From Powellomyces hirtus (taxonomy: Eukaryota > Chytridiomycota > Chytridiomycetes > Spizellomycetales > Powellomycetaceae), in the NCBI GenBank assembly GCA_025526995.1, contig JAHLKG010000028.1, positions 310,001-374,000 on the forward strand: DNA of 64,000 bases. The letters are read 5' to 3'. This document shows, in pieces, positions 1 to 64,000 of the stretch. The notes beneath the pieces were generated by a model, which was given only the letters and a program-made list of their open reading frames with translations, searched no databases and was not told the DNA's origin. Numbering within the stretch: position 1 is the first letter of the stretch; each line of letters opens with the position of its first letter. The position numbers were made by a program, and so were the translations under genes.

Positions 1-3000
1 ACATGGGTCACCGGCCGCCGCGCAACGCAGGAAGACCAAATCGCACGCAGCGCCCAGCTTTCCATCGAACCCCGATTCGGTGGATATCGCGACACTGGCC
101 GTCGTGACTTTGCTCAAGGATGTGGCGCATGTGCCGAGTATGGCGTTCGTGAAGGATGGAACCATGTTGGCCGTCGCGGCCAATAGGGCCGAGAATGCGG
201 AGGTAAAGTTAATTTGAACAAAGGAGGAAGATATGATGACAGACGCGCGAACACGACCGTCAGAGAAAGAAATTTCTGCTACGACACGAGACGGCGGAAT
301 ATGGTTGTTGAGCCGTCTTCCCTCCTCAATCTTTTTCTTGCACATGCATAGGTGCTAATCTACGACTGGCGAAAGCTCGACATTTGCGGATCCGACACCG
401 CTCACCCCGTTGCGCGCGCATTCTGCTCCACACAGGTAGAAATTGCCCTCTCCTCCAATGCTCTTCACCCCTCGCCGCTCTAATTATTCTCCCTCCCTCA
501 AACTCACAGCTCTTCGCCATTGTCGGCTCCCCTTGGTCGCGGCGCGAATTCATTACCGCCGGGATCAACCATCTGTCATTCTGGACGCTCGACGTTCCGC
601 TTCTCTCCGGCGCTTGCACGCTGACCAAGCGCGACCCGGTGCTCAAAGATGACGGCACAAGTCCTGTGAATGGCACCAGCGGCACGAGTAGAGCGAGTAT
701 AAAGAGGATGTCGGACTTGCCCGGCGCACTGGTCCCGACCATTCTGTGTGCGACGTACACTAAACATAGAGTTTTGGCCACGGGGGCGGTCAATGGGGAC
801 ATCACATTTTGGAAGGGAGACAAGGCGGATGTCACTTGTAAGGCTATTCACAAGGTACTTGCCTGTCCTCGACCACCGCGACCCTGTCCACGTAACAATT
901 TCCATAATATCCGAAGGAAATATAACCTCACATTGTTTGGCCTTTTCTAGGGCTCCGTCATATCCATGACTCCCTTGCCGCTGCACAGTCTTTCATTCCT
1001 CTCGGGTGGGAGCGACTCGCGCATCCTCATCTGGAACGACTCGCACCAGCCCGTATCGGAACTCAAATTCGACGACGCTGTAGCGATCCGGTCTCTGGAC
1101 GCCGGTGTGCTGGGCGGGTCGTGGCTCGGCTGGGGGGACGCCCTCAAACGGCGCGCCAGCCGCGCATTTGGATTGGGCGGGGTGGTACCGATTGACACCG
1201 GCAGGTTCAAGAAAGATGAAGGAAATATGGAGTCGCCGCGACGAAGCTCAAGACGACCGAGCAAGCCGTTGGCGAAGAATAAGGCGCTCAATGCGGATGC
1301 GAGGGTGTGTGTTGGCACCGGTGATGGATCGATATGGTATGTCGAGATCAAAGTTGATGGGAGGGCAACGAAGGCGCTCGTTCAAGAGGTATGTGCTTAT
1401 AGAAGGGTCACTTGCGTCACACCTGCCCTCTCCTGGTTCGCATCCGCTTCGTACACGTACACCATGTTAGAGTACACACTTTCGTTGTTGTCCTAACTTC
1501 CTTCTTTGTTGATCCCTCCTAGTCCCATGCAGCCACGACAAATTCCCAGCTGTGGGGTCTGGCCCCGCACCCGCGCAACCCCGCGCTGCTTCTCACAGCT
1601 GGTAGCGATGGCTTTGTTCGTCTGTGGAACACCGAGTCCCATAGCCTGGTACGACACAAAGGAGTGTCCACCGCATTAGAACGTTTTCCCCTCCCCCTCT
1701 CCTCTGCCCCGACACTCATTTGCATTTGCGTCCATTTATTGGTTTCGGTTTTTTTCTTTCTCCCCCCAGATGTCCAAACGGCAACTCGGATCCAAGCTCA
1801 GATGCTGCAATTGGGACGCAGTAGGGAAACACGTTGCAGTCGGAACTGACGATGGAACGGTAAGAGGGCGCTCACTGTCTACCCACTCGCCACTCACCTC
1901 CCCAGCCACCCCGTTCTATCCTCAGTCTCACACTCCCTCATGTCTCCCCATAGGTCCACATCCTCACCCCCGAAATTCAGGGTACAGTCGCCGTAATCTC
2001 GCAACGTCGGGACACCATCCACGACGTCAAATACTCACCCAACAACAAACATCTTGCGGTCGCGACCCACGAGTCCGTCATCGACGTATACCTAGTCGAC
2101 GGCGCTGACCAACCGTATCAGCGGATCATGTGCTGTAGAGGCCATTCTAGCTATGTCCTGACCGTTGATTGGTCAAGAGACTCGTTGAGGTTGCAGTCCA
2201 ATAGCGGGAATAGCGAGATCATGTTTTGTATGTGGATAGATTTGAGAGTTCACAAAGCCCTTTCCCCGCTCTTACTCTCACATTCGCTAAAATATTTGTT
2301 CTTTTTCCATCTTTGTTATTTCATCTTAGGGACAATGACAACACACCCGCCCCCGCCGCCCATGCTCTTCGCCGACGTCGAGTGGGCCACCACCACGTGT
2401 CCGCTCTCGTGGGCCTCCAAGGGTTGCTACAACCACGGCGTCAAAGCCATCAACGAGCGCCTCGGTGGGATGGAACCCGCCATGCGCAACAACTGGCTAA
2501 GAAAGTTGCTCGCGTCCCATGAACATCGCGCCGCCTTGTTTGAGACGAATGGGTGTGTTCTGGGGCTAAGAGATGTAAGTTGAGGGAGTTTGGAGGTCAG
2601 AAAAGGGAGGGGGAGGGAAAGGGCGGAGGAATCGATTAGTGGAGCTAATAGTGATCTCTCATTGTTTTGATACTAGGTTACCTGCACCGCCCGCGGGATC
2701 CCCGCCGACCGATCATCTCCCCACCCGCTCCTCCTCTTGGGGACTCATCGGGGCGACATCCACATGCTGCGGTATCCGGCTTTCCAAGAAGGGGTAAGTC
2801 AAACTGGCAGTCAAACATCACAAACGCCTGTGAAATACCTGACATTCTGTTTTGTTCGGATCGTAGGCCCCTGCTTACACATGGACACCGCACGTCGGCC
2901 CCGTCGGTCGCATCGCATTCTCGTGCGACGCCCGTCATGTCTATTCGGTGGGTGCGCGGGACGGGTGTTTGGTCCAGGTAAGCATAGCAAAGCAACACGC

Positions 3001-3200
3001 AACCACACATGGCATGGAGTTTGACCCTTCTTTCCAATCTTTCTCGTTCCCTTCGACTTGCCCCCTCCCCCTTTTACTCTATCTTTGTTTCCACCTCGCC
3101 GCGCCAGCACAAAATGCTTGACGCCGCCGTCGAAATGCGATCCGTGCGTCCCATCGAAGCTGAACTGTGGAACACAAAGAGTTTGGCGAATCTGCTATAA
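1..3200 (+). CDS. EMAP/EML-like WD40-repeat protein, 5' end outside window
   Basis: C-terminal part of a microtubule-binding WD40 protein of the EMAP/EML family. Eleven exons can be joined in frame: 1-202, 352-435, 510-854, 951-1388, 1523-1648, 1770-1859, 1954-2227, 2330-2574, 2677-2793, 2867-2977 and 3108-3200 (TAA). All introns are GT-AG. WD signatures recur, for example TAGSDGFVRLWNTE and SGGSDSRILIWND. The family-typical stretches VDWSRDS..LQSNSG.. and DVEWATTTC are in exons 7 and 8. The gene starts upstream of base 1, so the N-terminal HELP region is not seen. Family members bind microtubules and are conserved in flagellated eukaryotes; a role in flagella here is inference. A low-complexity basic insertion (residues encoded around 1200-1290) separates two WD blocks. 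The family call is firm; the paralogue is not. Confidence 0.87.
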
Positions 3201-3383
3201 CCAAACCTGATGCCCTGCGAGCCCACAACAACCTCCCACGCTCTATCTGTCACATTCCGCCTATACCCATGTGTTGTGTTTCATTTGTAAATAGTATTAA
3301 AGTCTGTACAATGATGCTCGTGTGGATGGGTACCGAATGCGCTATATCCTCACTGCATGGCCTTGAGTAGCGTGCCTTTCGCT

Positions 3384-6120
3384 CTAGCTCCCTTCTTGCG
3401 CCGCAAATTGAATCACCTCGATCCAATGGCTATGAAACACCGAAAAAGAGATGGATTAAGCCCATGCCTGAAAACGCCAGCAAACAAGGGCGCGGGGGGG
3501 GGGGGGTGTCATGGGTATGAGCCACGCTCTCTACCTTGCAACCGCAGCACCATCAGCCTTTAAGAGCAACTGTCGTCTAGGCACATCCGTAACAACCACA
3601 AACACCAAGTCCTTCTCCGCCAGCTGTACACCGGGCGCGTCCGGTGCCACCGCAACATGTCCCCCAGCCAACGCGACCACACTACGGGGCCGTTGTTGCT
3701 GCTGGTGCTCCTGCTGTTGTCGAGGATCCTTCTGACTTTCACTCCTCAGCTGCGGTGGAGAATCGAATATCCACAAAAACCCACTGTCGATGACACACCA
3801 CCGTTTGGTCCACGTGTCGACAATATCGTCATGGAGTAGTAGGAAGCCCGAAAAAAAGGATAGGTTGATAGACGATGTGCGAGGTGGGACTGAGGCAGTG
3901 GAAGTGGAGAGCGACCCGGAGGAAGACCCCAACGACCCTGTGGACGTTGTGCGGTGGATGTAAGGTGAGAGGAGCGACGGCGCTGAAGCTATTGAGCCGG
4001 TGGAAGCGGTCCGCATGTAGGGTGAGAACAGTGGTGGTGCGGACGTCGGGCCATTGCTGCTGCTACTGGTGGTCGTTGGGGTGGTGGTAGCATCGTAGGT
4101 TATCGGGACGGGGCTAGTGTCTAGCGGGGCAGAGAGGATTTTGAATGGCGGTGCGGGGGGAAGCGGACGAGCAGGTGGTGTGTCCAGTCGCGGGGGTGGC
4201 AAGAGAAAAGCCTCCCGATCGGGCTCACTTCCCAAAATAGAGGCCGCCTGTACTTCGAGTGATGTGACTGGGGACGGCAATTTACCGTTGGGCACGCGGG
4301 TGGCGGTAGGACTCACCGTCAGTACCGGGTCGACATTGAAGTCTGAGTCGTCGATGTCGTCATCAAACTGTTTGGGGGTGCGACGGCGGACCACTATCGG
4401 GGAGGCGGGTTTGCTGCGCGGTCGGAAGGCGCCCGAGGACACAATGATGTCTTCCAGGAATCCGCGGGTGACTGACCTGACGTCCGGGAGGGAGATGTCG
4501 GGCAGCTCGCGGGTGATTTCCGTTGGTGTGGGATACGGATCTTCGGAGTCTGCTATGGACGGTGAAGGAGGAGCCGGCGTGTCGCGATCATCCCGAGGGA
4601 TCATTTCCAGAGGTTCGACGCTCCGGGGCGGTTGTGACGTTCCGAGATTGACACCACGGTCCGAGTCATGTTCATCTAGTACAGAAGAGGGAGGCTGTGG
4701 TGGGGCAGAGTCTTTCATCGGTTCGGGCGCAATTTGCACTTCCGGCACCGTGCTCGGCACTGTGTCGTTCGCAAACTGGGTAAATTTCCTCCCGGTTGAA
4801 TCCATGGCATCATTCGACCCTGATCGCGACCGTAGCTGTTTCTTGGGCAGCCTCATCGCAGAGAAGAACGTGTTGGCTGCGTTTTTCACGCTGCGGGCGG
4901 TCAAATGCGGCGATCCGCGGATGCTGAACCCGTCACCTTCCGAACCCTGTTCCAGCGATTCGCTCGACAAGCGCGGCTCGGCATTCGTGGTGCCGCTCGC
5001 GAAGCTGGTTTTCGAGTCCATGGAGTCAGTGCTTTTGACCCGGGCCATGGTTTTCGGGAAAACCCCTATTGATGATGTGGTTGTGTGCTCATCCATTTCC
5101 GCAGCCACGAACCGCTGGAACGTCAGCCGGGAAGCTTTCCCCGATCCCGTCGTGCACAATCTTACAAACGCGTTGCTGTCAGCAACGGCGTCAATGGCGT
5201 CAATTTGAGCACTCATGGGTCCTTGGGCGCGGTCGTGCTCGCCGGCCGACAGGTCGACCTGCATGTCGGTCAGGGTGCGCATGCAATACCGGGCCAGATC
5301 GATGCGAGCTGTTTCTGCTTCTTGGAGGAGATTGGCAAACTCGGCAACTTGATCTTCTAGCGCTTCTTGAGCCGCTTGGTGCCGCGCGATCGCACCCTTC
5401 AGTTCCGATTCGGCCTTGTCTTTTTCCACTTTCGCGGAAGCGAGGCGTTCCTGCGCTTTGGTGGTAGTGGTGAAGTTGGTCGTGCTCCCTCCTTGAATGC
5501 TGGTCGCGCTCATGCCGCCGACAGCACCGACAAGGTTCGCCACATCTCTGCACCGACTAGCATACACATTCGCGGCTTTCTGCACGGCCGCCGACTCCTT
5601 ATCCAGCGTTTTGGTCGCTTTGCTACAAGCGCTGTCCATCCGTTTCTTGAGCGCTTTGAGGGAGAGACAGAGCGCATGTAGCGGCGGTTCGAGCTCGGAC
5701 CGGATGCTGCCAGCGAGTTGCGAATGAGACGTTACGCTCTGGTGCCCGTGTTGAGCGACTAGTGCACCGACGCTTTGCATCGTGCTATTGGAAACACGGC
5801 GCAAGTTGCGTGAGTTTCCGCATCTCCACGACCGTCACTGAACCCGTCCTTTGGCGAGACTCCCACCTCCCTTACCCACTATCAGAATTGAGGCCGTGAT
5901 GCCGTAGCATGTTGGCCATCCCTTTGGCGTACTCCTCCTCCAACGTAGCTCTGGAACAACCAGCAAGTTCAAAGAAATTCAATTTGGGCCGACTCCAGGG
6001 GTAGCAAAGCTTGGCGCTCCCAATCTCCATTTTTTTCCTGCTTTGTGATTACCTTGCAGACATCATATCCACCATTTCCTTCGTACATGCAATCCCCTGC
6101 GCGAGCTTCGCGCTCAACAT
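3384..6120 (-). CDS. F-BAR domain protein with C-terminal PH domain
   Basis: Membrane-curving adaptor linking the plasma membrane to actin or cytokinesis. Exons on the minus strand are 6120-6053, 5950-5876, 5784-3535 and 3429-3384, giving about 812 aa. The first exons encode an FCH-type start with ACTKEMVDMMSAR joined to ATLEEEYAKGMANML, the classic 'E.E.YAK' helix. The next 200 residues are coiled-coil F-BAR helices. A long Ser/Pro-rich linker follows. The last 110 residues form a PH domain (SGFLLLHDD...TKRWCVID...), whose closing helix with the conserved Trp (HWIEVIQFAAQ) is in the small last exon. Reading frame is kept across all three proposed introns. The ATG at 6120 is the first usable start seen, but F-BAR domains usually have some residues before this point, so a further 5' exon is possible. 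A run of 13 G sits in the last intron. Confidence 0.83.
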
Positions 6121-7045
6121 TGCACATCCCCTGTTGTCCTCTCCCTGTGAACACAAACGCGCACCCACATCATCAGCTTTTGGACATTTAGTCCTAGAAA
6201 GAACGGGATTTCTTCTCGGCCGATCAAATCCTTACCCAAAAATGATCACGGAATCGCACCGGAGCTGCCACTGTCATGGCGGTGACGGCTGGGAGCACAG
6301 AAAATGTGTCGGGGTTCACAAACCGTGAAACGAACGATACCGTCAAGAACAGAAGAAGTCATGGAATGAATGGAGCATGAAATAATGAATCCGCCGGAAG
6401 GCCAAGAAGCCCTGATACTATTTTGGTCACATGAGCCTGTGTGAACTCTTTTGACACCCCAAAGTTTTAGTGGATTCTACCTTTCTAAATACTCATTCCA
6501 CGCTTGACACTTTTCCATTTGATGATTTACAACTTTGGTGGATTGGATTCATGATTGACTTTGGGCGTGGCATTGGTAATGACCGGATCATCATGCTTCC
6601 CAAGGTGGGTACCTCAGCCTCAGTATCTTCGGCATTAGCGGTCCTTTTCGGCTGAAATTCCGTCCGTTGTGTTCAAGGTGTTCGGTAAATTGTCAGTTAC
6701 CAGACCACTTGCTCGAGGATGATGGATTATTGATCATATTGTGGTTGTATTGCTGCAGCTGCGACTATTATTGAGGGCATTTGTGACGATAACTTTGGCC
6801 ATGCTGGCCCCGTTTTCCGCCAATTCCCAAAATGCCAAGGGGAAGGGCATTGCTGATTATCTGAGAAGGACCTGTACATGCTTTCTAGCCGGTGGGTTTG
6901 CAAGAATGTAAATGTGCGAGAGAAACAACAGGAGCAGCGGAACAAAGTCGCGTGTCGTCGCACGAGACTAGAACTGTTTCCCTCGCTCGAAGCCCATTTG
7001 CAGAGAGCTGCGAAAAAGAGTATTTTCAAGGCCTTCCACCACACC
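6121..7045. other. Divergent intergenic region
   Basis: Separates the divergent F-BAR/PH and F-box genes, so it should hold both promoters. It may also contain an unrecognised first exon of the F-BAR gene. An in-frame ATG at 6878 would lengthen the F-box protein by 56 residues that show no domain. No RNA gene or repeat was recognised. Confidence 0.4.
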
Positions 7046-8494
7046 ATGGACCTGCCAGAGATTGCCGTCAAAGTTTTCCAATATCTCGAACCGGTCGCCT
7101 TATCACGTTGCGAGCGCGCCTGTCGAGCCTGGCACGCCTGTCTTGCTGCCAACACGAATGCCGTCTGGGTGAGAGCCGCCGCCGATCTCTCGCCCGAACC
7201 CGGAATGTTGCCCGCGCGGCGGGCATGGGAGACGTGGAAGGACGTGGTGCGACTGAAACACTGCTGGGGCCGGACGCTACCGAAGATGGCTGCCGAGTCT
7301 CGCGACCGGCGCGGGGAGCTTGACGTGAGAAACGCTCCGACCGTAGTGGATGGGATACGGTGGAGTGGTGCGGGAGAAGGAGGAGAAGATGGCGAGAAGG
7401 TATCAGCGGATGGGAGGAACCGAGTGACGGTGATGGACTCGTACAGTGCGGGATCGTTTCGGGACTGCATCCAAACCCAACAAATTGGTCCCAATGTGGT
7501 GTTCACGGTGATGGGGGTGCGAGACGTGCGAGCCATCGACATCCGCACGTCCTCCGAAAAGACACTTTCGGTTGCACTACCCGTCGCCGCCTGCCACCGC
7601 GAGCCTCCGCGGCTTCAACGGGTGTTTCTATCCGACATGGTCCCGCTGCACGAAGGAATGGGGTGGATGAGTTTCTGGGACGCGCAGACGTTGCAGCAGA
7701 AGGCGCGGTTTCGCGCAATTACTGACGATTACTGCCAAGGCCAGTTGTGCGGGTCGTCGTATGCGTGCTTTAACCCGCGCTGGTCGGATGATGGAGATGA
7801 GGAGGTCGATGCGCGGCGGACGGTGCGGATGTGGATGTTGGAGGATCCGCAATGCCCGCGCGTGGCGTGGAACGCTCAACTTCCATCCCATGTTGTTGAC
7901 GTGGCGCAGAATGGCAGTGTGGTGGCCTGTGCGTTTGGGAGCTTGCTGGACTTGGCGGAAAGCGAAGACGACGAGGATTCCGAGGACGATGAGCACCACC
8001 TCTTTGGGTTAGAATTCCGATCGGCCCGCACCGGCAACCTCATTCGTCCCGTTCCCGATCTGACGGGCGTTCAGGACATCATCTTCCTCACCATGACCCG
8101 CTTCCACTGCCTGGTGGTGCGGGCCCCAAACGACGGACAAGTCGTCACCATTGTCGACCTCGCCACGGCCAAGGTCGTGCACGAAATCGATCTCAAATTG
8201 AGTTTCACCCGCACGTACGGCGGCTTGCATGTCAGCGACGACGAGACGATGCTTATCCTGTGGTCCAGTTCCAACCAATTGGCGTGTCTGGATTTGTTGC
8301 GAGGCACGTGGTCCCTCCATCAACGAACGGTGGATGATGAGTTGTTTGACAAGTGGGCGTATGGCGTGTGGGTGGCGGTGGAGAAAGACCGGAGAGGTGC
8401 GCAAGAGAGTGATTCGGATGTGCAGCGCTACAGTGTTGTCTGGAAATGCATTGGCGGCATTGATCCCGCCAAGCGGCCTCACGCTGTTTTGTAA
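7046..8494 (+). CDS. F-box protein with long uncharacterised C-terminal region
   Basis: Likely substrate-recognition subunit of an SCF ubiquitin ligase. The proposed protein is 482 aa in a single exon. Residues 1-45 match an F-box: MDLPEIAVKVFQYLEP, then LSRCERACRAWHACL and a closing VW. F-boxes bind Skp1. The remainder has no motif I can name. It contains several 'WSS..LACLDL..' and 'DLATAKVVHEIDL' strands of the kind found in beta-propellers, so a degenerate propeller is possible, and an acidic stretch of D, E and S around residues 306-319. I chose the ATG at 7046 because it sits directly before the F-box and has CACC before it; an in-frame ATG lies at 6878. It is intronless, unlike most neighbours. 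The substrate cannot be inferred. Confidence 0.75.
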   Translation: MDLPEIAVKVFQYLEPVALSRCERACRAWHACLAANTNAVWVRAAADLSPEPGMLPARRAWETWKDVVRLKHCWGRTLPKMAAESRDRRGELDVRNAPTVVDGIRWSGAGEGGEDGEKVSADGRNRVTVMDSYSAGSFRDCIQTQQIGPNVVFTVMGVRDVRAIDIRTSSEKTLSVALPVAACHREPPRLQRVFLSDMVPLHEGMGWMSFWDAQTLQQKARFRAITDDYCQGQLCGSSYACFNPRWSDDGDEEVDARRTVRMWMLEDPQCPRVAWNAQLPSHVVDVAQNGSVVACAFGSLLDLAESEDDEDSEDDEHHLFGLEFRSARTGNLIRPVPDLTGVQDIIFLTMTRFHCLVVRAPNDGQVVTIVDLATAKVVHEIDLKLSFTRTYGGLHVSDDETMLILWSSSNQLACLDLLRGTWSLHQRTVDDELFDKWAYGVWVAVEKDRRGAQESDSDVQRYSVVWKCIGGIDPAKRPHAVL

Positions 8495-8881
8495 ATAGTC
8501 CGACATGTATATCTGGTTTTCTTTGCTCAATCATCTATTGCCTCACATGAATATATTTGTTTACAGCTGCCAGACAAGATAGGATCCCCTGTTTTCTCCA
8601 TCTATACGCTGTCTGCTATATTCGGTATATTCGGTATAATATATAGCTTCCCAATTTAGCTTCCCAATTTAAAACAGCTTTCTCCGCGTAGAAGTTGGAA
8701 CCGTCGAATTGACTGTTCCACAGAGAGGTGGGCTGAGGGGGGCGAGCGGAGGTTGTACAAGATAAGATAGCCAGGATCTGACCCAAATATGCAGCCTCGC
8801 ACGAGAGAGAAGCATGTTTGACAAAAAACGATATCTTATTTACAATGTCTTTACAAAAACAAAAAACTCCTTTTTTTTTAT
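8495..8881. other. Convergent 3' intergenic region
   Basis: Lies between the convergent F-box and MFS genes and should contain both 3' UTRs. It is AT-rich, with a run of T near 8870 and short direct repeats such as ATTCGGTAT and TTCCCAATTTA at about 8620-8670. No gene is seen. Confidence 0.4.
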
Positions 8882-10470
8882 CTACAGAACATATTTAGCA
8901 GGCTTGTGTGCCGCCTCGGTCAAATCGACGACCGTCTCCGTGTCCCCCGCGGCGTGAGCCAGGTCCTTGCGATTCAGGCGGGCGTATGTGAGGCGGAGGA
9001 GGATGGCAAGTGCGCAGGTGACGGCCATGCCGACGCAGTTGACGGTATGGGACATTTTGTACGCGGGCTTGTCGTTCTTGTACAGAGCGTAGGATGCGAC
9101 GACGGACCCGAGGTTCCCGACGGAAGAGACGAGCGCGATGGCGGTGGCGGCGCCCGTGGAGGTCTTGAGGTTGTTCGACAGCCAGCCAAAAATGATGGGG
9201 ATAGTGGCAAAGACACCCGCAGTGGCAATCACGCACCCGGCGTATTTGCCGGTTTTGTCGGCAAAGGGCGTCAACGCCAGTACGGCGAACCCGGCGCATC
9301 CGAGCGCGGCGGTGAACACGATGGGCCAGGCGCGTTGGCGGGTTCGGTCCGACAACCACGCGATGGCAACGGTCATGACCGCGCCGGCGGCGTAAGGGCC
9401 AATGGACATTTTCGTTGCATCGAGGGACTTGTAGCCCAGGATGAAGAGGATGGTGGGGAGGAAGAGACCGAGGGCGTTGGCCGCCATGACGGTTCCAAAG
9501 TACATGACGACAAAAGCCCAATTTTTGTAGTCGAGGAAGACGGCGAGGAACTCGGCCTTTTCAATCTTCTTTTCGTTGCGGGCGATGCCGTCGACGCGGA
9601 GACGGGCCGAGGCCAGCTCGCGCTCCGAGTCCGAGAGCCAGGGTCTGCGGGTAATTTTGGTCATCCAGTCGTTGGCGAGCGAGTCCGGAGTGGCGGGGAG
9701 AGCAAAGAAGACCAAAACACCAACCACGATCGTTGGAATACCGGACGTGAGGAACAACCACTGCCAGCCGTAGTAGCCCCCATTTCCATCAATCTGCTGC
9801 ACACCGTACGCCCACGCTGATCCCACGACTCCCGAAACGGTTGTGGCGACGTAGAAACCCGCGATGCGCTGCGCGGCTTCCTGTTTCCGGTACCAAAAGG
9901 TGAGGTAGTAAACGACACCGGGGAAGAAACCAGCTTCCATAGCGCCGAGGAGGAATCGGAGGAGAGTGAAATGCCAGGGTTTGGTGATGAGGACCTGGCA
10001 GGTGGTGACGATTCCCCAGGAGACCATGATGCGAGCGATCCAGGCTGGGGCGGGGACCTTTTTCATCATGAGGTTGGACGGGATTTCAAACACAATGTAG
10101 CCGACAAAGAAGGCGGCGAGGGCGATGGAGAATTGTTCATCGTTGATGCCCGCGGTTCCTTGCAAGTGGTGGTTTTTCTCAATGTTGGCGATTTTGGCGA
10201 ATGAGACGTTGGAGCGGTCAACGATGCTGAGAAAGTAGGCGATGAAGATCATGGGCATGAGACGGATGTCGAGTTTGCGGACCAGTCTGCGTTCGGCCTA
10301 AAAATGTTCGATACATCAAGAGTCAGCCGGGGGATGTTTTCGAGCCATTGCGGAATGATGATGACCCACACACGTACCTCGGAGTAAATGAGTCTTCCTT
10401 CCGAATCAAGGTGCGAAGCTCCATGCACATGTTGATGAAGCTCGATCTGAGCGTCTTTTTTATCCGCCAT
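8882..10470 (-). CDS. MFS transporter, anion:cation symporter (Dal5/allantoate permease-like) family
   Basis: Twelve-helix plasma-membrane carrier of 502 aa, encoded by two exons (10470-10378 and 10297-8882) around an 80-bp intron. Exon 1 encodes the hydrophilic N-terminus starting MADKKDAQIEL. Family marks are LVRKLDIRLMP before helix 1, FLSIVDRSNVSFAK after it, the EIPSNLMMKK loop, and the FLLGAMEAGFFPGVVYYLTF segment typical of fungal ACS carriers. Relatives move nicotinate, pantothenate, biotin-pathway acids, allantoate or phthalate, usually with protons; the substrate here cannot be assigned from sequence. The protein looks complete, with a hydrophilic tail ending in KYVL. Confidence 0.9.
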
Positions 10471-11984
10471 AGTGTGAAGCAAGTATATGAGGGAATGCAA
10501 CGTATAGGTGTGTGGGTAGGTGCGCGGAATTTAAGTGTTCAAGATACGGAGAGACTAGGTAGGGATGGTTGGGGAGAGAGTGTGGGATGTGTGGCTGTAG
10601 ATAACGAGACAAAAAATTGTAGTCCGCCCTTTTATAAGAAAGTTTTCCATCCCACCGCCCCATCAATCTCTCCTCCTCTCATTCCTAAAACTCTAAACAA
10701 TCACTCATGTTTGGGTCTAAGCTCGATGGAAAGACGGGGTGGGATCCAGCGAACCACAAGGAAATCGGTCACACGGGGCGCATCGACATTTAGCCGAACG
10801 AAAACCAACGGCTATGGTACTGCAGCGAACGGCGGAGAATGGCGGAGAGATGCGTTGCCCGCAACCCGATATTATATTTACAAGTCCCAGACTCGAGTGA
10901 GTGAGTGAGCGCTTGGGCGGGGTGTGTAAAGTGAGATTGTGTGCAGTGGGTGGGTGTGTGTGGTGTGTCTAAACAAGCCCAAGGCGGGCCTCTGAGCGCC
11001 AGATCTCACGGTACACAATGGGCGGAATGCTTCACATCAAGGTGTTGGGTTGTGGGTTGAGGTAAGGTGTGACAGAATTTGCGCCTCCCGGTTTTGCAAA
11101 CGGGAGACTGGGGAGCGGCATGTCGAGGTCACAAGTGCCAGATATTATTACTAGTCCCAGGGGAGAACGGAGAGAAAGTGAGCCACACTTCCCAGCGGTA
11201 ATGTCGCGAGTTTATTGTAAGGTGCGCTTGGTAAGGGCGGGCAAAGTGGACGAGACATTGTTTTGCGCCAGCCGCTCACCCTCCGTTTGGCCGTGTTTGC
11301 TCGCGTGACGAAGCTCCCCGCCTGACCCTTCCAATGTTGGCACAAAATGTTATTGAAACATCAGTGCGCGCGATGTGGGTGAGCCGCCCGTACGCATTGT
11401 GGACACGCTTGCCTGTACGCAGTCCGTGGCCGGCCACCACCCAACAAGCCAAGGAACTCACGCTCGGAGTGGTGTTCCAGAAACGCGACTTCTCCTACAC
11501 ACGCCACACCCAACGACGCGTTAGAACACCCCGCGTGACCACTTTAACCTTTACCGTGATATCGATAGAGTTGAAGTGATGACACACAACTTTTGATGAA
11601 TGCGCGCCCTGGTGAGGGTCGCGTGACGGAGGCGAAATAGAATCACGTTTCGGTTGGGTTGCGGAGAGGCACGGTAGGAGATGGACTTTGTTTGAGCGGG
11701 GTTTTATAGCGAGAGTGCGCCGCGCAGGGGAGGAGATGCATTATCGCCACTTGGCATTGATTACTGGCATTGGGGTTTTCAAGTTAGTCATTTGGGTTCT
11801 CACCCGCCGTCATAGGTACATAGATTCACGTTCTGATGCGTTTAGTGAAGCCACCAATGTTCGCTTTGGCAAGTTGACATGCACCACTTTCTCACTGAAA
11901 TAGATGTGATAATAGCATGGGCACGCAAGGACCGTGCATTGTTTTCATATAGATATAGGTGTGACAATTGGCTGCTCATCATCA
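10471..11984. other. Intergenic region without recognisable gene
   Basis: Upstream of the MFS gene and before tRNA-Val. Only short ORFs without conserved motifs occur. GT-rich runs lie near 10900-10970. I see no repeat family or RNA gene in it. Confidence 0.4.
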
Positions 11985-12057
11985 GCTCGAGTAGTCTAGT
12001 GGTTATGATGTCTGCTTTACACGCAGAAGGTCCTCGGTTCAAACCCGAGCTTGAGCA
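11985..12057 (+). tRNA. tRNA-Val(TAC)
   Basis: 73 nt folding as a standard cloverleaf. Acceptor GCTCGAG pairs with CTTGAGC with one G-U pair, followed by discriminator A. The anticodon stem TCTGC/GCAGA holds loop TTTACAC, so the anticodon is TAC (reads GTA). The T arm contains GGTTCAAACC. No intron. A near-identical copy lies at 21853-21925 on the other strand. Confidence 0.95.
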
Positions 12058-12488
12058 TTCACTATTTTTCCACCACCTCCTATCCCATCCGTTTTTTTGT
12101 TTCTTCGCATCCTGCGAAGTACCCCTGACGTACATCGAACGTAAAGACGTGGATGCACACCTATTATTGAGTGGTAAAAACAAAATGCATTGGCTAAACA
12201 GCTTTATGAACTAGAGTATACCAACAAACACAAAACGTCGTATATGTAAAAAAGCAAAAAGAAGAACAACATGGGGGAGGGGACAAGGGAAAAACAGTCA
12301 AGAAAACAACAGAACGCCACAAGAATATAAAAACAGTGAAAAAAAAACAAGCACAAAAGTAAAGCCATCGAAGGAAGAGCCGGGCAATCGAAATCAAAGT
12401 GGAGCACGGGGGGAGCCAAGTAGTGATATAGCACGGCGGGGGTGAGAGGGTATGTAACAACGGGAAGACGGCGGGAAAGGATGGGGGC

Positions 12489-12515
12489 GGGGGGGGGGGG
12501 GGGGGGGGGGGGGGG
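12489..12515. repeat. 27-nt homopolymeric G tract
   Basis: Uninterrupted G run (C run on the transcribed strand) about 30 bp downstream of the stop codon of the FHA-RING gene, so probably in its 3' UTR. The length is likely to be unstable and also hard to sequence. The rest of 12058-12545 has no gene. Confidence 0.9.
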
Positions 12516-12545
12516 AGATGAGCATGATGCAAATGACGGCAAATG

Positions 12546-14796
12546 CTAAGCTCTCGCTTTACCCTTGTTGCTGGCCGGTGTGGTCGGGCCTGCAAGTTCC
12601 CTCGCCAGTTCATCTGCCTTCTCCCGTGGCAGATGCTGCATGGCATGTGCCAGCAGGGCTCTCAACCTGCTATTCTCCGCGTCCTGCTGCGTGCTGGCCG
12701 GGGCGGCGGTTCCTGCTGCTGGGGTGTGGCTAGCACCATGTGCGTGATGATGGTGCCGTTTGTTGACTGACGTCTTTTGCCTCATCAAGGCCGCGTCCCC
12801 CGCGCTGCCCACAATGAGGGTCGTGTCGGACGCCGGGTGCGGGGACGGCGGCTGGGTGTTGTGGTTGTAGGATGCGCCTCGAGCAGAAGGCCGGACAAGG
12901 GTCGTGTTCCACGAGTCTGGTGGGGAACTGAGGAAATGGAGGTCGGGCGTGGTGGGCAGGTTGGAGGGCAGGCTGGTGGAGGGTGCGGGTGCGGGTGCTG
13001 TTGGGGCCGTGGACGGAATGGTGGTGGCAGCCGACGTGGTACGTGAGGTATCCGGGGAAGATCTGGCGGTGATGTGGGTGGGGCCGCTGGACTGGTTGGA
13101 GCAGGGTGCATCGGGAGGGGGCGCCAGAGCTGGGTGGTGCTCCGAATGCCGCCGTTGGGTGGTGATGTGGTTGGGGTTGGTGCTGCCATCACCTTCGCCA
13201 TCGGAAAGAAGGGCGTCCAGATCACTGGCCGTCACTCGAGGCAATGGGCGTTCAGCTTCCTCGAGAATCATCTTGACCCGTTTCTCGACATCTTCCCGTT
13301 GGACGCTGCGAATGGATGCCGGGCGGTTGTTTCCAGGCCCATTACCAACTTCCGTGCTGCTGCCACCATTCAAGAGCCGGTTGTGGTGGTGGTGAAGATG
13401 GGACGTGGAGGACGAAGCAGCATTGGTGCTGTCCAGCCAGGCGTCCTCGTCTTCCGCGATCGCAGCCTCAAGGTTCGCCACCTGCCTGCACATGGGGCAC
13501 AGAAACATGATGCCCGAGCCGAGAAGCGGCGTGACGCACTTGTAGTGGAAGCAGTGGGAGCATGGGGCGAGGAAGAGGGATTGGAAGGGAGAGAGGCTGT
13601 TCAGGCAAATACAGCATTCGGAGGTGGGAACGTCGTGGGGCCCTGCGGTGGGATTCATGGCCGAGATCAGATTGCCGACGGCAGTGCGGAGTCTGCAAAA
13701 CAATGGGCACAGAAAAAGAGAGGGAAGGGATGAGAGATGGTCATAGCGGCCACAACCCCCCAAGTGTGCAGGGGACCAATGATGTTGCAAGTGCAAGATA
13801 GGAGCAACCCAACGAGGCAAGGTCGATTTTTTTATCTTGTTCTGTCTTTCTGTGCCTACGTTACCTTTCCGGATTCAACCGTCGACTGACGCCCGTCTTG
13901 ACGGTCACAAATATTTTGAACATGACACACTTATAAATCTCCTCCACGCGGCCCTGGTAATCCACCCCGAGCTGGACTACATCTCCATTCTTCAACGTGT
14001 AAGGGGGTGACTCTCTACCGGAAGGTGACAATCGGAGCCGGTTGAGAAAGGTGCCAGAAGAGGAACCGACGTCTCTGAAATACACGGCTCCGTCCCGGTC
14101 GACCCAGATTTCAGCGTGCGTGCGCGAGACGACTTTGGAGCGGAAGGCGACATAATCGGCTTTGCGTTTGACTGTTTTGCCGTCACTGCTGCGTTTCAGT
14201 TCGCCAATATGGGCAGCTAGCTCAGCTTCAGTATCGAGTTGTTGTTGTTGTAACTGCTGCTGCTGTTGCTGCAACAAACTGACAATGGGCGGACTCTCGG
14301 CATCAAACTCCATCTCCTCCAACCCGTTGGCAACGTTATGGCTGCGATCTCTCCTACTTTTGGTCTTGGTGGCGTGGCGTGAGACTTTGGTATTATGCCG
14401 GTCGACTTTCCGGCCAATGCGCACAATGCTGCCTGGGTAGAGGTCCTTTTCGACGGGGAGAAACGAAAAGGCCGTGTACGCAGTGTGGCGTCCAGCGGCG
14501 TCAGCAGCAGCTATGTGGGCAGGGCGGTCCGAATGCGGGAACAGCTGGATGCGAACCGTGATCTGCGATGACGGTGAGGATGGGGAGGGAGGAGAGGATA
14601 GCAGCGAGTCGCTGGTGGTGTTGTTGGTGGGAGCGTTTGTGTCGATCGGGTTGGGTGATGTGGTGGTAGAAGGCGCTCCAGGGTTCCGTGAGACGTCGAG
14701 GACGCCATTGTTGTTGTGGAGCGGCGGTGTAAAGTGAGTAACCGTTGGGTCCGAGGCCGAGGGGGAGTGTGGTGGAACCAGCGAGCTGTCGGCCAT
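12546..14796 (-). CDS. FHA-RING E3 ubiquitin ligase, Dma1/Dma2-like
   Basis: Nuclear or septal checkpoint ubiquitin ligase that recognises phospho-threonine. Two exons (14796-13865 and 13692-12546; intron 172 bp) give 692 aa. The FHA domain lies around residues 125-300: IVRIGRK, then SRTHAEIWVDRDG, VGSSSGTFLNRLRLSPSGRE and LGVDYQGR.EEIYKCVM, wording very close to fungal Dma1 proteins. The RING follows directly with CCICLNSLSPFQ, CSHCFHYKCV and CPMCRQVANLEA. The FHA core is split by an insert rich in Q (residues 175-192) and basic residues. The C-terminal half is Ser/Thr/Pro/His-rich and probably disordered. Family members restrain septation or mitotic exit and ubiquitylate septins; that role is inferred by homology. 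Confidence 0.9.
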
Positions 14797-15227
14797 TGAG
14801 TCTGAGGATATAGAGGAGAGGGACAGAGCACAACGAGTGAGGGAGATGGGACAGACTGGAGAGACTGGAGAGACGTTGGAATGGTGGGTCAGTCAATATC
14901 GATATGGAACAGATATCACAGTAGTATTTGATCGATACACAAAGTAATCGTTGAGTGTATTCTCAGACTTTTCACCATCTCACACTCGGAAGTCAGGTCG
15001 TCAGTCAGTCACACTTTCACAATACAGAAATGCGCAGTAATAAAACAGTGGAGGGAGAAGTGTGACATTGCACTGACTGACTCATCGAGTTTTACATCAC
15101 GTGAGTCAGTAGGTGGTCGGTGGCAACTTGAGCCATCTCGTCTCCCTGCTAACCACAACTTGCGCAGAGTTCGTAACTACTAACATTATGCTATCCGAAT
15201 GAAAAGCATAGTGGGGAAGATATGAAG

Positions 15228-15262
15228 TCTCAGTTAGTATATTGGCTAGTATCCCCGCCTGT
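15228..15262 (+). pseudogene. 5'-half tRNA-Asp fragment
   Basis: Thirty-five bases match the 5' half of the tRNA-Asp gene at 15331-15412, with about four mismatches, running from the first base to the anticodon loop. The match stops at the anticodon, where the intron of the real gene would follow; no 3' half is found nearby. It lies about 70 bp away in the opposite orientation. It may be a partial duplication or a reinserted tRNA half. Confidence 0.7.
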
Positions 15263-15330
15263 GGTGGGAGTTATGGATTGGCCCTTTTCGCAGGTACAAC
15301 TAGGAACAAAATAATCCTAAAAAAAGTAAG

Positions 15331-15412
15331 CTCCCAGGCCCGGAGTCGAACCGGGCTCTCCCGCGGACTGCCGGATGACAGGCGGGGATACTAGCCGATA
15401 TACTACCTGGGA
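15331..15412 (-). tRNA. tRNA-Asp(GTC) with 10-nt intron
   Basis: 82 nt on the minus strand. Acceptor TCCCAGG pairs with CCTGGGA, followed by discriminator G. The anticodon stem CCCGC/GCGGG closes on loop CTGTCA-C after removal of a 10-nt intron at 15366-15375 located 3' of position 37, the canonical site for eukaryotic nuclear tRNA introns. The T arm reads GGTTCGACTCC. The body closely resembles eukaryotic tRNA-Asp(GTC). Confidence 0.92.
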
Positions 15413-15944
15413 TCGATGGATGATGCATTGATCTTTGAATATTCATTGATTTGACTAAACGGGCGGTTCCTTGTCATTCCAATGCATGGCTGCCTCCGGT
15501 CGCAATGCATTCGCATGCCGAGTGAGAGCAGCAAGGACCCAGGCCTCAAATATTTTAATACAAGACCACTAATATGTACACATATTGGGACGCAAGTGAT
15601 GGGACCCGTCTGAGACCCATTAGTGGACCCCTTTAAGTCTCAGGGAAATTTGAATAAGGGAGGAGAGAAACCGTCTTTAGCTATGGTATAGCTTTCTTAG
15701 CGGTCTTGGCCATACAAAGCGTTTGCCGCCACTTGGGCTTAACACCCTCTATGCCAGGAACGTGCTCTTAGTACTCATAATGCTGAAATATGGGGCTTAA
15801 TGAAACTGCAAGGAGCATGCACCAATAAACGGCTCTGCTGCACAAAGAGCCAGATGCCTTCTTTATGAACGGCCAATTCTATCAATGCACTTTCGACAAA
15901 TGCATACTGGTCAGGAAGGGCAGCGGCCCTTGCCGTTTTGTCGA
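15413..15944. other. Intergenic region between tRNA-Asp and tRNA-Gly
   Basis: No gene recognised. Short ORFs end in the tRNA genes and carry no motif. Confidence 0.4.
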
Positions 15945-16016
15945 GCAACCATAGTATAGTGGTTAATATACTCGCCTTCCAAGCGAGTGGCCCGGGTTCG
16001 AATCCCGGTGGTTGCA
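15945..16016 (+). tRNA. tRNA-Gly(TCC)
   Basis: 72 nt. Acceptor GCAACCA pairs with TGGTTGC, discriminator A. Anticodon stem CTCGC/GCGAG with loop CTTCCAA gives anticodon TCC (reads GGA). The T arm is GGGTTCGAATCCC. No intron. Confidence 0.95.
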
Positions 16017-17960
16017 ATTTCGCTTCGACCTCTCACTAATGACGTGGTTTTTATTTTTCGGGGGTTTTTTTTTTTGTTTTTTACACCCGCGCAACCCACT
16101 AAAGGTCAAGGACATAAGAGGAAATGCAATCCAGCGAAACGCTCCGCTTTGTTGAGCTGCCGACACGGTCAGCGGGAAATCCTTTTCGTTTACTCAACTG
16201 AAAATTTGGGGGGGACGCCGCCCAAGGGTTTTCCATCACAGACGGAAACAAAGAAAACGACTGCCATTGTAGCGAACGTATGATGGAGAGGCATACATAT
16301 TACATATTTAAGAAAGAGCCATATGACAAAGGTATATACGAGTCAAATGATCGGCAGCGACCACAAGGCGCCTGCTCTCTACCGAAATAATAGGCGAAGG
16401 AACCCGTTCTGTAAACTCACCCGTACCCTGAGTGGCAGCTCAGAACCGCACTTGCGCGGGAACCGCAATGCAGTCCGTCCATGCACTTCCCGACCGCACC
16501 ACTCGACCTTTTGCAAAAAAGAAACAAGAACAGAAAAAGACAGTGAGCCACAAGCCTCATCATCACCCTTCTTCATTTGCACTTTCTCACACACCACACG
16601 CACTGCCAAAACATAAAAATCAGGACGAAGAATTCTCTAGTGTTTTGTGCCCCAGCCTTGCGAGCCGAGACACGATTGTGTTTGTTCCACATGATATCAT
16701 CTCGGAATGGGTTGTCTCATCATCTTTTCGGCGGCAGAGTGCGTGCGTGTGTGTGGGGTCCTCCATCCCCATTCTTCTTTTCCCGAGACGTCAAACAACG
16801 ATACTCACCATATGTGCTTGCCTGTCGGACGCTGGGTCTTCACGTCGTTTCGAGCACGGCCAATAATCTCCGTTCGAGAACATCTATCCCAACAACAAGG
16901 AAAAGACAAAAAAAAACCGTTCAGTCACCCACATCTACATTTCCATGTTCAAACGACGGACGGGATCTCCCACATGGGAGTTTCTTTTTTTGTGCTTTGT
17001 ATCAGTAGGAAGGCAGACATATGTTACATCGTCACCGACCCAGAGGTCTAGGACGCCTTTGTGACATCCATATGCGTTCTCATCAGGTTTGTGTGTGTTT
17101 TTCCTCCCATGTAGGCAGATCCACCATCGTTACGCGGGGTCAAGAGGGAGAGAGTTTGCGTACATACCTTGGTGAAAGAGTCCCGCGGGCCGAAGCCCAA
17201 ATGTTGCAGCTGAGATGTGAAAGTTAAAGTTTTTATACTCGCCGTTCGGGGAAGAAAGAAACCGAACGATGGGAGTCACGTGCCCGTGGCTTGGCCCATT
17301 GCTTGATCAGAAGACATATCTGTCCATTAATGGTTATCTTCACGAACAAACATTTCTTGAATATGGAACAGATAAAACAATTGCAAGGAATGGAAATGGG
17401 AGGGAGGGTGTTTTTATATATCGCAATTTTATGTGTTTACAAACAGGGAGTCGGGCGTCATGGAGTAAAAGAACGACGCGGGAGAGAATCCAACGGAGCA
17501 AGAGATGGTGCTCCAAATCTGCACACAAGTATCTCCAGCAGCTACGAGTTCGGTGCAACTATTCTCCCGATCCATCCCTAGATCCCTCAATATGCTCCAA
17601 TTCCGTTTCTCATTTTCTGGATAAATCGCACATCGTCTTCCCTTTTTCCCACCAACACAAACAACGTTTGGAGGCAATAGCTTTTCCAAACGCGTCGTAC
17701 AGGAGGTGTCCACCTTGGGCCACCCATTTGCGATAGATAGATATTCCAACCAATTTTGTTTGTTTGTTTGGTTTCGCTCTCCGTTCTTCCTTCCGCTAGT
17801 CCCTCCAATCTACATGCTCCAAAGAATAACAACAAAAACACAGCAAGATTCGTGCGCCGAAACAAGGAACGACCAAAAAGCCGATGCGGATACGAATTTC
17901 CAACAGTTCCGAACCGAATAGACACACCGCTTCGAAGGATTTCTCCTTCCTATTTCTTGA
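16017..17960. other. Gene-poor region downstream of the velvet gene
   Basis: Almost 2 kb with only short, overlapping ORFs in several frames, none with a motif or convincing splice structure. It includes the 3' flank of the velvet gene. I see no RNA gene, repeat or transposon signature. Confidence 0.4.
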
Positions 17961-20551
17961 CTACATCCAGTTGCCAGTACCGTCACCACCGCGCGATGAG
18001 ACCGGACCGCTCGAGCCTGCCGATCCACCTGGAACGGCAATGTGCGATTGAGCCGATGGCGCCTGGGACATGGGTCCGCCTCCAGATTGAACGTTCTGCT
18101 GTTGCGGATTGCCTTGCTGTGATGGTTGACCGCTACCGGCCGGTCCTTGCATCTAACGGGTGTCTCGTCAGTAATCTCGAGAAGACGAGGTTGTTTCATT
18201 TTGAGCGTAAAGTGCAGCAGGCTGGGATGGATAACCTACAAAGCCACCTCCGTGGGTATCATCTTGATTGGGTAGCTTGGTCGCGTGACCTCCAGATCGC
18301 TGATCGCGGTTGGGTCCCTGCCCACCAGACGGATCGCTCGACGGGTGCGATCCGGGCGCAATTCCTGCGGGATGACCGCCAGAATAGGGATACGGCAATC
18401 CTCCGGGCTGAGGCGGACCACCGCCGGGTGGCACAGTAGCAGATGCATATGGCGATCCGTAGTATCCGGGATGACCAACGTAGTGGCCCGTGGCGGCGCC
18501 GACGTATGCCTTGTCGTGCTGCATATGCGGAGGCCCATGTTCCCCGTGTTGAGCGTGCTGGGGAGGTGGCGGCGGACGGCCCGACAGGTCACCAGGACCA
18601 GGCACGTGAAAGTTTTGGTTGAATCCGTAATTGGGTGCATATTTCTGTGCATGTCCCGGTTCTGTTTTGTAGTCACCGTGCTTTGGCGGCCCACCTTGAT
18701 GGTGCCCATAGTACGGATTGGGCGGGCCCTGGGGGGGAATGGTAGCATGATCGCTGGGAGGCTGTCCGGGACCTTGAGGAGCGGAAGATCTGACGTTAGG
18801 ATCTTCGTAGGGATGGGCGGGCATGTACGGTCCAGGCGCCGGCCCATAGCCGGGGTGGCCGCGGTAATCGCGATGATGCCAGTCCAGCATGCCACCTTCG
18901 TGGTCGCGGGGCTGATACATATGGGGAGGAGGTGGGTATAGGGGGCGCTGACTCGGGTTGTAGGGAACCGGATACTGCCCGTCTTGGTCAGGTCCCGAAG
19001 GACCTCCTCCAACGGGAGGCTGTTGGTAGGACGCATTGGGATCATAATGAGGAGGCATGGGCTGGTACCCGTGAGGAGGAATGCCGCCTTGGTAAGGATC
19101 GCCATGGCCATGCCAGACCTTGGGAGGCATGGGTCCCATGGGGCCGTAATGCGGGTACGGGTGACCGGAAGGATCGTGTGGCATATGCCCATAGTGACGA
19201 GGATCGGGGTGACCCATCCCTCCTGGTTGACGAGAAGGATCGTACCCACGGTCATACCCGGGAGCAGGGTAGGGCTGCTGCGGATGGCCACTCCTTTCGG
19301 CGGCATCCTTCTGTGAACGGCCAAACAAGAGCGCGGTAAGAAAAGCGAACGAAGGCTAATTGAGAAAGCGATAAAAGCCCGTTTTCACGTACCGAACTGC
19401 TGCCCTTGTTATTGCTCGTCCTCCTCCTTTGCGCCGAGTCAGGGCGGGCCTCGTCAGAATATCCAGATTCTGAACCATTGTCACTCCCGCCCGCACTTCC
19501 GCGGCGGCCCTTCTTGCGACTGCGCTTCTTCCCACCGTCGGCGCTGTCGTCAGGATCGTGATGCCCTTTCTTGCCTCTGCCCCTACGATGCCACGACCAT
19601 AAAATTAGCATCACCTCATAAGACTTCTGCGTAAGTAAAATTACTTACTTTCGCATTCGCAACTCTTTTCTAATTCTGATTTTCAATCCCTGTTCCGCAA
19701 ATGTTCTTGACAGAAACGTTGACTCTACCACAAAAAGGAAAAGGTATGAGATGTGGGAGGAGAACTGTTGGTTCTTGCGATACTGGCGCCCAAGCACCCA
19801 ATGCGATCCCGACTGCTCACCTTCCATTCCAGGAAACTTCTTGGCGGGATAAACGTTGAAAATGTCAGAGCAGATGGATGTACAGTGGTAAATCTCTGTG
19901 TTGATAATCTCAAACAAGGAGAACTGTCGGGAGGGGATTTGATAAGAAACATGTGAGGATTCAACATGTGACTCCAGTTGCGACGGGGTGAGAGATTCGC
20001 ACCTTGAGGCGATAAGTGCCTTCCATTCGGACGGAGAGATCAGGGAAGACGAAAAAGGCGCCGTCCTTATTGTCCAGATCTTTCAAGCGATATAGAGAAG
20101 AAACAATGGAACCCGTTGTGGAACGAGTCTTTCCATCTCGCAAAAGATGTAACTCTTCTTCGCTCTCTGGAGCGATCAGAGAAGCGTACATGAAATAGTA
20201 TGGATTATATAGATATGAGCTGTGGAAGCGCACGGCAAGAAAACAGAGAAAGGGAAACAAGGGATGAAGATGATTAAACAATTCAGTCAAGAGCAAGAGA
20301 AAAGCAGCGGATCTCCTCTGCCAAAACCCACGCTAGAACTTACTTTTCGTCGGCAAAGGATGTGCTCTTGATCTCCAATTGCTGTTTGACACGAAGACAA
20401 AAGAAGAATTCATCAGAACCGCTAGCAGCGATAGTCGCAAACGCAAAAACTCCATCCAGCCCGCTCAATGATATATCCCAAGCGCAAGAATGAACGCGGC
20501 CGGGAAGAGAGTGCGAATAAAAAAAAAAGGCGCAAGGAACTTTACGCGTGT

Positions 20552-20601
<50 letters not shown>

Positions 20602-21014
20602 TCACTTACGATAATGGGAGGCGGGTCCAATGGTCTGCGGTCGACTTTTTCGCCAAAGCCGCACATGCGGGAATGCTTTGGCTGTTGCCTGAGTTTCAAG
20701 ACATAGTTTCTAGGGTGGGAAGGCGAGAGATGTCCGGATAAACGAGAACGCAGAGGTGAATACGTGAGCAACGAGGGTGGGGGGGCGGTGATTTGTACAT
20801 ACCTGGTAGTGCGTTGACGCGGACTCTGGTTGAGTGTGATGAACTGGTAGGGATTGCTGTCCTGGGTGTGGGTGGAAGCGGTGGTGACTGTCGTCGTCGT
20901 CGTCGACGTCGACGTCGTGGGTGTTGGCGGCGGCAGAGGAGGCAGTAGCAGCTGGCTTTGTTGCTGTTGTTGTTGTTGCTGCTGCTGCAGCTGCGCCTGG
21001 CCGGACGAGGACAT
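17961..21014 (-). CDS. Velvet-domain transcriptional regulator with long Pro/Gly/His/Tyr-rich tail
   Basis: Fungal-specific DNA-binding velvet factor linking development and secondary metabolism. Exons (minus): 21014-20803, 20709-20610, 20381-20344, 20219-20003, 19923-19821, 19724-19649, 19582-19393, 19310-18240 and 18152-17961, about 732 aa. After a Q-rich N-terminus the velvet fold starts at YVLKLRQQPKHSRMCGFGEK, then DRRPLDPPPII, QLEIKSTSF, YNPYYFMYASLI and FFVFPDLSVRMEGTYRLK, ending near FPGMEG..STFLSRTFAEQG. A basic stretch follows, then about 420 residues of P, G, H, Y and Q. The last intron (18153-18239) is inferred: donor GTAGGT, branch site TACTGAC, acceptor TTAG and a frame-consistent tail of the same composition. 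Without it the protein would end at 18168. The domain set is closest to VosA/VelB; subfamily not certain. Confidence 0.9.
20554..20599. repeat. (GA)n dinucleotide microsatellite
   Basis: About 23 GA units inside intron 2 of the velvet gene, starting a few bases after its 5' splice site; on the transcript it reads (CU)n. A shift in length would alter the distance from donor to branch site. Confidence 0.95.
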
Positions 21015-21323
21015 TGCACGGGCGAGATGCCGAGCGAGGCTGGCTGGCTAGTTTTGTTCGGGTTGTGGGTTTGGGAAAAACCGGGGAACGAGCAAGGAGC
21101 AGGGGAATAGTAGGTACGTGGTTGCCCGTGTGTTGTCTGGGGTTTGGTAAGGGCGGGTGGTTGTGTCGGTGAGGGTGGGCACAGGTCAGCCCGAGCAGAC
21201 GAGTCACACGCGTGAAGGCAGTTTGGGACCTCGGTAGGAAAAAGAAAACCGGAACGACTGTGGCCGAGTGCGTTGTGCGTGTTTAGATCCGGGCCTTGGG
21301 GCTTGGTCCCCGCCCTGCAAACA

Positions 21324-21342
21324 ACACACACACACACACACA
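21324..21342. repeat. (AC)n dinucleotide microsatellite
   Basis: Nine to ten AC units upstream of the velvet gene. The surrounding 21015-21852 shows no gene. Confidence 0.9.
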
Positions 21343-21852
21343 GACAAGAGAGACAGTAGACGACACTCACTCCGACGACACAGACTCTACTGACTCTTGT
21401 CGATGGGGGGGCAACACACTGTCAATCACAAGCACGTAGTAGCCAGTTGTTGTTGTTGCGCAGGCAGGCAGTTGCCCAACGACTACAGTATGATCTATTA
21501 TTTACACTCTGAACTATCGATACTGCGATGACAAAAAGGCAATCAATCAATTAATGAACGCGTACTACATACAGGATTTACACGGCATAGTCCAATGGGT
21601 CGAATAGGGGCATAATGTGAATAGACTACAGTCATATACCCCGCATGTAGGCTATCGATAGTTTGTTAAGAGAGTTAACGTAACGCGAGTGAATCGGTGA
21701 ATGAGTCAATTCAATAGACGAGGGCCCGGGTCGGTCGGGTTTGATTTGGCGCGTTTTGTTTCATGGGTTTGTTTGTGGACGGAAGAGAGACTGCCAAGAT
21801 GGATGATCATCCCATGGAGTTTACAGCGACGAGACGAGCAAAAACATACTCA

Positions 21853-21925
21853 TGCTCAAGCTCGGGATTGAACCGAGGACCTTCTGCGTGTAAAGCAGAC
21901 ATCATAACCACTAGACTACTCGAGC
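21853..21925 (-). tRNA. tRNA-Val(TAC), second copy
   Basis: 73 nt, nearly identical to the gene at 11985-12057 but on the opposite strand; the T loop differs (TTCAATC instead of TTCAAAC). Acceptor GCTCGAG/CTTGAGC, anticodon TAC, no intron. Confidence 0.95.
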
Positions 21926-22365
21926 TGATTCTGACACGAAGGACTCCATATATCCCCCCAATACGAGTGTGAATGAATAAATGCAATGGCATGACGTATC
22001 ACATGACATACATCTGGTCATACGTCATCCCTCCCTCTCAACTGTGACGCGATGACACAACTTTGCACACGAGTCATCATGACTGAGTGTGATGAACACT
22101 CCTCGGAAATTTGCACACTCTGTTGGTTGCTGTGCTGTGCTGTCTACCGTGCTATCCGTCTACCGTATATATTCCTCAACCGCCCCCATCTTTCGCCCCA
22201 CTCAACCCACAAACCAGCCCTTCCTCTCAATCATCCGTCTTCTCCCTCGTATATATTGACTGACATTACATACCTTTCAAGCGCCTCTTTCCCCCTGTAC
22301 AAAGCTTACCCCCATTCACAAACACACCTCCACTCTCTTTCGCACACACCCACTGGCATAAAACA

Positions 22366-24753
22366 ATGGTCTCCTGGTTTTCACGCACCGACGACCCGGC
22401 TCACAATGCAAAGCAGAAGGTCGAGGATGTGGCTCACGAGACAAAACAGGCCGCTGAAGATGGTACGGGAAAACCCCTGCACAGAATAACTGCTTTTTTC
22501 CTCCTGTTGCGTCGTGACTGATGTTCCCCCACCCCTTTCTCTGTCGGTTTAGTTGCCCACGCGTTCGATAACCGCACATCCGGCCGCAATGTTGCCCACG
22601 CCGTAAACCAGAGCGCCGAGGATATCGCCCATTACACCAAACAACGCGCCGAAGACGCCCAACACGGCGCCCGCTCCTTCGTCAATGAAGCCCGCGACGG
22701 CGTCACCCAGGCCGAACGATCCGCTTCCAACGCGCTAGCCGACGCCGAGCACAAGGCTCAAGAGGCCAAACAAGGCCTCATGTCCTCGTGGTTTGGCGCT
22801 AAAGCCAAAGTCGAGGACACGGCCGCCCACGCCGCCGACCAAGCCCGCTCCGCTGCTCGTCAGGCTGAGCAAGCCGGTCAGGACACGGTCAACCGCACCA
22901 AGCGCGCTCTGTCCGATGCCGGCGACGCAGCCTCTGAACGCGCCGCAGAGGCCTCCCGCCGCGTCGACCAAGCCGCAGAGTCTGCCTCCACTTCCTTCTG
23001 GAACACCAAACAAAAAGCCGAACAGCTGGCCAAAGACGACCTCGAACGCGCCAAACAGACCGTCGGGTACGCCACCGACAAAGCGTCCGACAAGGCCATG
23101 CAGATCTCCCAAAAGGCCGACGAGGCCGGCACCTCCTTCCTGAACTCGCTGTGGGGTGCCAAGCAAAAAACCGAACAAGCCGTCCACACCACGGCCGACC
23201 AAGCCCAAGCCGCCGCCAACCACGCCGTGCAAACCGGCAAAGAAGACTTTGAAATCGTCAAGCGCTCCGTCGTCAACTCGGCCCGCGCCGCCGAGCACAA
23301 GGCCGAGGACGTGTACCAGCAAGCGAAACACACGGCCGAAAATACCCTCCATGCCGTTGAACACAAGGCGGAGGAAACCAAAGACTCGTTCTTTTCGTCC
23401 CTGTGGGGCGCCAAGAAGAAGACGGAGCAAGTCGCGGCGAATGTGACTCACAAGGCCCAGGACACGGCTGCGTACGCTGCCCATGTCGCCAAGGACGGAT
23501 ACGAGAATGCCAAGCACTCGGTGGAAAGCACCATCAGCAAGGCGGAAGATGGCGCTGCCGATATTTCGCGTCGCGCCGATGCCGCAGGTGAACGTGCGTG
23601 GAACCAAACCAAGCAGACGGCGGCCGAGACCAAGGACGCGGCTGAAAAGTCGTGGTGGGGTGTCAAGCAGGATGTGAAGGAGGCTGCCACCGAAGCCGAA
23701 CGCAAAGCGGAGAATGTCAAGGATGCCGCGGAAAAGTCCTGGTGGGGTGTCAAGAAGGACGCCAAGGAGGCTGCCGCTGAAGCGGAACGTAAGGCGGAGA
23801 ATGCGTGGGCCAGCACCAAACAGACTGCTGCCGAAACAAAGGACGCGGCGGACAAGTCGTGGTGGGGCGCCAAGAGGGACGCCAAGGAAGCTGTCAATCA
23901 GGCCGAACGAAAGGCGGAGAGTGCCAAGGACGCGGCTGAAAATTCGTGGTGGGGTGTCAAGAAAGACGCCAAGGACGCTGCCCACGAAGCCGAGCGCAAA
24001 ACCGAAAACGTGTGGTCGCAGACGAAATCTAGCGCCAAAGCTGCCGAGGCCGAGGCCGAACACAAAGCGGCTTCCACGTGGTCATCCTGGTTCGGCTCCT
24101 CCACTCCCAAAGAAGCCGCTCACCAGACGGCACACACCGCCGAACGCAAAGCCGACGACGCTGCGCACACGCTCCGCCAAAAAGCCGAAGACGTTGCGCA
24201 CGCCGCCAAGCAGAAAACCGAGGACGCGGCGCACTCGCTCCGCCAACGCGCCGAGGACGTCCAACACAGCGTCTCATCGAAACTCAACACGGGCACCTCA
24301 TCATCATCATCATCATCATCCATACCGCAAGTCAAGGTGCACGACCCCAACACCAGTAAAGTGGAGAGCACGGTCGGCGCGCTCACGGGTCTGTCGACGC
24401 AAGTCGACCCACTCCCGCACTATGTCCTTGCGGCGGTGTCGGCCGGCTATGCCGGCTATGCGCAGCGCACCCTACGCAACCCGGCGGCCACGCTCCTCTT
24501 TGGAAGTGTCGGCGCTGCGTTTGCGTACTCGGGCTACCTCCTCAAACAAGGCGAGATCCGAATGGGCTATGACGTGGCGACGGTTGCGTCGGCGGGTCTG
24601 CTTGGGTACTCGCTGCCCCGCGCCGCTCGACGACCCGAGTTGATGTGGAAGGGTATGGCGGGTCTGGGTGCTGCGAGTCTGGCGGGCAACGGAGCCAAGA
24701 CGTGGCAGATTCGAACGGGCACACCCCGCGATGTCAATGTGGAGGTCAAGTAA
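22366..24753 (+). CDS. LEA_4-like repeat protein fused to a C-terminal membrane domain
   Basis: Predicted protein of 765 aa from two exons (22366-22462 and 22553-24753). Residues about 25-610 are a long amphipathic helix array rich in A, K, E, D and Q, with degenerate 11-residue units like AEHKAEDVYQQ and a recurring longer block KSWWGVKKDAKEAAAEAERK. This is the style of group-3 LEA proteins, which protect membranes and proteins during drying. The last 120 residues are hydrophobic, with at least three membrane helices (HYVLAAVSAGYAGYA, AATLLFGSVGAAFAYSGYLL, DVATVASAGLLGYSL). The order Gly/Ala-rich helix, LLFGS, YSGYLL is reminiscent of the TMEM14 family; that match is tentative. The fusion suggests a membrane-anchored protectant, an inference. 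A tract of Ser codons (TCA repeat) joins the two parts. A TATA-like GTATATATT lies at about 22249. Confidence 0.8.
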
Positions 24754-26094
24754 AACCCATTGTGGGCACACACAGATGATTAGAACTCTGCCTAGTCATG
24801 ATGGGCGCGACGTGAGAAGGCGCCTACCGCCTTGCCCTCCTTCTCTCTCTCTCTCGCTTTGGGAGATATGTTGTCTCTTTTGTAAGATTTACATAAAAAT
24901 AATAGCAAACAATGCATTTCATATCCAGGTCCATGTGCTGCGCCACACGATTCAACAACCAACCACGTCGCCAGCCACACACTGAGCCACACGCAAGGCA
25001 ATTCTCTCACCCAATTACTCTGCCTCCAGTCTCTCTCCAGTCATCCATTCTATTCCATTCCTGAATCCCATCCATTTATAGAATGGAATTTCCATGACGG
25101 TACAGTTTTCTTCAAGCGTCTCTTTAGTTTCCGGGACCGTCAACAGTGCTGTGGTGTAGATATTGGAATATTGAAAACTTACCACTGGCATTCTGGGGGA
25201 ATCTTGCTCTCGACGTTCACCGAGTCATCACTGAGGTCGCGGCGCGGCGCGGTACATGGCTACGGTAATCGAGGCAACACACCATGTTCCCGCCTTTGAC
25301 CGGCTTGCACTCTTGGCATTTACGCAGCACTCTGTTCTCTGTGAGAAAGAAGGTGTGATGTCCGTTCCTAAATATCTAGCCTTGTCATCCGCACGTTACC
25401 AAATGTTGTGGATTTAGACGAGCTAGCCCTAGTGTGTTTGCAAAGAGGTTCTATACCGCTCAACCCCATTGACGAAGATACGAAATGACACCATTTGCGC
25501 AAAAGGTATCATGCTGTATTGAATTGACGTCACTTTTCATGTTCAATACCAAAATTTGGTCTAGCGTTCAATAATTATTATCAGAACACGTTGTCGCCGA
25601 CCGGTACGAATTGAGCCCCAACGATCTTGGAACGCTTGCGTCGCACGTGCTTGACAACTTCTACAATGCAGAAATCGCCGCTGCGTCGGCTGATTGCTTA
25701 GTTCCCATGGGCTGCCGCCAATGTTGTAACGCAACACAAGACGGATGTACCAACAATCTTTGAGCTTGGTCGAATTCAGATGCAGTCGTCATGCCTCAAT
25801 GGTCAGTCGGAAGGGAGAGGAGGAGGCACCAGTGCTGTCATTGTCATTATGAAACGAAAGGATGAAAATTGCAAAGAATGTAAGAACTCCGTCCAGTGTA
25901 TATCGAGGAGTTTTCGTCGCTATTCTTTGAGGTGAAAATAAAATTGCTATCGGAAGGTGAATGTCTCTTTTCAGCGTCCAAATTCTTCTGCCAAATATAT
26001 TTCTTCTCGCACTCTTCAACGGCCAATTCCAGCAGATCCTAGTTTTTTAACCAAAACCCGCCAACGTGACAATTACAACGTACAGTATTTAACA
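24754..26094. other. Intergenic region entering the accessory block
   Basis: No convincing gene. A pyrimidine-rich (CT)n stretch lies near 24840-24857. ORFs are short and lack motifs. Composition becomes more AT-rich toward 25.5-26 kb. Confidence 0.4.
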
Positions 26095-26099
26095 GTGAG

Positions 26100-26610
26100 A
26101 CTCAGAAACAATGGCTGAGACTACTATTTAATTATGGAGGGGTACCGAGAGGGAGTTCTGTTGTCTCTTTTGGCTTTCGCACATCACACTCGGAGACATG
26201 GCGGGTTGACGTCGGCCTTGCCGCACGACCGTGACGCAAGCGACATAAGCCCAAGGGAGCAAAACCTGCATGATGGAAACATATATAAGTGGGATCGTAG
26301 GGAGCAATTGTTTTCTTACCAGAAGCGCTGTTTGTGCCTGCAGCTGCGAATGCTCGGAGATTGTGCAGATGCCCCTGAAGATGGGCGGCTCGCAACCCAA
26401 ACTTTGCAGGGTGCAGGAAACAATTCTTGGTAAGGAGTGACGAATGCAAACGATCGTAGTGAGACAAGTGGAAACCCCTCATTTGAGCGTAGCGGGCAGC
26501 TCTCACCTGTGCCGACGCAGTCCTGTGCACACTTTTTCGTCTCTGCCCTGCGTACAAACTACATATCAGCGTTGGTGCATACTCGAAAATAATGAATCAC
26601 AAGACTCACC
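26100..26610 (+). mobile_element. Tc1/mariner-like relic, copy A
   Basis: Degenerate copy of the same repeat found at 36590-36952 (reverse) and 60945-61720 (forward). Shared stretches include the 'CTGAGACTACTATTT' start, the 'GTCTCTTTTGGCTTTCGCACAT' area, and a block from about 26340 to 26435 matching 61420-61505. Copy A has frameshifts and stops, so it cannot encode a transposase. The family call rests on copy C. Confidence 0.7.
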
Positions 26611-26639
26611 AAGACATAAGCTCGAATATGCTACACGTA

Positions 26640-27360
26640 CTTCCACTTGGACAACGCCGACTGACATCCGACCGGCGCACAACTGGCCAACACGAGCCAC
26701 CTGCAGTTGTGTTGCTGTCCGTGCGCTTCCGTACAGCAACATATCAACCACAAACGCATTACCGTATTGACATTTTGTGCTCCGAGAAGGCAGTCCACTT
26801 GTGAGTTGTGTGTGAACACCCTCACACTGAGTGGCTGCGCGGATGTCGCACCTGGTGGACAACAACTAGACTCACATCCGACCAAAGCACAAGTGGCCAG
26901 ACACGAGCCGCCTGCAGTTGTGTTGCTATCTGGTGCACTTCCCTCAAGCAACATATCAACCACAGACGAACCATTAACGTGTTGACTTTTTGTGCTCCGA
27001 GAAGGCAGTCCACTTGTGAGTTGTGTGTAAACACCCTCACACTGAGTGGCTGCGCGGATGTGGTGGCCATTTGAGCTTGTTGGTGCCGGAAGCTCAATAG
27101 AGGCTTGTCCAGTCGGAGGCCCTGACAACTGATCCTCGACCGAACCACAACTGGTCAATACAAGCCACCTGCAGTCATGTTGCTGTCCGTGTACTGCTTC
27201 CAGCAACATATCAACCACAGACGGAACGAGTATTGACTTTTTGTGTTTCGCGAAGGCAGTCCACTTGTGAGATGTGTGTAAACACCCTCACACTGAGTGG
27301 CTGCGCGAGGATCACCGCTGACTGAGCTTATTGGTACCGGAAGCTCAATAACGGCTGTTG
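26640..27360. repeat. Three diverged tandem copies of a ~210-260 bp repeat
   Basis: Copies begin at about 26680, 26890 and 27148 (spacing about 210 and 258 bp). Each has a conserved core reading AGCAACATATCAACCACA, then GCAGTCCACTTGTGAG and ACACCCTCACACTGAGTGGC. Copies 2 and 3 also share a GCCGGAAGCTCAATA tail. A 195-codon open frame runs through two copies on the minus strand, but it only reflects the repeat and has no motif. Confidence 0.85.
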
Positions 27361-27516
27361 CAGTTCAGGCGCGGGTTGCGAGGAGAGTGCGAGCGAGAGT
27401 CTTGGGGGGGGGGAGGGGTCGGGGGATAAGTCGTTGAAAGATGAGATGCGATGAAGTGGGTATGAGATTGACGCGTAAGATGCGGGGAGCGGAGGGCTTT
27501 TATATTGCGAAGAGAA

Positions 27517-28631
27517 TTAGACACGTATCAGCAACATACTGCTTGGATCCAGATTGCAGCCATGAATGTCGATGTTCTTGCGTTGAAAGTTAGGAGCTGA
27601 GAAGTAGTTGACCTCGCGGCTCTGAGTGGTGGAAGCAGTGTTTCGAATAACGGGTGATAGAGCCCACTGTTTGCCAGTTCCTGCCGCACGATTGGGATTC
27701 ATATCCTGAGCTGTTGTTTCCTTTGACATGTCCCAACGTGTCTGTATGGTGGGCAACATGCCACGGGAACTACCCTTTTGTCCCGGTACAATGACACCTT
27801 CATATGTGATCTGTTTGTTGTTGACACCGCGGGTCTGATTAATGTCCTAAGGTAGAATGCGCAATGCATCCGAGTTCATAGGCAGATCGTGAATCGACTT
27901 GACAGGTGTTTGATACTCATACGAAGGTTTGACACCAGCGCCAACCCGTTGGTACAGGTCAGGCATTTGGCTGAGGTCTGGACGGCGAAGGTTCTCAGGG
28001 TTGTTTGGAAGAGAGTTCATGACTTCCTGTCTAGCTCGGTATGTGCCCTGATCATTGGTGCTGGGCATACCAGTGAATCGCTCAAGCAAAACCTGTGAGT
28101 TGGCGTTCTCGACCCCGGGTTGTTTCAGATGAGAGCCAAAGAATGGCTGCATGTTGTTGTGTTGCATGTCCAAAGGTAGCCCTGAGAGAAGACTGATGGT
28201 CGACTTGAGCTTGAACATGGGCGACGACTGGGAACAACGCTTGACCACTATTGGGGTTAAAGGCTGCGCTATTCTTGTTGTTGGCAAGTGATTGCTGCAA
28301 GTTGAACTCCAACTGCTTTTGCCCTCCTGACATCTCCATGTCGCCACCTAGGGATGCCAATGGTGCAGGGAAGCCTGAGGTTGCGAAATCATCTCCTGAG
28401 TAGAGATGGGTCTGGATACATCTGTTTGATCTTGTCTACGTGCTTTGCGGCGGCAAGAGCTTGTTCTGTTGCACGGGCTTCTTCGACTAGATGGCTTTCA
28501 TAGACTAGCGGTCCGTTAGGGAGATTGTTGCGTGAGATGATCACATTGCTGGGTACTGTTCTGGACGTTTTGCCATGGTTATTGAGCATGTACTCCAACG
28601 CACAACCAAGACCCACAATCGCGACTTCCAT
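27517..28631 (-). pseudogene. NCLDV conserved protein, DUF5899-like, broken
   Basis: A frame starting MEVAIVGLGCALEYMLNN at 28631 continues, after a shift near 28390 and another near 28240, into LDMQHNNMQPFFGSHLKQ and NDQGTYRARQEVMNSL, then meets a TAG at 27847-27849. The same frame continues after that TAG as DINQTRGVNNKQITYEGVIV down to 27517. The order of these motifs (N-terminal GLG..LGYMLN, the PFFG block, the TRGVNNKQITYEG block) is as I recall it for a protein conserved in mimivirus-like and phycodnavirus-like giant viruses, whose role is unknown. Two frameshifts and one nonsense codon make it a pseudogene. The family name is from memory and should be confirmed. Confidence 0.72.
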
Positions 28632-28788
28632 TGTCAGTGGTGGTATGCAAGATCCCTTTGGACTTTACATAACGCACAGAAGAAAACTTTACGCTGTTTA
28701 GACACACGGGCAACAGTCCCGATCACTGGGAAAGCTTGCGTTTGTCCAATCGTCTCTTTCTCTGTTCCATTCACATACACAACAAACG

Positions 28789-28977
28789 ATGAGCGCAACT
28801 GCGAGCAGTGATCCGATCTCAGCTGAGATCAAAGCCTTTGTTCAACAGCAAAGCACATATGACTACGTTGGCTACCTCGGCTATCTCAGTCTGATCCTCA
28901 ATCGTGATGCTTCACTAGTATCGGAGGAGGTCTACCACGTGATCTATTCTCAGTTACATGCCCAGTCATTGCCATAG
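28789..28977 (+). CDS. Small uncharacterised ORF in viral segment
   Basis: 62 codons starting MSATASSDPISAEIKAF. It ends 14 bp before the first ATG of the AAA ATPase and lies in a different frame. No motif recognised. It may be a small viral gene or the detached N-terminus of the ATPase after a frameshift. Confidence 0.35.
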   Translation: MSATASSDPISAEIKAFVQQQSTYDYVGYLGYLSLILNRDASLVSEEVYHVIYSQLHAQSLP

Positions 28978-28991
28978 GTTTCAGACTCTTG

Positions 28992-30494
28992 ATGCCTCTG
29001 TTATCGACAACGTGGAGCAGCCACTTATCCCCTAACGCACACGACCATATAAATGCTACCAACACGTCGCCTACTGCGTTCCCCGTCGCCGATCTCCACC
29101 TCCTATCCCAGATCATGGACGTATCGACATTGGGGAACTTTCTGCTGTTGTCTAGCAGTTTCCGAACGGGAAACCCAATCATAGATTCTCTTCTATTGCT
29201 GCTGGCAACAAGCGCGGTTGGATACGTCGCTCAACATGCTAAGACGTTCTTCGCGGCGTTTCGAGCCAAGGTCCTCGAGGACAACCACTCCAAGATGTTC
29301 ATCGAAAGCTTGCATGAGAGATCACATCACAATCAGTCCTTCGTTGCTTTTCGATGGTATCTTTCAACGCTGAAGGACAAAGCAAGGTGCCTGGACGCGT
29401 CCCAGACATGGGCTCATGACGCCCTTCTGATCTCTATCGCAAAGAACTCGTCACAGACCATACAGCATGAGGGCGAGGAGATCTTGGTTGAGTATGTCTA
29501 CGAGAAGAACACAACTGACACTCGTCAATACATCGTGTTGACCTACAAAGGCGTCACGTCCAACTATCTGCCCGACTTCCTCACATACGTTACCAAACAA
29601 CACAAACAGTTTACCGAAACGGCCGAGTGGAAACAGACGTTGTGGTATCTGGAAAGGTGCGATGGGACACTCGCGTGGACTGGCTATGAAGCGGGCAACA
29701 ACAAACACTTCAGTAACATCATCATGGATGTGGCTGAGCGTGATGCACTTGAAGAAGATGTTCAGCATTTCCTGGATAGTGAGGCCGACTACATCAGGCG
29801 GGGGGTATCTTGGTCCCGCGGATACCTCTTCTATGGCGCGCCTGGGTGCGGCAAGACAAGCTTGGTCAAGGCGATCTCGAACAAAGCTCAGATGGATGTC
29901 TATTGCATGGATTTCAACATACTTCTCAGTGATCAAGAGCTCCGTTCTGTCTTCCGGAAGATACCGGTCCGTTCTCTGTTGTCATTTGAGGATGTGGATG
30001 CCTTGTCGAACATCGTAAGGAAACGGACTGATGCGGATGGTCAAAGTAACGGTGCATCCTATCAAGATGAGGAAGAAGACAACGACTCGTGCAACGCAGT
30101 TGACTCGGACACAGCCAGTACCGATGCTCCTGTTGATCGGCCACGAATGAAGTCCTCGATCACACTCTCGGCTCTGCTCAACGAACTCGATGGATTGGCG
30201 ACCGGACAAGGTCGAATCCTTGTGATGACTACAAACCATCTGGATGCGTTGGACCCGGCGCTGATCCGACCAGGACGGATCGATAAGAAGAAGGAGCTGA
30301 AACGTGCCACACGATCCGAGATAGCACTGGCTATTGAGCTGTACTTGGACCAGAAGGTACAGCTAGAGCAACTTGGAGAGGATTTGGAGGGAAGATTCAC
30401 AAAGGCGGAGATCTGCAACAAGATAGTCACTGGAGAGCTTGTTGTGATGGATGTCAAGGATGTCGTAGATTACGGTGGAGATTCAGCTTCTTGA
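28992..30494 (+). CDS. BCS1-like AAA ATPase of giant-virus type
   Basis: An uninterrupted 500-aa frame. A hydrophobic stretch (residues about 58-77) precedes a BCS1-N-like region. The AAA core follows: Walker A GAPGCGKTS at residues 282-290, Walker B LLSFEDVDAL near 330, then an acidic Ser/Asp-rich insert, LLNELDGLATGQGRILVMTT and NHLDALDPALIRPGRID with sensor Asn and arginine-finger region. BCS1 is a mitochondrial inner-membrane chaperone of eukaryotes, but relatives occur in mimivirus-like viruses. Lack of introns and the position between viral genes favour viral origin. Starts at 28992 or at the in-frame ATG 29115 are both possible; the second still leaves the hydrophobic segment. All AAA residues seem present, so it may be functional. 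Confidence 0.83.
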   Translation: MPLLSTTWSSHLSPNAHDHINATNTSPTAFPVADLHLLSQIMDVSTLGNFLLLSSSFRTGNPIIDSLLLLLATSAVGYVAQHAKTFFAAFRAKVLEDNHSKMFIESLHERSHHNQSFVAFRWYLSTLKDKARCLDASQTWAHDALLISIAKNSSQTIQHEGEEILVEYVYEKNTTDTRQYIVLTYKGVTSNYLPDFLTYVTKQHKQFTETAEWKQTLWYLERCDGTLAWTGYEAGNNKHFSNIIMDVAERDALEEDVQHFLDSEADYIRRGVSWSRGYLFYGAPGCGKTSLVKAISNKAQMDVYCMDFNILLSDQELRSVFRKIPVRSLLSFEDVDALSNIVRKRTDADGQSNGASYQDEEEDNDSCNAVDSDTASTDAPVDRPRMKSSITLSALLNELDGLATGQGRILVMTTNHLDALDPALIRPGRIDKKKELKRATRSEIALAIELYLDQKVQLEQLGEDLEGRFTKAEICNKIVTGELVVMDVKDVVDYGGDSAS

Positions 30495-31090
30495 CTCTCT
30501 CTGCCTTCTTTCTCGCGCTCTGCCTTCAATGATGCCTGAATGGCGTCTTTGAGGTCTTTCCGATAGAAGTCATACACTTTACAGTCCTCCATGTTCACTT
30601 TATGAATGGTCAGATGTTGTTTGTCATTGTCTGAGATCAAACCTGCTTTCGCATTCACTGCACGTTTAGCGTCCTTCAGGGTCTCATAGGTGCCTATCAC
30701 TTCAAGGAATTTCTGGTCTGGGCCAGGCAGATATAGCAAAGCCGAGTGGCAGATGATGAGATGAGTGGATGAAGTCGTGGCAACCTGATCGGTTCTTGCA
30801 TATTGCATACAGGATAAATTTTGCTGAGTGAAGTCGGCCTTTGCCATCTCGTAGCCGGGCATTTGGGGGCTGAACCATAGCTGTGTCATCTGTTCCTCCA
30901 TTGCTAGAAGTCTGGCTTTCAGATCAGCCACTTCAACCTTGAGATCATCGACCTCTTGCAGCGTTTCTGATAATAGGGTCTGGCGATCGGTAACATTCAA
31001 ATCGTGCGCTGTTACCTCACCATCGACAACAACCGAGACTGCGATCACCACGCCACTCTGCGGATGTGTGCTGAGAACTGTAACGGCCAT
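30470..31090 (-). CDS. Uncharacterised coiled-coil protein in viral segment
   Basis: A 206-aa frame from the first ATG (31090; a GTG lies further up at 31123). Residues about 35-75 form a clear heptad coiled coil (LSETLQEVDDLKVEVADLKA). A Glu/Lys-rich tail ends the protein. Its 3' end overlaps the 3' end of the ATPase by 25 bp on the other strand. It also starts only about 125 bp from the RNA polymerase start in the opposite direction, a compact viral-style arrangement. No homologue is recognised. The frame is undamaged although both flanking viral genes are broken. Confidence 0.6.
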   Translation of the reverse strand: MAVTVLSTHPQSGVVIAVSVVVDGEVTAHDLNVTDRQTLLSETLQEVDDLKVEVADLKARLLAMEEQMTQLWFSPQMPGYEMAKADFTQQNLSCMQYARTDQVATTSSTHLIICHSALLYLPGPDQKFLEVIGTYETLKDAKRAVNAKAGLISDNDKQHLTIHKVNMEDCKVYDFYRKDLKDAIQASLKAEREKEGRESQEAESPP

Positions 31091-32537
31091 GTTTGCTACC
31101 AGTAGCAACTTGGTGGCGATCACACAAGGCGAGTAAGATGCTGTTATCGATAACGGCCACCCTATAAATATGGTGTTGCAATGTGCTGGTAGGTAATAGC
31201 CTAGTACCTTGGTTATGTCGTATCAATCCACCCCGTCAACTGCGCCTGTGAGAAAGATCAAACGAGTGCAGTTTGGCATCCTCTCTCCAGAACAGATCGT
31301 CGCTCATTCAACTGCCAAGATCGAACATGCTGAGGTCTACGAACGGGGGCAACCCAAAAGTGGCGGATTAGCCGATGTCCGAATGGGTTGCATTGAGAAG
31401 AACATGAAGTGCTACACACGTTCTGAGAACATGAACAACTGTCAGGTCGTTTCGGTCACATTGAACTCGAGTGGGCTGTGTATCATGTGGGCTTCATCAA
31501 AACCCTGAAGATTCTCGAATGCATTCTGCCCTCGATGCGCCCGATTCCGACTACTGCCTACTGATCCAAAGTACAAGGTTCTTAGACGTGTCAAGGAAAA
31601 GTTTCGCTTCGTCTGGATTGCGTGCAAAGGCAAGGCAGTGTGCTGCTACGAAGACTGCGAGGAGCCCCTTGTCCCATTGAAACGTACTGGAGTTACTTTG
31701 ACACGCGGTGATAAGCGGGAGATCCTCACCGCGGCCGAAGCCCGATCCATACTTGAGCGGATCTCAGACGAAACATGTCACTTGATTGGCCTTGATCCTG
31801 TTGCGGCACGTCCTGAATGGATGATTATCACCGTTCTGCCTGTGCCTCCCCCATGTGTCCGACCCAGTGTCAATGTCGAGTCAGGTGGACGTGGCGAGGA
31901 CGATCTGACGGCGGTCCTATCCAATATCATCAAGTACAACAACTATCTCCGACGCAAAGAGCCTCGGGTAGCCGATCATCGTGAGCAGCTCCAAATCTAT
32001 ATACATCTTACATTGATAACGAGGTCGCGGGGGTTCCCCAGACGTTTCAGCGCGGTGGCCGATTGAACAACTCAGTCGCAGCAAGATTGAAGGGGAAGAC
32101 AGGGCGGCTTCGTGGGAACCTGATGGGCAAACGAGTCGATTTCTCTGCGCGAACGGTCATCACTGGAGACCAATACCTCTCTATTGAAGGAGTAGGCGTG
32201 CGTGGCAAAGAACCTGACCTTCCCCGAGCGAGTGACCGACCTGAACCTCGCAAAGATGCAGACACTAGTCGACAACTGCCAGACATACCCAGGAGCCAAC
32301 TGGTTCGTCAAAGGCAAAACGAACCAGCGTATTGACCTGCGATCAGCCCGTACGAAGCCGCAACTCGAAGTGGGCGACCAAGTGGAACGTCACATGATCG
32401 ACGGTGATCTCATCCTATTCAACCGCCAACCAAGCTTACACAAGATGTCGATGATGGCCCACCGAGGACGGTTCATGCCCTACTCTACGTTTCGAATGAA
32501 CATAAATGCATGTCAGTCCTATAATGGCGATTTTGAT

Positions 32538-32617
32538 GTCAGTATTGGGGTTCCCCCGATGTCTGAGCAGTTGTATCACTTTGTCGAATCTGACATTTTC
32601 TCTTTTTTCACATACAG
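32538..32617 (+). other. 80-nt spliceosomal-type intron inside the RNA polymerase catalytic motif
   Basis: Reading runs YNGDFD up to 32537, then GTCAGT, and resumes with GGTGACGAG (GDE) at 32618. The 3' end shows a branch-like CTGAC, a T/C run (TTTTCTCTTTTTTC) and ACATACAG. Removal restores the universal NxDFDGDEMN magnesium-binding motif exactly. The size and signals match host introns in this window. No group I or group II intron structure is evident, and 80 nt is far too small for one. Confidence 0.85.
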
Positions 32618-33662
32618 GGTGACGAGATGAATCTGCACATGCCCCAGACGTACGAAGCCCGAGCAGAGATGGAAGCCCTCATGACCGTTTCGCGGTTGCT
32701 CGTGTCATCTCAAGCGAGCAAACCAGTGAACGCATTGGTACAAGACGGGCTGTACGGTGTCCGAAGTTCACCAAGCGGGACACATTCCTCCGCAAAGAGG
32801 AAGTGATGGACCTGCTGCTCCAAGTCAAGAATTGGGACGGAACTTTGCCTCCGCCCACCATTCTACGCCCGATGCCTCTTTGGACCGGAAAGCAGTTGAT
32901 CACCCTGCCCGAGATTGATATGACTGGCTTCCATTGGACCCATCCGGACGATGAAGAGACACCGATGTCGTCGGGTGACATCAGAGTCATCATCAAGGCC
33001 GGTGTGCACCTTGCTGGTATCATATCAAAGAGGACCATTGGCACCTCCTCCGGTGGCTTGATTTACGTGATTTTCAACGATCACGGTCCATCTGCTGGCC
33101 GAGACTTTCTCGACAACGTGGCGCTCATTATCAATCAGTGGTTGATGTACCAAGGCTTTTCGGTGGGTATCCGGGATGCATTGATCTCGGAACAGACATA
33201 CAGCGAAGTCGTGAACATTGTCTATGAGCAATATGCCGAAGCCAACGAGCTTCTCACCAGCTTTCAGAACGGAACGTTTGAGGCACAAGGGAACCTGTCC
33301 GTTGACGAAACCAAGGAACGGCAATTGCAGCAGATCCTCGCCCAAGTTCGCGATGCGTCAGGGAAGCTGGTTAGTCAACACCAGCATCCAGAGAATAATG
33401 TCAAACAGATGGTTGAGGCTGGTAGCAAGGGTTCCATTCTGAACATCTGCAGATCTCAGCCTGTGTCGGACAACAGATTGTGGAAGGAAAGCGGATTGCG
33501 CGGACGTTTGGTGACCGTACCTTGCCTCATTTCACGAAACACGAGGACACGCCTGAAAGCCGCGGATTCGTGAGGAACTCGTTCATCAGAGGTTTGAACC
33601 CACAGGAAGTGTGGTTTCCCGCAATGGGTGGACGCGAAGGTTTGATCGACACGGCAGTGAAA

Positions 33663-34646
33663 TCAGTTACCTGGGACACCACGATCGTGGTCATCGAGCG
33701 TGGTATCCCACGATACAACAGGATAGGCGAATGGATCGACGGCATCATTGCCAACTCGCCAGCATCGCAGATTGAGCACTAGGAGCTCATGAATATGGAA
33801 CTAGTCAAGATTCCTTAGAGGACCGTCTTCATAGCAACAATGGACAGTGCAGGGGCGGTGTCTTGGGGTGATGTAACGGCAGTTACGCGCCACGGTCCTG
33901 GTGACGTACTTTACGAGGTTGAAACTGAGAGCGGACGGAACGTAACGGTTACAGCGAGCAAGTCGTTACTGATCTGGGACGACACCGAGCACAGGTACAG
34001 GGAAACGCGAACTCCGGAGATCAAAGTCGGGGATCACTTACCCGTGACCACTCTTCTTCGTAAGCCTCCGGTGATGTTCTCAGCAGTCCAGATGGATGAT
34101 GGTAGCAACTTCCGCTTGACACGGGCTAATGGAACCAACGTTGGCTTCTATCTGGCGGGCGGGGATGGGTCAGGCCTCCCTGTCGTGTTCTCACCTGACA
34201 AGAACGACGCTAGATGCATACCAGATGCTCTCTTCTGCGCGCCAGATAGCTTCGTCGTGGGGCTTCTCGACGGTTACTTTGCCAGAAATCGGACAACTTC
34301 TGACACGGAAACCAGTCACATTCATGTTGTTGCTCCAACATCGTCTAGTCGCTTTGCTGAAGCTTTAGCTATGCTGTGCAGTCGCATCGCAGTCTTTGCC
34401 AGCATTTCAAGTGATCACACCGTATCGATAACAGGACCAGATGCCGTGTCTTTCTTGGAGAAGACGTACCTGTGCGGTGGAAACAAACAGACAGCTCTGG
34501 AGGGCATCCGAAAGCAGAAGGATGTGGCATTAGACAGGATCATACGCATCTCACCGATCGGACCACAAAGCCATCCAAAGATGTACGATTTGACCGTCCC
34601 TGGTACTCTCAACTTTTCGCTCGCCAACGGTCTCCAAGTACGAGAC
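33663..34646 (+). other. Intein 1 in viral RPB1 (between AVK and TAETCYIQRR)
   Basis: The insertion is 984 nt, 328 codons in the same frame throughout. Its start [18 protein letters not shown] fits intein block A with Ser instead of the usual Cys at position 1. SWGDVTAVTRHGPGDVLYEV..SGRNVTVT fits block B. The end MYDLTVPGTLNFSLANGL plus QVRD fits blocks F/G, with Asp in place of the usual terminal Asn. The middle carries FVVGLLDGYFARN, a worn LAGLIDADG motif lacking the catalytic acidic residues. Two TAG codons (33779 and about 33816) interrupt it. It is therefore an inactive intein with a dead endonuclease. Confidence 0.85.
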
Positions 34647-34653
34647 ACGGCTG

Positions 34654-34733
34654 GTAAGCTCTGATAGAGTGTTTTTCAGCCAGGCAATGCCGCAGCACCA
34701 GTCTCAGCTCACATCACATCTCTTCTCTTTCAG
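34654..34733 (+). other. Second 80-nt spliceosomal-type intron in viral RPB1
   Basis: Starts GTAAGC three codons downstream of the C-terminal intein junction and ends CTCTTTCAG. Splicing joins GACACGGCTG to AAACGTGC, giving DTAETCYIQRRLVK, the expected RPB1 sequence after the intein. It has the same length as the other intron. Confidence 0.82.
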
Positions 34734-35392
34734 AAACGTGCTACATTCAACGGCGGTTGGTCAAAGCATGAGAGGACATCACGATCAAGTACGATGGGAC
34801 AGTCAGGAACAGCCGAGGAGACGTAATTCAGGTCTATTATGGCGAGGATGGCTTTGACGGAATTGCGATTGAGAACCAGACATTCGAGATCATGCTGTCA
34901 TCTGACGCTATCTTCCGCGACCGATACTACTCTGAGGCAGTCCCTGACGAGTTTGATGAACTAACGGAAGCAAGGGCCTTTCTGAGGAAACAGCTGCGAC
35001 AGCCCGAAGATTGCTGGCCAATGCCTTTGAATCTGAAACGCATCATTCTTGCCGCACAACGTAAATGCGGGGATCCTCCAGTGCCAATTGACGAGCGGTT
35101 CATCTACGAGCAAGTCACTGGTTTGAGAAGAAAGATCAGACCCTCGACATTGAAAGTGGTGGACACTGACGGGTCCCAATACAACTCGACCCGCCTATTC
35201 AACATCCTGCTGCTGTCCTCATTCTCGTCCAAACAGGTACTCCGCCGACACAAGCTTGATCGCAATGGCTTTCTCTGGGCATTACAACAGGTGGAGACCA
35301 AGTTCAACAGGGGTCTCGTGGCTGCTGCGGAATCAGTCGGGGTCGTGGCGGCACAGTCGATTGGTGAACCGGCAACGCAGATGACACTGAAC

Positions 35393-36510
35393 AGCGTTGA
35401 GTGTCAAACTGAGCTGCTATTGGACGTCGATGGACACCTCGTGAGAACGTCAATTGGTGACTTTGTCGAGCAGACTTTCCGAGATGCACCGGCTGACACA
35501 ATCGAAACTCACCCTATGGACACTTTCCTGGCATGAATCAAGGGAAAACGGTGAACATCCTTTCATGTGATGAAGATGGCAAAGTGACATGGCGAGCGGT
35601 GGAAGCGGTCACAAAGCAACCGGTTGTCAATCGCGATGGAACGAACACTCTACTCAAGGTCACGACTCAAAGTGGACGGTTCGTTGTGGCAACAAAGGCA
35701 ATATCCTTCCTCAAACGGGTCAACAACAAGATTGTACCGGTCGATGGCGCGGACCTGAAAGTAGGCGACCACTTGCCCGTTTCCAAGATTGTGCCCACGG
35801 ACTTCACCACTGTCGAGTGCCTTGACGTCTGTCATTATCTGCCTGCGACGTTGAGTGGCCTACCCGAACAGATCAACCTCGATCGAGATTTTGGGTGGAT
35901 GTGCGGAGCATACCTTGCCACGGTAGTTGCGCCGACCGCCACGTTGAGTCAACGACGATTCGCCCACATAGCACCGCATTGAGTCGACTCTTCACGGCGG
36001 TGTTCGAAAATGGAAGTCTCGGCAAACGTATCCCTGCCGAGCTTCTTGAAGGCCCCCTCGACTTCCTGAAGGGGCTGATCGCAGGCTACATTGATGGCGA
36101 TGCTTGCGTCACACCTCAACACGATGTACAGTCCCCTGTCAGAAAGACGCGGACCCCTAGATTTATTTTCTATGCGGCTCAGAGGCGACTGTATATCTAG
36201 GGGGTCCGCGTCTTTCTGACAGGGGACTGTAATTGCATGCTCGATTTCCAGAGGCATGCTCGACGACATCCAGCAAGCTCTCCTGCGGTTGGGCGTACGT
36301 TGTTCTATCAACGCACTATCAACGAGTGAGACTGGAGAGCCATCCACCTTATCAGTGTCAGTTGTCCAGACGGCGCGCTTGGCTCAGTTTCTTCAATTGA
36401 CAATCCGTGCTAAGAACGAGCGCCTACAAGCTGCGGGTTCGCGGAACCACGGGGCAGAGCGGTTGGACGTTGTGCCAGACGTTCTCACCCAGCGCCGTGT
36501 CATTACTTAA
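35393..36510 (+). other. Intein 2 in viral RPB1 (after GEPATQMTLN), with LAGLIDADG endonuclease, truncated
   Basis: After MTLN the frame enters SVECQTELLLDVDGHLVR (block A), VNILSCDEDGKVTWRAVEAV and TNTLLKVTTQSGRFVVATKA (block B), a linker KVGDHLPVSKI, and the homing-endonuclease motif FLKGLIAGYIDGDA at about 36062. A one-base loss at 35533 turns an expected Trp codon into a stop, another shift lies near 35950, and a 101-bp MITE splits the endonuclease. The C-terminal splicing block and the downstream extein are absent, so the sequence was cut before the Tc1 relic. Confidence 0.82.
36129..36229. mobile_element. 101-bp MITE with long terminal inverted repeats, TA target duplication
   Basis: Starts CAGTCCCCTGTCAGAAAGAC and ends with the reverse complement of that sequence; the arms pair over about 34 bp with only a 1-base bulge (CCCC/GGGGG). 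TA flanks both ends (36127-36128 and 36230-36231). CAGT termini with TA duplication are characteristic of Tc1/mariner-type MITEs. Conceptual excision with one TA rejoins the intein frame as TPQHDVIACSISRGMLDD. Confidence 0.92.
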
Positions 36511-36589
36511 ATCACAATTACTAAATCAATGTGCCTGCCCGACCACCAACCGCTCTCCGGCGACACCCCATTGGAACAAGTCGATTATA

Positions 36590-36952
36590 ATGATATGTCG
36601 CTTGCGTCACGGGTCGTGCGGCAAAGGTTCTTGATCGCGGATGTGCGGCAAGGCCGAGGTCAAAATCCGTCATGCGTTCATCTCCGAGTGCCATGTGCAA
36701 AAGCCAAAAGAGCAACAGAGCTGGCTTTCTGCACCCCTCTATCATCAATAGTAGTCTCAGCCGTTGTTTTTGGGTCTCCCTGGTCCAAGAATTAAGGAGA
36801 CTTCTAAACAATGTATGAAAATATCGAATACAGAGACGGTCTGCCCGGTTTGCATGGTGCAATTTTTTTGGATTGAAAACTTTGTTGAATGACAAAAGAG
36901 TGGGTAGGGAGCTGCGTCACCATATATCTGTACACATTATGTACACACAGTA
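36590..36952 (-). mobile_element. Tc1/mariner-like relic, copy B (5' part only)
   Basis: Reverse complement matches copy C from its terminal sequence (ATATGGTGACGCAGCTCC, then TTGTCATTCAACAAAGTTT) through the ETQKQRLRLL-coding part to the GATCGAGAACC region. The internal and distal parts of the element are missing. The right end lies at a TA near 36950 beside ACTGTGTGTACATAATGTGT (reverse strand). It directly follows the truncated viral polymerase. Confidence 0.75.
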
Positions 36953-39785
36953 TAATATAGAACCAAACCCACTTTTTGATCATTAAACCAAGTTTCCCAG
37001 TCTAAACTAATTGCTTAATGGAAGATTGTCAGGTACTTTGTACTAGTCACGTTTTTTCTGGGGTGTATGGTTGATCCTGCGGATGAGTGGCACTAAAGGA
37101 GAAGATGAAGGAGAGCCAGTGCACAAGTCCTCTTTAAAAGTGTCGACCAGGGCTGCGGTCTGCAAATAGCAAAGCTAGAAAAGCAAGGAGATTAGGATGC
37201 ATGTTTTTTTTGGGGCAGGGTCCATATCCACCCCCCCAACCGCAACGTTGGTGGAACAACACTGTATACAGCCTCAAGTGGAAACAGTACAAGTACGCAC
37301 CTTACTACACAAAACTGCCCAGATTGCTTTGAGATAGTTTTTAAAATCTTTGAGATGACGGGGGATTGTGAAGCTTTCAGTTTTTGTGCATAGATAAATT
37401 CTATGCAAAACAACTTGTATGACATAAATCTTTACGCTTGACCATGGTTTAGAAAATGCAATGAATTTAATTGGAGTCTGAATGTGTGTGTGCCGGTTGT
37501 CTTTGGAACTCCCCGTATGTGGTATATTCTGATTCCATCTCACAGTTTTTATGCAATGCCCCATTCCGCAATTACAACCTTGTACAAAAAACTCTGTGGA
37601 TTCAATTTTGAAAAGTTCTGCTTTACAAGCTGCCAATAAATACTTACTCATGAAGTCAAGCTCATCGGATATTTCCATGTGCAACTTATCCTCTGTCATT
37701 TCCTCTCCTTTAGTATTTCTTTTTTTTTAAGTTTACCACAGACCAAACAGAGCGCAAGGAAATGAAAGGCAGACATGTGGCCCCCCGGATTGTCTCTGTG
37801 TGTTTGCGATTGTGGGTACAATGGGCTAGCAAAGCCTCACTTGAGGTAAAGGTTTTATTAGAGACATATGGAGGTTAGTAATACTCTTTGTTCTACATTT
37901 GTTATTGCATAATTCATGGCTCCAATATATTCCTTCAATGTACAAATTATCATATCCATTTGCGGCGACTTGTCACCTCTGCTGGCGCATACATTGGCCA
38001 TGTCATCATTTTTATTCAAACCAGTTGGCAGTCAGCAACAGATTGTAAATGGCAACTGGACCTTTACACAGCCTTATCCTGAGCGCAATCCGAGGCCAAG
38101 CAGTGTGCATCTGCAACAGGACCAACCTTAGCAGTAACAATCCATGCTAGATTGCAATGGAAATTTCAAAATGTGAGGTGATGTAGAGCCATGATTTCAA
38201 GAAAAGATCAGAAGAATATTCTAAGCCCAAATGGTACAACAATAGGTTGTACAAAGCAACTGTCCTATCATTATTTTCACTTTACCATGTCCATTTGGTA
38301 CCACTGTTAATTGATTACCATAAAAGACATAGTTCCAAGTCACACCCTTTGAAACTTCACCATTGCCCATTTCAAAAACATGGCTTTTTACTAGCCAAAA
38401 AGATATGTATGTATATATGCCTTTATGGCCATTTCACAGCAGCTGATGCTGTACATTCCGCTTTGAAGACTTTTTGAATGGTGTTTTCATCAATAAGACC
38501 TGCCTCAACCACCTATTCTACAGGATCCCACTGATACAATAGCCTCAGCCAGAGAGGAGAGATGTTGTCAGTGATTTCTAAAAGTATCTGAACAATAGCT
38601 TTTTGGACAACGTGATCAAGGGCATTTTGTCATGATAGCAGTATGAATGCAGATACTTCAATGTACAGTACGTCTTGCGCTCATCACCACAGACTGTCTG
38701 GTCCAGCTGGACTTTTGTGTTGTACGCATTCACCTGAAAAGCAAATGCGCAGCATTGTTTGTTCAGCACTAATATCCTGGTTGTTGCATTCTTTTTTGTC
38801 AGCGCTGTTAACTTTTGCATTTTGTTTTCAGTGTTTACAATTAACTTTTGATCAAACAATGAGATCATTTCACACAAGCACAATTACAAGATCATCTTTT
38901 TTCAGCAGCCAACCCCATTGTGAGGTCTCCATTGTCTGGACCGAGCTCCATCCCATCAAACTGAGCTACAAAAATACATCACTCTGCAGAAAAGACGACT
39001 TTGTTTTGGCTATTCAATGAAAAAATCTTCATGCCCATTCTTAAATCAATAGCACAAAAGAGAAAAACTTTAATTGTGCAGCAGTAATCAGGATGTGACT
39101 TTCTATTTTGTGACTCAAAACCAACATGTGACTCAAAATCAAATTTGACTTTGTGATCCAAAACAAACTGTTTTGTGACTCAAAATCAACATATCACTCA
39201 TAACCCAATTCTGTTGATGATTCAAAACCAATATGTCATCTAAAACCAAATGTCACTTTCCGAGTTGGAAATGTCTTGATCACCAAAACCACATCTATTA
39301 GAATATTGAGGTCCTTGCCACAGCGCTTGTCTGTCCAATGGGTAGTAGATTCAGGAACTCATGGGTCACAAAAAAATATAATGACTCAATTTTAGCCAAT
39401 CTCCCATCCAAGGCCATGCTGTTTGTGAAAAGTGTGCAGATCAATTTTTTTTTTTCTTCGAACGCATAAGTTGCTCTTGCTTTCCCAGTACTCAGTAAGC
39501 TGCTAATAAGCTTTAGTCATCTTTACCTGATTTTATTTTTTCAAACAAGCTTTGATTTCAAGGGTCTGTGCTTTCTGTCATCTTTTTGTCTGACAAACGC
39601 TGACGTCTTCTGAAGCTCTTGCCCTCTCGACATTTTATTGAAGATATCGGTGTTTCTAATACTTTATCGGAAATGCAGAAGATTAGCCGAATTTGGGACA
39701 CTCTACTTGTATAGCCTTTATAAAGGGGTTACAGAGCTTTTCTGTGATGCAGATGACAATGTAGCATTGTCATATGCACGGAGAT
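36953..39785. other. AT-rich island without recognisable gene
   Basis: About 2.8 kb visibly richer in A+T than the host genes. ORFs up to about 140 codons occur (37274-37699 on the minus strand, starting MTEDKLHMEISDELDF), with no motif. A degenerate short repeat of the form TGACTCAAAA(T/C)CAA recurs about seven times at 39095-39255. Its left border is the Tc1 relic B and its right border the LTR-like repeat. Confidence 0.5.
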
Positions 39786-39854
39786 TGTAATGAGGTGTGG
39801 CTCACCAGCCTAAGCCTAGACACGCGTCGGGAAGGGTCCCGCGCGAGATGGATG
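39786..39854 (+). repeat. 69-bp direct repeat of LTR-like 5' end, left copy
   Basis: Begins TGTAATGAGG and matches 41724-41792 with a single mismatch. The match ends abruptly at GAGATGGATG. It is probably a fragment of an LTR. Confidence 0.8.
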
Positions 39855-39979
39855 GGAAGGGTCCCTGCCGATGCAAGGTGACCGTCACCAGATTTGCATG
39901 GCAGCGTACCTCGAAACCCGCGGGGACCATGGCCGTAGTACATACCCACGCGAAGGGGAAGAGAAGGGCTTCGGCCAAG

Positions 39980-40243
39980 ATACCGGCATCGTTTGACGAT
40001 GGGCCGAAGGTCGCTGGGCGACATACCTCGCTGGGCGAGATGCCGGGATCGCTGGGCGATGAGCCGAAGACTGCGAGGCAGTAGACCTCACGAGGTGAGA
40101 TGCCGGCATCGTTGGACAATGGCCAAAGGCTGCTGGGCAGCATATCTCGCTTGGCGAGATGCCGGGATCGCTGGGCAATGAGCCGAAGACTGCGAGGCAG
40201 TAGACCTCACTAGGTGAGATACCGGCATCGTTGGACAATGGCC
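39980..40243 (+). repeat. 60-bp tandem repeat, 4.4 units, with 120-bp higher order
   Basis: Units start ATACCGGCATCG, ATGCCGGGATCG, ATGCCGGCATCG, ATGCCGGGATCG, ATACCGGCATCG at 39980, 40040, 40100, 40159 and 40219. Units 1/3/5 and 2/4 resemble each other more than their neighbours, so the real unit is a dimer. Each unit contains internal hairpins (GCTGGGCGAC..; CTCGC..GGCGAG). The period is a multiple of three and gives repetitive open frames on the minus strand, which I regard as incidental. Confidence 0.9.
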
Positions 40244-40511
40244 GGGGAACCACTGGACGGTCTTCCCAACGGGGAAGTGTGATGCAGGGCATCTACCATG
40301 AGCACCATAGCCGGGAGGAAGCCGAGTGACATTGGACACAGCGGACGCATACGAAATGCTATAAGGCTCAAGGGAGCACAGCGATGAGAAGGCAAGTACA
40401 GCGATGAGATTGTGATACTGAATTTGATTATACGGGCCGAAGGCCAGGCCCCGAAGGAGCAACAGACAACAAGTGAAGGTATGTACAAGAAGGAGGGGGG
40501 GGGAGAACTAA

Positions 40512-41205
40512 TCAACCAATCTTGGTGAAGGAGAATTGGCACCGGTTGCCGTGGCACCGGTCGCCCAACCCGCACCGGAGGGGGGTGTAATTTGCCACGT
40601 TCATCTCGCTGCAGAGAGAGCTGAGTTAGTCAGGTACGACAGCAGCAGGCCGAAGAGTACTACTTACGCGCGGACGTGGCCCATGCAGTGGAGATGGTTG
40701 CATGGAAACATGCGGAGGTCCGCTTCGACATGGTTGCAGCCAGCGAACTGGCACCCAGCGGGGATGGCCGCAAAGAAGAGAACCCGGCTGCAGTGGGGGG
40801 CGCCGCACGTCAACTGGCCCTGAGGGCCGTCGTTCTGGAAAGCAAAGGAACGAAGGAACCACACCGTTAGGAAGACATCAGGCCGCCTCTCAGCAAAGGG
40901 GGGGGACATACCGTGTCATCGGCCGCCGCCACGATGCAGGGCCGGCACACCAAATGGTGGCATTCCGATGTGAACATCTTGCTCTTGCGGAATTGGTTGC
41001 ACTTCCAGCAAGAGGGCAAGTCGACCGACCTCTCGGGGGTGGACTTTTCATGCACCGAGGGGTCCTGTAGACAACAAGGGAAGACGGGGAACATGAGACG
41101 AGTTGCCACAGCCGAGGACGAGCACCGACCCCTACTCACCCGGGCGGGCTGGGCCCGCTTGGTTGCGCCTTTCGCAAGTTGCTGGGCGGGCCGGCGCTTG
41201 CCCAT
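40512..41205 (-). CDS. Small Cys-rich (RING-like) zinc-binding protein, four exons
   Basis: Exons 41205-41140, 41064-40912, 40834-40668 and 40608-40512 join in frame to 160 aa. All introns are GT-AG; the last carries a CTGACTAAC branch site. Residues 1-22 are basic (MGKRRPAQQLAKGATKR). Paired cysteines then follow: CWKCNQF, CHHLVCRPC, CGAPHCS, CQFAGCNH, CNHLHCMGH and CGLGDRCHGNRC, at least eight Cys/His pairs, enough for three or four zinc sites. Order and spacing resemble RING or RING-like fingers but fit no family I can name. It lies inside a pair of LTR-like direct repeats, antisense to them, so it could be a gene captured by, or invaded around by, a retroelement. The preserved splice sites argue for a real gene. 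Confidence 0.7.
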
Positions 41206-41723
41206 GGTGGTGGTGGTGGTGTCGGGGGGGGGGGGGGGGAGGAGAGTTGTTGGGGGTGTCAGCCATGGTGTGTGTGTGTGCGTGTGTGTGCGTATGTGTG
41301 TGTGTGTGGTGTGAGTTTGTCGAGCTACAAAGAAAAGAAGAGCGAGAGGGGGAGATTCAACGGGCAGTACCTTTTAAAGGCTCGACCTGCTTGGGAACGC
41401 TCGGAAATTCAGGTGTTAGTGTTTCATCCTCTACGGAGCGCAGCAGATGTTACTTATCGAAATCCGCATGGAGGAAGCTCCTCGTGATTCATCTAGGGCC
41501 CCTGCGAAGAGAGAAATAGACTTTCCGACGATTTCGCGCACCACAAAGGGCGGAGACTACCCGTCGGAGACTACTGCGACGCGACCCGCGCCAGGGCCGC
41601 CTCCCCAGCCTCATCTTCCCACAACCACGTCCGCATCCGTTAACCCGCCGCCGCCCGGCTTAGGCAAGCTTCGCCTCGCTGAAGAGATTCGAGCCTAAGA
41701 GATAGTCGCGAATCTAAGGGGGG

Positions 41724-42120
41724 TGTAATGAGGCGTGGCTCACCAGCCTAAGCCTAGACACGCGTCGGGAAGGGTCCCGCGCGAGATGGATGCTAGCGTC
41801 AGCATCCCGAAGGGTACTAGACCTCAGGAATGGCCACGGATGGCCATCACGTGACCAGGGCCGCTCCGCGGCCTAGAAGAAAAGTAGGAATGCTCCAACG
41901 AGGGCGCTTTCAAGACTTAGAGATCTTACAGTAGAATTAGAGATAGGGAATTCCAGAATAGAAGACTAGACTCTGGCAACGGACCTAGTATTATTACAGA
42001 GATGTATGTATGAGAATGGATCTTCTATGGCTTGAGCCTTTTAAGTTGGGTTTTGCCTGTTGAGTTAAATTATATACTTTTTCTTCAATCACGTGATCTT
42101 CAATAATCGTAATTCCGCTC
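41724..42120 (+). mobile_element. LTR-like sequence with polypurine tract, right copy
   Basis: TGTAATGAGG directly follows AAGGGGGG, the layout of a polypurine tract and the 5' edge of a 3' LTR in Ty3/gypsy-type elements. The first 69 bp are repeated at 39786. The right edge is not defined; a CA near 42120 is one candidate. No gag, protease, reverse transcriptase or integrase is seen between the copies, so any element would be non-autonomous or a relic. Confidence 0.5.
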
Positions 42121-42362
42121 ATAGCGTTACCGATATGATGATCATCTATTCAAAGCAGAAAACTCAAGTTAGGGTTTGATGTCAGGACTATGGTTAACTG
42201 AACAACGCTCAACTTTCCAATTTTTTTTGCGGATGACTTTCATAGTCCTTTCTTTTTTGCTTCTGTAAAAGACATTGTTGAATCTTTCTCTTGGACTTAT
42301 TTCTTTTTCTGCTTTCATATTGTCTTTGCTTGGTTTTTTCCTTTCAGCCTCCAGAATTTTCC

Positions 42363-42720
42363 TATGTGCATATTCAGTTTCTGCAGCGGACAATATTGCA
42401 CAAACTTTTAAAGAAAAAAGTTGGTATGTTTTATTGTTTTCAGCCTCGACAGCAAACAACATTGCAAAAAATATTAAAGAAAAAAATGTTGTTATGTGCC
42501 ATCGTATTCCGTTTTGGCAGCATACAACATTGCAGAAAATTTCAAAAAAATATAATATTGGTATGTTCCATTGTTTTCACCTTTGGCCAGCAGACAATAT
42601 TGCGGAAAATTTTGAAGAAAAAAATGTTGAGGTGTTTCATTATATTCAGCTTCGGCAGATGACAACATTGCAGGAAATTTCAAGAAAAAAATGTCAGTAT
42701 GTTTTTTCTCAGTGTGTATG
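42363..42720. repeat. Tandem ~68-bp repeat, five diverged units
   Basis: Units begin at about 42363, 42425, 42493, 42562 and 42631 (62-69 bp). Each has a TATGTxxxATTxTxTTC part, then CAGxxxACAACATTGCA and an A-rich tail. Both strands stay open in one frame over several units, giving 22-23-residue peptide repeats, e.g. AEAEYNETPQHFFL on the minus strand. It sits in AT-rich DNA. Confidence 0.85.
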
Positions 42721-43483
42721 TTAATTAAAACATCACCACCGGTCAGCTGAAACGCCAGGTTGTTGCATTTTTGAAGGACACATTCAAAACAATTTTCAAC
42801 ACCACTGGAACCCCAGAAATCCGCTGAAATGAAGCAATTTGAGACTCAGCTGACCTTGTTGCACAAAATGTAGCAATACAGGACCACGTTTGCTGATGCT
42901 ATAGGGGAAGATGAACTGTTGAGATGCCAACTTCGATATGGGCGGTACACAAGGGTAGATTGGGTGGTGTTGCCATCTGAACGTGACCGGTGAGCAAAAG
43001 CTTGTACTCTTTCTATATCTCGTACACTCTGTATTGAGTATAGGACACTCAGGTGACTTGCAGGACCACGTTTCTTTGTGGCACATGCACGTGTGGTACA
43101 GCACTGCAACCAGTGCAATCGTGCTTTGTAAGAGAGTGCACTCTCATAATTCCATGTTTGGACACTATAAACCCATGTTTGGGTGCATTTTTCAACGTCT
43201 TGGAGCAGTTTAGGGGCTCAACGGTTGGGACTGTGAGCTGAAAGTGGAATGCTACAGATTCAGCGTCCAATCAAATCATGGCTGTTGTCAGCAGCTCTTG
43301 GGCCAACTTCTGGCGATTCAGCCGACCAGTGGTGATGCTCTTAAGCTTTTTCGAACGCATTGCCGAAACTCGTTGATGTGGCGCAGCTTGAGAGCCACGT
43401 CACGCGTTGACAACCCCAAATAACAGCAGTTCCCCACAACTCACATACAACACAAACCAGACAAACGCCAACCGAACCACGCC
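42721..43483. other. Intergenic DNA at right edge of accessory block
   Basis: AT-rich at first, returning to host-like composition just before the VFA1-like gene. No gene recognised. Confidence 0.4.
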
Positions 43484-44576
43484 ATGGCAGCCGCCCCACC
43501 GCAATCTATGCCGAACCTGTATGTGCATAAAATAGGTACGTGGTTGGAATGATGAACGTTGAAGAGAAGGAATGTATGGTACTGATATGCGGTTTTGGAA
43601 ACGTAGCTACTACGGACTCGCCGTGTTTTGTATGTTCCAAGTTTTGCGCTGGGGTACTGGTATGTTCTGGCTTTACGGAAGGGGGGGAGGGGGAGGGAGA
43701 GGGATGGAAGAAATCGGAGAGAGATCGGCAAGGAAGGACTACTGCTGAACAGAGGGTTAATAAGGGGATGGCAAATGCGAGGCCGACGGCGGCGGGGAAT
43801 GGACAGAGATGCTGGTTCTGTTCAATGATGGAACTGCGTCTAACGAACAATGCTGCCATTCGCTTTCCTCGCCTTGCCGTGCATGCAGACCAATAACGCA
43901 GGCGACTGGTTCTACGTCTGCAAATCCCACATTGACGATCCGAGGTATACATCAATGAAGAAACACCACCCATGTCCCCTCACCCCTCACTTCCCAACAC
44001 TCTCCCCTCACGCCATCAACCAGTTTCTGCAAACAAATCCCCGCATCATCCCCCAATCCCTCGCAAAGCGCCACCCCCCGCACATCCCGCCCCGTCACGC
44101 CCACCCCGCCACCCCCCGCAGCAGAAGAACAACTGTCGCAAGGATGGTTGTCGACGATTGCGCAGACGTTGAACTTGAGTACGGGTGAACAACAACAACC
44201 GCAGGAGAAGGAGAAAAACGCGAATTGCCACCCACAACAACAGCCAGAGGAGAAGAAACTGGGTTTGTATCCTGACCCCGGCCCGGCCCCGTCGGCTGCA
44301 ACACCACGTCCCCAACAGCTACACCCACCCGTACAGGCCCTTGCGCCACCGGGACCGACGAAATATGTGCTGTCACCTAATATCTTTTGTATGTATGCCT
44401 CGAATAGTGTTCAGATAGCGGTTACCACACTTGAGGGGTATGGGTTTTCTGATGTTTTTGGGTTGTGCTTTTTTGCAGACCTCCGCGAAGCCCAGCAACG
44501 CAAACGCGTGCAACAACGGGCTGCCAACTCGCTCTCACAACAGTTGCCGTCCGTACCCAAAGGCATGCAGTTGTAG
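43484..44576 (+). CDS. VFA1: VFA1-like (Vps4-associated) zinc-finger protein
   Basis: Endosomal protein expected to bind the AAA ATPase Vps4 in ESCRT-III recycling. Five exons (43484-43535, 43607-43659, 43889-43944, 44024-44388, 44479-44576) give 207 aa. The N-terminal finger is spread over three exons: NLYVHKI, then CFVCSKFC, then DWFYVCKSHIDDPSFC, matching the family pattern with C..C, C..H and FC. The middle is Pro/Gln-rich. The C-terminus FYLREAQQRKRVQQRA and PSVPKGMQL is the family hallmark. The junctions keep frame through phases 1, 0, 2 and 1. The function is inferred from yeast Vfa1. Confidence 0.85.
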
Positions 44577-45160
44577 GCAAAACGGAGAGTGGTGGTCGAT
44601 GTCCGAAATGGAGGATTTACATCGGCCACGCGCGTGGTATCGGGTTTGGTTTCAACTAGGATCTGCCGAGAGCTTGTTTGTACCATCACGGCAAGCGGGC
44701 TCTGGTATACACGTTTTCACGAGCCGGATCACTCCACTATCATGCCCACTGGCCAGCGTGGGATGCGGCAGAGTACCCACCCCCCCGTCCTGGGTGTCCC
44801 TGCCCCGTGGATATGTCCAGTTGTATTGGAAGATTTCTGGTCGATCCTGACACCCACTGTATCTATGCAATGCTAATGGAACATTGACGTTACACGATAC
44901 ACGATTCAAAGCATTGGCAGGGCTTTTTGCTTTCAACAACCATTTGCTGGAATACGTTACAATGGAGGACCACTGCACTGCCGATGAAGTACACACCAGA
45001 ATAAAGAGACGTGTTACAGAAGAATACCAAACCACAATCAAAAACAAAACAAAAAAAAAATGTACAATATATGAGGAACCCTTGCCCTACCACCCTCTCA
45101 GCACTGCCCCTCCCTCGCTCGTCCTGAAGATATCAGATTCGCTGTCTTTGTTCTCATCTT
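44577..45160. other. Convergent 3' intergenic region
   Basis: Between the convergent VFA1-like and DPP genes. No additional gene with support. Confidence 0.4.
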
Positions 45161-48100
45161 TCAAAGATATCTCCCCAACCACCAAAACATCAACGTCTCA
45201 AAGTGTTCAACGACATGAGGCAACCGCAACCCGTGGCGTTCGGCGGGGTACACCTGAGTCTGGTGGGGTTTGTTGTGTTTGACGAGTGCCGAAATGAGCA
45301 GCTGGGTGTTTTTGAAATGCACGTTTTCGTCTTGCAGGCCGTGCACGAGGAGTAGCCGGTTTTCTCTGCAATTGCATAGAATAGAAAACATTTTGGGATG
45401 GGCGAAAGAGAATCAGATCAAATGGCGATGAGACCAAGGAGCGAGCAATAGGGAAATGAGGAACAGAGGTGCGGTTCATTTTCCTCTCACTCACTGGTTG
45501 GGAAATTGGTGCGCGCGAGTAAACACGCAGCCCTGCGCGTAGCCTGCTTGGTTGTCCGCGGGAAGACCCATGAACCGTTCCGTGTAGGCAGTGTCGTACA
45601 GCTCCCAGTTCGTAACGGGCGCCCCCGCCAAGCACATTTTGAAGATGGACGGGTACTGCGCGAGCATTAGCAGGGACAGATAGCCGCCTAAACCAGAATG
45701 GAGACGGGTATGGTCAATGCGAGGATTTTACACACTTGTCGACAGGATGATATACGAGAAGGGCAGTAATTACCATAGGACCAGCCCGTGACAGCAACCC
45801 TCTCCAGATCCACACAGGTGCCGACGCCCCACCGCCCTTCCCGGAACCCCTGCTTGAGCTGCATCCACGCAGCGTTCAGATCACTCCAATCTATCGGATA
45901 CTGTTTCAAGTCATCGCCGCTATCAGTGCTGTTCAGATGGCCAGCACCACCATCGCCCCCGCGCAAAGCAATGTAGGCCAGTGCCTCAATCTGGTCGCGC
46001 ACTTCAACGGTGCCTAACCGGTGCTTGATAGACCCCTCGAATTCAACACCGCGTTCCCCGGATCCCCGGCCGTCTACCAGAAGCACACAGTACCCGAGTG
46101 ACACGGCCAGATGGACTCGAGTCAACTTGGGGTGCTTATAATCGTTTGTAATCACCTATAACCAGTCGAATTAGGACCACGTGCCTTGCGGAATGCAATG
46201 CGAAATCTGCTGTCACACCTGTATGTTCGGCCCACCATACACTGGATCGATGTATGCACGTCAGTAACAAGATACTAGCCAAATAGCATGATAATGTCGC
46301 TTACCTCGCAAGATCGTAGGATAAGAACGCCCCGTTTGATATTTCTTTGGCTTGTAAAGTAGTCCATAGATTCTAACACCTGAATGCAATGAGCCTCTGT
46401 TACAAGGAGCGTGCACGCGGAGGTTACCGTAAAGCACAGTCGTTACCTTCGCTGTTCTCGAAAGAAAACACCTCAGGAAGAGGGACATTATAGTGATTAT
46501 CGCTTCTATGATGGCGCACATTGTCCTCGCATGGTGTTAAAAGTCCACAAACTTTCAGTTTCACTCGACTGATTGGCCGGCTGTCCTCAATTTGGACAAC
46601 TCCCACTTTGCATCTTGGAACAATGCTGAAGGAGCTCGACACGTTGACGAAAAACGAGCATTCGTTGTTGAAAGCCACGACGTGAGACAGCCCGAGTTCC
46701 GTCAGGCGAGATATGAGAGGTCTTGATGGAAGTATGACACCACTGTCAGCCATGCTCAATGGTCCGCCGAAAGCGTGTGCCGGTTCCTTGTCCGCCTCTA
46801 AATCCACTACATAGAGATGGCTTTCCAGAATGTTGTCCGCTTTCCCGGTGAAATACACGCGGCGATTTATCTGATCAATTGATACAGGATGATCTACCAC
46901 GGTCCATTCTCCAAACGTCAGCTGTCGCAATTCGATGCGCGGGTATACAATGTATGGTGTGTCGCGAGTGTCACATGTGGACGCCGATGATTCAGTGCTA
47001 GGTATGCATCCATGGTATAAGTGCCGCCATCCTGTCTGTTCGCTTGCCCAAACGAACTCCAATGGAGATTTTTCCTTCTTCGTTCCAGCGGGCGACTGGA
47101 AAAACTGAGTAATGTCCGTAACGTTCACCCAGGTACTGAAAGTCTCATCTACGAGAATCCGTATTCTATTGTAAGACCCACTATTCTGGTAATCGCGATA
47201 CTCTGCCTCAGTTTGAAACAGAGATAATGGAACCAGAACAAGAGCTGTGCGAGATTGAAGTCTGTCAAGCAGTTGAAAATATGCACTGGATAGCAAGGCA
47301 ATGGAGCAGAAACCAGAGGAGATAAGTCATTATAGAGATTTACGTGCAAATATAGCACGAGATGTCAGCAAACTTACTACTTTCCGGAAGGGATCCACCC
47401 TGCCCTCACTATGTACTCCATCCAAGGAAAGGCCTTGTCCAGCCTGAAGGAGCCATGCAGCTTGCGGATTATAATTGGGTCACCTACCCGGCTTCCAAAC
47501 TCTACAAGCTCGGGTTCGGCAATAACATTGAACTTTCCAGCCTTGGGATATCTGTACTCGTCCGTGTCACCTTCCAATCCGGGGCGAGTGAGGTGCACCA
47601 CTTCTACCAGCGAATGATCTGTACGGATGTAGAGAATTCGCTCTTTCAGGTCCTGGACATTGTCAAGCTGCTGCGGATACCACGGGCACCACCAGTAGCC
47701 CGTAAAGCGGCGAAACTCCTCTTGCATAATGTACTCTGCAATTCCATGTGAGATACAGGCATCACTCCATGTCAGGCGCTGCTCCTTCCCGTCGAAGGTG
47801 GCGACATACAAGTCACGGTCTCGTATGAAAGACAGCAAATGATTTCTGACTCCGCCAACTTTGGGGTCCAAGCGCGCGCTCTCAAAGACAGGATTTGGGA
47901 TTTTGAGAGGCGTAAAGTCACCAATGTCTGGCTTCACTTTTCCGACAAATATCCCGTTGTGGTATGCAAACATGAGGAGACCCTCGGCCTCCCCTGCGCC
48001 GGCGAACGCTGGTCGTGGCGGGATGTATTGGAAATTAAGAATCCCTTGAGCAGAGATGCGTCTTCGCTCTCTCATCATCTCTTCTTCTTTGGAGGGCGAA

Positions 48101-48558
48101 GAATCGCTCCCTGGCGCGTGACGCAAGAGCCAATCTTGGGTCACCAATGGCTCCCACTCGACCATCTGCTCTCTAACTACTTCCTCTTCACTGAAACCTT
48201 CCATCTGCTCCCCAGGGCATGCTTGCAGATTTCTCATGTCCACTGCAAAAAGCGACATGCATTTGCCAGCTCCTCTTGCCGCGGCGCCATTTAAGCCATT
48301 CTGTCGGTTATTTCGGGTTGAAGAATCTCGGCCTCTATCTGACAGTTCTCCGTCGGAATGGTAGCCTCCCGGGGACTTTACGACTGGCTTTCGAGAAGAT
48401 GGCACGGATGGCCGCCGCTCGTTTCCCAAAAAGTACATGCGCTGGAAGCGGGCGTCAAACACAAAGTCACGCTGGAATGGATAGGAGTGGGCGGCCTGGT
48501 CGGCATGGAATGCCCGAACTTTTGTCCGAATTTGATCCCAGGTGTCTATGTTGGACAT
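45161..48558 (-). CDS. Dipeptidyl peptidase of S9B family, DPP8/9-like
   Basis: Cytosolic serine exopeptidase that removes dipeptides after Pro or Ala. Seven exons (48558-47378, 47285-46447, 46379-46305, 46241-46219, 46155-45774, 45687-45495, 45365-45161) give 965 aa. The N-terminal two-thirds is a beta-propeller with the Glu motif FRRFTGYWWCPW. The C-terminal alpha/beta-hydrolase has YGGPNIQ, LVDGRGSGERG, nucleophile GWSYGGYLS, acid LLVHGLQDENVHF and catalytic His in AERHGLR. There is no signal peptide or membrane anchor, as in DPP8/9. The fourth coding exon is only 23 nt and encodes YGGPNIQ; the following splice site in GWSYG|GY splits the nucleophile motif. An upstream in-frame ATG at 48609 would add 17 residues. 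Confidence 0.9.
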
Positions 48559-50078
48559 GGGTGCTGACAGTAAAATGGAATGAAATGGGAACGAAGCGAG
48601 GGAAGGCAATGGTAGGCCAGCAGGCTAACAAGACACTTGGTAAGTGGGAGGTGAAGTTGGTCTGAATAAGCCCGACGGCCGACGGGCGGCAGGAAGCATG
48701 GAAGGGGCGAGGAGGTGGCTGATGATATTATTCGGGAATCTCGACTGACTCTTCGCCTGATGAACTGTGATCTGAGGAATATCTCTTGTGGCGGGGGGAG
48801 AACCTTGTTGGGGGCGAGGGGGGATTGGGCCACGGAGGAAAAAAAAAAGGAAATGGGGAGCAGGGGAGACAGCAGGAGGAAAGTGGTGAGTTGTTCAATC
48901 CAAACATGTGATGATTTGATTGTTATTTTGATGACGTCATAAACGCGCATCTTTATATAGGTTGTGCTTAAAGTAGGGCATGCTAGCGTAATCATACGAA
49001 CTACTCAGAGACTACCACTACAGTTCCAAGGCGATTGATGGTCAACAGGCATTCCCCGAAGCGAGATATTCTGTTCTCGGGGCACTGCAGTGGCTCGTCT
49101 TGCAAAAAACTCGGTAGACTGACTGAGGGTTCGTATCACATATGCGTGGCTTCCAGCAGCCAAAGCCGTCGCTGGGTACTTTTTCACCCTTTGAGGGTGG
49201 AGCCCTGCAGACCAGCTGCATGCGGATAGGAAAAGCCGTGGGAGACTGAAAGCTGCCGCGGTTCAGTGCCGCGGGGGCGTTGCGATGACAAATCTCCCAA
49301 GTGGGTCCAGTGTATAGTTCAGTAGGCTGTGGGAACCACGGTCGCCTAAAAAGGAATTCATGGGAGCCAACCACCCCCAGTGGCAGTCCCGCCGTTTGTC
49401 CCTCCGCTGTGTCCAGCTGGAACAGAAGAACAACTGGAGATGTAACAGTAAGCGGAATCGAAAAGGAACAAAAAAACGAAAAAGCAAAAAAAAGAGCGCC
49501 CTGGACAAAAGCGCGACGCGTGACCGTGATCTCGGTATACCGCGCTTTTCACACATCACCCGCCAACGCCCAGTGTATGACATGAACCGGTTGTTTTGGC
49601 TCCCTAGGCGGCTGGGTCACGGTAGGCGCTGGCAGCTGTTCTTTCCTCGACGGCGTGGTGTGCGAGATCGAGGAGCGTACAGGACACCCAACGCGGAGCA
49701 AAAAAGTAAAATGTTAACGCTAAATCCAAGGTGACCCTGTCATCCCAGCCGCCCGGTGCAACCCCTCCGAAGGCCCGGCTGGGGTTCTTGCTGACACGGC
49801 TACAACCAAAATCATTTCGCTTTCACACTGCACTCCATGCCCGAGCGGGCGTTACCCTCGGCCCCAACGGGCGCAGTTGTGATCTGTGATCGGTTCGTCC
49901 TCCCAGCAAGCCTCAGGAAAAGCCTGCTTTGCCCACCGTGAGGCGGCGGAGAAAGACCGAGAGATAACAAAGGACTCTTGCTTTTGAAGGATGCATAAAA
50001 GCCATAAAAGCGAGCGTGTGAGGATTGGCACCCACGCGTTTCTCTCCATCCCCTTCCATCCCCCCATCCTATTCCACC
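48559..50078. other. Divergent intergenic region
   Basis: Separates the DPP gene from the M2 peptidase gene. Short ORFs, some very basic (49360-49734, plus strand), show no motif. TATA-like GCATAAAAGCCATAAAAG at about 49993-50010 lies 70-90 bp before the peptidase start and is a plausible core promoter. Confidence 0.4.
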
Positions 50079-51974
50079 ATGAAGGTCACGTCTGCCTTTG
50101 TCGCTCTTTCCGCCCTCTTCGCGGTCGGCTCTGCTCTGCCCCAGGGCGACAGGCCCACCAACGGCGCCGCTTTCCCCAGCACCGCCGCCTGGTTGAAGGA
50201 CGTTGACGCTCGTCTGACCAAAGAGTCCACTGCGTACAGCGAGGCCTCTTGGGCTCAGGACACCAACATCACCGACCACAACGAGGCTGTCGCCAATGCT
50301 GCCAGCAACCGATTCAACTCCCTCCTCACCACCATCCTGGCCGAGTCTGCTCTCTACAAGCCCACCAACGCGGTTGAGGAGGCCCAGATCAAGCTCATCA
50401 AGCAAAACGGTGGTGTCCCCAAGAACCCCGAGACGTCCAAGGAACTGACCTCAACCCTCAGCAAGATGGCTTCCCTCTACTCAACCGCTAAGGTCAATGG
50501 AAAGTCCCTCGACCCCGATCTCACCGAGACCCTCGCTACCTCCAAGGACTACGATGAGTTGCTCAACGCTTACATCGGCTGGAGAAATGCCACCGGACCC
50601 CCTATGAAGGACTTGTACGCCAAGTTCGTCACTCTCTCCAACGAGGGTGCCCGTGACGGTGGTTTTGCCGACACTGGCGCTCAATGGCGTGCCGGGTACT
50701 CCATGGACCCCAAGGACTTTGACATCATGATGGAGAAGGCCCTCCAGGACATCACCCCTCTGTTCGAGCAAATTCACTGCTACACCAAGGGCAAGCTCTC
50801 TGCTCTGTACGGCAAAGAGAAGGTTGAGGTGGAGGGTGGTTACATTCCCGCGCACCTCCTCGGAAACATGTGGTCGCAGGACTGGGCCAACATCTACGAC
50901 ACTCTCATCCCGTACCCCGATGTCCAGCCCATCGACACCACCGCCGAGATGCTCAAGCAGGGTTACGACGCCATCAAGATGAACAAGGTCTCTGAGGAGT
51001 TCTACACTTCTCTCGGACTTGACCCCCTTCCCAAGTCTTTCTGGGAAAAGTCCATGTTCGTCAGGCCCGAGGGCCGTGAAGCTGTGTGCCATGCCAGCGC
51101 TTGGGACTTCAACAACGATGACCTCCGCATCAAGATGTGTACCGTTGTCAACCACAGTGACCTCATGACTGTTCATCACGAGCAGGGTCACTTGTACTAC
51201 GATCACTACTACCGCAACCAGCCCTACCTCTTCCGTGACGGTGCTGCCGACTTCTTCCACGAGGCCATCGGTGACACCATTCAACTATCCGTCCTGACCG
51301 CCAAGCACCTCAAGAAGATCGGCCTCATCACCGGTGAGGTCGGCACCTCCCTCGAGCAGACCATCAATGCCCAGATGGCTGTCGCCCTCGACAAGGTCGT
51401 CTCCATGCCCTGGACCTTCCTTGTCGACCAATGGAGATGGAACGTCTTCAGCGGCAAGATCACACCCGACCAGTACCAGCAGTCATGGTTGGACCTCACC
51501 GAGAAGTACCAAGGTGTCAGCCGCCCTGCTCCATCCGGACCCAACGACTTTGACGCTGGTGCCAAGTACCACATCTCCAGCAACACCCCCTACATCCGCT
51601 ACTTCGGAGCCAACATCATCCAGTTCCAGTTCCACAAGTCCCTTTGCAAGACAGCCGGCTGGACTGGCCCCTTGTACGACTGCGACATCTACCAGAACAA
51701 GGCCGCTGGTGAGCAGTACGCCAAGATGCTGTCCCTCGGTCACTCCCTTCCCTGGCAAGAGGCCATGAAGATCGGAACCAACGGAATGTACGACGCCGTC
51801 GATGGCTCCGCTGTGATCGAATACTTTACTCCCCTGATCGAATGGCTCAAGGAGCAGAACAAGGGCAAGACCTGCGGCTGGGGAAAGACGAAGCCCACCT
51901 ACCCTACTCCTCCCACTGACCCCACCACTCCTCCCACCACCCCTGGCAAGTGCCACCCCAAGCCCAAGTACTAA
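50079..51974 (+). CDS. Secreted peptidyl-dipeptidase A (M2 family, ACE-like)
   Basis: Zinc metallopeptidase that removes C-terminal dipeptides. One uninterrupted exon of 631 aa. A signal peptide (MKVTSAFVALSALFAVGSA) is followed by a mature start near LPQG. The zinc site is HHEQGH (His367, Glu368, His371) with the third ligand Glu395 in FFHEAIGD, exactly 24 residues after the second His as in ACE. VCHASAWDF and WRWNVFSGKI further support the family. The tail is Pro/Thr-rich (TYPTPPTDPTTPPTT) with Cys, with no membrane anchor. I chose the ATG at 50079 because it begins the signal peptide; an upstream in-frame start adds 18 residues. It is strongly biased to C-ending codons and lacks introns. 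M2 enzymes are common in animals and some bacteria and patchy in fungi; transfer is possible. Confidence 0.93.
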   Translation: MKVTSAFVALSALFAVGSALPQGDRPTNGAAFPSTAAWLKDVDARLTKESTAYSEASWAQDTNITDHNEAVANAASNRFNSLLTTILAESALYKPTNAVEEAQIKLIKQNGGVPKNPETSKELTSTLSKMASLYSTAKVNGKSLDPDLTETLATSKDYDELLNAYIGWRNATGPPMKDLYAKFVTLSNEGARDGGFADTGAQWRAGYSMDPKDFDIMMEKALQDITPLFEQIHCYTKGKLSALYGKEKVEVEGGYIPAHLLGNMWSQDWANIYDTLIPYPDVQPIDTTAEMLKQGYDAIKMNKVSEEFYTSLGLDPLPKSFWEKSMFVRPEGREAVCHASAWDFNNDDLRIKMCTVVNHSDLMTVHHEQGHLYYDHYYRNQPYLFRDGAADFFHEAIGDTIQLSVLTAKHLKKIGLITGEVGTSLEQTINAQMAVALDKVVSMPWTFLVDQWRWNVFSGKITPDQYQQSWLDLTEKYQGVSRPAPSGPNDFDAGAKYHISSNTPYIRYFGANIIQFQFHKSLCKTAGWTGPLYDCDIYQNKAAGEQYAKMLSLGHSLPWQEAMKIGTNGMYDAVDGSAVIEYFTPLIEWLKEQNKGKTCGWGKTKPTYPTPPTDPTTPPTTPGKCHPKPKY

Positions 51975-53193
51975 ACGCTTCATTCGCGTGCATCGACTCT
52001 CTCGCGTGCAATTCTGTAGACTGTAGACCACTCATAGATGATTGCATAAATACACATACCTGATTCTTGTATACCAAAACTTTGGTCCATTCTAGTCAAT
52101 TGATGTGGCGGCACAGACGTATCTCGACGCTATACTGCTGCTTGCGGTCGCCAATAATTGCCTGCTGCCGTATATGTGCAGTATGATGCTCTTCACTCAC
52201 CAAGCTAGTCTAGCACACGCTAAGCAATTGTCGAGTGCTGGGTGTGCCACAAAGTAAGGTGTGCTTGACGTGTGTTTATTATATCAAGCTGACGTCCCAG
52301 CGCCATGGATCGGCATAATACTCGTCCTTCCACTCGTATGTTGCCGGATAGCATGATATGTTGTTTCCCTTCTCTGAACCTGATGTCGACGTTCGTGAGA
52401 AAGTAGGAAAATTGGCTGGCTGGTAGCCGCGCCTATCATCAAGACGTCACCCTGATGACGCGTTACGTCAGCAATTGGCCAGCGAAACTCCGTCCAGACA
52501 AAAAAGCGAAATCCGTTGCGAAGAAAGGTAAGGCTTTCTTGCAAACAACGTAATGGTGGTTGGAACAACGCCATCATTGACGTGCATTGTATTTAGCAAA
52601 AGTACCGGTGGTGATCGGAGACATGATGTTATGCGACGCAAGGTTGTCAAAATTGCACAGATGATAGTACTCAAGTCTCACAAGTGTCCATCGCCTCGGG
52701 TTGACGGCGAAAAGACTTTGCCTGATTATTCTGCAAGATGGAATTGTTGTTAACGACAAGCTGGCACAGCGCATAACGTGGAATGCCGGGCTGTGTGATG
52801 TTTGCTTTTCGAAGGCTTGGCTTCCGATGGCTACTTTTAGTGACCGGGTTTCCGGTCTGTATTGTTCCCTCGCTGGGGGCGCGAACGATCGCGGAAATGA
52901 CCAGGACCTTAAATGGCTCTTACACAAATTCTTATGCAAGCAACCAGCGAATAACAAAGTCAGGACACACCCCCGCCCAGAAACGAACAATTCTAAGGGT
53001 CGTATACTTTTTGCATGTTGCTTCGGGTCTTTTTTTTTCGATGACCGTTGTGTTATCGTAGGCGACGCTTTCGACACACATGATCCACATGCGCGAATCG
53101 TTCACTCCTTGCTGTCACAACTCTATCTGCGCTTTTTTTTCTTGAGAAATCCAAACCTGTCTCTCACAGCATAACCCACATCCGCCCCAGCAT
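51975..53193. other. Intergenic region
   Basis: No gene supported. ORFs of up to 167 codons on both strands have no motif and overlap each other. A T-rich run is at 53031-53038. Confidence 0.4.
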
Positions 53194-56100
53194 ATGCGTA
53201 CGCCAGAAACCCGACGAGATTTCCGGTCCAACATGCGGCGGGGCACGACGGAATCAATGGGACAGAGTCAGGGCTCGGCCAGTTATTTTCCAGAGGCTGG
53301 GGAAAGTGCTCCCGCAATACCATCTGCCCTCGAAGTGTCACCCCACATGCTGGGCCCTTCAGTCGGACCTAGCCAGCAAGGGTCAAGCAATCTGGACAGC
53401 TGCTCATATGTGGCAATAGATATGGCCTCAGTGGACGTGAATGGAGAGAGTTTAGAGGCCGTGCCAGCATCATCGTCCAACCGTAATCCACCACAAGTCG
53501 CCGGCACGTCGATTTGGAACAGGCTGAAACGGCACGGCCAATGGATGTCGTCAAAGATGAACATTTCCACCGAGAGTCTGGACGATGCAGGCGCGGCCGC
53601 CAGCGGCGGAAGCAGCGGTGGCGGGATTTCGGACAATAGCGCAAACAACAGACTCGCTAAGAAGCAACAACAGCGCTCCAGAAGATGGGTGTCAAGCTCA
53701 CAACATTCGGCAGCGTCGCCAAACATCGAACTCGGTGGAGACGTAGATACAGAGTCCGAAACCCAGATGTTCCGCCTCATGGCCGAGAGGGATCGGAGGG
53801 AGGGTTCCGAAGACGCTTCCTCGCCAACAGATTATTTGCAATCCACAATGAAGGATCTCTTCAACAGAGAGAAGCGGGGCGGAGCGTCTTACCCACGGCG
53901 ACCGGTGACTGGCCCGGGTGCGCCTCCCGGTCCTCAAATTCAAAGCACACGGCGACTGAGTGAACGCATGAACGAGATTAGTTTTGGCCAGCCAGGTCGA
54001 CCTCCAGCGAAGCGCGAATCGGAAAGCTATCCTGGGCCCCCGTCAGCGCTGGGCGGCTCCAGGCGTTCATCACTGCGTTCTTCAAATGACCCGTTGGCAG
54101 TAAATGTGACACCACGCAAAGCCTCTTTCGATCGCACCGCACTGGGCATGCATCACTCGCTCACTCGGAGTGCCAACGATTTGAAAGATTCATCGGCGCC
54201 AAACAAGACTATCAGCGGCCAGACTAGCCAAAAATCTATGGCACGCATGCCGACGAATGAGAGCATATTACAGATGTCGGATCCACCAGCCAGTGCCAAA
54301 AATGGACTTTTGAAGCTGCCAGTTATAAGGTCCAGCACCACATCGCGAGGGTCAAGACATGTACCCGAACAAGGCGACAGTCCAAACACCAGTGCAGCAT
54401 CCGTCGTCGGTGGCGGATGTGCCATCCCCGCCGCCCCGCCTCCATTCCCGTTGAGACATTCTGGCACTTCAAGTGGCCTGACTCAAGACCCGCAAGCAGG
54501 CCCATCCTCCTTCACCTCCGGCACAGCACCTTTGACGCTTGCGATCGGTCCCAACTTGAGCGGTCGACACGGCGACGAGCTTGACCACGTAGACACAAGC
54601 ACTGCCCGCGCATCGGTGGTCACAACAACACCGACCTCGGGCGGCCCCGGACCCAGGGTTCAGCAGTACTTGTCGCTGAAGGACGCTCTCTTAACGCGAG
54701 GGACTGCCATACCTTCTGTTCAGCCCACCGGTGTTGAGCCTCCGGATCTCAGCGCTTCGTCACTCAATTTTGAGACCGGCGGAATGCTCCCGGAGAAGTA
54801 CCTAGCGGGACCCGCACCCACCCATGCGGTTAATCCGAAACTGTCACGCAAACAGTCCAAGCGTCGGAGAACAAATGAACCGGGTTCCTACGGCCGAGGT
54901 GCACTCGACGCGGATACAATCAGCAGAGGACCTCTGGGCTTGTGGGAAGCCTTCCAACGACCATTAAGCGTAGGTGCCCTGCCACACTACATAGAGAGAT
55001 ATTCTTATTACCGGTAACGCATTCTTTGCTGAACCTCTTATCTCACGCAACAGGAAAGTCCGTCGACCACTTGGACGCTCACCTTTCCTCACCAAATCGA
55101 GCAATTGTATTTGGTATGGCTGTTTCATCTGTGGATGAAACCTTTTCAGATGAGCGTTCTCCTGCTTGTAACGTTTTTCTGGGTTGGTTGGTCGGTCCTC
55201 GAGTTCTTTGTGTTTCCCATGCCCTCCGCAATCGTCCACGTCGGCTCGCTTCTATGTGTCGTCATGTGCCTCACCGGGCTCTGGTGGTGCCGCTACAAGT
55301 CATGGGAGAAGACTTGGTATCGATTCATGCTCGCCACATTTGCCATCATGGCCCTCGACTCGCTAAACATATCCGCTAACGATCTGTATAAAGACGAGAT
55401 TTTTGACGTATGTGTTACCACAGCTGCGAAAGTCAAAGAATCTTGTACTTTCCCCACATCTAACGCGTGAACTGCTCTTTTATCTGGGTATAGCCATTCA
55501 ACATCACGCGTCCGACCAATACAATCCGAATAATATTCGTGCAAACGGCTATAAGTGGATTCGCTCAGCTACCGTTTTATCAAGTCGCAATGATTCTATG
55601 GATTTTCACTTTCGGCCAGATCGCAATCGAGGCATCAGCGCAGATGCCCAATCGCGGTCCAGCACACAACCACGGCTATGATGTGCGAGGTCTGATCGGA
55701 AACTGGCTACTCTATGTGGCCTGCTCAATTGTCGGCACCTACTTCCGCTACGCAGGCGAAGTCCATCTCCGCAAAGCTTTCATCAAATACCGAATTGCTT
55801 ACCGCAATCAGGAACGGCTGTTTGCCGCCAGAGAACAAAGCGAGTACCTTCTCTCCATGATTTTGCCGGCCAAGGTCATCGAGACACTACACAATCTGCA
55901 GGGAAAAGTCTCTGATCGGTTGATTCTAAGCACACATGAGACCTTTATGGAACTGCATGGTGTCACCATTATGTTCGCGGACTTGGTCGGGTATGTCTGG
56001 GGCGTTTCCTGTGCGTGGAAGTGACGGGGGCACGATTTTCACACCATTTGGATAGATTCACCGAATTTTCGGCTAGCATAACGGCAGATACGCTGGTAGG

Positions 56101-59027
56101 TTTGAGATCTGAGCCTGCGCTCTCTTGCCTTATGCAAAGCTAAGCCCCTTTTCCGTGCATTATAGGTTCAAGTGCTCAGTGAGCTCTTTTCTGAGTTTGA
56201 TGCTCTAGTGACCGAGTTTGGGCTGGAGACAGTGCGTTTCATATGAGTTCTTCTTTTGATATCTGAGTTGTGACACTGACAGGTTGCGCTTCTCAGATCA
56301 AGACAATAGGCGATTGCATCCAAATTGCTGGAGGAGTCCCCGAACAGCTGGGAACAGACGAGGAGATTGCGAATCACGCAGAACGCGTGTGCACCATGTC
56401 ACTGATAATGCTGACCACGACCAATCGAATTAGTGCCAACATTGGAAGATCACTGAAACTGCGAATCGGGATACATACCGGCACGGTCATTGGTGGGGTT
56501 ATGGGACTGTGGAAGTTCAAATACGGTGAGTGACGGGAATCGTTGACAACTATGTTTGTGGTAGTCATTTGCTGAGTGCTGTCCAATGTAGACATTTGGT
56601 CGCGCGATGTCGACATAGCATCCCTGGTCGAACAAACTGGCACACCAAATGTCCCGCACGTATCACACGCCACTTACATGCACCTGCAAAATCGCCAAGG
56701 ACTTTCGTTCAGCCCAGCAGCAACCATCCAAGCGTTTGGACGCCCTTTACCCACATACGACATGCTCGTCCTCGATGATCACGACGAGCGGCTGGAACAA
56801 CTTGCCGAGCGACTGCGCGTACGAAATGAATCAGGACTAGGGAAGAGCAAACTTGATGGAAGCGGTGAGGCCGTAACTGCTGCTGCTGTGCGCCAGGCTA
56901 TTGGTGCGTCGGGGCCCCTGGTGTTTAGTGATCTGCCAAATCCGATGGGCCGCGCGCATCCGGTCATCAAAGGCAAGAACAACATCGGGGTAATGGTGAA
57001 GAACTTTGGAAGGAGCATCAAATTTTGGACCAGTGAGTTGCGAATCCGCGTGCTTCTTTTCATCTTGTCGAATTGATTTGAGGAACAGTTTTTCTGATCA
57101 TTGTACGCAACATAGGTGCTTTCAAAGACGTTAATATGGAGGAAGATTATCGGGAAAATTACGTGCGGAACTGGCCAGGCGCGATGATTTTATCCTCCTG
57201 CATTGTCTTCATCTGCTACCTATGCCTTCTCGGCATGCACATATCGGTTTTCCCGCATGCACCGAAAGGTGTTTTTGTGGTTGAAGTCGTCCTTGGAGTC
57301 ATAATGCTTGGGTTGATTCTGTTCGTGCACCGGATCAACCGACCATTACGGACTCAGACGATCGTCGTGATGGACAAAGGCGACCGTTTATCAAGTGCGC
57401 TGTGGATGACTTCGGCAGAAGAGATTGGGCGGGGCACTTTGCGGCGAGAGAGTGGGTCGGGTGGCGCACCCGGAAGCGCCGGTCGGAGCAGCCAATCTAG
57501 ACGAGCTTCGCGGACCTCCCGGCCCGAACTTTTTGACAAGTGGCGGTGGTTCCGGCCAAACACATTTGCTCTCTCCACCATCATGCTACTGTTCCTTGCC
57601 AACATCATTCATTTCGCCACCAACGGTCCCGAGTTCACCAAATTCCACAGCGCCGGCATGGCCATTACCATCATCTGCGGCCTTGTGTTTCCGGGAATCC
57701 GCATCTACTACATGAACGTGCTCCTCGGCATCACAACATTAACGTTCATGGCCGCCCTACTAGGTACCCTTGAAGATTCTCTTCACCTTATCCCCGTTGT
57801 ACTGGTCCTTGCTGCAACTGTTCGCGCAAATCGTAGCTACGACATCATCAGCAGAATGAACTTTTACGTCAAACTGCAGACAGAGCGTGACTATCGGGAA
57901 ACCAAAAACACACAGGCTGCTGCGGAACGCATGCTGCTCAACATCCTCCCTCTCAATGTTGTGCAGCGATTGAAGGACAATCCAGCATTGCGAATTGCCG
58001 ACGACAAACCCGAAGTATCAATATTGTTTTCTTTCATTTCCAATGGTAGGAAAATTATCTTGCAACGTGGGAAAATCTCTGAAAGGCGATGGCTAATTCA
58101 TAGCGTGTTCATTTCACCCCCATGCTTGTTTATCCCAGTTCGTTCAACCGACGATGCAACAGAAATCGAGAACATTTGGACGTTGAACGACATCATCTGC
58201 GACATTGACGCGCTGGCGCGATCAAGAAGTGTGGAGAAGATTAAGACGATTGGTACTTTAATTTGTTCAAGATCTCTTTGACCACTTCTGGGGATAAGAT
58301 TGGTGCTAACCATTTTCATCTTGCCACATACAGGTACAAAGTATATGGCAATGGCAGAAACTCAACCAGACGTTCCGGAACATCACCTCGAGCGTCTTTG
58401 CGACTTTGCGCTAGATCTGGCGGTAAGTTTACCTTGATCTGCCGAAGGGGTTTGCACGCGGGAAAACTCATTTGCTTATCCATATGAACACAGGACGTCG
58501 TAAGTGCGTTTAACGCGCGATCTGGGCAAAGTTTCGGATTGCGAACTGGCATCCATGGTATGTGATTGTGTGTAAGCAGCTGTTGGAAGACTGGCAAGGG
58601 TTATTCACCAAATTTCGTCCTGCGCTCGTGTTCTGCAGTTGGACCAGCAGTCTGTGGGCTCATCGGCACAAGAACAGTAAGTGTTCGCGTTTGGCACGTG
58701 CGGACCCATTTGCTCGCTTCTTATCGCAAATTTGTCTACTTTCAACAGTTCACATTTGATGTGTGGGGCGATACCGTGAACGTTGCGTCTAGGATGGAGT
58801 CTACGGGCAAAGAAGAAGGCATCCAAGTGACGGAAGAAGTGTATGAACGGCTACAGCATCGATATACGTTCACGGATCCGGAAAAAGTGTATGTGAAGGG
58901 AAAGGGTGAAATGCGGACGCGGTTTCTGAAGGCGCGGAAAGAAGGGGGGGACACGCATCGAGCCCAAACGAGGGAACGGCGGATATCCATGATGCCGCCA
59001 GTGTGGCCGGCCGGCCGGGAATTTTGA
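53194..59027 (+). CDS. Animal-type membrane adenylyl cyclase (class III, two TM cassettes, C1 and C2)
   Basis: Makes cAMP from ATP at a membrane. Thirteen exons join in frame (first 53194-54969, last 58749-59027) to about 1638 aa. Residues 1-592 are Ser/Pro-rich and disordered. A first set of membrane helices follows (VLLLVTFFWVGWSVLEFFVF, LVGNW-type helix LIGNWLLYVACSIVG). C1 (about 863-1030) has VTIMFADLVGFTEF and TIKTIGDCIQIAGG, both with metal-binding Asp, plus LRIGIHTG and DIWSRDVDIASL. A second membrane set follows (ILSSCIVFICYLCLL to VLLGITTLTFMAALLG). C2 (about 1437-1620) has ILFSFISN, where the metal Asp is lost, EKIKTIGTKYMAMAE with the purine-binding Lys, and FDVWGDTVNVASRMESTG with the transition-state Asn and Arg. 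C1 gives metals and C2 gives ATP contacts, as in mammalian enzymes. Confidence 0.88.
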
Positions 59028-59804
59028 ATATATTTTTTTTTTATTCGGGCATCTGAATATTCGACTTTTTCCAATGGGGTGTCGCCATCCTCACCCTTTA
59101 TCCGCCAACTTTGGGAAAGTCATATATAACCTCACAATATAGGCCCACGATCGATGAAGTGCACCGAAGACAACCATGGCTTCGGTACGAAGTCTATTGT
59201 TTGAGATGCTGAGGGGTTTGAAAGAAATGGTGACAACTGTGACCTCGGAGAACCTCGTGCGGATGACAACGCTAGAAATAGAAGTGCGGAGCCTCGGAGG
59301 TCTCCGTACTGGAAATTCGCACCTCGGACACGGCGCAGACGGCACGCAGACAGAAATGCGGAAAGAACGGAGTGCTGTGTACTATATGCCAAGACTGCAA
59401 GCCCGTCAATAGCACGACAATGGGGAACAATCTACGGTGCTTTGCTTTCTTGCGCAGCGAACTTCAGATATTGTATGTCGTCGATCCGTCATACAGCTCC
59501 TACCGCAAAACACTCTGTTCCAGTGTTCCACACGTTGCCCGCCCCAGCCAAATTGCCAAGAAACCCTGTAGCAAAATATGGATTCGGGATCCGCACATTT
59601 TATCACCCCCCTCGCGCCTCCACGTCGCCAAGCAAATTGCGTGGCTGAGGGGCTGAGCACTCGGCGTTCGACCACCTTGAAATCTGTTTCGCACAGCTGG
59701 GAAGGGAAATCCTTTATAAGGAGACCTGCGAAGGGGTCTCTTGGTTCCTGACTTGAGCGAACTTATCTAAGGTCCATCCGCAAGCGCGCCTATACAGCAA
59801 CGAA
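59028..59804. other. Intergenic region
   Basis: No gene recognised. Overlapping short ORFs on both strands have no motif. It includes the cyclase 3' flank (T run at 59032-59041). Confidence 0.4.
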
Positions 59805-60927
59805 ATGTCTAACCCAAAGTGCACGCTGGATATTTGTCCTATCGAATATGCCTGGATACACTATCTACCAAGTCTCATCGGAAACAGTGTGTACCTTGCC
59901 GCGTTTTCCGTTCTCTTCGCTGCCCATATTGCCCTGGCGCTACGGTATCGCACCTGGGGATTCTCAGTTGGCATGATTGGCGGGATCTTGCTGGAAATTT
60001 TGGGTTACATCGGACGCGTGCTGCTTCACCGAGATCCCTTTAACTTTGATTCCTTCCTGCTGTGAGTACTGCACACATCAATGCAAGCGCGGAACTCTGT
60101 TGCATTATGAAGCACTTCTGTTTCCTTTTTATCCCTGTACAGAAAGCCATCTGATCTCATCATGTTCTCCTCGTGGCTGCTCGCAGGTATCTCATCTGCT
60201 TGACGATTGGGCCAGCCTTCATGTCCGCCTCTACCTACCTCTGCCTGGGGCGGATCATCACTGTCAATGGCTCATATCTTTCCCGACTCTCGCCGCGTAC
60301 CTACACCATTGTGTTCATAATTTGTGATTTCATCTCCCTGGTGCTACAATCAATCGGCGGCGCCATCGCCTCAATCGCCGACACCAAAGAGTTCAGCGAT
60401 GTGGGCGTCAATATCATGATCGCAGGTCTCGTCTCCCAGGTCGTCTCGCTGGCTCTTTTCATGGCCTGTTGGGCGGAGCTCGCGTTCAAGTTGCGCAAGA
60501 CCCCGGAGACTGAAAAGAACCCGGCCTTCTCCTCCTTGCGTGCTTCGAGAGCATTCAGCGCTTTCCGAATCTGTAAGTTCAGCGTCTATGTGATTGCACT
60601 ACTTTCTGATGTGTTTCGCACGCCCTTACTCTCCACTTTCTGCATTCGCTTCCAGCACTGGTCGTAGCGACAGTTGCCATCTTTATCCGGTCTACATTTC
60701 GAGTTGTCGAGCTCCAAGGCGGGTTCAGTGGGCCCATTGCAAACGACGAGACACTCTTCATGATCTTTGAAGGACCAATGATCCTGCTTGCTGTCGCCGT
60801 AATGACAGTGTGCCATCCAGGCCGCGTTTTCGGTGGGAGCTGGGACGCTGCAGGTTTTGAAACAGCCCAGAAGTCGGACAGATCACCAGATGTCAAAAAT
60901 GACATCGAGACTCTGGTGGTTTCATAA
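59805..60927 (+). CDS. RTA1-like seven-helix membrane protein
   Basis: Fungal lipid-translocating-exporter family (RTA1/RTM1/RSB1), linked to lipid flipping and resistance to toxic lipids or azoles. Three exons (59805-60061, 60187-60572, 60656-60927) give 304 aa. The N-terminus is short and outside; seven hydrophobic segments follow. Family marks are AALRYR-type ALRYRTWGF, LEILGYIGRVLLHRD, AFMSASTYLCLGRII, FIICDFISLVLQSIGG, FIRSTFRVVELQGGF and EGPMILLAVAVMTVCHPGRVF. The family fold is well matched and looks complete. The substrate cannot be read from sequence. Confidence 0.9.
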
Positions 60928-60944
60928 AATACAGTAACAGGGCT

Positions 60945-61720
60945 CTATAATGTGTACAGATTATATGGTGACGCAGCTCCCTACCCACTTTTTTTTGTCA
61001 TTCAACAAAGTTTCCAGTCCAAAAAAATTGCACACCATGCACACCGGGCGTCTCTGTATTCGATATTTTCATACATTGTTTAGAAGTCTCTCGAATTCTC
61101 GTACCAGGGAGACCCAAAAACAACGGCTGAGACTACTATTTGATAGAGGTGTGCAGAGAGGAAGCTCCATTGTCTCTTTTGGCTTTCGCACATGGCACTC
61201 GGAGACGAACGCATGACGGGTTTTGACCTCGGCCTTGCCGCACATCCGTGATCGAGAACCTTTGCCGAACGATCCTGACGCAAGCAACATAGGCCCAAGG
61301 GATTTCCAAAGCGGCAACACCTGCATAATGGTAAAATACATAAGTGGGATCGTAGGGAGCAACTGAACTTGAACGATAATTGTTGTCTTACCAGAAGTGC
61401 TTGGCTGTTTGTACCTGCAGCGGCGGGTGCTTGGAGATTGTGCAGATGCCACTGAAGATGGGCGGCTCTCAGACCAAACTTTGCAGGGCGTAGCAAAGAA
61501 CTCTTGGTGCCTCGTTTGAACGTGAGCGGGCAGCTCTTACCAGCGCAAACGCAGTCCTGTGCACACCGTGTCGTCTCTGCCCTGCATACAAACTACATAT
61601 CAGCGTTGGTGCATACTGAGCGCCTCCACTGGCTCTCACCTGACTGGGGCAACGTCATCTTCTCAGACGAGTCATCCTTCACTCTGTTTGGCACCCGAAT
61701 TCCCTAACCCGAATTCTAGA
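60945..61720 (+). mobile_element. Tc1/mariner-like relic, copy C (transposase remnant)
   Basis: Starts near TAATGTGTACAGATTATA, then ATGGTGACGCAGCTCCC. An N-terminal HTH-like part is encoded at about 61104-61216 (TRETQKQRLRLLFDRG). Near the 3' end LHWLSPDWGNVIFSDESSF is encoded at about 61622-61680, the 'W..V.FSDES.F' catalytic block of Tc1-type DDE transposases. The frame is broken several times. It begins 18 bp after the RTA1-like stop codon. Confidence 0.78.
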
Positions 61721-61749
61721 CATTTACATGACATGTCATTGTATTTCTA

Positions 61750-62165
61750 TATATCACTCCCTCAAAATGGTCCAAATAATGAATAGAAGACAGTTGTAGA
61801 CTCGCGGGTCTGTTCTACGATTTGGTAACGTGGTGAGGGTGGTATCTGTGCAGGGCGGAAGAGGGATGAGCAGATGTCTGAAAATGCGTAAACATCCATT
61901 TCTACTTACCACTCCCTCAAAAGTAGTCCAAATAATGAAAGGAATAAAGTTCTAGACTCGCACTGGTCTGTTCTACGATGTGGTTACATTGCAAGGCTGG
62001 TATCTGTGCAGGGGTGGATGGGGTATGAGCAGATGTGCGAAAAACCGTCGAAAAACGCGAAAGGGATTAGCGCTGTCAATACCTGTCCCATTGACGAAAG
62101 GAAAACAGTTCTAGACTCTCCAGAGCCTGTTCTACCATTTGGGAACAGCGGAGGAGGGTCTGGTG
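61750..62165 (+). repeat. Diverged tandem repeat of ~165 bp, two to three copies
   Basis: Shared words occur in order: CACTCCCTCAAAA, GTCCAAATAATGAA, AGTT(C/G)TAGACTCGC, TGTTCTACGAT, GGTATCTGTGCAGGG and GAGCAGATGT. They are found at about 61767-61885 and again at 61910-62040; a weaker third set (AAACAGTTCTAGACTC, CCTGTTCTACCATTTGG) is at about 62100-62145. Non-coding. Confidence 0.75.
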
Positions 62166-62604
62166 TGCCTGGGATGCGAAATGCCTCCAGAGATGCCTCT
62201 TATGGTCAGTTACTGCCAAATAAGGATGCACGCGCGACGGGGTCAGTAAGCGAGACCAACTGGGTGGTTCATCCCAAAGCGGACTTTTCGGGTCGCTCCG
62301 TAGCTTGCATTCTAAAGTGAAACGGGGTTGTAAAACTTCTACTCGCACAATGTTGTTGGAATGGCGAGGTGGGAAGATTGCTCGCAACCTTGCTGCAGCT
62401 TAACCCGGAGTCTGGTACAGCGACGCCCCAATTCCAACTTGAGGATAAATTCTAAATATTACGTGACCGTGGCGCCCCGGAACGCCGAACAAGCCAGTTT
62501 TTTGTATATATACTCTAGCAGTTCGTCGGCCCGTCAATCACAATCACACGTCAATTCGACTAGAATCCGTAGCAGCTGCCTTCTCGCCAACAATACACTT
62601 TACA

Positions 62605-63818
62605 ATGACTTCACTGTTCTCTCATCTACGCTGGACACCTACAGATCTCACTCCCAATGACCTTGAGTTCCGCATTGGACTGACGGACCTCAGGACGGAT
62701 GCTCGTCAGATGCCAGAACCCAATCTCGGTTCAGGCTCAAAGTGGAATATAAACCACCTTTCCGCATTCCACGTTGTCGCAAGAAAAAATGTCCCATTAG
62801 ACGCCGTAATTCCCAAAGAATGTCTCCCGGATGCGCGTGACGTGCGCAGTCGCTTCCCCGAGCTTTTCGCGCTTGAAGGCGACGTTGTTCGTGACCTACC
62901 AAAGCAAAACACAGACCTCCCACCGGGTGCAGTCAAACAAGCCATGTTCTCAAGGGCTTCATATTTCTATCGGGCTTTGAAGAAGGCTGTGCACCATACG
63001 TCGAACAGTTCGGTCGCGTCCAACACAACCGCAAGGAGTGACCTCACCCATACCACCGATGAGGACAAGTCGGAAAATGTCGCTGAAGTAGTGCTTCACG
63101 TCCTGCTTGAGTTTGCTTTGACCGACTTGAGTCCACCTAATGCAATCGTTCGTGGTGGAAGACAATATGCCCACAGTTTAAGGTTAGTAAAATATCGGTC
63201 ATCCACCGTAATGTCACAAACTCACAATCTGAACTTTTGATTGTTCTAAGGACTGACCATATGTCGTGCACGCTCGACTTAATTGGTGGTATACCGACGA
63301 CTATTGTTTCTGACGGTACTTTGCGTCTCGAAAAGGTGCTCATGCCTGGACGTTCCAGTCGCACGCTCAAGGATCTTATTCTGGCCCAGATTGACGCCAA
63401 GCGTTACGACAAGGAAGACCTCATTTCCCGCGTCGATGGACGGCTGTTTGCGGAGAGTCTTGCCATGGCGATGACCAACGCTACGAGATCCACCGGTGAT
63501 CAGGAGACGCTAGTAATTGGCATTCATCATCGATCGGCGTTCTTCGTGCACACATTTTTTCCTTCCAGCTATCTTGCGCAGATACTGCTGATGCGAGACC
63601 TGCCTCCAACTACTCATATCATCATGAAGCGCAGTCCCACTTTCGACCTACTGGATGCACAAGAGAGGCTCACCTTCGCCGTGAACTGCGTTGCATGGTT
63701 CAACTACACGGCCCGGACGGATAACTTCGTCGGAAGATTGCGTTATGAAGATCTTAATGAGAAGAAGGATCGTTCCCGGCACTGTATCGACATCTCCGAG
63801 ACACACACAGAACGATAA
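62605..63818 (+). CDS. Uncharacterised two-exon protein
   Basis: Exons 62605-63182 and 63251-63818 (68-bp intron GTTAGT...CTAAG) give 381 aa starting MTSLFSHLRWTPTDLTPNDL. No motif is recognised. The protein is mixed alpha/beta in character, with RSRFPELFALEGDVVRDLP near residue 85 and LVIGIHHRSAFFVHTFFP and LAQILLMRDLPPTTHIIMKR in the second half. There is no signal peptide or membrane helix. The neat frame-preserving intron supports a real gene. It could be a fungal lineage-specific or transferred gene; neighbours give no hint. Confidence 0.6.
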
Positions 63819-63966
63819 ATTGAGAAGTCGTCATGTTTTGGTCCATTCAGAAGCCCCCTCAAAGTTTCTATTGCAGTCCGTGATGTGGAATGATTGCTCA
63901 GCGCGGATTTGTAGCCTTTCGCGCAAGTAGGCTTCCACCTCCAATTCCGACTCGATATCACACTGT

Positions 63967-64000
63967 TCGATGTTTCGACCGTCGACCGTCGAAACATCGA
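63967..64000. repeat. 13-bp inverted repeat at window edge
   Basis: TCGATGTTTCGAC and GTCGAAACATCGA are perfect reverse complements around an 8-bp centre. The repeat may continue beyond the window. Confidence 0.7.

Follow-up and report, generated by a model that had tools for sequence, protein, structure and literature searches.

A Decaying Gene Block with an Intein-Bearing, Pol II-Type RNA Polymerase Gene, Likely of Giant-Virus Origin, in a Contig of Powellomyces hirtus

Results

Gene Content of the Block

The window, i.e., the whole stretch of DNA analyzed here, is 64,000 nucleotides long and runs from base 310001 to base 374000 of contig C28 (378 kb) in the Powellomyces hirtus assembly (29.26 Mb, 60 contigs). 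Four genes and one small frame are tightly packed between 27.5 and 36.5 kb of the window. The block contains a broken gene for a Pol II-type largest RNA polymerase subunit (RPB1), an intact BCS1-like AAA ATPase gene, another intact frame, referred to as frame U, and a broken unclassified gene. The features are listed below in window coordinates.

27520..28631, minus strand: broken gene in at least three frames (earlier label, DUF5899-like)
28789..28976, plus strand: small open frame (62 aa), immediately upstream of the AAA ATPase gene
29115..30494, plus strand: BCS1-like AAA ATPase, 459 aa, intact (PF00004, 63.6 bits)
30470..31090, minus strand: frame U, intact (206 aa); the ends of this frame and of the AAA ATPase gene overlap
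31215..36510, plus strand: pseudogene of RPB1 (largest RNA polymerase subunit, Pol II type); separate pieces match PF04997, PF00623, PF04983, PF05000, PF04998, and PF04992
32538..32617, plus strand: spliceosomal intron 1, 80 nt, GT-AG, phase 0; in the catalytic motif, after NGDFD and before GDEMN
33663..34646, plus strand: intein 1 (PF14890, 46.8 bits); follows a 12-residue RPB1 stretch; two in-frame stops
34654..34733, plus strand: spliceosomal intron 2, 80 nt, GT-AG, phase 1; before ETCYIQRR
35393..36510, plus strand: intein 2; follows QMTLN; frame breaks and a MITE inside, end missing
36127..36231, no strand assigned: MITE of the host mariner type, 105 bp, with terminal inverted repeats of 29 bp that match perfectly and a TA at either end

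The right edge of the block, near position 36510, is the end of the last RPB1 frame and lies within intein 2. The window also contains adjoining FHA- and RING-domain genes, an MFS transporter gene, and a peptidase M2 gene, and this set of flanking genes fits a zoosporic fungus as the host. Tandem arrays are present on both sides of the block, at 26659-27061 and 42369-42703 (215-bp and 68/138-bp units).

The broken minus-strand gene had been labeled DUF5899-like in the original prediction. Three in-frame pieces of this gene had no Pfam match with an E-value below 0.15 and no NCBIfam match above the cut-off, and the DUF5899 model itself (PF19251), which was present in the library searched, was not matched by these pieces up to E 10. 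A search with a 166-aa piece of the gene revealed no homologue at E ≤ 0.1 and no viral locus. The DUF5899 identity, supported neither by the Pfam model nor by homology, was abandoned. Other parts of the same prediction were confirmed: the packing is compact, with the four genes distributed over both strands, and two genes, RPB1 and the gene at 27520-28631, are decayed, both being frame-broken.

The RPB1 Pseudogene, Its Introns, and Its Inteins

Pieces of RPB1, searched one by one with the frames left unmended, matched successive RPB1 domains in order along the plus strand. Over 5.0 kb of coding sequence, the reading frame of the gene is broken at 8 points and contains 3 stops (counted by hand from tblastn frames and three-frame translations) in addition to the MITE, and RPB1 sequence beyond intein 2 is absent from the block. 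Decay relative to a functional gene, which is expected of an endogenous viral element, is thus present in RPB1.

Splicing out the two 80-nt GT-AG stretches would bring conserved RPB1 sequence into frame. The RPB1 of the host is a single open frame across both intron sites and both intein sites. Two relatives of the window RPB1, P0003 and P0004, start at MNLH and stop soon after TAVKTAGK, as would be seen, judging by their sequences, if their frames were cut by introns at approximately the same two places. Viral RPB1 genes may also be interrupted. A GT-AG intron is located near the catalytic motif of L047, introns are apparent from the frames of L049 and L121, and group I introns are found in L046 (6177-6501), L048 (6582-6895), and L125 (7362-8101), inside or between frames and at or near the catalytic motif. 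The AAA ATPase gene, which had been described as intronless in contrast to intron-rich neighbors, is one open frame, but the block as a whole is not free of introns, since RPB1 contains two of the GT-AG type.

Both inteins have counterparts in viral RPB1 genes. An allelic RPB1 intein is present in viral L127 at the intein 1 site, and in viral L125, L128, and L120 at the intein 2 site, a piece of intein 2 being 53% identical to the intein of L128, 53% to that of L125, and 44% to that of L120. The intein identity is thus borne out by a splicing domain situated at a conserved site of the extein and by allelic viral inteins. The score of intein 2 against PF14890 (18.0 bits) is below the family cut-off. 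When the whole genome was scanned with this model, intein 1 was the sole match; the scan missed intein 2, so divergent inteins can escape it. The intein-bearing RNA polymerase subunit 1 that had been predicted is hence present, with two inteins rather than one. Inteins 1 and 2 also matched NCBIfam NF011491 (RNA polymerase subunit A''), with E-values of 2.6e-17 and 3.9e-24, respectively, far under the curated cut-off. If this subunit is archaeal, as we take it to be, both intein sites look old. KOG0214-0216 are presumably the second-largest RNA polymerase subunits. It is under these entries that the relevant part of a 2018 intein survey places RNA polymerase inteins from nuclear and viral genes (PMC5784728).

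Affinity of RPB1

A genome search with PF04998 revealed full loci on C15, C5, and C9, which were taken as the cellular largest subunits of the host, as well as the window RPB1 and a fragment on C7. The Pol II RPB1 of the host is located on C15 and has a YSPTSPS tail; when it was compared with PDB chains, human and yeast RPB1 scored about equally. The window RPB1 is 39% identical to the host pieces and 62, 56, and 55% identical to P0002, P0003, and P0004, respectively.

In the domain-3 tree, the window row and P0002-P0004 grouped with a support of 98/98. The seven-row window clade was supported at 91/71 with the RPA1 outgroup and at 100/97 without it, and in the domain-3 trees it was closer to eukaryotic Pol II than was any of the viral RPB1s included. 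The branch that sets this clade and nine Pol II rows apart from the viral rows (52/93) is not well supported. A constraint joining the window clade to eight viral rows cost 11.5 log units and was not rejected (AU p = 0.079). A constraint pairing the window row with the host RPB1 was rejected (AU p = 5.4e-5), though it also separates the window row from P0002-P0004. Duplicates and pieces shorter than 120 aa (L045, L047, L120, L129, and P0039) were omitted from the domain-3 trees; P0034 was removed by hand, and a length limit of 140 aa eliminated P0041. The first domain-3 tree included the host RPA1, which was left out of both constraint-test trees. The domain-2 tree was weak, with the window row next to P0005 (80/87), and the domain-5 tree had too many long branches for use. 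The trees called for in the original prediction thus place the window clade beside Pol II and neither show nor reject a viral grouping of RPB1; the placement within fungal nuclear RPB1 that was named there as contrary evidence was not seen, with the above reservation about the host-pairing constraint. In published RNA polymerase trees, as far as the cited portion goes, nucleocytoviruses and mirusviruses stand together beside Pol II (PMC12198294), and a Pol II-like viral RPB1 is therefore not odd.

A foot-region segment of ~28 aa is present in the host RPB1 and in four other Pol II rows (one named, from cotton). It is absent from the window RPB1, from L045, L046, L047, L048, L118, and P0039, and also from the host RPA1 row; it is whole in L125 and partial in L049 and L128. 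The shared loss of this segment is not proof of viral origin. P0039, whose record is marked UNVERIFIED_CONTAM, is a related RPB1 in an assembly of another chytrid, Siphonaria sp. JEL0065; it is 49% identical to the window RPB1 over domain 5. Pattern scans of viral contigs revealed no close relative of either the window RPB1 or the window AAA ATPase.

The AAA ATPase and Frame U

The AAA ATPase gene, a single open frame at 29115-30494 with a PF00004 match and a BCS1 fold, is as predicted. Its start was set at an ATG near the start of its relatives; the open frame runs from 28908. BCS1 chains were the top PDB matches both by sequence and by fold, and the best 17 PDB matches of the structural model (pLDDT 64) were BCS1 chains or BCS1 AAA domains. 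In BFVD, the best match of the model was a Catovirus protein (E 1.4e-32), compared to E 3.4e-23 for the best solved BCS1 structure in PDB; the comparison covered PDB and BFVD, and closer relatives among cellular predicted structures are possible. Among the best 50 of 166 BFVD matches (E ≤ 0.001), 42 were named, 38 from giant viruses and 4 from phages. Based on the model, the protein probably works like BCS1, i.e., as a ring that is anchored in a membrane and translocates folded proteins.

The BCS1 N-terminal family, PF08740, was not among the Pfam families matched by the AAA ATPase up to E 1, whereas it is present in most fungus-named relatives among the best 120 of 761 matches. Identity among these 120 peaked at 46%, to metagenome proteins. 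In a tree of 58 of the 136 passing rows, the window protein grouped with P0043-P0047 (100/99), separate from BCS1 proteins. IMG/VR relatives of the AAA ATPase were found at 61 loci. The two that were inspected lie on phage-like contigs, L050 with a sliding clamp and a YqaJ recombinase, and L051 with sigma-70, RuvB, and RecA, and the IMG/VR relatives were withdrawn as evidence for a giant virus. Closer relatives were found in none of the viral contigs, and genome contigs yielded only five distant bacterial records.

Frame U matched no family above the cut-off in Pfam or NCBIfam. At the hand-counted lesion rate of RPB1, the probability of an untouched AAA frame is 0.049, and that of both the AAA frame and frame U being untouched is 0.013. 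Two untouched frames beside a broken RPB1 are a hint of retention, and no more.

Residence in the Host Genome

The MITE is located in intein 2, and its relatives are found on ten other contigs. A 1.37-kb element on C2 (~C2:134702-136073; L029 1503-2871) combines the MITE ends with a 384-aa frame, which, by its motifs, we take to be a mariner-type transposase. The presence of a host MITE inside RPB1 implies that the block is resident and is not contamination. Placement on a host chromosome with shared repeats, as looked for in an endogenous viral element, is thus provided by the MITE at the level of the assembly.

A second copy of RPB1 is located on C7 (298534-298751, ~220 bp). It contains the last part of intein 1, an intron-like stretch at the position of intron 2, and a portion of the exon that follows. 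Twelve exon codons differ between this and the window copy: ten of the differences are silent, one is an amino acid replacement, and the twelfth corresponds to a stop codon in the window copy. Since the codon differences are mostly silent, the two copies appear to have accumulated most of their divergence while still functional. Judging by this short stretch, two related insertions appear more likely than a late duplication.

An RPB2-like fragment with two stops is present on C19 (L140, C19:501281-501721). It is 52% identical to the host RPB2 (located on C6) over 113 columns, and in PDB it matches RPB2 chains of Pol II best. The fragment may derive from a viral RPB2 gene or from some other copy of a Pol II gene, foreign or old. 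The MITE, the C7 copy, and the broken C19 fragment together support the endogenous, inherited state that had been proposed for the block.

Genome searches for viral hallmarks were of limited value. The capsid model PF04451 had no match, but the same model matched none of 20 viral records and is hence uninformative; the VLTF3 model PF04947 likewise had no match in the genome, nor did any positive control match it. Family B DNA polymerases are encoded at three loci, all without stops, which look cellular; a fragment need not contain a viral one.

Discussion

The block at 27.5-36.5 kb of the window is real and foreign to the host. We consider it probable that the block is an inherited remnant, now decaying, of a large DNA virus of the host lineage, most likely Nucleocytoviricota-like, which had its own Pol II-type polymerase. 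The claim of a giant-virus fragment made in the original prediction is thus upheld in part: the block is foreign and decayed, and the allelic inteins and the AAA ATPase model make giant-virus origin likely, though not proven, while the hoped-for placement among viruses in trees was not obtained. According to this scenario, viral DNA would have integrated into the host genome, perhaps more than once, and would then have been carried there in a mostly non-functional state. In the live virus, the polymerase containing RPB1 would have transcribed viral genes, the inteins would have self-spliced out of the RPB1 protein, and the host spliceosome would have removed both introns, in which case RPB1 would have been first transcribed in the nucleus. 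A bolder version, which we regard as possible but doubtful, is that of an undescribed lineage of fungal large DNA viruses dependent on the nucleus and the spliceosome, with an intron-bearing polymerase (one intron being in the catalytic motif), whose AAA ATPase gene was kept by the host under selection while the rest decayed.

An origin from a large DNA virus outside Nucleocytoviricota, mirusvirus-like or undescribed and equipped with an RNA polymerase, strikes us as unlikely. It would be in line with the matchless (though uninformative) capsid and VLTF3 models, with the common position of mirusviruses and nucleocytoviruses beside Pol II in the published trees, and with the failure of the IMG/VR pattern scan to find the RPB1 clade. 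However, the intron-rich mirusvirus lineages described in the cited part of PMC12768974 are without RNA polymerase genes, and the best BFVD matches of the AAA ATPase model are nucleocytovirus proteins. Somewhat less plausible still is horizontal transfer of RPB1, with or without the AAA ATPase gene, from another eukaryote such as a parasite or prey, the inteins shared with viruses having been acquired. The tree position near Pol II, for what the 52/93 branch is worth, and the spliceosomal introns of RPB1 would suit such a transfer, but viral RPB1 genes have introns too (L047 and, apparently, L049 and L121), the foot segment is missing, two inteins are allelic to viral ones, and the AAA ATPase lacks a PF08740 match, unlike most fungus-named relatives among its best 120 of 761 matches. 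It is very improbable that the window RPB1 is a decayed duplicate of the Pol II RPB1 gene on C15, despite its Pol II-like pieces, given the 39% identity, the open host frame through the intron and intein sites, and the constrained-tree test, which rejected a recent duplication by a constraint that also parts the window row from P0002-P0004. Contamination or a mis-joined contig has equally little to recommend it: the case was judged from the assembly alone, but a member of a host MITE family lies inside RPB1, C7 and C19 carry a second copy and an RPB2-like fragment, and RPB1 is decayed, unlike the gene of a free virus.

Most of what is known about the large DNA viruses of fungi comes from relics. 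The block adds to these a virus-type polymerase gene with introns and with two inteins at highly conserved sites. An RPB1 with these inteins can serve as a marker for finding living relatives, and its introns allow a test of whether a viral polymerase depends on host splicing.

The individual parts of the block can be compared with known systems. The window AAA ATPase resembles BCS1, the mitochondrial AAA translocase, and the BCS1-like ATPases of giant viruses in its predicted fold over most of its length, its AAA domain, and a predicted N-terminal hydrophobic helix; it differs in leaving PF08740 unmatched and in an identity of at most 46% among its best 120 relatives. An intein-bearing viral RNA polymerase gene in a degenerate state is described in another eukaryotic genome, that of Phytophthora ramorum, in the cited part of PMC1635734. 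The relic in question, however, is an ASFV-related second-largest subunit, whereas the window gene encodes a Pol II-like largest subunit and has two inteins as well as introns. Giant viruses of zoosporic fungi themselves are reported in a preprint by Myers et al., as cited in PMC12993054, which gives them the name Mycodnaviridae and assigns them to Imitervirales. Relics of this kind are already known in fungi, and what is new here is a polymerase lineage that IMG/VR pattern scans did not find. In the cited parts of PMC5294986 and PMC10640383, giant-virus genes are described in the genomes of Gonapodya, Allomyces, and Rhizophagus, where, as in the window, nucleocytovirus-type genes lie amid fungal genes. 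The Rhizophagus insert is also similar in that it contains pseudogenes, one of them for the large subunit of RNA polymerase, and in that some of its genes have intron-like sequences. In contrast, these fungal inserts, as described there, are known by their DNA polymerase, D5, or capsid genes and are Asfarviridae- or Phycodnaviridae-like, while the window block is marked by a Pol II-like RPB1 whose clade is unplaced.
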